From: Patescibacteria group bacterium
GTDB taxonomy: Bacteria; Patescibacteriota; SICC01
Assembly (NCBI GenBank): GCA_009694835.1
Contig: SICC01000003.1
Coordinates: 1 to 39,007 of the forward strand
Direction of reading: 5' to 3'
DNA: 39,007 nucleotides
The notes beneath the pieces were generated by a model. That model saw nothing but the letters and a program-made list of their open reading frames with translations. It made no database searches and was not told where the DNA came from. Below are positions 1-39,007 of the stretch, in pieces. Both the position numbers and the translations under genes were made by a program. Position 1 is the stretch's first letter. Every line of letters begins with the position of its first letter.

Positions 1-509
1 ACAGTAGCGGGTTTTACCGTTGGGTCTTGCAGAACGTAATAATTTCCACTGGCGCTCCGGAGCTTACTCACGGTCATCTTAACTTTGCATTTCACGTCGC
101 CTTGGCTTTTGCTTTCGACTCGATACCGAGCTGTCCCATAATCCCGAGAGCTGGGGTTATCGATGGTTTTGTTGCCAGTCTGCTTATCCGCTCGCTCCAC
201 AGGGACATCATCCGGCTTACCAGTCTTCTTGTTCTTCCGCACAGTTTCACATTGAATCGTAAATGGTATTCCGCCGAGCAAACAGTCTTGAGTTGAACCC
301 GACCTACACTCCGGTATTTCAGCGGTGTACCGCTGATACCCAGGTGCATCATCCCGATTAATCCACGCTTGAACGGTTAAAGCGCTACTCACCCGGCTTT
401 CGGTCGCACCGCCACTCGCAAAGGTACTGACCGCTACCGTTATACCCAGTGCCATCACGGCCGCAGCCATAATCCGCTTGTCAGTGACGATTGATTTCAG
501 CTTATTCAT
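1..509 (-). CDS. Secreted protein of unknown function (C-terminus off the window)
   Basis: An open frame of 169 codons starts at ATG 509 and runs off the left edge without a stop. The N-terminus has charged residues (MNKLK, DKR) and then a hydrophobic stretch at about residues 14-32, as in a signal peptide or membrane anchor. The exported part is polar, with four cysteines that could form disulfides, which fits the DsbA/DsbB pair elsewhere in the window. I recognise no domain. The start is supported by a strong promoter just upstream at 548-576. The real gene is longer than shown, and a function cannot be proposed from this part. Confidence 0.75.
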   Translation of the reverse strand, partial: MNKLKSIVTDKRIMAAAVMALGITVAVSTFASGGATESRVSSALTVQAWINRDDAPGYQRYTAEIPECRSGSTQDCLLGGIPFTIQCETVRKNKKTGKPDDVPVERADKQTGNKTIDNPSSRDYGTARYRVESKSQGDVKCKVKMTVSKLRSASGNYYVLQDPTVKPAT

Positions 510-547
510 GTTGGTTTTCGAGGATTTAGAATCCCAAAAATTGCCTA

Positions 548-576
548 ATCATAGCTAAATTGGGGCTATTTGTCAA
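548..576 (-). promoter_or_regulatory. Sigma70-type promoter of the secreted-protein gene
   Basis: On the minus strand a perfect -35 TTGACA (571-576) is separated by 17 bp from the -10 TATGAT (548-553). The predicted start lies around 541, giving a leader of about 30 nt before ATG 509. The bases after the -10 (TAGGCAATTTTT) nearly match those after the galT promoter and resemble those after the 26587-26615 promoter. Confidence 0.85.
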
Positions 577-600
577 GCTGCCAAGGCCTGGCCCTAATAG

Positions 601-663
601 AAAAAAGGGGCCGCGCGGTGGGGGTGAAAGCCCAGTTATGAAAACCTAGCTACCGCGCGGCCC
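601..663 (-). terminator. Terminator-like long hairpin (minus)
   Basis: A perfect 12-bp stem (608-619 with 652-663, GGGCCGCGCGGT) is followed on the minus strand by six T (601-606). The loop is unusually long at 32 nt. It contains the box TATGAAAACC (638-647, plus strand), also found at one end of the double-hairpin elements at 2270, 28916 and 29339. It would stop minus-strand transcription coming from 664-1721 before the promoter at 548-576. Confidence 0.6.
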
Positions 664-935
664 TGTTGTGGTTTCGATGAGTGAGCGATCTGCCAGGCTG
701 CCATCCTGAATCAGCGTGGAGCTCGAGCTCGTTTCTCATCGAGGGTTGTGACGTTCCTTCGCGGCTCGTTGAACGAAGTACCGTCACGTATGCCGATCGA
801 TTGTCCCTTGCTCGTACTTCGAATCGACCGACTTCTCTCGTATGAACGCACATCCTATCCCGTAGCGGCGTTCTCAGAGAGGCGGTAGCGAACTATAGCT
901 GAGCGGCTCAGCAGCGTAAAGGGATAGATGTCCAA
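664..935 (-). ncRNA. Gene-free structured stretch, possible unknown RNA
   Basis: No credible protein frame is present between the REP-like repeat at 986 and the terminator at 601. The stretch holds several complementary segments: 849-860 with 920-930 (one bulge), a 15-nt near-palindrome around 898-912 (GCTGAG/CTCAGC), a 9-bp stem joining roughly 794-802 with 822-830, and CGTTC/GAACG near 752-775. With a minus-strand terminator at its end it could be an RNA of about 300 nt or a long structured 3' UTR of the FMN reductase gene. I looked for and did not find RNase P, tmRNA, SRP or 6S hallmarks. Strand and boundaries are uncertain. Confidence 0.25.
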
Positions 936-985
936 TACATCCCAGTTCGGATTGTGGCAGGCGGGATCTAAAGATTTGTATCCCT

Positions 986-1053
986 GTCATTCCCGCGAAG
1001 GCGGGAATCAGTTGCGCCCCGGTACTGATCCTCGGGTCAAGCCCGAGGATGAC
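986..1053. repeat. REP-like composite palindrome
   Basis: Two adjacent palindromes, GTCATTCCCGCG/GCGGGAATC (986-1009) and GATCCTCGGG/CCCGAGGATGAC (1027-1053), lie between outer ends GTCAT and ATGAC. The element belongs to the same class as those at 27243-27327 and 33404-33509 and resembles the widespread GTCATTCCCGC intergenic palindromes of other bacteria (for example Neisseria dRS3-type ATTCCC...GGGAAT). It lies just downstream of the FMN reductase stop codon. Confidence 0.75.
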
Positions 1054-1073
1054 ACGTGGAAAGTAGTCGGAGC

Positions 1074-1721
1074 TTATTTTTCGACAGTGTTGCCGTCTGG
1101 CGGAATAGGATTGGCTTTCAGAATACGCGCTAAATAAACCAGATTATGCGCCGCCCACTTGGCTGTCCGCTTGGTATAGGGATGATCCTTACCGCCGGCC
1201 TCGATGAAACTCGGCCCTGGACCGGCTTCCCCGACCCAATAGGTGTCGGCGTTTGGTGGCACACTGAATCCCAGGTGTCCCAGATTGTAGAGCGTGGTGG
1301 CGCAAGCATCATGCGCACCGTCTTCGTTTCCCGTCACCGCCACTCCGGCGACCTTGTTGTACATCGGGAATTGGCCAACGTCGTTCGTGTCCGCGTAGAC
1401 CCCATCCAACCGTTCGATCACCTTTTGAGCAATACTTCCGCGTACTCCGAACCAAATCGGTGTCCCCATCACTAAGATGTCTGCATCGAGAAGCTTCTGA
1501 TAAATCTTCGGCCATTCGTCCTGCTTACCATTGACCTTGCCGAGGTCAGTCTCTACGCCTTCCGGCACATAGTGATCAATCACTCGAACTTTTTCCGACT
1601 CTACGTTCAGTTGGTCGAAGTTGCCAATGATGATATCAAGCAAGGCTTCCGTGTTCGAAACATCGGGCGATCGCTTCAGCGTGCAGTTTAGTAAGACCGC
1701 TTTGAGTTTGGGTTCGGCCAT
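1074..1721 (-). CDS. NADPH-dependent FMN reductase / flavodoxin-fold protein
   Basis: A 215-residue protein with the flavodoxin-like fold used by quinone- and azo-reductases and WrbA relatives. Visible signatures are the FMN-phosphate loop after the first strand (LNCTLKRSPDVSNTEAL), the second FMN loop GTPIWFGVRGS near residues 85-96, and TGNEDGAHD near 130-138 for the third loop. It probably reduces quinones or other acceptors with NAD(P)H in the cytosol; the substrate cannot be read from sequence. A GAGGAG Shine-Dalgarno lies 6 nt before ATG 1721. A double-hairpin element (1755-1854) lies just upstream and a REP-like repeat just downstream. The family call is firm, the exact enzyme is not. 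Confidence 0.85.
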   Translation of the reverse strand: MAEPKLKAVLLNCTLKRSPDVSNTEALLDIIIGNFDQLNVESEKVRVIDHYVPEGVETDLGKVNGKQDEWPKIYQKLLDADILVMGTPIWFGVRGSIAQKVIERLDGVYADTNDVGQFPMYNKVAGVAVTGNEDGAHDACATTLYNLGHLGFSVPPNADTYWVGEAGPGPSFIEAGGKDHPYTKRTAKWAAHNLVYLARILKANPIPPDGNTVEK

Positions 1722-1754
1722 TGGTCTCCTCGGTTAGCTACGAATCGATTGTAC

Positions 1755-1854
1755 TATTAGATACATTTTTTAACGCAAGCGTTAAAAAATGCAGACGTTA
1801 TTTGAGCTAGGGCTGTTCCGCAAATAAATTGCGGAACAGGGTGGTGTGAACTCC
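1755..1854 (-). repeat. Double-hairpin element, copy C
   Basis: Hairpin 2 is a perfect 13-bp stem (1764-1776 with 1779-1791). Hairpin 1 is a perfect 10-bp stem (1814-1823 with 1829-1838) with a 5-nt loop. Between them lie AACGT and CCTAGCT (minus strand), both shared with other copies. Strand is given in the orientation where hairpin 2 reads CUUG at its tip. It lies between the FMN reductase start and the DUF202 start. The stem sequences differ from the other copies but remain paired. Confidence 0.8.
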
Positions 1855-1866
1855 CAAAAGAATGCG

Positions 1867-1875
1867 TGCAATACT
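1867..1875 (+). promoter_or_regulatory. Extended -10 promoter placing +1 at the DUF202 ATG
   Basis: TGC followed by AATACT (1870-1875) ends 6 nt before ATG 1882, so transcription would begin at or beside the start codon. No good -35 and no Shine-Dalgarno are visible. The same spacing recurs before several genes in the window. Confidence 0.45.
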
Positions 1876-1881
1876 AGAGAT

Positions 1882-2241
1882 ATGGTCATTCATACGATAA
1901 AACGGAAATTGAGCGGTCGCCGTGACCAAGCCGACCGGGCTCGCGATCACCTGGCCAATGAACGTACCTACTTGGCCTGGCTGCGAACAGCCGTCAACGT
2001 GATGGTGCTCGGACTGGTGGTCGCCAAGTTCATTACCGACAATGGCAACCGCGCCGAGATAGCCGGTATCCTCCTGGTCGGCATTGGCTTCCTGCTACTG
2101 ATCTATGGGACCTACCGGACTGGCCGACTGACCAGCGAGCTGGAAACGGGAACGTTTGAGACTGACCGAGGCGGCCCCATCGTTATTGGCGGATTAGTTC
2201 TGGCCGGTATGGTTATCGCTGCTCTCCTGCTTTTCCTCTAG
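1882..2241 (+). CDS. DUF202 (YidH-type) small membrane protein
   Basis: A 119-residue protein of the DUF202 family. The N-terminal cytosolic part carries the family signature DHLANERTYLAWLRTA, followed by three hydrophobic helices (roughly residues 40-55, 62-82 and 99-119). The function of the family is unknown. I chose ATG 1882 over an in-frame GTG at 1846 because 1846 lies just after the hairpin element and a -10 box sits 6 nt before 1882. The gene is flanked by two copies of the double-hairpin element (C upstream, D downstream) in the same orientation and is followed by a terminator at 2368-2398. Confidence 0.85.
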   Translation: MVIHTIKRKLSGRRDQADRARDHLANERTYLAWLRTAVNVMVLGLVVAKFITDNGNRAEIAGILLVGIGFLLLIYGTYRTGRLTSELETGTFETDRGGPIVIGGLVLAGMVIAALLLFL

Positions 2242-2269
2242 ACCGCACACCAAAGAAACTGCCCCGCAA

Positions 2270-2367
2270 TTTTAATAATATTTCTAAGCCAAGACTTAGA
2301 AATGCGTAACGTTATATACCTTGGGTAATTCGCAAATAAATTGCGAATGAGGCTATATGAAAACAAG
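2270..2367 (-). repeat. Double-hairpin element, copy D
   Basis: Hairpin 2 pairs ATTTCTAAG (2280-2288) with CTTAGAAAT (2295-2303). Hairpin 1 pairs ATTCGCAA (2328-2335) with TTGCGAAT (2341-2348) around a 5-nt loop. The shared boxes AACGTTA and TATGAAAAC (2356-2364, plus strand) are present. It sits between the DUF202 stop and the terminator at 2368. Confidence 0.8.
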
Positions 2368-2398
2368 AAACCGCCCTGCCAGCAGGCAAGGCGGTTTT
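2368..2398 (+). terminator. Rho-independent terminator after DUF202
   Basis: An AAACCGCC/GGCGGTTT stem with an inner GCC/GGC pairing is followed by TTTT on the plus strand. It directly abuts the double-hairpin element D. The same stem recurs at 29300-29320 and 33541-33568. The remaining stretch to 2569 shows no gene. Confidence 0.75.
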
Positions 2399-2569
2399 AT
2401 GTTCGAGCCCTCAACCGGATATCGATGACCTGGGGTGCCAGGTGGGTGCTCGCAGTCGCAAACGCCACGGCGTCCGACAATCTAGAGCTCCCGATGCATC
2501 GGTGTAGGTTCAATACCGACTTTGGGCACCCCAGTTATACCTGGGCGAATTGGAATTGCAAATGGTGAA

Positions 2570-3247
2570 TTATCTAAAGAAGCCGAAGGTCGTGAGGTAC
2601 TGCAAGACGACCACCATGGGCTCGATGATTCGTCCGAAGAAATTCAGATGTAAAGTAAATGAAATGAGGAATAGGCCAATCAGAAGGACCGGCCCAACTT
2701 GCAAATACTTCTGGTACGTCGACTCGAGGAACCTCGGGACCAGAATACCAATCGCTTTTGAACCATCTAAAGGAGGAATGGGAAGAATATTGAAGGCCGC
2801 GAGCAAGCAATTGACAAAAGAAAGTTGAATCAGAAATTGCACTACTAAACTACTGCTGTTTGGCGTGATGTCTATTCCCAGCCACTGAAAAATAATCAGA
2901 CAGATCCCGGCAATCGAAGCCAGGATAAGGTTGGTGACAATGCCCGCAATCGAAACCTGAAAGTCACCCCATTTTCCATCCTTCAGTTGATACGGATTGA
3001 CGGGCACTGGCTTGGCCCACCCAATCCCGGCAATCAAGAACATGAAGGACCCCGCTGGATCCAAGTGAGCCAGCGGATTGAGTGAAATGCGGCCAGCTTG
3101 TCGAGCCGTTTGATCACCCTGACGAGAGGCTACGGCCGCATGAGCGAACTCATGAACGGTCAGACCGATGATTACGCAGACCAAGAAAAAGAATGTTGAT
3201 ATCGGGTTAAATTGAAGGCCGTCGAGAATAGGGATTCCGGTTTGCAT
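2570..3247 (-). CDS. Site-2 protease family (M50) membrane metalloprotease
   Basis: A 225-residue multi-spanning membrane protein. The zinc motif HEFAH is at residues 32-36 in the first hydrophobic segment. The third-ligand motif NILPIPPLDG, with Asp161, lies in a later one, as in the short bacterial S2P relatives that lack PDZ domains. Such proteases cleave membrane-embedded substrates, often anti-sigma factors or signal-peptide remnants; the substrate here is unknown. About five hydrophobic segments are visible. ATG 3247 follows a TATACT box by 7 nt with no Shine-Dalgarno, so the transcript may be leaderless. It is divergent from rpmB, and the two share an inverted-repeat promoter region. 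Confidence 0.9.
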   Translation of the reverse strand: MQTGIPILDGLQFNPISTFFFLVCVIIGLTVHEFAHAAVASRQGDQTARQAGRISLNPLAHLDPAGSFMFLIAGIGWAKPVPVNPYQLKDGKWGDFQVSIAGIVTNLILASIAGICLIIFQWLGIDITPNSSSLVVQFLIQLSFVNCLLAAFNILPIPPLDGSKAIGILVPRFLESTYQKYLQVGPVLLIGLFLISFTLHLNFFGRIIEPMVVVLQYLTTFGFFR

Positions 3248-3254
3248 AATTCAC

Positions 3255-3358
3255 AGTATACCCAGCCCGTGGTGCAAAGACTGGGTAAACCCTCGCCGCT
3301 CGTGATGTTCCCCCAGCCCCTTCGAGGATTAGCCCAAGACGAAGAGGCTGGGTATACT
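3255..3358. promoter_or_regulatory. Divergent promoters inside a 13-bp inverted repeat
   Basis: Perfect arms AGTATACCCAGCC (3255-3267) and GGCTGGGTATACT (3346-3358) face each other between the S2P and bL28 genes. Each arm carries a TATACT -10 box pointing outward, 7 and 8 nt from the respective ATG. -35 boxes are poor. Confidence 0.6.
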
Positions 3359-3366
3359 ATTTCGGT

Positions 3367-3717
3367 ATGACTCAAGCCCTCTCACAACCGACCTACAACC
3401 GACGACGCACCAAGCGGCGGGCGTTAGCTTCCCTCGGCGTAACCGAAAAGCGGCCGCGCTCGGGCAATAACGTCTCGCATGCTCACAACAAGACTAAGCG
3501 GAAGTTCCGCCCAAATCTGCAGCGTGCCAAAGTCATGGTCGACGGCAAACTGGTTTCCGTTCGGATCCCGGCTTCCGAAATCCGCAAGTTGTCGAAAGTC
3601 CCGAAAGAGCGCAAGCCGGTCAAACCGAAACACGCCACGACCAAGTTCGCGGCGCTGAAAGCCAAGAAAAAAGCCGCTCCGAAGGCGACTGCTAAACCGT
3701 CTGCTAAGAAATCCTAG
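3367..3717 (+). CDS. rpmB: 50S ribosomal protein bL28 with basic extensions
   Basis: The bL28 core is clear: KRPRSGNNVSHAHNKTKR, then FRPNLQRAKV and DGKLVSVRI, at about residues 27-68. bL28 binds 23S rRNA near the E site. The protein is 116 residues, longer than the usual 60-80, because of about 20 extra basic N-terminal residues and a Lys/Ala/Pro-rich tail. The zinc-binding cysteines of C+ bL28 are absent, so this is a C- form. The gene faces the minus-strand gene at 3714, and their stop codons overlap in the palindrome CTAG. A TATACT box 8 nt before ATG suggests a very short or absent leader. Confidence 0.88.
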   Translation: MTQALSQPTYNRRRTKRRALASLGVTEKRPRSGNNVSHAHNKTKRKFRPNLQRAKVMVDGKLVSVRIPASEIRKLSKVPKERKPVKPKHATTKFAALKAKKKAAPKATAKPSAKKS

Positions 3718-4316
3718 AACTTGGGGGTTTTCTCCCCATCCTCGAGATAACTGGTGACCGGACTGTCTTCAGTCCAAACGTTATCGTAGCGTTCGTTTTT
3801 GACTTGGCGGTCTTTATTGCCCTTGAACCATCCGAGTAAATCCCCCCAGGTATCTTTGACGGTCTTCTTAGTCCCGAACGCCGGTGGCGGAGTCGGTTCC
3901 GGTGTTCGTTCTGGCAACGCTGGAGTTTCGGCTGGCGTGGTCTCTTGATCTGATGCACCCAACGAGCTCTGTAATTGATCGAGCCGCTCACCGATGGCTT
4001 CGGCATCCGTCATGATTGAGTTGTAGGACTCTTCAGAAATATAGCCGAGGTCACGGGCAACCAGCAGGCTGTACTTAGTTTCCTCAAGGGCTGACTGCGA
4101 ATCGGTCAGGTGACCGGCGTACGACGGATTATCCTTACGAGCATATCCCTCGACAATCCGCGAAGCGACTTTGACGGCCGAGTTCCGCAGCTTCGGGGTC
4201 AGCCCCTGTTGCTCGTCGGCTGGCAGTCGGGCCGATAGCCGGTAAACATCCAGCGTGAAACGGTGAGCAACCTTCCAGGTCTCGACGGCGTCTTGAGTAG
4301 TAAGTGGATTATCCAT
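3714..4316 (-). CDS. Four-helix-bundle (S23/IVP-like) protein with acidic-basic tail
   Basis: Residues about 10-125 match the four-helix-bundle family first known from 23S rRNA intervening sequences and also related to diversity-generating retroelement accessory proteins (Avd). The pattern includes AHRFTLDVYRLSARLP, LRNSAVKVASRIVEGYAR and ALEETKYSLLVARDLGYIS. No intervening sequence or retroelement is nearby, so the role is unknown. Unlike typical members of 110-130 residues, it carries a C-terminal extension of some 75 residues that is Pro/Thr-rich and then charged. Its stop codon overlaps that of rpmB on the other strand. Confidence 0.75.
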   Translation of the reverse strand: MDNPLTTQDAVETWKVAHRFTLDVYRLSARLPADEQQGLTPKLRNSAVKVASRIVEGYARKDNPSYAGHLTDSQSALEETKYSLLVARDLGYISEESYNSIMTDAEAIGERLDQLQSSLGASDQETTPAETPALPERTPEPTPPPAFGTKKTVKDTWGDLLGWFKGNKDRQVKNERYDNVWTEDSPVTSYLEDGEKTPKF

Positions 4317-4347
4317 AGCTTAGCGATTGGTACTGTACATCCTCACC

Positions 4348-4989
4348 TTACGGGTTCGGAAATACAACAACTTCGGAATCTTCTTCCGGCAGGTCAGCCG
4401 GTTTTAGCTTCCAGGTTTTCTTATCGAGCTTCTTTACTTTAGCACCGACTTCCTTCAAAAACTTGTCCACCGAGGCCAATTCTTTCAGATTGAGGCCTGG
4501 CACTTGGTAGTGCATCGGGACCGTCTCGCGAGGTTGCAGTTGTTTGACTACTTCGGCGGCACCTTTGGCGTCAATCGTGAAGTGTCCGCCAACGGGAATA
4601 AACAGCACGTCGACATCACCAATCCGCTCAATCACTTCTTCCGAAAGCTTATGACCGAGGTCTCCTAAGTGAACGAAGTGAATGCCGTCGAGTCGGAATG
4701 AGAATACGGTGTTCGGCCCGCGTTCAGCACCATCCTTGTCGTCGTGGAAAGTCGGAATACCTTCGATCATCACGCCTTGAGACTCGTATTCCCCGGGAAC
4801 ATCAACAACATAGGGGTCGCCAGAAACCGCCCCGGCATTAGAATGGTCAAAGTGATCATGCGAAATCAACAGTATATTTGCTTCCAGCTTCGGGTCTTTC
4901 AACCCAATCTTACTAAAAGGATCAATCGCGATTGTCGCCGATTTACCCTTGAGACTAAAACAAGCGTGGCCGTGCCAAGTGATATCCAT
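4348..4989 (-). CDS. MBL-fold metal-dependent hydrolase (UPF0173/YtkL-like)
   Basis: A 213-residue protein of the metallo-beta-lactamase superfamily. It starts MDITWHGHACF, typical of the UPF0173 branch, and carries SHDHFDHS (metal ligands at residues 44-49), VDVPGEYE and a late MHYQ histidine. The substrate of this branch is unknown. ATG 4989 was chosen because the family N-terminus begins exactly there; upstream codons run through the promoter inverted repeat and have no homologous character. The TATACT box sits 10 nt before ATG. It is divergent from pgeF. Confidence 0.85.
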   Translation of the reverse strand: MDITWHGHACFSLKGKSATIAIDPFSKIGLKDPKLEANILLISHDHFDHSNAGAVSGDPYVVDVPGEYESQGVMIEGIPTFHDDKDGAERGPNTVFSFRLDGIHFVHLGDLGHKLSEEVIERIGDVDVLFIPVGGHFTIDAKGAAEVVKQLQPRETVPMHYQVPGLNLKELASVDKFLKEVGAKVKKLDKKTWKLKPADLPEEDSEVVVFPNP

Positions 4990-4997
4990 AACAGGAA

Positions 4998-5072
4998 CCA
5001 GTATACCAGTCATCAGACGTCGGACGTCGGGATTTAAAACTGATGTCTGATGACTGATGACTGGTACACTGG
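4998..5072. promoter_or_regulatory. Divergent promoter in a 19-bp inverted repeat with heptamer repeats
   Basis: The arms at 4998-5016 and 5054-5072 are complementary in 18 of 19 positions. Each contains TGG plus a TAYACT -10 box (TATACT for the minus gene, TACACT 6 nt before ATG 5077 for the plus gene). The inner parts are heptamers of the form TGATGNC (5041-5061) and GACGTC units. Confidence 0.65.
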
Positions 5073-5076
5073 CTCT

Positions 5077-5841
5077 ATGCACGCGAACGTGAAACCGAAG
5101 CCCAAGGCCAAGCTGGCACCAAAGCCAAAGGCTGAACCCCAACCAGCCGTGACCATTCTCGGCACGACCGAGCAGGCTGATGGCGATTGGCAGCTCCTTC
5201 AGCTAGAGAAGCGGCTCGACCAACTGACCCGAATGATTCAGCTCCGTCACCGGAACCGGCCGGAGCGGATTGTCTGGGCCCAACAAGGACACACTTCTAA
5301 AGTCAGTCGGGTGGATGACCAGCCGACCGGTCCGATACCTGGCGACGCGTTAGTTACCAATCAGACCGGCGTTCTGCTAACGGTTCGCACCGCCGACTGT
5401 ATGCCCGTTTTCTTCGAGTCTGAAAAAGCGGTGGGAATTGCCCATGTCGGTATGGCTGGTGCGGTCGAAGGACTCGTCCCGAAGACGGTCCGGGCGCTCA
5501 AGCGGTATTACAGTGTGAAGCCAGAGAAACTCTCCGTGCGGTTCGGTCCACACATCTGCGCATCCTGCTACCGCATGTCGGTAAATAATGATGACTACTT
5601 GGCAAAGCATCCAGAAGCCGCCAAGTATGTTACCAGCCGCGGTCATCACCGCTACTTCTCAATGATGGATATCATCTCAGAGCAGTTGGCCGAACTGGGA
5701 GTGACTACTATGGCCGCTGATAGCCGCTGCACGTACCACAGCGCTGGTCTGTTCTCGGCTCGCCGCGGCCACGGCGACCAGCGACAACTGAGTTTCATCA
5801 TGCGCGCTTCTACTTCCCCTCCCGTCGATCCCAATGCTTGA
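5077..5841 (+). CDS. pgeF: PgeF/YfiH-like multicopper-oxidase-fold protein (DUF152)
   Basis: A 254-residue protein of the YfiH/laccase-domain family, whose E. coli member edits peptidoglycan precursors that carry a wrong amino acid at position 1; other members act on nucleosides. Family blocks seen are PGDALVTNQTGVLLTVRTAD, CMPVFF, GIAHVGMAGAVEG, GPHICASCYRM and DSRCTYH followed by FSARRG. The usual AHAGWRG block reads AHVGMAG, so Trp-Arg is replaced. The N-terminus is a Lys/Pro-rich tail of about 25 residues. ATG 5077 lies 6 nt after an extended -10 box, suggesting a leaderless message. It overlaps the next gene by 8 nt (ATGCTTGA). The family is firm; the exact substrate is open. Confidence 0.8.
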   Translation: MHANVKPKPKAKLAPKPKAEPQPAVTILGTTEQADGDWQLLQLEKRLDQLTRMIQLRHRNRPERIVWAQQGHTSKVSRVDDQPTGPIPGDALVTNQTGVLLTVRTADCMPVFFESEKAVGIAHVGMAGAVEGLVPKTVRALKRYYSVKPEKLSVRFGPHICASCYRMSVNNDDYLAKHPEAAKYVTSRGHHRYFSMMDIISEQLAELGVTTMAADSRCTYHSAGLFSARRGHGDQRQLSFIMRASTSPPVDPNA

Positions 5842-6265
5842 GACCCCGCATAGCTTGTTGGGCGGCGCGGTTGGTGCCGCCACCGGTAACCCCTGGCTGG
5901 CCGCGCCAGCCGGCGTCGCCTCCCATGTAGCCGGTGACCTGTTACCGCATTGGAATCCTGAATTTCCCTTCAAAAGTAAGAAACTCTACGCCTTCGTTAT
6001 CGCCGATTTCATTGTGGCCGAAGCCTTGGTCGTCGCCTTTTGGATTCTCTTTCCCGACCGGCCAGAGATTGCCATTGGCGCCTTCTTTGGAACACTGCCG
6101 GACATCATCCTCGGCATTCGGTACACCTTCAAAGTCCGCTGGCTCCGCGGTTACCAACATCTTCACGGTGTACTGCACTGGGAGGCACCGCTCGTATACG
6201 GCCTGTGGCCGCAGCTGCTGGTGTCGATTTTGTCAGTCTGGTATTTAGTCGAACTTGCTAACTAG
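5834..6265 (+). CDS. Small polytopic membrane protein of unknown function
   Basis: 143 residues with an N-terminal block containing scattered histidines and aspartates (TPHSLLGG, SHVAGDLLPHW), then three to four hydrophobic helices, and QHLHGVLHWE near residue 110. The His/Asp layout recalls the YdjM/DUF457-type membrane hydrolase families, but I cannot assign it with certainty. It starts inside the end of pgeF (8-nt overlap), so it is likely translationally coupled to it. Its TAG stop overlaps the TAG stop of the minus-strand frame at 6262 in one CTAG palindrome. Confidence 0.65.
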   Translation: MLETPHSLLGGAVGAATGNPWLAAPAGVASHVAGDLLPHWNPEFPFKSKKLYAFVIADFIVAEALVVAFWILFPDRPEIAIGAFFGTLPDIILGIRYTFKVRWLRGYQHLHGVLHWEAPLVYGLWPQLLVSILSVWYLVELAN

Positions 6266-6627
6266 AAGCCGGCAGTTTCTATTTCGAGTTGAAGCCCTTC
6301 TGCCACAACTAATACGTCATAGGCATGAGCAAGCGCTTTCAATGAGCCTTCGCCTGGCCTTCTGCCGATTAGGCTTGCGACCTCTTCTCGCAAATCTATG
6401 TCAGCCCGTTTTTTCAATTCCCTGGTAAGGTCGATCGCGATAGAATCCGCAGAACTTTCTCCCCAATCATCTTCGAGGCGCTTTCCAGCCTCCACTATCG
6501 CCTTAACAGTACCCATGCTCGAAGGGCCCTGCTCGACGGAATCCCACAAAATGTCTTCTGCCGCAATTCAATCTGCCGTAAACGACTCGCCCTTCTCAGT
6601 GCGTCCGGTTGTCTCTGCTTGAGCCAT
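6262..6627 (-). pseudogene. Unknown small gene interrupted by an in-frame TGA
   Basis: The upstream gene ends in TGATG, where its TGA stop shares the A with ATG 6627. From that ATG the frame reads 19 codons (MAQAETTGRTEKGESFTAD), meets TGA at 6568-6570, and then stays open for another 101 codons to TAG at 6262. The part after the TGA looks like ordinary coding sequence, rich in charged helical residues (RLEDDWGESS, DLTRELKKRADIDLREE). Either the gene is broken, it restarts downstream (TTG 6549, or a later ATG), or the TGA is read through. No domain is recognised. TGA is a normal stop elsewhere in this window. Confidence 0.5.
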
Positions 6628-7253
6628 CAGCCTTTAACGAGCTGCCGGTCCGGCAGATTGTTGATGATGACTTTCTTCGGCTCAGCCAGCATCAGGGTCA
6701 AGAACCGGTCGAACAGCTGGCTGCGATAGGCAAACTCAGTCTCGCTCATTAGCGAGTAGCGGACTTCGCCGTGCTTCTTTTCCAACCCCTTCAGATACTC
6801 AGTTAGTAAGTCTTCCTCGATGTCGCCGACCACCAGGAGATCGGCGGGTGCCTCTTTCGAGCTAACAAACTTACCGTTCTGAACGAGCAGCTTGACGTCG
6901 CCAAGGTTCGGAATCGGGGCTGGTTGTCCCGGCCGAACGGAATACATTTGGCGCTGATCGACTTCTTCGACCTGGGCGGCCTTCGGTCGTTCCGTAAACA
7001 GCAGCTTCAACTCGTTGATGCCGTGGGCTTCTTGATCCAAACGGTAGTACAGCTTGCCTTGGCTTTTCTTCTTGGTAACCAGGCCGGCGTTTTCCAAATT
7101 ACCCAGCTCGTGCCGGATTGCGTTGATGTGATCGGCCAACAGCCGCGTCAATTCGCGAACAAAATACTTCTGCCCGGGGTCCTTCAAGAAATGCTTGAGG
7201 AGCTTCACGCGAGTCTTTGAGCCAAATAAAATCGTCAGCTGTTCATTTGTCAT
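6627..7253 (-). CDS. Winged-helix (ArsR-like) transcription regulator with C-terminal domain
   Basis: A 208-residue protein. Residues 1-75 form a winged helix: FGSKTRVKLLKHFLKDPGQ, then a recognition region YFVRELTRLLADHINAIRHEL and the wing LVTKKKSQGKLYYRLD. The C-terminal half (ADLLVVGDIEEDLLTEYLKGLEKK, followed by EVRYSLMSETEFAYR) resembles the nucleotidyltransferase-like domain seen in other regulators of this type (MNT-like), without obvious catalytic residues. It probably binds DNA near its own operon. It lies downstream of murD and directly abuts the TGA-interrupted frame through TGATG. The 150-nt gap to murD shows no clear promoter. Confidence 0.75.
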   Translation of the reverse strand: MTNEQLTILFGSKTRVKLLKHFLKDPGQKYFVRELTRLLADHINAIRHELGNLENAGLVTKKKSQGKLYYRLDQEAHGINELKLLFTERPKAAQVEEVDQRQMYSVRPGQPAPIPNLGDVKLLVQNGKFVSSKEAPADLLVVGDIEEDLLTEYLKGLEKKHGEVRYSLMSETEFAYRSQLFDRFLTLMLAEPKKVIINNLPDRQLVKG

Positions 7254-7403
7254 ACGGCTGGATGTTTCCTTCCTAATTGTTGCGGTTGCCGGGCTTCAGA
7301 CTCCCCATTCCGGCTTGAATTCAGCGTATCGCGAATAACGAAGTTGCGCAACAATACCTGTTCACTAGGCGCGAATCGGCTTCAAACGAGGTGAACAAAC
7401 GCT

Positions 7404-8795
7404 TCAGAGCGCATGTACTGAATCGGTGAAAAACGCGCCGCGCGCACTGTAATTCTCGAACCAGCCGAAACTGGCAGCGGCTGGTGAAAGCAACACCACA
7501 TCTCCGGCTTCGGCCAACTCCAGAGCGGCTGATAGGATGGCTTCTTTCTTGGTAACCGGCTTGATGGGCGGGACTGGCTTGCCAGCCGTCTTGGCCGCCA
7601 ACGTCACCGATTTCACAATCTGCTCACCTTCTGGCGGAATCGTCACTAGCCCGCGAATGGTTCGGCTGACGATAGTCTCGGCCAGTTCACTGAAGTCCAA
7701 ACCTTTTTCCGATCCGCCAACAATCAGGACAACTGGATCGTCAAAACTCTCAACCGCCGGGATAGTCGCCGTCGGATTAGTGGCGTAAGAGTCGTTGAAG
7801 AATCGGATACCGTTCTTGTCGCGGATGAATTCGAGGTGATACGGCAGCCCATGGTATTCGACGATAGCTAGTTTCATCTGCTCCGGCGTTACGTTGAACG
7901 ACGCGACGGCGATTGAAGCCGCCAAAACGTTAGCCTGATTGTGTTTGCCGGGAACGGGGATGTCACTGACGGCGCAGACGTCCGCCGTAACGCTCTCAGT
8001 TTCTAGATGAACCTGCTCATTTTCAATCCAGGCGCCCGGCGAGACTGGCTTGCGGGTCGAGAACCACTCCACCAGGCCGCCGGTGTGTTCCGCCATGGCC
8101 TTGGCACCAGCATCGTCCGCGTTCAGAATGGTCAGATCGTCAGGCCGTTGGTGAGTCACCAGACTACGTTTGGCTTGGCGGTATTCTTCGACACTGGCGT
8201 GACGATCTAAATGGTCAGACGTCAGGTTGGTGATGATCGCCACGTGTGGGCTTTGGTCCAGGTCTTCCAGCTGGAAACTGGAGAGTTCAAGTACCACGAT
8301 ACTGTCTGCAGTTACTTGATCCAGAAACTCCAGCGGTGGGTTACCGATGTTGCCTCCCAGGAACGATTTCTTATCGCCCGCCTGCAGCATGGCGTGAATC
8401 AACCCGGCCGTCGTCCCTTTACCTTTGGTTCCGCTAATCCCGACAATCGGTGCCGGACAGAGTTCCATGAATAGTTGAATGTGTGAAGTCACTACCACAC
8501 CCTCTTCGCGCGCCGCTACGAGTGCTGAGTCGGACATCGGTAGTAACGGCGTTCGGAATACGACGTCGAAGTCCGTTAGATTCTTGAGATAATCATCCCC
8601 TAACCGCCAGTTGGTAACACCGAGCTCGGATAATTCTTCATACGCCGCACCAAGTTCGTCCTCAGACGCCCGATCGCAAACGGTAATACTCGCACCGCGA
8701 TCGATTAACCAGCGCGCCGTCGCGGATCCCTCCACGCCAAGTCCAAGCACGCCGATCTTTTTCTCAGTCAGCGATTCCGGTAACGTTGCGGTCAT
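7404..8795 (-). CDS. murD: UDP-N-acetylmuramoylalanine--D-glutamate ligase
   Basis: A 463-residue Mur ligase that adds D-Glu to UDP-MurNAc-L-Ala in the cytosol during peptidoglycan synthesis. The N-terminal Rossmann part begins KKIGVLGLGVEGSATARWL. The ATP loop GTKGKGTT is at residues 122-129, followed by GGNIGNPPL, ELSSFQLE, NLTSDHLDRH and the C-terminal NDSYATNPTAT block. I placed the start at ATG 8795; earlier in-frame codons lie inside the upstream membrane-protein gene and add no homologous sequence. It follows that gene by 2 nt, so it is probably coupled. Peptidoglycan synthesis here fits the M23 and SpoIID proteins in the window. Confidence 0.95.
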   Translation of the reverse strand: MTATLPESLTEKKIGVLGLGVEGSATARWLIDRGASITVCDRASEDELGAAYEELSELGVTNWRLGDDYLKNLTDFDVVFRTPLLPMSDSALVAAREEGVVVTSHIQLFMELCPAPIVGISGTKGKGTTAGLIHAMLQAGDKKSFLGGNIGNPPLEFLDQVTADSIVVLELSSFQLEDLDQSPHVAIITNLTSDHLDRHASVEEYRQAKRSLVTHQRPDDLTILNADDAGAKAMAEHTGGLVEWFSTRKPVSPGAWIENEQVHLETESVTADVCAVSDIPVPGKHNQANVLAASIAVASFNVTPEQMKLAIVEYHGLPYHLEFIRDKNGIRFFNDSYATNPTATIPAVESFDDPVVLIVGGSEKGLDFSELAETIVSRTIRGLVTIPPEGEQIVKSVTLAAKTAGKPVPPIKPVTKKEAILSAALELAEAGDVVLLSPAAASFGWFENYSARGAFFTDSVHAL

Positions 8796-8797
8796 AG

Positions 8798-9010
8798 CTA
8801 TCCCTGCCGCGCTAAGTAGGCAATCTCGAATCCGAAGGCAATCCAGGCCAACACGGTGAAGAACCAGACCCACTTGCTGCGAAGGGCTTTTTTGAGTGCC
8901 CAACGCGGATCGTCATGCCAGCGGTAGTGTTTCAGAAAGACGATTCCGGCTACAAATAGTCCCACGCCGAACAAACGACCGAAGAGGAGCGGGATGCTGT
9001 AGCCGAACAT
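8798..9010 (-). CDS. Small two-helix membrane protein
   Basis: 70 residues with two hydrophobic helices (about 5-26 and 48-66) flanking a basic, aromatic segment (KHYRWHDDPRWALKKALRSKW). No family is recognised. A GGAG Shine-Dalgarno lies upstream of ATG 9010. The gene sits between the ABC transporter ATPase (30-nt gap) and murD (2-nt gap), so all are probably co-transcribed. Confidence 0.6.
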   Translation of the reverse strand: MFGYSIPLLFGRLFGVGLFVAGIVFLKHYRWHDDPRWALKKALRSKWVWFFTVLAWIAFGFEIAYLARQG

Positions 9011-9040
9011 TTCAGTCGCTCCGCTCGTTCAATGCAAGCA

Positions 9041-9853
9041 TTACTTCTGCTTTCGCTTAACCGCCGCTTTGGCGGCGGACCGAGCGGCGCCCTTCTTACT
9101 GGTGGCCGTCTCGATAATCTGACCGTCCTTCATCTGGACCACGCGGTGACAGGCTTCGGCGACTAGCTCGTTGTGCGTGACGATGATAAACGTCTGGCCG
9201 GTCGATTCGTTGAGGTGTTCCATCAGTTTGACCACTTGATCACCCGTTTTAGAATCGAGTTCACCAGTTGGCTCATCGGCTAGGACGACGGCTGGGCTCA
9301 TCACCAAGGAACGCGCTACGGCTACTCGCTGTTTCTCGCCCCCAGACAGCTGCTTCGGGAAGTGATCTTTACGGTCGACCATACTGACGAGCCGTAAGGC
9401 CTCCTCGACCTGCTGTCGTTTGTAGCTGCGCTTGCCACGGGTGTAGCGGAACGGCATATAGACGTTCTCGAACGCGGTCAGGGTCGGAATCAGGTTCTTC
9501 TGTTGGAAGATCATCCCGACTTCTTTCTGACGGAACATCGGAATCTTCCGGCGTTTCAGTTCATCCAAGTCTTCACCGGCATAGTACACGCGGCCTTCGT
9601 CCGGATTGTCGAGCAACCCGATGATGTTCAGCAACGAGGTCTTACCGGAACCAGACGGTCCCATGATGGCGACCATCTCACCGCGATCGACGGTCAGGTT
9701 CACTCCGCGAAGGGCTTTGACCGGCACGGCCGACTCTTCGTAGGTGCGATGAACGTTCTTCAGCTCGACAATCGGCGGCAGCTTTTCATCCTGCTTGGTA
9801 AACATCTTGCCTTTCATGCGCGGCGGGGTGGATTTTTTGCGTCGGATAGCCAT
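9041..9853 (-). CDS. ABC transporter ATP-binding protein (MacB/LolD type)
   Basis: A 270-residue ATPase. Walker A GPSGSGKTS is at residues 65-73, the Q-loop FQQKNLIPT follows, then signature LSGGEKQRVAVARS, Walker B VVLADEPTGELDS and the H-loop THN. This arrangement is typical of the MacB/LolD/FtsE branch that powers type VII-fold permeases. An unusual basic tail (KKGAARSAAKAAVKRKQK) ends the protein and a basic segment precedes the domain. It overlaps the permease stop by one base (TAATG), so the two form one complex. The substrate is unknown: lipoprotein, peptide or antibiotic export are all possible. Confidence 0.92.
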   Translation of the reverse strand: MAIRRKKSTPPRMKGKMFTKQDEKLPPIVELKNVHRTYEESAVPVKALRGVNLTVDRGEMVAIMGPSGSGKTSLLNIIGLLDNPDEGRVYYAGEDLDELKRRKIPMFRQKEVGMIFQQKNLIPTLTAFENVYMPFRYTRGKRSYKRQQVEEALRLVSMVDRKDHFPKQLSGGEKQRVAVARSLVMSPAVVLADEPTGELDSKTGDQVVKLMEHLNESTGQTFIIVTHNELVAEACHRVVQMKDGQIIETATSKKGAARSAAKAAVKRKQK

Positions 9854-11010
9854 TACTCTTCCCTCAACACGTCTACTGGTTTAATGCGAATGGCACGCCA
9901 GGCTGGGTAAAGCCCGGCAATCACCCCGAGGACGACGGAGAATCCAATGGCGATGGCGGCTAGTTCTGGAGTCAGGGCAAAGTAGAACCCAGCGTTCTTG
10001 GCCGGACCAGCGTTCAGTGCAGTCACCAAGGCGGCACCAACGCCAAACCCGACCAGCCCGCCAATTAAACCAATTAATGAGGTTTCGATGACGACTTCTT
10101 TAACGAGGTGACGGTTGCGGGCACCAGCTACCCGCTTAATGCCGATTTCCTTGCGGCGCTCACCGACTGAAACAAGCATGGTATTGATAACCGACAAGCT
10201 TCCGACCAGGACCGCAATCAGAGCGCTACCGAGCACAATGAGATTCAAGACTTGGGAGGCTGACTTGATCTGCGCTTTCAACTTTTCCGGCGGAGTGGCT
10301 TGCGTTCCGACCAGCTGACCCTGCAATCGGTTAGCCAGGTCGGTCGTATTCACCCCGGCTTTCGGGATGACGTTAATGTTGGTCACCAAATCGGGATTAA
10401 TCACGAACTGGCTCTGCTGCAGCAGTAACTGCTTAGCGTCTTCAATATTCATGACGTAATAGCCATCCGGATCGCTGTTCAAATATTCCAAAATGCCGAC
10501 CACCTCGAACGGCTGTCCGAGGATAGTCGTACTGTCTCCAACCGAGAGATGCTTATCTGTCGCCAATTTGGAACCGACCACGACCCTGCCGCGGTCTTGT
10601 CCGTTTAGTCGTCGACCCTTGGCTACTTCCAAGCGGTACGGGTCCTTGGCCGCTTCATCAGGCGGCGATCCCAAGACCAGCGTCGGGCTCGAGAAACTGG
10701 GGGCTTCGTCTTTGTTAGCGGAAAGGATAATGGTCGGATAGGCTCGTTCGACACCGTCGACGGTACTGGCTTGCGATGCCAGCGATCCCGGCACCTGCGG
10801 CCCCACCGCAAAAATACCGCTGAATCCGCTTGATTGAGAACCAAGGATAATCCGGCTGCCGTAGTAATTGAGGCCGACGTTGATAGAGTGGTTGATTGAG
10901 CTGGCCAGCGAACCCATCGTAGTTAGCGCAAAGACGCCGATGGCCACACCAAAAATAGTCAGGGCCGAGCGGACCTTTCGTCGCCAAATGTTTCTGAGTG
11001 CTTCTCTCAC
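9853..11010 (-). CDS. MacB/FtsX-like ABC transporter permease
   Basis: A 385-residue permease with one N-terminal helix (about residues 12-40, after LRNIWRRKVRSALTIFGVAIG), a large extracellular MacB-type domain (about 45-260), and three C-terminal helices ending in LYPAWRAIRIKPVDVLREE, the family's terminal signature. It couples ATP use by the adjacent ATPase to work on substrates outside the membrane. I chose GTG 11010 because TGT-TACAAT (11018-11026) sits 7 nt before it and the family N-terminus begins there. An upstream in-frame ATG at 11091 would run through the terminator hairpin. Confidence 0.9.
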   Translation of the reverse strand: MREALRNIWRRKVRSALTIFGVAIGVFALTTMGSLASSINHSINVGLNYYGSRIILGSQSSGFSGIFAVGPQVPGSLASQASTVDGVERAYPTIILSANKDEAPSFSSPTLVLGSPPDEAAKDPYRLEVAKGRRLNGQDRGRVVVGSKLATDKHLSVGDSTTILGQPFEVVGILEYLNSDPDGYYVMNIEDAKQLLLQQSQFVINPDLVTNINVIPKAGVNTTDLANRLQGQLVGTQATPPEKLKAQIKSASQVLNLIVLGSALIAVLVGSLSVINTMLVSVGERRKEIGIKRVAGARNRHLVKEVVIETSLIGLIGGLVGFGVGAALVTALNAGPAKNAGFYFALTPELAAIAIGFSVVLGVIAGLYPAWRAIRIKPVDVLREE

Positions 11011-11017
11011 GAGACTT

Positions 11018-11026
11018 ATTGTAACA
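11018..11026 (-). promoter_or_regulatory. Extended -10 promoter of the ABC permease gene
   Basis: On the minus strand TGT-TACAAT ends 7 nt before the GTG start at 11010, predicting an almost leaderless transcript. No clear -35 is visible. Confidence 0.5.
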
Positions 11027-11048
11027 ACCGTTGGGACGATTACATCAT

Positions 11049-11141
11049 AAAAAGAGCGAGGGGCGCGGCTGGAGACGATTGATACAAACAATGCCGAAGC
11101 ATTGAATTCGTAATCGTCCCCAACCGCGCGGTCCTCGCTCT
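11049..11141 (-). terminator. Elaborate ~90-nt terminator hairpin with a UUCG tip
   Basis: Read on the minus strand, AGAGCGAGG (11133-11141) pairs with CCTCGCTCT (11053-11061). Inside are a G+C-rich CCGCGC/GCGCGG stem and a GGGGACGATT/AATCGTCTCC stem. At the tip CAATGC-TTCG-GCATTG (11089-11104) forms a cUUCGg hairpin. A T-run (11049-11053) follows. It lies between the M23-family gene and the ABC permease and should separate the two transcripts. It is much longer than needed for termination. Confidence 0.7.
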
Positions 11142-11195
11142 GGAGCTCACCGGTAATGATGAGCGTGGGTGGAGTCAGGTAGCCATTCGAGAGAA

Positions 11196-11224
11196 GATCC
11201 TTCGCGCAGAGCGCTCAGGATGAC
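11196..11224. repeat. REP-like palindrome
   Basis: GATCCT...GCGC pairs with GCGC...AGGATGAC, a form of the common GTCATCCTGAGCG/CGAAGGATC intergenic palindrome. It lies 17 bp downstream of the M23-family gene stop. Confidence 0.6.
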
Positions 11225-11241
11225 GCCTTCTCACGTCGGCG

Positions 11242-12954
11242 TCACTTCACGGTAAACGGCCACCAGACATCATCCGGACCGAACCACGTCAACCCTTCGG
11301 CGACTGGCTGGAAATACTCCGGATACATCCCGGACGGCAGTCCGTTCATCACCCGAACCGGCATGGTAAACGAAAACAGCTCGCCGGGATTGACCCGGTC
11401 CTGATCCAACCGGACACCCTGGGCCTGGTTCGACCCGACCGCCCGCTGAGAGGTCCGATCCACGAAACCGCTTTCGCGATTGCGCGGATGACTTCCCCGC
11501 AGATTCACCGGAGCGGCTCCATCGGGAAACAACACCGCTTCCCCGATGTTCCGGTAGGTCACCTTCACTTCCCCGGTCCCGCCCCACTGGAGCGGACCGA
11601 GATAGGTCTGGGTGATCCATTTGGCGGCGTACTCGCCCGCGGTAAACGGGAGATGGTACCGGTCACCGACCTGAAACGCCAGGAACACGCCGAGCTGCAG
11701 ACCGAACCACTGCCGGCCTTCGACCACTGGAGCGAAATACTGCACTCCCCGGCCAGCCGGAATCCCGGCCGGCACCGTGAAGGTCGCCCGGAAATGACCG
11801 ACCTGACCCGGTGCGACCGATTGCTCAGCCAGCGCCACCCGGTTCGGACTGAGCCAGCCGGCGTCGGCGAACCGGAACGGCAGGTCACGCGGATTCTGCG
11901 TGCCAAGCCGCACTGGATTCGCACCGTTGGAATACCAGGTACACGTCCCCGTGTTCCGGAGACTGACCTCCAGCTGACCGGAACCGCCCGGCGCCGTCAA
12001 TGGCGACACCGACTGTCCGGCAAAGGCGGCCGTGTAACAGGCCGGCTTCACCCGCAGCACGAACGACGGCAGGACACCAGGAATGAATTCCCCGGTGGCC
12101 CGGTCGAGGACGCGGAACTGGAACCGATAGTCACCCGGCGGATTGATCTCCTCCGGATTGACGTGGAACCGCACATTGGTGCCAGTTCCCGGTTCGACCC
12201 GCTGGCGATCACCGGGAATCGAATTCAACGATTCCCAGCCGAGTGCCCGCCGCAGGTTCTGCGGCGGATCGCTCACCAGTACCAGCCGGGCATCTCCCCA
12301 GACACGGGTACCGTTGTTCCAGAGGTTGTACCCGATTGGAACCTTGGCGCCATCGCCCTGACTGATTGCCACCACGCCGTTCCCATCCATCGGAAACTGC
12401 GCGTTGAGCGTGCCACGGTACTCACCACCGCGATTGCGGCTAGTGACCGACTGGCCCCGCCCCGGCACTCCGGCTTCGACGAACCGCGACGGCAGACTGA
12501 TGCCGTTACCATTCTCGAGCTGGTAGTGGAGGTGCGGACCAGACGAGCTCCCGGTGGTTCCGGATCGCCCGATCAGCTGGGCCTGACCAACCGACTGACC
12601 GCGGCCGACTGCCAACGATGACAGGTGGCCGTAGCGGGAACACGTACCGTCGCCGTAGCAGACGGTGACCGTATTCCCCCAACCGCCATTCCATCCTCCG
12701 GACGCAATCGAGACGCGGCCAGGGGCGGCGGACACTACTGGCGTCCCGGACGGCAGGTTGAAATCCCAACCGTACCGGGTGTACTGCGTGTTGTGGCTGT
12801 ACCCGCCGTTGTTGCCTTGGATGACCCGGTAGGTCGCCCCGTACTGCCACGGCAGGTAGGTCGGAGGCTGTGCCTGTGCGTGAGTCACGAGTATCGCAAA
12901 CGCGATCATCATGGCCACGAACCAGAACAGCCCCTTCAGCAGTGCACCGAACAT
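11242..12954 (-). CDS. Secreted M23-family (LytM-like) protein with NBR1-like Ig repeats
   Basis: 570 residues. A signal peptide (hydrophobic 8-28, AQA cleavage region) precedes an M23 domain at about 35-165 with YGWDFNLPSGTPV, SRYGHLS (His110), and SGPHLHYQ (His141, His143). The standard HxxxD first ligand pair is absent; His54 and Asp64 are the nearest candidates, so activity is uncertain. About residues 180-570 form three Ig-like modules with Trp, RD and PG patterns (for example NPVRLGTQNPRD, YFAPVVEGRQWFG) that resemble NBR1-type Ig domains and recur in the giant protein at 22849. A strong AAAGGAG Shine-Dalgarno precedes ATG 12954. It likely binds or cuts peptidoglycan outside the cell. 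Confidence 0.85.
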   Translation of the reverse strand: MFGALLKGLFWFVAMMIAFAILVTHAQAQPPTYLPWQYGATYRVIQGNNGGYSHNTQYTRYGWDFNLPSGTPVVSAAPGRVSIASGGWNGGWGNTVTVCYGDGTCSRYGHLSSLAVGRGQSVGQAQLIGRSGTTGSSSGPHLHYQLENGNGISLPSRFVEAGVPGRGQSVTSRNRGGEYRGTLNAQFPMDGNGVVAISQGDGAKVPIGYNLWNNGTRVWGDARLVLVSDPPQNLRRALGWESLNSIPGDRQRVEPGTGTNVRFHVNPEEINPPGDYRFQFRVLDRATGEFIPGVLPSFVLRVKPACYTAAFAGQSVSPLTAPGGSGQLEVSLRNTGTCTWYSNGANPVRLGTQNPRDLPFRFADAGWLSPNRVALAEQSVAPGQVGHFRATFTVPAGIPAGRGVQYFAPVVEGRQWFGLQLGVFLAFQVGDRYHLPFTAGEYAAKWITQTYLGPLQWGGTGEVKVTYRNIGEAVLFPDGAAPVNLRGSHPRNRESGFVDRTSQRAVGSNQAQGVRLDQDRVNPGELFSFTMPVRVMNGLPSGMYPEYFQPVAEGLTWFGPDDVWWPFTVK

Positions 12955-12997
12955 GGTGTCTCCTTTGGTTGTAGGGTTGCTGTTTGTTAATGCTCGG

Positions 12998-13013
12998 CCA
13001 ACCGTTTGGTTGG
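12998..13013. promoter_or_regulatory. Small hairpin in the M23-family gene leader
   Basis: CCAACC and GGTTGG pair around a GTTT loop between the promoter at 13021-13049 and ATG 12954. It could be a leader hairpin or an operator; nothing decides between them. Confidence 0.35.
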
Positions 13014-13020
13014 TTCCTTA

Positions 13021-13049
13021 AGTGTACTCATGCTTGACTGCTATTACAA
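13021..13049 (-). promoter_or_regulatory. Promoter of the M23-family gene
   Basis: The minus strand has TTGTAA (13044-13049), a 17-bp spacer, then TACACT (13021-13026). It overlaps the divergent promoter for the surface-protein gene. Confidence 0.55.
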
Positions 13050-13060
13050 CCAAGTATAAA
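13034..13060 (+). promoter_or_regulatory. Promoter of the surface-protein gene
   Basis: The plus strand has TTGACT (13034-13039) and TATAAA (13055-13060) with a short 15-bp spacer. It interleaves with the opposite promoter, so the two divergent transcripts probably compete. Confidence 0.45.
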
Positions 13061-13094
13061 GTGTGGATAGGTTAATTGATTTTAGGTGATGACG

Positions 13095-13748
13095 ATGAAA
13101 CTATCGCGCGTTGTACGAACTTCAGTTGTAGCTATCGGTATACTGGCCGCCGTGGCCGCACCTTCCGCCGCCCAAGCGGCTAGCGTCCGCATCACTACTC
13201 CAAGTAATGGGTCGGTTGTCGGGCGGACATTTGTAATCAGCGGAACGGCTTCACCAGACACGGCCGTCAGCCTGACCATCGACGGCCTGCAGTACATTGA
13301 CCCGCGTGATCGTGGGGTTTCGGAAGGTCGGGACGCTTCGAATCCGGCCGTAGCCGATACTAGCGGCCGGTTCAGTTTCACCGTGAGTTTGAGCGGTTCA
13401 CAAGTAGTCAGTTCCGGGACCGGACAGCAACTTCCGGTTTCGGGCGCTTCACATCAATTCATGGTGTACGAGCTATACGCTCCGGATTCCGGCCAAAGCG
13501 CCCCGATTACCCTGACGATACGTGATCAATCAGCGGCACAATCAAATCAAACCGTCAGCGACGTCGACGTGACCCCGTCTCCGACCGCTTCGCCGAGTCC
13601 GAGCCCTTCAGTGTCGCCGGAACCCGCCAAAACGAAAGACGCGTTTGATACCAACCGCGTGCTCGGACTGCTAGCCGCTGGAGTACTTGGCGGACTGGCC
13701 GCCTACGGATTGCACCGAGTCTACTATCGACGCAAGCGTCGAAAATAG
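13095..13748 (+). CDS. Membrane-anchored surface protein with Ig-like domain
   Basis: 217 residues. A signal peptide (about 1-30, ending AAQAAS) is followed by a beta-rich domain (about 31-150; ITTPSNGSVVGRTFVISGTASP resembles Ig/Big-type adhesion modules), a Pro/Ser/Thr stalk (TPSPTASPSPSPSVSPEP), and a C-terminal hydrophobic helix with a basic tail YYRRKRRK. The layout is a surface protein displayed on a stalk, without an LPxTG sorting motif. An AGGTG Shine-Dalgarno supports ATG 13095 over the overlapping GTG 13086 and ATG 13089. It is divergent from the M23-family gene, so the two may be co-regulated. Confidence 0.75.
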   Translation: MKLSRVVRTSVVAIGILAAVAAPSAAQAASVRITTPSNGSVVGRTFVISGTASPDTAVSLTIDGLQYIDPRDRGVSEGRDASNPAVADTSGRFSFTVSLSGSQVVSSGTGQQLPVSGASHQFMVYELYAPDSGQSAPITLTIRDQSAAQSNQTVSDVDVTPSPTASPSPSPSVSPEPAKTKDAFDTNRVLGLLAAGVLGGLAAYGLHRVYYRRKRRK

Positions 13749-13794
13749 CCGTCTGAATATTCCTGCTGCGCTACAATAGTGAGCACGGAGTTTT

Positions 13795-14541
13795 ATGTCA
13801 GGACATAGTAAATGGTCGACAATCAAACGGAAGAAAGGCGCGGCTGACGCTAAGCGCGGTGCCGTCTTTACCAAGCTGGCCAACGAGATTAGTATTGCGG
13901 CCCGCGAAGGTGGTGGTGACCCGGCTTCCAACTTTTCCTTGCGACTAGTGATGGATCGTGCCCGCGGTGCCAACATGCCGAACGCCAACGTCGACCGCGC
14001 TATCAAACGTGGTACCGGCGACTTGATCGGAGAGAAAGCGCCGGAGTCTGTCACCTACGAAGGCTACGGTCCGGGCGGCGTGGCTATTCTGGTCGATACC
14101 CTGACGGACAATCGTAATCGCACCGCTTCCGACGTCCGCTCCACCTTCATCAAACGAAATGGATCGCTGGGAGAAGCTGGTTCCGTCGGCTACTTGTTTG
14201 ACACCAAAGGAATCATCACCGTCACCCACGCAGACATTGATGAAGATAGCTTGATGATGGCGGCGATTGATGCTGGGGCGACCGAAGTCTCGCCCGAATC
14301 AGACGTGGTCGAGATCGAGACGGACCGCAACTCGTTCGCCAAAGTAAAACAAGGCGTTGAAGCCGCCGGATTTACGGTAGCCTCGGCAGAGTTGGCTAAG
14401 GTACCGAAGTCGGAAATTCCCGTCACCGACAAGTCACAGGCCGAATCAATCGTGAAGTTAATCGACGACTTGGAAAACCTTACTGACACGGTTAGTGTCT
14501 CAACCAACGCTGACATCGAACCGGAATTAGTCAGTGGCTAA
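13795..14541 (+). CDS. yebC: YebC/PmpR family protein
   Basis: 248 residues beginning MSGHSKWSTIKRKKGAADAK, the hallmark of the family, with RAIKRGTG and YEGYGPGGVAILVD in the middle. Members were long called transcription regulators and are now also linked to ribosomes stalled on proline stretches. A TACAAT -10 box (13771-13776) and a GGAG Shine-Dalgarno precede ATG 13795. It overlaps ruvC by 8 nt (GTGGCTAA), the classic yebC-ruvC order, so translation is probably coupled. Confidence 0.95.
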   Translation: MSGHSKWSTIKRKKGAADAKRGAVFTKLANEISIAAREGGGDPASNFSLRLVMDRARGANMPNANVDRAIKRGTGDLIGEKAPESVTYEGYGPGGVAILVDTLTDNRNRTASDVRSTFIKRNGSLGEAGSVGYLFDTKGIITVTHADIDEDSLMMAAIDAGATEVSPESDVVEIETDRNSFAKVKQGVEAAGFTVASAELAKVPKSEIPVTDKSQAESIVKLIDDLENLTDTVSVSTNADIEPELVSG

Positions 14542-15028
14542 AATTAGAATCATCGGGGTTGATCCCGGCATCGCGCGCACCGGCTGGGGGGTGATCGAAG
14601 TTGAAGGCACAAAGTACAGCCACGTCTCAAGCGGATTGATTGAAACACCAGCTGGAAAAGATCCAGCCAAGCGTTTAGAGCAACTCTCTGGTGAGATTGA
14701 AAAAGTACTCAAATCGGCAAAGGCTGACCAGGCTTCGGTCGAAAAACTCTTCTTCAATACCAACATCACTACCGCTATGGCGGTCTCGGAAGCCCGCGGA
14801 GTGATTTTGCTGGCCTGCTCCAAAGCTAAGCTACCGATTTCTGAATATACGCCGCTGCAAATCAAACAGTCCGTCAGTAGCTATGGCCAAGCTAGTAAAG
14901 ACCAAGTTGGACGAATGGTGGCGCGGCTGCTTAAGCTGCCAAAAGCCCCGAAGCCCGATGACGTGGCCGATGCACTAGCCACGGCCATTTGCCACGCCGG
15001 ACGAGCGCGTTTGCCGTCACCCCGTTAG
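14534..15028 (+). CDS. ruvC: Holliday junction endonuclease RuvC
   Basis: 164 residues. RuvC resolves four-way DNA junctions with RuvAB. Acidic catalytic positions are visible: Asp10 in IIGVDPG, Glu70 in VEKLFFN, and the Asp cluster at 142-146 in PDDVADALA. The start is GTG 14534, whose codon lies inside yebC. The other resolvasome genes, ruvA and ruvB, lie about 2.3 kb downstream beyond galT and treT. Its TAG stop overlaps the galT TAA stop on the other strand. Confidence 0.95.
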   Translation: MAKIRIIGVDPGIARTGWGVIEVEGTKYSHVSSGLIETPAGKDPAKRLEQLSGEIEKVLKSAKADQASVEKLFFNTNITTAMAVSEARGVILLACSKAKLPISEYTPLQIKQSVSSYGQASKDQVGRMVARLLKLPKAPKPDDVADALATAICHAGRARLPSPR

Positions 15029-16032
15029 GAATCCTGCCTCAGGGCGTGCGCGGCGTCTTCTGGGAAGACCGTAATCACGTCGAGGCCGGTGGAGATTTCA
15101 AGTCCGCCTGGCGTTGAGAGATGTGGAATGATATCGATGTGCCAACGGAATCCGCAGAGCTGTTCTTCGGTAGCGTGAACCGGAGCGGTCCGAATGAAGG
15201 CATTGTACGGTGGGATGCCAGCAATCCGATCGAGCCGACGGAACGTTAGGTTGATAATCTCCGAAAGATGTTCCATTTGCTGTTCCGTAATCTCGTGGAA
15301 GTGCGAGCCCAGCTGCTTCGGCATAATCCGAATGTGGTAATCGGCGTGCGGAGCGTAGGGACAATAGACCAGGAAGTTTGAATCCTCATGGACGATCCGG
15401 GTGGAGTCGTGGATTTCCTTAGCTAGCTCTTCTTCGCAAATATCAGAGTCATGCTGTTTAGAATGCTCTCCGGCCGCGTCGATAAGATCTTGAATATAGG
15501 GCGGCGCAATCGGCAGGGCCACGATTTGACTGTGGGGATGCGGGATGGACGCACCGGCTTCGATTCCACGATTAGTGAAAATCTGGACGTGTTTGATGTG
15601 CGGTTCGTGTGATAGGCGGTTGTAGCGTTTGAGGTAGAGCTCCAGCACCGCTCGGGTTTGTTCCGGCGTGAAGTCCTCGAAGTTCTTATCCAAGTCCGGC
15701 GAGTGGATGACCAGTTCATGAAAACCATATCCATCAATCGGGTTTCCTGTTAGCTTGGGATTTCCGTGATCCGGCGTGACGAGCGGATAGACGTTCTTTA
15801 ACGCCAAGGCTTTCCAGGTACTGGGCTCTTCGTATTTAGTACCATCACTATTCGGAATTTGGTCAGTAATTTCGTCCGGATGAACTCGTTTGGGGTCGAA
15901 CGGATCCTCGCGCTTAGAACCTTGCGGGGACGGTTTCCAGTCGTCATGGGGACGATTGGCTCGACCAGACGCAATCAGCACCCAGCGGTTGCTGAGACTG
16001 CCGAGACGCAGTTCTGAGGGAAAGTTAGACAT
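15025..16032 (-). CDS. galT: Galactose-1-phosphate uridylyltransferase (HIT family)
   Basis: 335 residues. GalT transfers UMP between UDP-glucose and galactose-1-phosphate. The nucleophile motif HPHSQ is at residues 165-169, preceded by FTNRGIEAGASI; LVIHSPDLDK and the late FRWHIDIIPHL block also fit. The N-terminal CPxCPG zinc cysteines of most GalTs are missing, with DPFDPKR at that place, so a different nucleotidyltransferase substrate is possible. The promoter at 16067-16095 is strong. Its leader contains a seven-codon frame (ATG 16048) whose end overlaps the galT start. It is divergent from treT. Confidence 0.85.
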   Translation of the reverse strand: MSNFPSELRLGSLSNRWVLIASGRANRPHDDWKPSPQGSKREDPFDPKRVHPDEITDQIPNSDGTKYEEPSTWKALALKNVYPLVTPDHGNPKLTGNPIDGYGFHELVIHSPDLDKNFEDFTPEQTRAVLELYLKRYNRLSHEPHIKHVQIFTNRGIEAGASIPHPHSQIVALPIAPPYIQDLIDAAGEHSKQHDSDICEEELAKEIHDSTRIVHEDSNFLVYCPYAPHADYHIRIMPKQLGSHFHEITEQQMEHLSEIINLTFRRLDRIAGIPPYNAFIRTAPVHATEEQLCGFRWHIDIIPHLSTPGGLEISTGLDVITVFPEDAAHALRQDS

Positions 16033-16066
16033 ATAAGGGCGTTTTCATAGGCGTGAAAATTGCCTA

Positions 16067-16095
16067 AGCATACGATAAATTGGCCTGATTGTCAA
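16067..16095 (-). promoter_or_regulatory. Sigma70-type promoter of galT
   Basis: TTGACA (16090-16095), a 17-bp spacer and TATGCT (16067-16072) on the minus strand. The bases around the -10 (CAATTTA before, TAGGCAATTTT after) match the promoter at 548-576. Confidence 0.85.
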
Positions 16096-16119
16096 GGGCT
16101 GCGTTAAACTGAAGACACT

Positions 16120-17364
16120 GTGCTCCATCAAAACGAAATAAAACCGATTGACCTGAAAATGTATCGTTCCGTCGCTCCGGCGGAACAGCTTGATGAACTC
16201 GAGAAACTAGCCGAACCGCTCAAAGGCAAACAGTTACTCTACGTTTCATCGACCGCGAGCGGTGGTGGCGTGGCTGAAATGCTGCACCCTTCAGTCGCGC
16301 TCTACCGCGGTCTCGGAATCGAGATGGAGTGGCAAACGATTGAGCCGCCGCCCGGTTTCTTCGAAGTCACGAAGAAAATTCATAACGCCTTACAGGGCGA
16401 TCCGTCCGGCGTCAGTGACCAGGAGTGGGATCTCTACGAGTCGGTTAATCGCGACCTGGCTGGCGAACTAAAATCCGTAGAAGCTGATGCGACCATCGTT
16501 CATGATCCGCAACCGGCCGCGGCTCGCGCCTTCATCGGACCGCGAAAGGAACCATGGATCTGGCGATGCCACCTGGACCTGTCATCACCGCACCTGGCTA
16601 CGGCCACCCGATTCGCACCGTTTCTACAAGACTACGACGGTGCCGTCTATTCGATGGAAGAATATCGGCTGCCCGGATTCGAGCCTGGCCGCGAAGCCAT
16701 CATCGCCCCCGTCATCGATCCGCTATCACCAAAGAACCAACCGATGGATGAGGACGAAGCCGAGAAGATTGTCAGCGCCCATGGAATCGACCCAAACAAA
16801 CCGCTCATTACTCAAGTCTCTCGGTTCGACCCATGGAAAGATCCGGTCGGAGTGATTGCGGCTTGGGAGCGCGCGAAAGAAGATATCCCCGACCTCCAAC
16901 TCGCCTTAGTTGGTAATACGGTGAATGATGATCCGGAAAGTCTGCACATCTTGGAAGAAGTCCGGAAAGCGGCTGCGGGCAAAGAAGACGTGCACATCGT
17001 CGACAATTTCCCCCCGGCGGAAAACGACCGCGGCGTGAAAGCATTCTACGTGGCTTCCGACGTCGTGATCCAAAAGTCGACCCGCGAAGGATTCGGCCTG
17101 ACGGTCTCGGAAGCACTCTGGGCCGGCCGGCCGGTGGTCGGCGGAAACGTCGGCGGCATTACCTTGCAGATTCAGAATGGTGAGTCGGGCTATTTGGTTG
17201 ATTCGGTTGAGAGCGCGGCGGAAGCGATCGTGAAACTGATGGCGAATGAAGCTACTCGAACGAAAATGGGTGAAGTCGGACACGACTATGTGGAACAGCA
17301 TTTCCTTCTGCCACGCCTTCTGTGCGATGAATTAGCCTTCTTGGCCGGTATACTTGATTCATGA
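16120..17364 (+). CDS. treT: Trehalose synthase-like GT4 glycosyltransferase (TreT type)
   Basis: 414 residues with a GT-B fold. The N-terminal half has SSTASGGGVAEML and HDPQPAAARAFI. The C-terminal half has the GT4 nucleotide-sugar block VSRFDPWKDP and the donor-binding Glu motif REGFGLTVSEALWAG. This combination is typical of trehalose glycosyltransferring synthase, which makes trehalose from NDP-glucose and glucose, reversibly. The start is GTG 16120; an ATG at codon 14 is the alternative. The gene overlaps ruvA by 4 nt (ATGA), so it heads a treT-ruvA-ruvB operon. With galT opposite, a small sugar-nucleotide module is suggested. Confidence 0.82.
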   Translation: MLHQNEIKPIDLKMYRSVAPAEQLDELEKLAEPLKGKQLLYVSSTASGGGVAEMLHPSVALYRGLGIEMEWQTIEPPPGFFEVTKKIHNALQGDPSGVSDQEWDLYESVNRDLAGELKSVEADATIVHDPQPAAARAFIGPRKEPWIWRCHLDLSSPHLATATRFAPFLQDYDGAVYSMEEYRLPGFEPGREAIIAPVIDPLSPKNQPMDEDEAEKIVSAHGIDPNKPLITQVSRFDPWKDPVGVIAAWERAKEDIPDLQLALVGNTVNDDPESLHILEEVRKAAAGKEDVHIVDNFPPAENDRGVKAFYVASDVVIQKSTREGFGLTVSEALWAGRPVVGGNVGGITLQIQNGESGYLVDSVESAAEAIVKLMANEATRTKMGEVGHDYVEQHFLLPRLLCDELAFLAGILDS

Positions 17365-17927
17365 TTGCCCAACTAACTGGAACCCTCGTGCGGAAAGATC
17401 CGTCCGGCGTCGTTATCGACGTCAACGGGGTTGGCTATGCCGTCACGACCCCCGTCTCGACCCTGACTGACTTGCCAGACACCGGCGAGCAAATCACCTT
17501 GCACACCTATACGTATGTTCGCGAAGACGCCTTGGCACTCTACGGATTCCTCACTCCGGCCGAGCAACGATTGTTCGTCCAACTCTTGAGCGTCTCCGGC
17601 ATTGGCCCGAAAGTTGCCATGGCCATCCTCTCATTGGCAACGCCGGATGACATTCGTTCGGCCATCTCCGCCGGTGATGCTGACTTCATTTCGTCCGTCC
17701 CTGGTATCGGTAAGAAGACGGCTGAGCGAGTGATTATCGATCTCCAAGACAAAATGGAAATGGTCACGGCCAGCGGTGAACCGCGCGGCAATGAAGAAGT
17801 GGTCGAGGCCTTGGTCGGACTTGGCTACGGCCGCAAAGAAGCCCGGCAAGCCGTCGCGGGTGCCGCCAAACAAGAATCGGGAGATGATGCCATTCTGAAA
17901 GCCGCCCTGAAGGAGCTGGCCACATGA
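17361..17927 (+). CDS. ruvA: Holliday junction DNA helicase subunit RuvA
   Basis: 188 residues, with N-terminal OB domain (MIAQLTGTLVRKDPSGVVID), helix-hairpin-helix pairs (VSGIGPKVAMAIL, VPGIGKKTAERVI) and the small C-terminal domain III (VEALVGLGYGRKEA) that contacts RuvB. RuvA tetramers hold the junction for RuvB. It overlaps treT and ruvB by 4 nt each (ATGA), a tight coupling. Confidence 0.96.
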   Translation: MIAQLTGTLVRKDPSGVVIDVNGVGYAVTTPVSTLTDLPDTGEQITLHTYTYVREDALALYGFLTPAEQRLFVQLLSVSGIGPKVAMAILSLATPDDIRSAISAGDADFISSVPGIGKKTAERVIIDLQDKMEMVTASGEPRGNEEVVEALVGLGYGRKEARQAVAGAAKQESGDDAILKAALKELAT

Positions 17928-18949
17928 GCGAATCTGCCGAACGGTTACTCAACGCTTCTGACAACGAGAATGACCAGGCACTCGACCTGGCACTGCGGCC
18001 CAAGTCGATTAAAGAGTACGTCGGACAGGGAGACATCAAGGAATCGCTGTCGATTTTGATCGAGGCCGCCCGTAAACGGAAAGAACCAATTGATCACTTA
18101 CTGCTCTACGGACCGCCGGGACTTGGTAAGACGACCTTGGCCGGAGTTATCGCTCACGAAACCGGTGCCAGCCTTTCAACTACCTCCGGACCGGCCATCG
18201 AGCGTGCCGGTGACTTAGCCTCGATTCTCACCAACCTCGGTCCGAACGATGTTTTGTTCATCGATGAAATTCATCGGCTCCCAAAAACCGTCGAGGAAAT
18301 TCTCTACCCAGCCATGGAAGACCGAAAGATCGACATCATCCTCGGCAAAGGTCCGGGTGCACGTTCAGTCCGGCTGGACCTGGAATCGTTCACGATTATC
18401 GGTGCCACTACGAAAATTGGAGCGCTCAGTTCCCCATTGCGTGACCGCTTCGGCGCCACTTACCAGCTGGCCTACTACACCGACCCAGAAATGGAGAAGA
18501 TTGTGAAACGTTCGGCCAAGATTCTCGGTGTGAAAGCCGACGCGGCCGCGGCTAAAACGTTGGCTACCCGTTCTCGTCGCACGCCCCGCGTTGCTAACCG
18601 ACTACTCAAACGGGCTCGCGATTGGGCTGAGACGCGTGGTACCGGAAACATTACCACCGATGCGGCTGAGGCTTCACTCAAACTGGAGGGGGTGGATGAA
18701 CTCGGACTCGATGCCGTTGACCGACGCTTACTCGAAACGATTATCACCAAGTTTAAAGGCGGTCCGGTTGGACTGGGCACATTGGCAGCTGCCACCAGTG
18801 AAGAAACTGAGGCTATCGAAGACGTCTACGAGCCCTACCTCATTCAACTCGGATTCTTGGAACGGACGCCTCGTGGCCGCAAGGCTACCGACGCCGCCTA
18901 CGAACACCTTGGTAAACAACCACCAGCCGGCAAGCAGAAGTTACTTTAG
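17924..18949 (+). CDS. ruvB: Holliday junction branch migration helicase RuvB
   Basis: 341 residues, AAA+ motor. Walker A GPPGLGKTT is at residues 63-71, Walker B LFIDEIHRL near 108-116, sensor 1 GATTKIGALSSPLRDRF, and a C-terminal winged helix ending GRKATDAAYEHLG. It drives branch migration with RuvA. It starts within the end of ruvA. No terminator is obvious before the next gene. Confidence 0.97.
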   Translation: MSESAERLLNASDNENDQALDLALRPKSIKEYVGQGDIKESLSILIEAARKRKEPIDHLLLYGPPGLGKTTLAGVIAHETGASLSTTSGPAIERAGDLASILTNLGPNDVLFIDEIHRLPKTVEEILYPAMEDRKIDIILGKGPGARSVRLDLESFTIIGATTKIGALSSPLRDRFGATYQLAYYTDPEMEKIVKRSAKILGVKADAAAAKTLATRSRRTPRVANRLLKRARDWAETRGTGNITTDAAEASLKLEGVDELGLDAVDRRLLETIITKFKGGPVGLGTLAAATSEETEAIEDVYEPYLIQLGFLERTPRGRKATDAAYEHLGKQPPAGKQKLL

Positions 18950-19037
18950 ACTGATACCATAACCAGTCCCCTCACCATTGCCAGCGAACTACTAAAACCG
19001 GCCAATAATTCGTCATAATGATGAGGGACAAGCCACC

Positions 19038-19241
19038 ATGGGATTCTTACTCATCATTTACGGCATCTTTCTGGTCTTCCTGGCCGCGGTCGGGATCGCC
19101 GCCATCGGCCATGCGGTCAAGTTCGGATTTCCAGGAGATAAGACTCGGGCGGCTATGGGACTATACGTCGTCATTGTGTTCGCCATATTAATCGTTTCGC
19201 TCGTCCTGATATTGGGCGCTGATTTTTCGGAGACGCTCTGA
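19038..19241 (+). CDS. Small membrane protein upstream of the PH-like gene
   Basis: 67 residues with two hydrophobic helices (about 2-26 and 40-60). No family recognised. A GAGGG Shine-Dalgarno lies upstream of ATG 19038. The stop overlaps the next ATG as TGATG, so it is coupled to the PH-like membrane protein. Confidence 0.65.
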   Translation: MGFLLIIYGIFLVFLAAVGIAAIGHAVKFGFPGDKTRAAMGLYVVIVFAILIVSLVLILGADFSETL

Positions 19242-19993
19242 TGCTTGAACATTTCCCCAGTCAAAAATCGAACGAACAGGTGAAAGTGCTCGTCCGTCCG
19301 TTCTGGATGGCGATGATTTGGCAGATTGGGGCGTTCATCTTTCTCGGATTATTGCCAATTGGCATTCTAATTGCTCTAGGTGCCACCGATACGTCGCCGT
19401 TCGAAGGAGCGGTCGGAGCGATTACGGCTGTCAGCCTGCCAGCCTATTACCTTATTTTAATCACTTGGTTCTTTATTGTCTGGCTCGACTTCTACTTGGA
19501 CGTCGGAATCGTCACTAGTGAACGGGTCATCGACATCGACCAGCAGGGGCTCTTCAAACGAAATATCGCCGAGCTAGACACGCAAATGGTGCAGGATGTT
19601 ACCTCGGACAAGCGCGGTGTATTACAAACCATTTTCGACTTCGGTAACGTCATCATCCAAACTGCCGGCGAACGACCGAACTTTGAGTTCAAAGGTGTCC
19701 CGCACCCAGAACGTATGGTGGCTCAAGTCCGCAACGCTGTCGGCGGACGTGATGAAAGTCCCGACACTGCCTCCGGCAAGATAAGCCAAGCCGCCGAGAA
19801 GATTGGCGAAGTCGCGGAAGAGATTAAGGATGAAAAAAAAGCTGAGCAACAGCCCCCAACGCCTCCACCGACGAATCCCCAACCGCCAACTCCGCCACCG
19901 GCTCCTCAAACCCCACCAGAGCCTCCAGCACCAAAGCCACCCGAACCGCCAACTGATCAGTCAAACGATCTGCCGCGAGAATTTGAGCGCTAG
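19241..19993 (+). CDS. Membrane protein with bacterial PH-like (bPH2) domain and Pro-rich tail
   Basis: 250 residues. Two hydrophobic helices (about 25-50 and 62-85) are followed by a PH-like domain (about 87-165: DVGIVTSERVIDIDQQGLFKR, then LDTQMVQDVTSDKRG, then GNVIIQTAGERP), the DUF304/bPH2 pattern. A charged linker leads to a low-complexity tail of repeated PPTPP/PPEPP units (about 205-245). Such proteins are membrane-located with unknown partners; the proline tail could bind other proteins or span the wall. Its TAG stop overlaps the TAG stop of the convergent MBL gene as CTAG. Confidence 0.78.
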   Translation: MLEHFPSQKSNEQVKVLVRPFWMAMIWQIGAFIFLGLLPIGILIALGATDTSPFEGAVGAITAVSLPAYYLILITWFFIVWLDFYLDVGIVTSERVIDIDQQGLFKRNIAELDTQMVQDVTSDKRGVLQTIFDFGNVIIQTAGERPNFEFKGVPHPERMVAQVRNAVGGRDESPDTASGKISQAAEKIGEVAEEIKDEKKAEQQPPTPPPTNPQPPTPPPAPQTPPEPPAPKPPEPPTDQSNDLPREFER

Positions 19994-20826
19994 TGCTCCG
20001 TCTTCACAAAGTAAGTACTGGCACTGAATGAAACCGTGACAGTGCCCTTTTCATCTGTTCGAAATACCCGGCTACCAATGTTGGCTAAACTCTGCAGGGT
20101 GACTGGTGTTGGATGACCATAGCGATTATTAGCACCGACGGAAATCACGCTGACTTTCGGCGTGACCGTCGTTAAAAATTTCTCAGTTGATGACGTTCGA
20201 CTGCCGTGATGACCGACCTTCAGGATGTCAGTGTCCAAGTTGATACCTGAATTTAGCAGCTTGTCCTCTACCTTTTTCTCTGCGTCTCCGGTAAATAAGA
20301 TCCGGGTGCGCCCGATCGTCGCCACTCCCACGACCGATGCATCGTGAGGATTTTCAAGCGGCTCTTCTGGGAACGGGGTACTTGGGTGGACAATTTGGAG
20401 GGTTACAGACGATCCCAGCCGGATGGATTGACTGGCCGCCCGGACAATGTTTACCCGCTTTTCTTTGGCTAGCTTGATGAACGCTTGGTACTCCTCTTCC
20501 TTACCCGGCACGCCAAGAATCAGCGTCGTCACTTGATAGTGCTTGAGAACATCGACCAAGCCGCGGTAGTGATCGGTGTGCGGATGGCTCAACACCACGT
20601 ACTCAATTCGATGATCAAGCACTGGCATGGCTTTGCCCACTCCATTCAATACGCTGCGGTCAGGTCCGCCGTCGATGAGCATCTGCGTTTTACCCACGCT
20701 AATCATGGCCGAATCCCCTTGGCCGATATCGAAGAAACGAACCGTAGCAATGGAACGCGAGGTGACCAGCGACCCAGCCGCAATCAACACCCCAACAATC
20801 AAGGCGGCGATGCCGAACTTACGCAT
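19990..20826 (-). CDS. ComEC C-terminal-like MBL-fold hydrolase as a separate gene
   Basis: 278 residues. One N-terminal hydrophobic helix (5-23) precedes a metallo-beta-lactamase domain of ComEC type: FFDIGQGDSAMI, SHPHTDHYRG (ligands 81-86), FTGDAEKK and KVGHHGSRTSS. In most bacteria this domain is the C-terminal part of ComEC and is thought to degrade the non-transported DNA strand or DNA at the channel. Here it is its own gene, overlapping the channel gene by 8 nt (ATGCGTAA). The extra N-terminal helix could place it outside the membrane beside the channel. Confidence 0.88.
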   Translation of the reverse strand: MRKFGIAALIVGVLIAAGSLVTSRSIATVRFFDIGQGDSAMISVGKTQMLIDGGPDRSVLNGVGKAMPVLDHRIEYVVLSHPHTDHYRGLVDVLKHYQVTTLILGVPGKEEEYQAFIKLAKEKRVNIVRAASQSIRLGSSVTLQIVHPSTPFPEEPLENPHDASVVGVATIGRTRILFTGDAEKKVEDKLLNSGINLDTDILKVGHHGSRTSSTEKFLTTVTPKVSVISVGANNRYGHPTPVTLQSLANIGSRVFRTDEKGTVTVSFSASTYFVKTEH

Positions 20827-22225
20827 GACGCCTCCGCGGCAGCAACATGGCCAGACACATCAGCAGCCCCAACACTGAAATGACTGACGGCCATATTCCT
20901 GGCAGGGTGATTGACCCGCCGGGAATGTTTGCAAGGAAATCGACCGTGCCAAGAATGAACTCAGTGACAAACTGGACGAACAGGGCGATGACGGACGCCA
21001 ACGGCATCACCACAAGCCCCACGACCGCGCTGACGAATGCGCCCAGCATCAACCAGGGAATAGCCGGAACTACTAAGACGTTGGCCACGGGAGAAATCAG
21101 GCTGACCGTTCCAAACGTCAGGGCAATCAACGGCGTGGTCGGTAAACTGGCCGAAACGGTGGCGCTGACTATTTCTTTAATTCCCTCCGGAAGCCACGTC
21201 AACAGATTTCTCACCGGTTCCTCCCAGGCCAAAATTCCGAGTGTCGCCAGAAACGACAGATCGAATCCAAGGTCGTAGCGCAACGACCACGGGTTATTCG
21301 CCAACATGGCCGCAGCCGTTACCATACAAGCCAACATAGCCAGCTGTGGTCGCCCAAAAATCTGCCCAAGCAATAGGAAACTTCCCATCAACGCCGCCCG
21401 GACAACTGAGGGGCTGGGACCAACTAGAATCACGAATGCGAAGATGATGAAAAAAGAAATCCAAATCACGGACAGGCTTCGACCAAGAATGGCAATCACA
21501 GCTGCAATCAAGATGCTGATGTTATACCCAGACAAGGCCATCACATGGACGGTGCCCGTCTTTCGGAAGGCGCTTTGCAGTGAATCCGGCAGCCCACTCC
21601 GCTCCCCAATCAATATGGCCGAAAGAAAGCCGGCCACCGGCTCCTGATAGAGTCGGCCGAGCCGTTCCAAAAATGCTTGGCGGACCGGATAGATAATGCG
21701 ATCGAGCGTTGATTGATGACCGGTGATTTTCAGCTTGGGATTATAGGCAACGGTATAGATACCATCCTTAGCTAAGTACTTTTGGTAATCGAATCCCTCG
21801 AACGCTTTCGGCTCCTTGAGGCTTCCTTCAAACGAGACTACGTCACCAGGCGAGAGCGCGGGGTACGGCTCCAGCGTCACCAACGTCTTCCCGCTATAAC
21901 CTCTGGCTTCCAGTTTGACGACCGCCTGTTGTCGACCGTTAGTGTACTGAGGGAAACCGAGAACGACTCCCGTACCTTTCACAGTCCGTTTGGCAACCTC
22001 GTAAATGTCGCCAGGTGGGGCTGAGAGCGGAGCCGCCGCCACTCGCCATACTCCTAGCGATGCGGCCAAGCCAATCAGCAGCGTCGCTCGAATTCCCAAC
22101 TTCCAGATCGCAACGAACGCTGCCACAACCAAGATCATCGCGACTGTTATCCATGGCAGCCACGACGAAAGTGCTACCCCAATCACTAACCCGATAGACA
22201 ACAATAATATAGCTGGTTGCTTCAT
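20819..22225 (-). CDS. comEC: ComEC/Rec2 DNA-uptake channel
   Basis: 468 residues. N-terminal helices and an OB-like DUF4131 region (about 60-165, VKGTGVVLGFPQYTNGRQQA) precede the competence domain with about 8-10 hydrophobic helices, including the family block ALSGYNISIL and GPSPSVVRAALMGSF. ComEC carries single-stranded DNA across the membrane in transformation; CPR bacteria are thought to use it to obtain nucleotides or DNA. It lacks the MBL domain, which is the next gene. A TAGAAT box ends 6 nt before ATG 22225, so the transcript may be leaderless. Confidence 0.92.
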   Translation of the reverse strand: MKQPAILLLSIGLVIGVALSSWLPWITVAMILVVAAFVAIWKLGIRATLLIGLAASLGVWRVAAAPLSAPPGDIYEVAKRTVKGTGVVLGFPQYTNGRQQAVVKLEARGYSGKTLVTLEPYPALSPGDVVSFEGSLKEPKAFEGFDYQKYLAKDGIYTVAYNPKLKITGHQSTLDRIIYPVRQAFLERLGRLYQEPVAGFLSAILIGERSGLPDSLQSAFRKTGTVHVMALSGYNISILIAAVIAILGRSLSVIWISFFIIFAFVILVGPSPSVVRAALMGSFLLLGQIFGRPQLAMLACMVTAAAMLANNPWSLRYDLGFDLSFLATLGILAWEEPVRNLLTWLPEGIKEIVSATVSASLPTTPLIALTFGTVSLISPVANVLVVPAIPWLMLGAFVSAVVGLVVMPLASVIALFVQFVTEFILGTVDFLANIPGGSITLPGIWPSVISVLGLLMCLAMLLPRRRHA

Positions 22226-22257
22226 ACAACCATTCTACTATATAGCTGCTTGCTATA

Positions 22258-22839
22258 TCACGAGTCTGCTTCGTGCGTTTTTCGCCAGTGTTCTTCGCTT
22301 TCGTAAAAAATATTCTCGGCCGAGTCAAAATGGTATCCTTCTCCCTCGAATTCTGCTCTGGTCCCTCCTGCGTATTCTTTTTGTAAATCCTCCAAGGTAT
22401 ACCTCGGAACCCAATTCATAGGCTGTTGCTGAAATTCTCCAGCTAGTAACCCGAACCACTCCCGCACATCTCTAATAGTTGTTTCCTCGTCAACGTCCAT
22501 TTTAAACGAAACGTACCTCTTGCCGTCATGACTGCTCGACTTAGCATCTAACGCGTCCGCAATCTCTCGGTTAGCTAGAGAAAGGGAGTCGTAGTCAATT
22601 CGTACGTACGCTCTTCGGCCTCCGCTTACATCAGCACCACATGCTGAGCTCATGACAGTCTTAATGTTTTTGTCGTACAGCTCTTCACATGCGTCCACAA
22701 GTGGCAGCTCGACTATTTCCGAAAGGTACTCACGGGTTCTGACGATGCCTCCGCGACCAATGGATGGGACTTCGGAAAGTAGCGTCGTGTCACTGACGTT
22801 GTATTTTGCCGAATCGGGCTTGGTTTCCTTTTCAGACAT
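22258..22839 (-). CDS. Hypothetical cytosolic protein
   Basis: 193 residues, acidic and without signal peptide or membrane helix. The middle part, from LVDACEELYDKNIKTVMSSA to YVRIDYDSLSLANREIA, reads like a small alpha/beta domain I have seen annotated only as hypothetical in CPR genomes. No catalytic motif is clear. Its base composition looks less G+C-rich than its neighbours. It follows the giant secreted protein by 9 nt, so it is probably in the same transcript. Confidence 0.65.
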   Translation of the reverse strand: MSEKETKPDSAKYNVSDTTLLSEVPSIGRGGIVRTREYLSEIVELPLVDACEELYDKNIKTVMSSACGADVSGGRRAYVRIDYDSLSLANREIADALDAKSSSHDGKRYVSFKMDVDEETTIRDVREWFGLLAGEFQQQPMNWVPRYTLEDLQKEYAGGTRAEFEGEGYHFDSAENIFYESEEHWRKTHEADS

Positions 22840-22848
22840 GATGATTAG

Positions 22849-25800
22849 CTAGTACAAGAACCCGAGATTCACACCCTGGTAGTAGAACTTCAGAATCGTC
22901 GGGAAATTGCGGCCGGCGTTGGCTTGATTAAAGGCACCCCACTGCGCCAGGCCAATTCCATGTCCGAATCCACGGCCGCCGAACACCCAGTCGTTACCGC
23001 TGCGACCGATGCCGGTGATCACCGAAGACCGCGTTGTTAAATCACTGCGCTGTGTATCAGCTGGCTGGGTGTGGGTGGTGACGCTGCCGCCGCTAGTTGT
23101 CAGTCGAATCGTTTTGGCCCGGCCTGACGGATAGTACTCGAGGATGTCGATTGAATCGATATTGCCGGTGTGACCAAAGTTCGACTGCAAGGTGGCGTTG
23201 GAGACGGTTTTAGACCAAATGTCCGGTTTTTGATACGGGTCGGACACGCTTCGCAGGTAATCGATCGGTGAGCCACCCCAGGCATTTTCGTTACTTTCAG
23301 TAGCTCCACCTGAGTCAGAGTAGTAATAGGCTTGAATCAACGAACCACCCTTATAGATGGCCGTGCCCTTGGTGCCGTTAATGGCCGTGACGTGGTTCGG
23401 CTTGGCGGCCTCGTTGTTGTAGCCGTTGTAGACCTGATCCTGAGTAGTGTCATAGATGTCAAAGACGGCGTTCTGCGGGTTGGCGATGCGCCTGGCACCA
23501 TAGGTTCGAGCCGCCACCACTTGGGCCCGAATGGCTTCTGGAGGCCAGGAGTCCGGAACCTCTCCAAGACCTTTGAGGTAATCTTCCAGATTGATGTCGT
23601 TGACCAACCAGGTTCCTGGTCCGCCGTTCTTGATCATAATGGCGCCGCGGAAGCGATTATTACCGGCGTTGTCAGCCAAGTTACCAACCCCGAGTACCCC
23701 GCCAGCTGTCTGTTCCGCTCGAATTGGTGAGGACGAATCGTACGTCTGACCGGCACCGCCGGCATGATACTGCAAGCCGTCCCAACTCAGACTCATGACC
23801 TGGTTGGCCGGAATAGTTCCGTAAATCGTGCCGGCTTCGTCTTTAAAGGTGACCGGACCGTCGGCCGAGAAGACGGCTGAGGTCTGCTGGGCCAAACCGA
23901 CCTTGATCGGCTTCTGGACCGTCATCGTCCAGTAGACACCCCGGTCAGTCATCCACTGAATGCCATCAACCACCGGCGTGAAGTATTCATTGTAGAAACC
24001 TGGGGGAGGGTTGCCGGTAATCTTAAAGTCGAATTCACCGACTTCACCCGGTGCAATCGAGGTTTCTCCGCTCACGTCCTTATCCGAATCAGTAATATTG
24101 TGAGCTAACTTGATCCGGTTCGGACTCTGCCAGCCCTGGCCGGACGTATAGAATCCGGAAAGCCGATCACGGGCTCGATCAGTTCCCAGCTTCACTGGGT
24201 TGGCACCATCTGAGTGCCAGGTTTGCTGTCCGGTATTTCGAACGCGCAGAGTCACGTCAGACGTGCCATCCTTGTTGACGGTCGGGTAGGCCGACTGGCT
24301 GACCGGTTGATAATCCCAGTTTGGACCAACTGGCGGCGGTACGTACATATCCCAGTAGATTCCTTTGTCACCGAGCCAGGCAAATCCTTCCTCGACCGGT
24401 TCAAAATACTCTCGGAAGTTTCCACCGCTACCTGGTGCCACAAAGTCAAAGCTGTAGCGAGCGGTCTGTCCGGGTGCTACTGACGAACCTGGGGTTAGCG
24501 TTCCACCGCTCACCGTTCCAGCGAATTTTGCCAATCGGTTGGCACTCTGCCAGGTGTTGTTATTCCACGGGCTGGCGCGGTCACGCGAGCGGCCGGCTCC
24601 AACGTTCAAGTTGTAGAGCGTATTATTTCGCCAGGTCGCCGTTCCGGTATTGGTGATGTCGAGCGTGACGGAACGACGTTCACCCGGCTGCATGACTGAC
24701 GGTGGGTAGGTCTGGCTCGCCCAATTGTAGGTGTAGGTTCGCGGTTGGACGGTCATGTCCCAAAACACACCCTGGTCTTCCAGCCAGCCCGAACCATCGC
24801 GCACTAACTGAACGTACTCGCGGAAATTAGCATTGCTACCAACCGGCGGACCGGTGATGGTGTATGGGAATCGGGCGGTCTCACCAGGATGGACAGTGGC
24901 TGTCGTGACGACCGATCCGCTCTCAACCCGACCGCTGAAGGTGGCCGGACGGTTTGGAGAAATCCAGCTGGACGAGTAGAACGGTGAGAAGCGATCGCGC
25001 GGATGACTGGTCGCCAACCGCATGGGATTGGAACCGGTGTTAGACCAGTCACTCGATCCGACGTTCTTGTAGTCGACGTAGACAGTAGTCTGCTTACCCG
25101 ACCCGACCGTTGGATAGACTGATTGTCCGGCCCATTGCGACGAATATGCCGGTAACTGATTAAGCGCTCCTTGGGCATTCAGCCGCCCGTTGCCATACAG
25201 ACTGGTTGACGCTTGGCCGCCCATGCCGGCTACCTTGTCAGCTCCATTTTTCATCGCATTAATGATGGCCGTATTCGAAAGATACGGATTGAGCCCAGCC
25301 AGCAGCGCGGCCACCCCGGACACCTGCGGCGTCGAGAGTGAGGTACCGCTGAACGACGCATATTGGTTATTGACGGGAACACCACCAGATACTCCCTGAA
25401 CGGTCATGATTCCCGATCCCGGAGCCGTGAGGTCGAGTCCCGCCCCGCCATTCGAAAAGCTGGAGCGTACATCATTCGAGGTAGTCGATCCGACGGCCAC
25501 CGCTTTCGGGTTGTAGGCCGGGTAGTCGATGGTGCTTTTACTACCGTCGTTGCCAGAGGCCGCGGCGATGATTTCTCCGGCCGCATCAGCGTCATCAATC
25601 GCATCGTCGGTAGCCGTATCACTGGTTACCCCAAACGCACCGAGGCTCAAATTCATTACTTTGGCACCGACCGCGGTCGCATAGCGGATGCCTTCGGCCA
25701 CATCTTGGAACGACCCGAAGCCGCTACTATCGAGCACTTTAATCGGCACATATTTGCCTTGCCAAGTCAGTCCGGCCACACCGATTCCGTTATTGGTATT

Positions 25801-26547
25801 GGCCGCGAAAACACCGGTCGTCAGGCTGCCGTGACCGTGATCGTCCATCGGTCCATCGCTGTCGTTATGGAACTTGCCTCCCGAAAACGTTCCGTTCGCA
25901 AAGTCCATGCCGTAGTAGTCATCAACGTACCCATTGTCATCATCGTCGATGTTGTTGTCCGGAATTTCGTTGGTATTGACCCAGTTGCGGCCGCTCAAAT
26001 CTTGGTGGTTCCAATTCACTCCCGTATCGATACTGGCGATGGTGACGGAACTATCGCCAGTCGTGCGATCCCAGGCCGTCGGAAGCGACATTTTTGGTAG
26101 GGCGTATTGTGAACCGTAGTTCGGATCGTTCGGAACAGTGGTCGCGGTCACTACATAGTTTGGGTTCACTTTGGTGACGCCGGCAATCGTCCGGACCCGC
26201 CCGGTCTCGGTGTTTAGATTGGCCTGGGTGGGTAGCTCGAGTTTGTAAATCGATGGCAGTCCGGTTTCTTCGACTGAGTTTCCGCTCGCCTGAAGCGCCG
26301 CCGGGTCAGCCGTCTTGACGAGTAATTCACCAGCGATAGCCTTGACCGGCTTACCGTTAACCATAACGTCGGTAACTGGTTGACCGTCCACACTCGTAAC
26401 CTTGGCGAGACGTTCCTGACTACCCTTAAACGCCTGCTTTTCAGCCGAGTCATTCGAGGTAGACTGCTTTGGCGCCGCAGAATGCATAGCAAGCCAGGTA
26501 AGAGCACCTACTACGAGCACTATGGCGAGGAACGCGAGACGTTTCAT
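22849..26547 (-). CDS. Giant secreted subtilisin / NBR1-like Ig / SpoIID fusion protein
   Basis: 1232 residues. A signal or anchor helix (3-21) is followed by an inhibitor-like propeptide, then an S8 domain with Asp174 (SIDTG), His239 (HGHGSLTTG), Asn333 and Ser403 (FSGTSLSTP). Three Ig-like repeats follow (about 470-600, 605-737, 745-877), each with W, RDR and YWDM/WTMTV patterns and similar to those of the M23-family protein. The C-terminus (about 880-1232) is a SpoIID/LytB domain with the catalytic-type Glu996 in GLGEVP and YSDSGGATES. SpoIID enzymes cut denuded glycan strands. I used ATG 26547 because the promoter at 26587-26615 excludes the upstream ATG 26607. It likely acts on cell walls and proteins outside the cell. 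Confidence 0.9.
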   Translation of the reverse strand: MKRLAFLAIVLVVGALTWLAMHSAAPKQSTSNDSAEKQAFKGSQERLAKVTSVDGQPVTDVMVNGKPVKAIAGELLVKTADPAALQASGNSVEETGLPSIYKLELPTQANLNTETGRVRTIAGVTKVNPNYVVTATTVPNDPNYGSQYALPKMSLPTAWDRTTGDSSVTIASIDTGVNWNHQDLSGRNWVNTNEIPDNNIDDDDNGYVDDYYGMDFANGTFSGGKFHNDSDGPMDDHGHGSLTTGVFAANTNNGIGVAGLTWQGKYVPIKVLDSSGFGSFQDVAEGIRYATAVGAKVMNLSLGAFGVTSDTATDDAIDDADAAGEIIAAASGNDGSKSTIDYPAYNPKAVAVGSTTSNDVRSSFSNGGAGLDLTAPGSGIMTVQGVSGGVPVNNQYASFSGTSLSTPQVSGVAALLAGLNPYLSNTAIINAMKNGADKVAGMGGQASTSLYGNGRLNAQGALNQLPAYSSQWAGQSVYPTVGSGKQTTVYVDYKNVGSSDWSNTGSNPMRLATSHPRDRFSPFYSSSWISPNRPATFSGRVESGSVVTTATVHPGETARFPYTITGPPVGSNANFREYVQLVRDGSGWLEDQGVFWDMTVQPRTYTYNWASQTYPPSVMQPGERRSVTLDITNTGTATWRNNTLYNLNVGAGRSRDRASPWNNNTWQSANRLAKFAGTVSGGTLTPGSSVAPGQTARYSFDFVAPGSGGNFREYFEPVEEGFAWLGDKGIYWDMYVPPPVGPNWDYQPVSQSAYPTVNKDGTSDVTLRVRNTGQQTWHSDGANPVKLGTDRARDRLSGFYTSGQGWQSPNRIKLAHNITDSDKDVSGETSIAPGEVGEFDFKITGNPPPGFYNEYFTPVVDGIQWMTDRGVYWTMTVQKPIKVGLAQQTSAVFSADGPVTFKDEAGTIYGTIPANQVMSLSWDGLQYHAGGAGQTYDSSSPIRAEQTAGGVLGVGNLADNAGNNRFRGAIMIKNGGPGTWLVNDINLEDYLKGLGEVPDSWPPEAIRAQVVAARTYGARRIANPQNAVFDIYDTTQDQVYNGYNNEAAKPNHVTAINGTKGTAIYKGGSLIQAYYYSDSGGATESNENAWGGSPIDYLRSVSDPYQKPDIWSKTVSNATLQSNFGHTGNIDSIDILEYYPSGRAKTIRLTTSGGSVTTHTQPADTQRSDLTTRSSVITGIGRSGNDWVFGGRGFGHGIGLAQWGAFNQANAGRNFPTILKFYYQGVNLGFLY

Positions 26548-26586
26548 GGGTTTTTTATGTTTTCTAGCCTTTCTAAAAATTAGCTT

Positions 26587-26615
26587 AATATAGCTAAAAA
26601 TAGACAATATGTCAA
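26587..26615 (-). promoter_or_regulatory. Sigma70-type promoter of the giant secreted protein
   Basis: TTGACA (26610-26615), 17-bp spacer, TATATT (26587-26592) on the minus strand. The sequence after the -10, AAGCTAATTTTT, resembles that of the promoters at 548-576 and 16067-16095. Confidence 0.85.
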
Positions 26616-26631
26616 GGTATTACGAATGTAC

Positions 26632-26640
26632 TGGTATCGT
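26632..26640 (+). promoter_or_regulatory. Extended -10 promoter of the HAD-like gene
   Basis: TGG-TATCGT ends 6 nt before ATG 26647 with no Shine-Dalgarno, predicting a leaderless message. Confidence 0.45.
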
Positions 26641-26646
26641 TAGTAT

Positions 26647-27240
26647 ATGTCTAAACCGACTATTCTCTACGAACTAGATACCCTCGTCACGGACGATTTA
26701 ACTGCCTCAATTAGCCAATTGGCCGAGGCCGTTGAGCGCGACGAACACCCAGTCGAGCAAGCCGTGCTGGCCGACAAGGAGAAGTACGAGCGCGGCGAAA
26801 TTACCCAGTCGGAGTACTGGGGCAGTATCGCCCTTAAACTGGCACTCGAGGATATAGAAGTCATCGGTGCCATCGCCCAGAATGAATCAGACGTAAACAT
26901 GGAACTGCTTGGTCGAATCCGCGCCCAATCCCCACTGTGTACGCTCGGACTGATCTCGGACGCTACCCCAGACTGGGTCGGCCATTTCCGGAAGACGTAC
27001 CAGCTGGATGAATTGATTCACGTTCATGTGATTGGTTCAGAGTTGGACGAGGAACATGCCGGACTCGATTACCGCGGTTTGTTGAAGCTTTCCGCCGAAC
27101 GGCTTCAGGGTAAGCCAGCGGATATCGCGTTCGTCGACCAAAAATCAGCTCATCTAAAGATTGCTAAAGATGTTGGCTATCGGAATATAGACCTGGCTAA
27201 CGTACCAGATCTGAAGACCGCGTTTGCGGGAATTACTTAG
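26647..27240 (+). CDS. HAD-superfamily-like protein with degenerate active site
   Basis: 197 residues with the HAD layout: a first strand with YELDTLVT, motif II LISDAT near residue 101, a later region with FVDQKSAHLKIAKDVGYRNIDL. The nucleophile position that should be Asp in DxDGT reads Glu (ELDT), and the metal-binding DD of motif IV reads DQ. It is therefore probably a non-catalytic relative or a changed enzyme. The helical cap (about 20-75) is acidic. No partner is obvious; the neighbours are the giant secreted protein (divergent) and dsbB downstream beyond a REP-like repeat. Confidence 0.7.
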   Translation: MSKPTILYELDTLVTDDLTASISQLAEAVERDEHPVEQAVLADKEKYERGEITQSEYWGSIALKLALEDIEVIGAIAQNESDVNMELLGRIRAQSPLCTLGLISDATPDWVGHFRKTYQLDELIHVHVIGSELDEEHAGLDYRGLLKLSAERLQGKPADIAFVDQKSAHLKIAKDVGYRNIDLANVPDLKTAFAGIT

Positions 27241-27242
27241 TC

Positions 27243-27327
27243 GTCACCCCCGGCTTGACCGGGGGTCTCACATTAAACGAAAGCGCTTCGGAACCCTGAG
27301 AGATCCCCGCTCGGGGGCGGGGATGAC
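27243..27327. repeat. REP-like composite palindrome
   Basis: Two hairpins, CCCCCGG/CCGGGGG (27247-27266) and ATCCCCGC/GCGGGGAT (27303-27324), lie between GTCA and ATGAC ends. It follows the HAD-like gene by 2 nt and precedes the dsbB promoter. Confidence 0.7.
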
Positions 27328-27350
27328 GGCAAGAGCAAATTCACTGAAAC

Positions 27351-27359
27351 TGCTATCCT
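27351..27359 (+). promoter_or_regulatory. Extended -10 promoter of dsbBA
   Basis: TGC-TATCCT ends 6 nt before the GTG start at 27366, with no Shine-Dalgarno; a leaderless GTG start is predicted. Confidence 0.45.
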
Positions 27360-27365
27360 TAAGTC

Positions 27366-27806
27366 GTGCCGAAAACCAATACCAGTCTGAAAACTGTTCC
27401 CATCGTCACGTATGTGGCCTGGGCGCAAGCACTCGTCGCAACGTGCAGCAGTTTGTACTACAGCGAAATCGCTCACTTGGTGCCATGCTTGTTGTGCTGG
27501 TACCAGCGCATATTGATGTATCCATTGGTAATCATCATCGGGGTCAGTATTCTACGGAAGGATCGCGGACTGCCAGCGTACGTATTACCGTTCTCGATTC
27601 TCGGTATGGGATTCTCGGCGTATCACTATCTACTACAGCAAGGCATTATTGCTGAAGCACTGGCACCCTGTCAGGCCGGAATCTCCTGTACGACTAAACA
27701 AATCGAATACTTCGGATTCATCACTATTCCGTTCCTGTCATTCCTCGCCTTTACCCTCATTACCGTCTGTATGATGATAATGATTCGAAAGTCTCAACAT
27801 GAGTAA
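27366..27806 (+). CDS. Disulfide bond formation protein DsbB/BdbC
   Basis: 146 residues with four membrane helices. The first cysteine pair, C41-x-x-C44 in PCLLCWYQR, follows helix 1, and the second pair (Cys102, Cys108 in PCQAGISC) lies in the external loop. DsbB reoxidises DsbA and passes electrons to quinone or another acceptor. The start is GTG 27366. It overlaps the DsbA-like gene by 8 nt (ATGAGTAA), forming a complete oxidative folding pair. Cysteine-bearing exported proteins in the window are likely clients. Confidence 0.92.
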   Translation: MPKTNTSLKTVPIVTYVAWAQALVATCSSLYYSEIAHLVPCLLCWYQRILMYPLVIIIGVSILRKDRGLPAYVLPFSILGMGFSAYHYLLQQGIIAEALAPCQAGISCTTKQIEYFGFITIPFLSFLAFTLITVCMMIMIRKSQHE

Positions 27807-28449
27807 AGAAGCTAAAATTCTGATTGGAATCGGTGTGCTGGTGGCCGTCGGAGTCAGTGCGATGATTTTACTGAACGCCAAAGACACCAGTACGGCCAAG
27901 CCGAAAGCCGGCGGAGACAAACTGATCCGCGAAGACAGCTACCAGACCAACAAAGACGTCAAAGTGACCATCGTCGAATTTGGTGACTACCAATGCCCGG
28001 CCTGTGGCGCGGCCCAACCGATCGTCAAACAAATCAAGTCTGAATTTGGTCCGAAGATTAACTTTGTCTTCCGAAACTTACCACTCCAGCAACACCCGAA
28101 TGCCAAAGTCGGAGCCGAGGCCGCCGAGGCCGCGGGGGCTCAAGGTAAATACTACGAAATGAATGAGCTGCTCTATGCCAATCAGTCGCAATGGTCCACG
28201 CAAGCCAACCCGATCAGTATCTTCGTTACCTACGCGCAGAAACTTGGCTTGGACACGGGCCAATTCGAAGCCGAGGTGAAAGCCAGTAAATACGCCGACA
28301 AGATTCAACGCGACTTGGATGATTCTCAATCACTGAGCTTAAGTTCCACGCCAAGCTTCTTCGTGAACGGCACAGCCGTTGAACAAGCCTCCGGATTGAA
28401 AGCCGCTATCGAAGCCGCCTTGAAGACAGCTGCGCCGGCCGCACAGTAA
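27799..28449 (+). CDS. DsbA-like membrane-anchored thiol-disulfide oxidoreductase
   Basis: 216 residues. One N-terminal helix (7-25) anchors a thioredoxin-fold domain with CPAC (66-69) in EFGDYQCPACGAAQP, and a cis-Pro loop STPSFFVNG near residue 190. It inserts disulfides into exported proteins and is recharged by the adjacent DsbB. This belongs to the DsbA/thioredoxin_4 branch common in Gram-positive-type bacteria. Confidence 0.92.
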   Translation: MSKEAKILIGIGVLVAVGVSAMILLNAKDTSTAKPKAGGDKLIREDSYQTNKDVKVTIVEFGDYQCPACGAAQPIVKQIKSEFGPKINFVFRNLPLQQHPNAKVGAEAAEAAGAQGKYYEMNELLYANQSQWSTQANPISIFVTYAQKLGLDTGQFEAEVKASKYADKIQRDLDDSQSLSLSSTPSFFVNGTAVEQASGLKAAIEAALKTAAPAAQ

Positions 28450-28462
28450 TCCCTAAGCAAGC

Positions 28463-28491
28463 TTGTGCCAGTACAAACCGGTCGATACACT
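28463..28491 (+). promoter_or_regulatory. Promoter of the small membrane protein gene
   Basis: TTGTGC (28463-28468), 17-bp spacer, TACACT (28486-28491), followed by a strong GGGAGG Shine-Dalgarno before ATG 28519. Confidence 0.6.
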
Positions 28492-28518
28492 TAAACCAAC
28501 TTAAGGGAGGCTCACGCT

Positions 28519-28884
<366 letters not shown>

Positions 28885-29217
28885 CCCGACCAAACCACAC
28901 GCTAAGTCGCCCGGCTAGAGGTTTTCATAGGGACTACGTTTCGCACTTCATGTGCGAAGCAGCTAGCTATCAAACGTACGCATTTCTGAGCCTTGGCTCA
29001 GAAATGTTATTAAATAGTGTGCCCCGACCAGGATGGGCGCTCTGCGCCTGCGTCGTCGCTCGGACTAAATGCTCGAGCTTCGCTCGGCATTTCTCCTCAC
29101 TCCTCGCATTCGAACCTCGCTCGCCTGTGGCTCGCTGCCAGCTTCTCACCCGACCAAAACACACGCCAAATCACCCGGCCTACGGCCGGGCGCTTCGTCG
29201 TGTGCCCCGACCAGGAT
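28885..29217. repeat. Duplicated tRNA-Lys flank
   Basis: A 31-nt segment (28885-28915 and 29149-29179; 27 of 31 identical) and an 18-nt segment (29017-29034 and 29200-29217, identical, GTGTGCCCCGACCAGGAT) occur in the same order twice. The second 18-nt copy includes the 3' end of tRNA-Lys. In the first unit the two segments are separated by the double-hairpin element A (101 nt), in the second by 20 nt. The stretch 29035-29148 between them holds short hairpins but no gene. Confidence 0.8.
28916..29016 (+). repeat. Double-hairpin element, copy A
   Basis: Hairpin 1 is a 9-bp stem (28938-28946 with 28952-28960) with loop TTCAT. Hairpin 2 is a 12-bp stem (28981-28992 with 28995-29006) ending in CUUG. 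Shared boxes are GAGGTTTTCATA at the start, AGCTAGCT and AACGT between hairpins, and TTATTAAATA at the end. Confidence 0.8.
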
Positions 29218-29276
29218 TCGAACCTGGGACACATGGGTTAAAAGCCCACTGCTCTGCCAACTGAGCTACCGGGGCA
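29203..29276 (-). tRNA. tRNA-Lys (anticodon UUU)
   Basis: 74 nt. The acceptor stem TGCCCCG/CGGGGCA is perfect. The D arm GCTCAGTTGGCAGAGC, anticodon stem GTGGG/CCCAT with loop CTTTTAA, and T arm with GGTTCGAATCC are all present. CCA is not encoded. A TATACT -10 box (29289-29294) lies 12 nt upstream, directly after the terminator of the neighbouring gene. Confidence 0.97.
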
Positions 29277-29299
29277 GGTAGCTTTCCTAGTATAAAGAA

Positions 29300-29320
29300 A
29301 AACCGCCCTGCGGGCGGTTT
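29300..29320 (-). terminator. Rho-independent terminator of the 29443-29970 gene
   Basis: A 9-bp stem AAACCGCCC/GGGCGGTTT with loop TGC, followed on the minus strand by TTTTT. Double-hairpin element B lies between it and the gene's stop codon. Confidence 0.85.
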
Positions 29321-29338
29321 CGACCAGATAACGTACGT

Positions 29339-29441
29339 TAGAGGTTTTCATATGAAACTTCGATTCGCAATTCATTTGCGAATCGACCTAGCTCTACAAC
29401 GTTGGCATTTCTGAACCTTGGTTCAGAAATGTAGACAAATA
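29339..29441 (+). repeat. Double-hairpin element, copy B
   Basis: Hairpin 1 is a 10-bp stem CGATTCGCAA/TTGCGAATCG (29361-29370 with 29376-29385) with loop TTCAT. Hairpin 2 is a 12-bp stem (29406-29417 with 29420-29431) with CUUG tip. It ends 2 bp from the stop codon of the membrane-protein gene on the minus strand. Confidence 0.8.
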
Positions 29442-29442
29442 A

Positions 29443-29970
29443 TCACTCGTCTTCTTCCGGGTCGCGGACGAACATCATTAACACGATCGGGGCCAGCGTC
29501 CAGAAGAATAGAGCGGTAGGGGTAATAAATAGCGATTGGGTGGCTCCAAGCAATCCAGCCCGTTCAGCCGCTGGGATGAACGAAAGGACCGTCGCCACCA
29601 TCAACCCAGCCTGCATGATTGAGAAACCGATAATCTGCCAGGCCTTGCCTTGAATATCATTAGCGGCAAACGCTCGCCGTAATCCGGAGTTGGCCAGGAA
29701 GAAGAAAATCAGCAGCATCACGCCAATAAAGGCGGTGATTTGGATGACGAAGAATGGGCTGGAACCGATGGTAGTATCCTGCGTACCCAGTAAAAACGGG
29801 GCGGTTCGCACTAAGGCAATGGCCATATAGGTCGAAATCAACAGAACCATGATTCGCGAGCGTCCGAGTGTGAACCCGTAAACGAACGTGGCCACAATGA
29901 AGAACAGGAAGATGAACAGATCCCAGCTAGGGCTGTTGACGTCGAGGCCAGTTAAAAATTGTGCGTTCAT
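29443..29970 (-). CDS. Polytopic membrane protein of unknown function
   Basis: 175 residues with five hydrophobic helices (about 17-35, 39-58, 72-95, 108-130, 145-168) and an acidic C-terminus (DPEEDE). No family is recognised. A GAGGG Shine-Dalgarno precedes ATG 29970 and a promoter lies at 30011-30039. Its 3' region carries double-hairpin element B and then a terminator, the same order as after the DUF202 gene. Confidence 0.75.
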   Translation of the reverse strand: MNAQFLTGLDVNSPSWDLFIFLFFIVATFVYGFTLGRSRIMVLLISTYMAIALVRTAPFLLGTQDTTIGSSPFFVIQITAFIGVMLLIFFFLANSGLRRAFAANDIQGKAWQIIGFSIMQAGLMVATVLSFIPAAERAGLLGATQSLFITPTALFFWTLAPIVLMMFVRDPEEDE

Positions 29971-30010
29971 GTTTGTTTTCCCTCTATTCGCCTCTTATCT
30001 AGGCGAGCTT

Positions 30011-30039
30011 AGTGTAATACTATACGGCTCAGGCAGCAA
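30011..30039 (-). promoter_or_regulatory. Promoter of the 29443-29970 gene
   Basis: TTGCTG (30034-30039), 17-bp spacer, TACACT (30011-30016) on the minus strand; a TATAGT alternative lies within the spacer. Confidence 0.5.
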
Positions 30040-30057
30040 AGCACAAATAGTGCCTTT

Positions 30058-31209
30058 TTAGAGTCCTAGCTTATTGAAGAGGCTTTTCTTAGCCTTAATG
30101 TCTTTACCTTGGGTTTTTGCCAGTTCTTCAATTTTCTGACGTTCAGCGGCGGAAAGCTTCTTCGGCACGTTAATTTCCACCTTCACGTGAAGGTTACCGT
30201 GACCGGAACCCTGCAGCTTTGGTAGGCCCTTACCTTTCAAACCAAAGACTTTACCGCTCTCGGTACCAGCCGGAATCTTCAACGTTGTTTTTCCATCGAG
30301 CGTTGGAACCTCGATGGTGTCGCCGAGCGCTGCCTGCGGATACGTGATTGGCACCGTCACCTGGGCATCGGCTCCATTCCGCTCGAACACTTCACTCGGC
30401 TTTACCTGGACCGTTACATAGAGATGGCCGGCTGGTGCACCTCGTTGACCAGCCTCACCCGCACCTTGAACCCGAATGGTCTGCCCGTCGTCGATGCCGG
30501 CTGGGATGTCGATGTCGACTGTTTCGGTTTTTTCGACCCGACCTTCACCACCACAAGTATGACACGGCTTCTCCGGCTTCTTTCCCTCCCCGTGGCAGAC
30601 TGGGCAGGTCGTGACCTGAGCCATCGTACCGAGAATAGTTTGGCGGGTCGTCTGGACTTGTCCGGAACCGCCGCAAGTGTCACAGGTGACAATTTTCGAT
30701 CCCGGCTCCGCGCCGTTTCCGTGACAGGTCGGGCACAGCACTCGTTTAGTGACTTTCAGTTGTCGTTTGGCACCCTTCACCGCTTCTTCGAATGAAATAC
30801 TGACTGACGCTTGGATGTCAGCACCGCGGGACGGTTGGCGCTGTCTAGTATTCGCACCGCCCGCAAAGAACTGTTCGAAGATATCTCCGAGACCGCCCAT
30901 GTCGCTGAAGTCGCCCTGGAACCCTTCGAATCCACCGAAGCCAGCGCCCGGCTGTCCTTGGCCCGGACCGCTGGTGGCGCCCTGGTTGACCCCAGCCGCT
31001 CCGAATTGGTCGTACTGGGCGCGCTTCTGTTTGTCGGACAGCACCTCGTAGGCCTCTTGGACCTCTTTGAACTTGGCCTCGTCCTCCTTAGAACCACCCT
31101 TATCTGGGTGATACTTGTGGGCGAGTTTGCGATAGGACGACTTAATGTCGGAATCAGACGCGTCTTTCTTTACGCCAAGGGTTTGGTAGAAATCTTTGTT
31201 TGCAGGCAT
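30058..31209 (-). CDS. dnaJ: Chaperone DnaJ
   Basis: 383 residues. J domain with HPD at 34-36, a Gly/Phe-rich linker (about 70-120), and a zinc domain with four CxxCxGxG repeats (Cys159, 176, 202, 216 begin the pairs), then substrate-binding domains ending in KSLFNKLGL. It stimulates DnaK ATPase and delivers substrates. It lies apart from the hrcA-grpE-dnaK operon and I see no CIRCE in front of it, only a TATACT box 11 nt before ATG. The J-domain membrane protein lies just upstream on the same strand. Confidence 0.96.
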   Translation of the reverse strand: MPANKDFYQTLGVKKDASDSDIKSSYRKLAHKYHPDKGGSKEDEAKFKEVQEAYEVLSDKQKRAQYDQFGAAGVNQGATSGPGQGQPGAGFGGFEGFQGDFSDMGGLGDIFEQFFAGGANTRQRQPSRGADIQASVSISFEEAVKGAKRQLKVTKRVLCPTCHGNGAEPGSKIVTCDTCGGSGQVQTTRQTILGTMAQVTTCPVCHGEGKKPEKPCHTCGGEGRVEKTETVDIDIPAGIDDGQTIRVQGAGEAGQRGAPAGHLYVTVQVKPSEVFERNGADAQVTVPITYPQAALGDTIEVPTLDGKTTLKIPAGTESGKVFGLKGKGLPKLQGSGHGNLHVKVEINVPKKLSAAERQKIEELAKTQGKDIKAKKSLFNKLGL

Positions 31210-31234
31210 ATCAACGAATAAGTATAGCGTTCAT

Positions 31235-32269
31235 CTAGCGAATAATCAGCGGAGCTAACTGCGGTGCCAAAACGGCTCCAGCTGCCAGGCCGACCAGCAG
31301 CGCTCCAGCCACCATCAGAATAATCAATAAGTTCTTAATCGAAGCCGACGCATAGCTAGCATACGCTGCCAGGTTCGGTGGTTTGATGGATCCAAGAATC
31401 ATACCGAGCGCGAATCCGACAAAGACTGTCCAGCCAAAGGCACCGCCAACGCCAGCTTGGGCCAGCACACCGCCAAGTCCCGCGCCAACTACGGCACCAA
31501 TCGCCCCAACTTCGGCACCGCGCAGGAACGTGTAGAACAGATTGAAGCGCCCGGAACCGCTCTTCAACTTCTCTGGTGTATCGCCGTCGGAACCAATCAC
31601 CGCTCCGACCAAGATACCAATCAGCACAAACGGCACCGTCAGCACTTGAATACCGATGAGTTGATCGATAGTCGCACCGAGTAATCCAAAGTAGTAGGCG
31701 ATTCCTAAACTCATCACAATCGTTCGAGCAAAGGTGTAACTCCGGCCAAGCCAACCGGTTCCCAGGAAGCTTTCAACCTTGAAGTTATAGTCAGCGCCCC
31801 AGAGTGCACCAATAAATAGGGCTGGCAGTGCGCCAATCAGAACCACGCTGACGGTAACCGGATCACCCCCGATGTATGCCAGGCCTATTCGAAGAATCGC
31901 TCCAACCACAGCTGCTAAGCCAGCCATAATTCCAACGCGGAACAAGGCGGCCCGAATCATGGCCTGACGATACGGCGACTCGGCCGTGCTGGATGGTGCC
32001 GGACGGCGACCTGACGGCTGCGGTCCTGGAGTCGGGGCCGCCCCGCGAACGCCCGTGTCTGCCAAGGTCTGGTCGTAGTCGGCCCGCTTCAAGGAATCAC
32101 TCAGGGTGTCATACGCCAAGTTAATTTCCTTAAACTTTTCCTCGGCGTTCGCGCCCTTGTTTACATCAGGATGAAACTCCCGCGCTAATGAACGATACGA
32201 TTTCTTGATCTCATCCTCGGTCGCAGTTCGTGAAACCCGAAGAATTTCGTAATAGCTTGGTTTGGCCAT
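31235..32269 (-). CDS. J-domain protein with multi-spanning membrane region
   Basis: 344 residues. A J domain with HPD at 33-35 (residues 1-70) is joined by a Pro/Gly-rich linker (about 75-100) to about eight Gly/Ala-rich hydrophobic helices (about 108-340). It lacks zinc and substrate domains, so it probably recruits DnaK to the membrane face rather than acting as a general chaperone. A TAAGCT box ends 6 nt before ATG 32269. It lies 25 nt upstream of dnaJ. Membrane J-proteins exist widely, but I do not recognise this exact architecture. Confidence 0.82.
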
Positions 32270-32306
32270 AGCTCTAGCTTACCCGTCAGCGTACGCTAGA
32301 GACACC
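32270..32306. promoter_or_regulatory. 37-bp divergent promoter region
   Basis: Only 37 bp separate two divergent ATGs. TAAGCT (minus, 6 nt from ATG 32269) and TACGCT (plus, 32292-32297, 9 nt from ATG 32307) are the only -10 candidates. The outer ends GGCCAT/ATGGCC mirror each other because both proteins begin Met-Ala. Confidence 0.45.
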
Positions 32307-32702
32307 ATGGCCTCTACGTTTGAAAAAATTTCACCGGAATTCACTCTGATTGGGCAGATACTGCCCGACCATGGTTCGGGAGAGTTGCTCATCGGTCGAA
32401 ACCTCGAAGGACAGACAGTAATCGACTTCACCCGTGGCGAAGCCGCTGAGTTTCCCACCGACGAAGAAACAGAACAATTGATTGAATACCTCGAGACGGA
32501 ACCCGAATCGTTCACGCTTATGGGTGAAGTGGTCAGTGGGTTAGACTTCCGATTGAAGCATACCGATGATGCATTGCTTGTCGTGAAACTTGAATCAGGT
32601 ACGACGGTTCTGGCGGTCGCCGATCGAGGGCCAGTCGCGGTAATGAGTCCGGAACAGAACGATCAATTAATTGCGGCTTTGCAAACGTGTAGAGAAATCT
32701 AG
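32307..32702 (+). CDS. Hypothetical small acidic protein
   Basis: 131 residues, acidic, beta-rich by pattern (GELLIGRNLEGQTVIDF, ALLVVKLESGTTVLAVADRG). No signal peptide, membrane helix or known motif. The start was set at ATG 32307, since an earlier in-frame start would lie inside the divergent gene. It is convergent with the gene ending at 32737. Confidence 0.6.
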   Translation: MASTFEKISPEFTLIGQILPDHGSGELLIGRNLEGQTVIDFTRGEAAEFPTDEETEQLIEYLETEPESFTLMGEVVSGLDFRLKHTDDALLVVKLESGTTVLAVADRGPVAVMSPEQNDQLIAALQTCREI

Positions 32703-32736
32703 TTTTCCGCTGGTAACATTCTGTAGACAAGGGAAG

Positions 32737-33360
32737 CTACGGTGTTTCTTTTTTGGTATCAACCGTACCAGTCGTGGCGTTGATCCAAATCTCATAGCGT
32801 TTCTTGGAACTGTCGCCGGTGTCGTAGCGGAAATACCACTGCAGCGGATGCGATCCGACCTGGGAAAGCTGTTGGAGTAACGAATATCCCGCCAGGTGGG
32901 CTTCGCGGAATGTCTGACCACCATCATCTTCGGCTACTTTCAAGGCGTGGTCCGGATCGACTTCCCACTGGCTGACGTCGATCGGAGTCAACTGGAGCTC
33001 GAACGGCTGCTTGGCAACGGTATCGGTCGACGTATCGTTTTTGAGAATACTGACGTTGAATACATTTTTCGGCTGGGCTAACGATGCGAACGAAAATACC
33101 AGCGGGGTCTTGGCAGCATCAAGCGTTCCGGAAAACTTTCGGTAAACTCGTTCAAGGGCCGCATTTTGTTCCCAATCCTTAGCCAATTTGAGTGCGTCTG
33201 TGTACTGCGACTTGGTTTTGGAAATCTCTGGCTTCGGGCTGCTGCTCACGAGCACATCCGGTTGCTTTGGCTTGCTGCCGTTAAAGACCATGCCGGCTAC
33301 AACGGCTGTCAGAATCACCGCCACTACTCCGAGCAGGGCTAAAAGAATTGTTCGCTTCAT
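32737..33360 (-). CDS. Membrane-anchored PepSY-like protein
   Basis: 207 residues. An N-terminal helix (about 5-26) is followed by a Ser/Pro linker and an external domain. The last part resembles PepSY: DHALKVAEDDGGQTFREAHL, then WYFRYD and a strand YEIWINATTGTV. PepSY domains often inhibit or regulate extracellular proteases, which would fit the secreted subtilisin protein, but that link is a guess. A TACCAT box 7 nt before ATG 33360 hints at a leaderless start. Confidence 0.65.
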   Translation of the reverse strand: MKRTILLALLGVVAVILTAVVAGMVFNGSKPKQPDVLVSSSPKPEISKTKSQYTDALKLAKDWEQNAALERVYRKFSGTLDAAKTPLVFSFASLAQPKNVFNVSILKNDTSTDTVAKQPFELQLTPIDVSQWEVDPDHALKVAEDDGGQTFREAHLAGYSLLQQLSQVGSHPLQWYFRYDTGDSSKKRYEIWINATTGTVDTKKETP

Positions 33361-33403
33361 AAATACTATGGTACTCCAAACAAGTCACCACGAAGTTCCT
33401 CCC

Positions 33404-33509
33404 GTCATCCCCGCACCCCTCCCGTCATCCCCGCGAAAGCGGGGATCAGTTAGAGGTTTACTGAAACGTTTACATTAAGCCGGATGATCCCCGCTTTCGC
33501 GGGGATGAC
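33404..33509. repeat. REP-like element with perfect 24-bp inverted ends
   Basis: The ends 33424-33447 and 33486-33509 are exact reverse complements, each itself a palindrome of the GTCATCCCCGCG/GCGGGGATC type, with 38 bp between them. A partial extra copy of the end (33404-33414) precedes it. It lies in the gap after dnaK. Confidence 0.85.
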
Positions 33510-33540
33510 AAAACGCTCGTTCACAATTACGGGGAAAGCC

Positions 33541-33568
33541 AAAACCGCCCCCGAGTAGGAGGCGGTTT
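33541..33568 (-). terminator. Terminator of the hrcA-grpE-dnaK operon
   Basis: Stem AAACCGCC/GGCGGTTT followed on the minus strand by a TTTT run; it lies 18 nt after the dnaK stop codon. Confidence 0.8.
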
Positions 33569-33586
33569 CGTGAGACGTTAAACGAG

Positions 33587-35587
33587 TTACTTCTTCTCGT
33601 CTTCTTTAGGCTCGTCAGTAGCTTTGTCAGCTTTTGGCTCTTCGGCTGGAGCCTCCTCAGACTTCTCAGCGTCATCATCGGGCTTCTTATCCGAATCGCC
33701 ATCTTGGTTAGCTGAGGTCGTGTAGTCGACATCACCATCGGATGACTCACCGGCTGCAGCTTGTTCGCCACCAGCGTCACCACCAGCGTCTTGGTACATC
33801 GCCGCACCGACCTTTTGGGCCGCTTCAGACAATTCGTTAGTCTTGGCCTTAATAGCTTCAAGATCTTCACCACCAAGGGCTTCTCGTAACTCGCGGACTT
33901 TATCCTCAACCGCAGTCTTGTCTTCAGCTGGAGCTTTATCACCCGCATCTTTCAGCGTCTTCTCAGCCGTGTAGATGAGGTTATCGGCCGCGTTTCGAGC
34001 CTCAACTCCTTCAGCTTTCTTACTATCTTCGGCTTCGTGAGCTTCGGCGTCTTTCCGCATCTGTTCAACTTCGGAGTCGGACAAACCAGAACTGCCTTGA
34101 ATCTGAATCTTATTTTCTTTACCCGTCGCCTTGTCTTTAGCGGACACGTTCAGGATTCCGTTAGCATCGATGTCGAAGGTGACCTCAATCTGCGGAACAC
34201 CGCGGGGAGCCGGCGGAATGCCGGTCAGCTGGAAGTTTCCGAGTGACTTGTTATCACCAGACATCTTTCGTTCACCCTGGAGCACGTGGACCTCGACCGA
34301 CGTCTGATTGTCAGCCGCCGTCGAGAACACCTGGCTCTTCGAGGTTGGAATGGTGGTGTTCCGTTCAATTAACGGAGTGGATACGCCGCCAAGCGTCTCG
34401 ATGCCGAGCGTCAGCGGGGTGACGTCGAGCAAGAGCAGGTCTTTGACGTCTCCGGAGAGCACGCCACCCTGAATGGCCGCGCCTAAGGCGACGGCTTCGT
34501 CCGGGTTCACGTTTTGGTTCGGCTCTTTACCAAAGAACTTTTTGACCGACTCACGGACGGCTGGCATACGGGTCTGCCCACCGACCAGAATCACTTCGTT
34601 GATGTCACTGGTTTTGAGTCCAGCGTCGTCGAGGGCCTTCTGACACGGCTCAACGGTTCGTTTGACTAGGTCTTCCGTCAGCTGTTCGAGCTTGGCCCGG
34701 GTCAGCTTCATGGTGAGGTGTTTCGGACCGGAATCGTCAGCGGTCACGAACGGAATATTGATTTCCGTCTCGCCGGTAGTCGAAAGTTCGACCTTGGCCT
34801 TTTCAGCCGCTTCCTTCAATCGCTGAAGGGCTTGGCGATCTTTCGAGAGATCAACGCCTTGCTCCTTATTAAACTCCTCGACCATCCAATCGATGATCTT
34901 CTGGTCGAAGTCGTCGCCACCGAGATGGGTGTCACCGTTGGTGGACTTCACTTCGAACACACCATCACCGAGTTCCAGGATGGTAACGTCGAACGTTCCT
35001 CCACCGAGGTCGAAGACGGCGATTTTCTCGTCCTTCTTCTTGTCCAAACCGTAGGCCAGCGCACTAGCGGTCGGCTCGTTGATGATTCGCTTCACTTCCA
35101 GCCCGGCAATCTTACCGGCATCCTTGGTGGCGTTTCGCTGGGAGTCGTTAAAGTAGGCCGGTACGGTCACGACCGCGTCGGTGACCTTTTCACCGAGATA
35201 GGCTTCGGCATCCGCTTTGATTTTCTGTAAAATCATCGCCGAGATTTCAGCCGGCGAATACGACTTATCGCCCATCTTCACACTGACGTCGCCGTTCTTG
35301 GCTTCGGTTAGCTCGAATGGGAGCAGTTTGGCCTCCTTCTGGACGATCGGGTCCTTGAACTTACGTCCCATCAGTCGTTTGACCGAATAGATCGTGTTTT
35401 CCGGGTTGGTAATCTGCTGGCGTCGGGCCACTTGGCCGACCAGCCGTTCACCATTCTTGCTAATTGAGACGACCGACGGTGTTAACCGCGAGCCCTCCTT
35501 GTTCGGGATGATTTTCGACTCGCCGCCCTCAAGGACAGCGGCCGCCGAGTTGGTGGTACCTAAATCGATACCGATTATTTTTGCCAT
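33587..35587 (-). CDS. dnaK: Chaperone DnaK (Hsp70)
   Basis: 666 residues. Starts [22 protein letters not shown]; phosphate loop [22 protein letters not shown], and the substrate domain with [17 protein letters not shown]. The C-terminal tail is a long acidic Glu/Asp/Lys-rich stretch with Gly/Ala part (about 600-666). ATG 35587 is chosen because AGGAG lies at the right distance and the family N-terminus begins there. It follows grpE by one base. Heat-shock control through two CIRCE operators at 36933-37001 is likely. Confidence 0.98.
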
Positions 35588-35588
35588 A

Positions 35589-36218
35589 TTATTCTTTCTC
35601 CTTTCCTGAAGAAACATTTACTTTAGCCGGTCGGATGACCGAGTCGCCGAGCGTGTAGCCGGCTTCGAACTCTTCACTAATCGTGTCTTTGTCATGATCA
35701 TCGCTCGGCTCGTGAGAGACGGCCTCGTGCTTGTTCGGGTCAAACAATTGTCCGACGCTCTCGATCCGCGCGATTCCTAAGGCTTCTAATACTTGATCAA
35801 ATTGTTTCTGAATTCCTTCAAATCCCTTGTACCAATCCGTCTTGGCCACATCTTCCGGAACGTGTTTGGCCGCTCGGTCAAAGTTATCGATGACCGGAAT
35901 GAACTGCAGCGCCAAGTCAGCCCGAGCGGCATCGATCATCTCGCTTCGCTCTTCGGTCGTTCGGCGTTTGAAGTTGTCGAAGTCAGCAGTGATGCGGAGC
36001 AGTTGCTCCTTTAATTGAACAATTTCTTTTGGATCAGTCTTTGCATCAACTCCGGAGTCGTCTGGCGTTGGGCGCTGGGCACTGGGCGCTGGGTCATTTT
36101 CCATGATGTCTTCATCCTGATCTTTAACAAGCCGTTTGGGATCTCGGTTGGTGACTTTGATCTTTGACTCTCTCTTCTTACGCCTGACGCCTGATGCCTG
36201 ATGCCTATCTTCAGTCAT
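35589..36218 (-). CDS. grpE: Nucleotide exchange factor GrpE with repeat-derived N-terminus
   Basis: 209 residues. The GrpE core (about 65-205) has the long coiled helix [18 protein letters not shown], the head block [13 protein letters not shown] and the ending [17 protein letters not shown]. It releases ADP from DnaK. ATG 36218 is favoured by an AGGAAGAG ribosome site and the 8-nt overlap with hrcA (ATGACTGA). The first 60 residues are disordered and partly encoded by heptanucleotide repeats at 36185-36205 and 36068-36095. An alternative start is the ATG at residue 39. Confidence 0.93.
36068..36205. repeat. Heptanucleotide repeats inside grpE
   Basis: Four CTGGGCR-type heptamers (36068-36095) and three TGAYGCC heptamers (36185-36205) lie in the 5' part of grpE. 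The second type matches the TGATGNC heptamers in the promoter region at 5041-5061. They resemble the short tandem heptamers (STRR) of cyanobacteria in form only. Confidence 0.65.
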
Positions 36219-36912
36219 ACACTCTTCCTAATTCCTTAGCGCCATATTCCATCAGTGAAGATACTTTCTGGTACGGCAGTCGGGTTGGTCCAACCACCGC
36301 CACATACCCAACGTATTCACCAATCTTTAACTTCATAGCGAGGACTGAGACCGCTTGAACGCGGAAGTCCGCATTCTCGGCACCAATCCGCACTTCGATC
36401 TTTCCGGCGCGTGAGGCCAGCTTGGGCAGCCATTCAGCCGATTGGTCGAGCAGTTCGGCTAGATAACCGGCTACTCGCGGATCAGCAAACTCTGGTTGTC
36501 CGAAGACATTGGCTAGGTTGAACGAAGTCGCGCCACCTGCGTCCACATGAACTGCGGCCGAACCAGATACTTCTGAGAGCTGCCCAGCCAGTTTCTTGGC
36601 TGCTAGCGGGGTAGTAGCGGCTTGTTCTAATCGCTTAGTAACCTTCTGCTGTTCCGCCAATGACGGACCGGAGGTGCTGGGATTATCCAAGAATACTCGG
36701 TACGCCCGGTCAGTCGGAATACGACCAGCCGAGGTATGCGGTTGTTCCAAAAACCCAGCTTCGGTTAGGTCACCCATGGCGGCCCGGATCGTGGCCGGAG
36801 AAATACCAAAACCATAGCGAGTCCAGAGTAATCTGGATCCGACTGGTTGGGCCGTGTTGAGGTATTCGTTAACAACCGCCCGCAGAATTTGTTGTTCTCG
36901 TGAAGTGAGCAT
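36211..36912 (-). CDS. hrcA: Heat-inducible repressor HrcA (short form)
   Basis: 233 residues against about 340 in typical HrcA. The N-terminal winged helix is clear (TSREQQILRAVVNEYLNTAQ, then SPATIRAAMGDLTEAGFLEQ and HTSAGRIPTDRAYR). The remainder is shortened but ends in the family-like YVAVVGPTRLPYQKVSSLM. It binds CIRCE operators and represses its own operon until chaperones are limiting. ATG 36912 matches the family start; further upstream codons would lie across the promoter and both operators. It overlaps grpE by 8 nt. Confidence 0.93.
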   Translation of the reverse strand: MLTSREQQILRAVVNEYLNTAQPVGSRLLWTRYGFGISPATIRAAMGDLTEAGFLEQPHTSAGRIPTDRAYRVFLDNPSTSGPSLAEQQKVTKRLEQAATTPLAAKKLAGQLSEVSGSAAVHVDAGGATSFNLANVFGQPEFADPRVAGYLAELLDQSAEWLPKLASRAGKIEVRIGAENADFRVQAVSVLAMKLKIGEYVGYVAVVGPTRLPYQKVSSLMEYGAKELGRVYD

Positions 36913-36932
36913 TAGAATTCTTTTTGAAGTCC

Positions 36933-36955
36933 AGCACTCGAGTAAATTGAGTGCT
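36933..36955. promoter_or_regulatory. CIRCE operator 1
   Basis: AGCACTC-N9-GAGTGCT, the core of the CIRCE consensus, between the -10 box and the hrcA start codon. Confidence 0.9.
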
Positions 36956-36960
36956 AGGCC

Positions 36961-36989
36961 AAAATAACACACTATTGGCACTCTGTCAA
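36961..36989 (-). promoter_or_regulatory. Promoter of hrcA-grpE-dnaK
   Basis: TTGACA (36984-36989), 17-bp spacer, TATTTT (36961-36966). The -35 box lies inside the 9-nt spacer of CIRCE operator 2, and operator 1 lies just past the -10, so HrcA would block both ends of the promoter. Confidence 0.85.
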
Positions 36990-37001
36990 GGTGAGTGCCA
37001 A
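36975..37001. promoter_or_regulatory. CIRCE operator 2
   Basis: TTGGCACTC-N9-GAGTGCCAA, a perfect 9-bp inverted repeat with the CIRCE spacing. Confidence 0.9.
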
Positions 37002-37032
37002 TCACCACAAAAAACGCCCTATTCAGGCCTGA

Positions 37033-37061
37033 TTGACAGTCTGGCATGACCATCACACAAT
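37033..37061 (+). promoter_or_regulatory. Promoter of the small gene pair at 37088
   Basis: TTGACA (37033-37038), 17-bp spacer, CACAAT (37056-37061). It lies downstream of ATG 37046, which rules out that codon as the start of this transcript's protein. Confidence 0.65.
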
Positions 37062-37087
37062 GGATAGCAGAGGAACCAAAAGAACCT

Positions 37088-37327
37088 ATGCCACACCGAA
37101 CCGTATTCCAATGGGGTAAAAACACCGCCCACCCCTTCACCGTATTCATGGGTGGACTCGTTATTGGTGCCTTGGTAACTGGTGTGATCGCCTACGCCTG
37201 GATGATGGCCAACGACACAGGAGTTGAGTTCCAAGAAGTGGTCGTGCCGGGCGTCCAAACAACGGCCAGTCCGAGCCCAAAGCTGTCACCGACGGCTTCT
37301 CCGAATTCTGGGCAACCGCAGTTCTGA
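37088..37327 (+). CDS. Small single-pass membrane protein
   Basis: 79 residues: a short basic N-terminus, one helix (about 17-40, VFMGGLVIGALVTGVIAYAW), then an external tail rich in Ser/Pro/Thr (TASPSPKLSPTASP). No family recognised. The start at ATG 37088 follows from the promoter position. It lies 3 bp before the next gene. Confidence 0.6.
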   Translation: MPHRTVFQWGKNTAHPFTVFMGGLVIGALVTGVIAYAWMMANDTGVEFQEVVVPGVQTTASPSPKLSPTASPNSGQPQF

Positions 37328-37330
37328 ACC

Positions 37331-37825
37331 ATGGAGGCACCACCTGACAATACGGCGGGGGCCAGAATCCCCGAGCTTAGGGAACGCGAAAATCGAAAAT
37401 ACCCCCTCATTGCAGAAGCCATATCGTCACTCGCATCAGTGCGAGCGGACTTGGCGTACATGGTAGAAGATCCCGGTTATCCAACCGGAGATGTATTTGA
37501 CCAATACCACGTAGAAGCAGAGATCACCTTCTTGCAAACATTTCTTGAACGAGGATCCTGGTACCCTGATGGCTGGGAGCACGTAACTCATGTTCCCCTC
37601 GGTCTTCGCGACCCAGATTTTTCATTGGAATTTCAGAATCTACTTGGCTTAAGTGGTGAAGAAGCCGAGCAATGGTCTGAACGCGCTCGAGAGGTCCTAG
37701 AAAAGACATGGTTTAACGGTGTTCTATACCTGGACGATGAAGAAAAAGAATTTCTAAAAAGTGTCGAGGATTTCTTGGTTCGAGCGCAAGAAGAAGCCAA
37801 TCGCTTCACGGTTCCCTCAATATAA
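37331..37825 (+). CDS. Hypothetical acidic cytosolic protein
   Basis: 164 residues, helical by pattern and acidic, with several Trp/Tyr (GSWYPDGWEHVTH, LYLDDEEKEFLKSVEDF). No known motif. It is probably co-transcribed with the small membrane protein upstream. Its TAA stop directly abuts the lepA stop on the other strand. Confidence 0.6.
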   Translation: MEAPPDNTAGARIPELRERENRKYPLIAEAISSLASVRADLAYMVEDPGYPTGDVFDQYHVEAEITFLQTFLERGSWYPDGWEHVTHVPLGLRDPDFSLEFQNLLGLSGEEAEQWSERAREVLEKTWFNGVLYLDDEEKEFLKSVEDFLVRAQEEANRFTVPSI

Positions 37826-39007
37826 CTACCGTCCGAGGACTGCTGTAAACGCTTCCGGCGGGATCTTCACGCGTCCTTGAGACTTCAGTTTAGCTTTACC
37901 CTTCTTCTGTTTCTCCAGTTGCTTCCGCTTTCGAGTGACGTCACCGCCGTAGAGGCCGGCCGTGACGTTCTTACCCATCGCTGAGATATCCTCGCGACCG
38001 ACTATCTTTCCGCCAATCGCGGCCTGCAAGGCGATCTTGAACTGTTCCTTCGGGATGATGTCCTTGAGCTTCGATAACACGGCTTGCCCGCGACTGACTG
38101 ACTCAGAACGATGAACAATCATCGATAGGCTTTCGACCTGGTCACCAGCTACGAGGATGTCGAGTTTCACTAAATCGCCCGCACGGAAGCCAATCAGCTT
38201 GTAGGACAGTGAGCCGTAACCTGATGTTGCGCCTTTCAGGGCGTCATAGAAATCGACCACCAACGCAGCTAATGGCACTTCGGCCGTAATCATCACGCGA
38301 TCAGTCCCGAGATGTTTGGTTCCGGTGAACACCCCGCGACGTTCGGAGATCAGTTGCTGAACAGGACCAATGTCTTGGTTACGACAGACAATCTCGACCG
38401 CCGCCCACGGTTCTCGGATTTCCTTGATTCGAGTCGGGTCGGGCAGTGCCGACGGATCGGCCAACCGTTCCGACTTCCCGTCCGTCTGTTCGAGTTCGTA
38501 AGAAACGGTTGGCGAGGTAATCACTAGTTCCAAATTGTGTTCCCGCTTCAGTCGCTCTCGAACGATGTCCAAATGAAGCAGTCCCAGGAATCCGCAGCGG
38601 AATCCCATGCCTAATGATGCGGACGAAGTCGGTTCGTAAATTAATGACGCATCGTTCAAAGCCAACTTTCCAAGCGCGTCGCGTAGCTTCTCAAACTCCG
38701 CACCGTTCTCGGCGTAGAGCCCAGCGAACACCATCGGTTGGACGTCAGCGTAACCTGGCAGTGTTTCCGTGGCCGGATCACCATCGAGCGTAATGGTGTC
38801 ACCAACCCGGACGTCGTTGATGTCTTTGAGGCCAGTGACCACGTATCCAATTTTCCCGGCAGCTAATTCCTTGGATGCTTTCAGTTCCGGAGTGAACGTC
38901 CCGACTTCGCTGGCTTCCGACTTTTTATTGCTGGCCATCAACCGGATTTGTTTGCGACCTTCCAGCGATCCATCAACGATTCGAACTGAAGCTACCACAC
39001 CGCGGTA
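37826..39007 (-). CDS. lepA: Elongation factor 4 (LepA), C-terminal part
   Basis: 393 codons plus stop; the frame continues past the right edge, so the GTPase domain and N-terminus lie outside the window. Visible are domain II (VVASVRIVDGSLEG), the block CGFLGLLHLDIVRERLKRE typical of the EF-G/LepA domain III-IV region, VPLAALVVDFYDALKGATSG, and the LepA-specific C-terminal domain with KDIIPKEQFKIALQAAIGGK and KNVTAGLYGGDVTRKRK. LepA remodels ribosomes during translation or assembly. Confidence 0.96.
   Translation of the reverse strand, partial: YRGVVASVRIVDGSLEGRKQIRLMASNKKSEASEVGTFTPELKASKELAAGKIGYVVTGLKDINDVRVGDTITLDGDPATETLPGYADVQPMVFAGLYAENGAEFEKLRDALGKLALNDASLIYEPTSSASLGMGFRCGFLGLLHLDIVRERLKREHNLELVITSPTVSYELEQTDGKSERLADPSALPDPTRIKEIREPWAAVEIVCRNQDIGPVQQLISERRGVFTGTKHLGTDRVMITAEVPLAALVVDFYDALKGATSGYGSLSYKLIGFRAGDLVKLDILVAGDQVESLSMIVHRSESVSRGQAVLSKLKDIIPKEQFKIALQAAIGGKIVGREDISAMGKNVTAGLYGGDVTRKRKQLEKQKKGKAKLKSQGRVKIPPEAFTAVLGR

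Follow-up and report, generated by a model that had tools for sequence, protein, structure and literature searches.

The SpoIID protein of C. difficile cuts glycan strands once an amidase has stripped them of their stem peptides, and its catalytic Glu is required for this (PMC6221140). Lytic transglycosylases of patescibacteria have been proposed to compromise the envelopes of host cells (PMC11665869). FW (four-tryptophan) domains, the type found in NBR1 and ILRUN, occur in diverse bacterial proteins (PMC9233695, PMC9582228). The locus presented here encodes a lineage-specific fusion of a subtilisin-type (S8) protease with SpoIID, within a modular family of exported wall enzymes. The author of an earlier note on this DNA was not aware of any description of the combination S8–Ig–SpoIID, and our keyword search of the open-licence literature likewise found no description of it. 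The gene lies in the window analysed, by which we mean the whole stretch of 39,007 nucleotides from a Patescibacteria group bacterium with a very small genome.

The fusion gene (22849..26547) is located on the reverse strand, as are all parts of the protein given below. It is a reading frame without internal stop, running from an ATG at 26547 to a stop at 22849, and encodes 1232 amino acids that comprise an export segment, a propeptide-like region, the S8 domain, three Ig repeats (Ig1–Ig3) and a SpoIID/LytB part. A promoter-like pair, TTGACA (26610-26615) and TATATT (26587-26592) with a spacing of 17 bp (26587..26615, reverse strand), can be recognised by eye 5′ of the ATG. Residues 1-24 (26476..26547) form a hydrophobic segment with K/R, a putative Sec signal or signal anchor, which is in keeping with the export proposed in the earlier note; this segment contains no lipobox and, by eye, no clear cleavage site. 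A similar segment is present in the proteins of the two family mates described below. Residues 40-137 (26137..26430; 30-36% identity in the family mates) are probably a propeptide, judging by their position ahead of the S8 domain. The remaining parts are the S8 domain (residues 138-466, 25150..26136), Ig1 (residues 467-604, 24736..25149), Ig2 (residues 605-739, 24331..24735), Ig3 (residues 740-879, 23911..24330), a stretch ahead of the SpoIID core (residues 880-975, 23623..23910; 36-38% identity in the family mates), which would belong to the SpoIID module, and the SpoIID/LytB catalytic part (residues 976-1232, 22852..23622).

Two further reading frames of the window are mentioned for completeness. 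A gene of 193 amino acids (22258-22839, reverse strand) begins 9 bp beyond the fusion gene; Pfam gave no match for it, and the corresponding neighbourhoods of the two family mates contain no relative. The ORF at 28653-29264 (forward strand) encodes a long valine run derived from a simple repeat and is probably not a gene.

Concerning the protease, PF00082 (Peptidase_S8) matches residues 166-454 with 152.3 bits against a cut-off of 21.8 (E=2.3e-44, Pfam search), and the nearest solved structure to the domain is thermitase (1THM, E=3.6e-42). The residues named as catalytic in the earlier note are the correct letters: Asp174 in a DTG motif (26026..26028), His239 in GHGS, which is usually GHGT (25831..25833), and Ser403 in the GTS..TP motif (25339..25341). 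They are conserved in 33 (with one gap), 34 and 34 of the 34 aligned sequences, respectively. The oxyanion Asn is N333; based on this alignment and on thermitase, both the triad and N333 sit in S8 motifs. The window protein thus has the catalytic triad and oxyanion Asn in common with thermitase and other S8 subtilisins, and differs from them in its long C-terminal extension of Ig repeats and SpoIID.

The three Ig repeats recognise one another in a repeat self-comparison at E 1e-19 to 1e-26. PF16158 (N_BRCA1_IG) matches residues 617-719, in Ig2, with 27.1 bits, slightly below the cut-off of 28, and reaches 41.4 bits against the same cut-off in one family mate (G001). An AlphaFold model of Ig1, based on an alignment of five repeats from the window, has a pLDDT of 78 and a pTM of 0.76; its top Foldseek match in the PDB is the FW domain of human NBR1 (4OLE, E 1e-4, TM 0.58/0.64), and the FW domain of ILRUN (6VHI) is at rank 5. 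The Ig repeats are therefore predicted to have an NBR1/FW-type fold, as the NBR1-like label of the earlier note implied. Ig1 and the NBR1/ILRUN FW domain would share this fold at 11% identity. Unlike the latter, the window repeats form an array between two enzymes and have no link to autophagy.

The C-terminal part is recognised by PF08486 (SpoIID; residues 979-1064, 61.1 bits against a cut-off of 23) and by the NCBIfam model TIGR02669 (SpoIID_LytB; residues 981-1228, 198.1 bits against a cut-off of 83.3). Together with that of PF00082, these matches confirm S8 and SpoIID, the two domains whose failure in a domain search would have refuted the earlier note. The best PDB matches of the C-terminal part are 4RWR (E=1e-19), 5I1T and 5TXU. 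Glu996 (23560..23562), the fourth residue singled out earlier, occupies the position of the motif Glu when aligned to 4RWR and is present in 50 of 50 aligned sequences. The domain and its catalytic Glu are thus shared, by sequence, with the SpoIID proteins of endospore formers, whereas the match to the sporulation equivalog TIGR02870 (spore_II_D) is 116.9 bits, under its cut-off of 234.75, and the domain is joined to S8 and Ig. There is no cysteine in the 1232 amino acids, and the protein therefore lacks a Cys/His zinc site of the C. difficile type.

The same architecture is found in both other genomes of the family that were compared (G001 and G002), so that the fusion is present in three of three. 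Their ORFs are 1229-1259 amino acids long and 49-50% identical to the window protein; identity across the family is 42-59% for the S8 domain, the three Ig repeats and the SpoIID core. Gene order around the fusion is also kept, with comEC and ruvB on one side in both genomes, an MBL-fold gene and ruvA also among the shared neighbours, and dnaJ/dnaK on the other side in G002, the genome in which this side was covered. The window comes from a draft assembly of 29 contigs, and the earlier note had itself raised the possibility that two genes were joined by assembly. Because architecture and neighbourhood recur in two relatives, one of which is a single contig of 0.8 Mb, an annotation or assembly artefact can be ruled out with a confidence close to certainty, and the fusion looks like a real gene that is specific to this lineage. 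In the window's own genome no further S8 gene was found, and no SpoIID other than that of the fusion gene has its parts in the standard order; as this genome is 83% complete, another copy of either could be missing from it. The picture is the same in G001, which is 95% complete.

Wider relatives carry the same domains in two genes. In the five genomes of families f24 and f35 an S8-Ig2 gene (721-742 aa) and an Ig3-SpoIID gene (774-792 aa) are present, about 100 kb apart where they lie on one contig; the number of Ig repeats before SpoIID is the same as in the window protein, and in all five genomes the S8-Ig2 gene adjoins the same ruvB and PH-protein genes as the fusion gene does. In family f13 (G051 and G034) the 29443-type and dnaJ genes are again found in the vicinity of the S8-Ig2 gene, as is an Amidase_2-Ig-SpoIID gene. 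The SpoIID domains of the window's family, f24 and f35 form one clade in the tree with a support of 100/100. The S8 tree does not group the fused S8 with the S8 genes of f24 and f35, and a tree that places them together is not rejected by an AU test (p-AU 0.15). The S8 tree thus gives no decision on a sister relation between fused and split S8, and orthology there rests on synteny. Nor does the Ig tree show which repeat derives from which partner. Judged by synteny, the fusion gene stands where relatives have their S8-Ig gene, and it therefore most likely originated by recombination through the shared Ig repeats. In the simplest account, an S8-Ig gene gained Ig-SpoIID in its old place and the free Ig-SpoIID gene was then lost; on grounds of parsimony, one fusion would be preferred to several splits. 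Phage and plasmid origins were considered and rejected: the SpoIID part has two weak phage matches and no viral-contig relative with the patterns used, and the plasmid matches listed lie on the S8 side and span no more than some 40% of the query.

Across the phylum, a SpoIID match at E<=1e-8 is present in 188 of 380 genomes. We read 60 further SpoIID regions, which were picked partly for long ORFs among the first ~150 matches listed. Ig-SpoIID and Amidase_2-Ig-SpoIID proteins are frequent among them. The latter (e.g. in G014, G051, G034, G063 and G199) resemble the window protein in having an N-terminal enzyme, NBR1-like Ig repeats and a C-terminal SpoIID; they differ from it in that the enzyme is an N-acetylmuramoyl-L-alanine amidase instead of S8, and in that their SpoIID is placed elsewhere in the tree. 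None of the 60 regions, chosen among the matches listed, contains S8 inside a SpoIID ORF; given this selection, rare further fusions may exist. Only one region (G017; L142, G017:C10) contains an S8 gene at all, located 10 bp 3′ of a 1398-aa Amidase_2-SpoIID gene on the same strand. A phylum-wide neighbourhood link between S8 and SpoIID was thus not found in these regions beyond G017 and family f13. At one of 60 regions plus f13, the linkage is rare and not clearly above chance, and it is therefore mainly the fusion itself that argues for co-function.

The Ig module is shared with other wall enzymes of the same genome. In the window, an M23 peptidase (11242..12954, reverse strand) carries two Ig repeats akin to those of the fusion, based on Pfam and Ig comparison. 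Elsewhere there are two tandem M23-Ig genes (G000:C23, L088), three with that of the window, and one Amidase_2-Ig enzyme with the same kind of Ig (G000:C1, L087); Amidase_3 was looked for in this genome and not found. A 746-aa Ig protein (G000:C24, L089) has an N-terminal part without a Pfam match. Together with the fusion, the Amidase_2-Ig and the three M23-Ig enzymes indicate that one Ig module serves several types of envelope-degrading enzyme. The genome also contains a SpoIID of a second type (L001:664-2085 on G000:C28, the same as L090:6425-7846), with a coiled coil at its N-terminus; its gene comes after that of a PilB-like ATPase. In this type the C-terminal part (GxxHGLGMSQYGA...) comes before the part with the catalytic Glu, i.e. 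the order is circularly permuted; the permuted order is seen in the profile coordinates of 15 ORFs with two-piece matches, and the type is also found at L093 (G001), L132-L133 and L145-L155.

The domains, residues and export segment of the earlier interpretation stand; Saccharibacteria, the group to which it refers, is not confirmed as the source of this DNA. Saccharibacteria are a large class, which is a poor fit with the window's class of three genomes in the set. The genome has no match to the target of probe TM7-905; a second 16S probe pattern matched none of 16 genomes and therefore discriminates nothing. The S8 domain of a named Uhrbacteria genome groups among sequences of the same phylum (98/97 in the S8 tree), supporting an assignment to Patescibacteria/CPR in the wide sense.

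Given the domains with their intact active-site residues, the conserved fusion, its split relatives and the shared Ig module, we read the protein as an exported fusion of two enzymes, S8-Ig and Ig-SpoIID, that degrades an envelope, most likely at the surface of another cell, be it a neighbour or a host; we give this reading about an even chance. Enzyme activity, order of action, the role of the Ig repeats and the target are what we infer, as follows. The fusion, in one small class, would have united an S8-Ig protease with an Ig-SpoIID lytic transglycosylase, both of them exported proteins of older origin. Loss of the N-terminal segment would activate S8, which would cut envelope protein. The Amidase_2-Ig and M23-Ig enzymes would open the peptide part, after which SpoIID could cut the glycan strands. 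The three FW-type Ig repeats would act as a spacer and probably also as a binding or recruiting part common to these enzymes. Amidase_2-Ig-SpoIID proteins elsewhere would carry out both steps, amidase and SpoIID, in one chain; in the window lineage SpoIID has the protease as its fusion partner instead, and the amidase is encoded as an Ig protein of its own. These enzymes would jointly attack an envelope made up of protein as well as peptidoglycan.

As to whose envelope is attacked, the earlier note named both another cell's surface and the own wall. Secreted enzymes that face outward are the more typical setting for a broad subtilisin with an array of Ig repeats, which speaks against a role on the producer's own wall, and the second, coiled-coil SpoIID could serve that wall instead. 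This outward-facing design and the proposal made for patescibacterial lytic transglycosylases (PMC11665869) favour another cell as the target. Its own wall is also available to the producer, since a MurD-like protein, recognised by eye (7404-8903), suggests that it makes its own peptidoglycan precursors. The protein could thus be anchored by its N-terminal segment and remodel the wall of the producer, e.g. in division or around pili or secretion channels, while S8 would process surface proteins or partner hydrolases to maturity. The lack of a clear cleavage site in that segment, the wall synthesis the genome seems to encode, the action of SpoIID on the cell's own wall in sporulation (PMC6221140), and the presence of SpoIID in about half of the 380 genomes, as expected of a house enzyme, are all consistent with this, and we regard the own-envelope role as a real but tentative option.

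A different division of labour would make S8 mainly a regulator, which processes its own polypeptide and so releases or switches on Ig-SpoIID as a self-activating wall lysin. The propeptide-like segment ahead of S8 would suit this, as would the adjacent genes in G017 and the nearby genes in f13, but the split genes of f24 and f35 lie far apart, and we consider such regulation improbable. Returning to the attack on another cell, its boldest form would be a contact weapon with two warheads, used by an ultrasmall bacterium that lives as an episymbiont or predator, one warhead stripping host surface protein and the other cutting wall glycan, while the FW-type Ig repeats hold the host; amidase, M23 and S8-SpoIID would then be an enzyme set with common binding repeats. 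We put this form forward as a doubtful extension.

Little is known of the means by which the ultrasmall bacteria of this phylum breach other cells or feed on them. The locus offers a concrete and testable set for this problem, i.e. several wall enzymes on one Ig module, in which many families combine SpoIID with an amidase and one class combines it with a subtilisin. Gene neighbourhood by itself would not have revealed the functional link between S8 and SpoIID that the fusion establishes.
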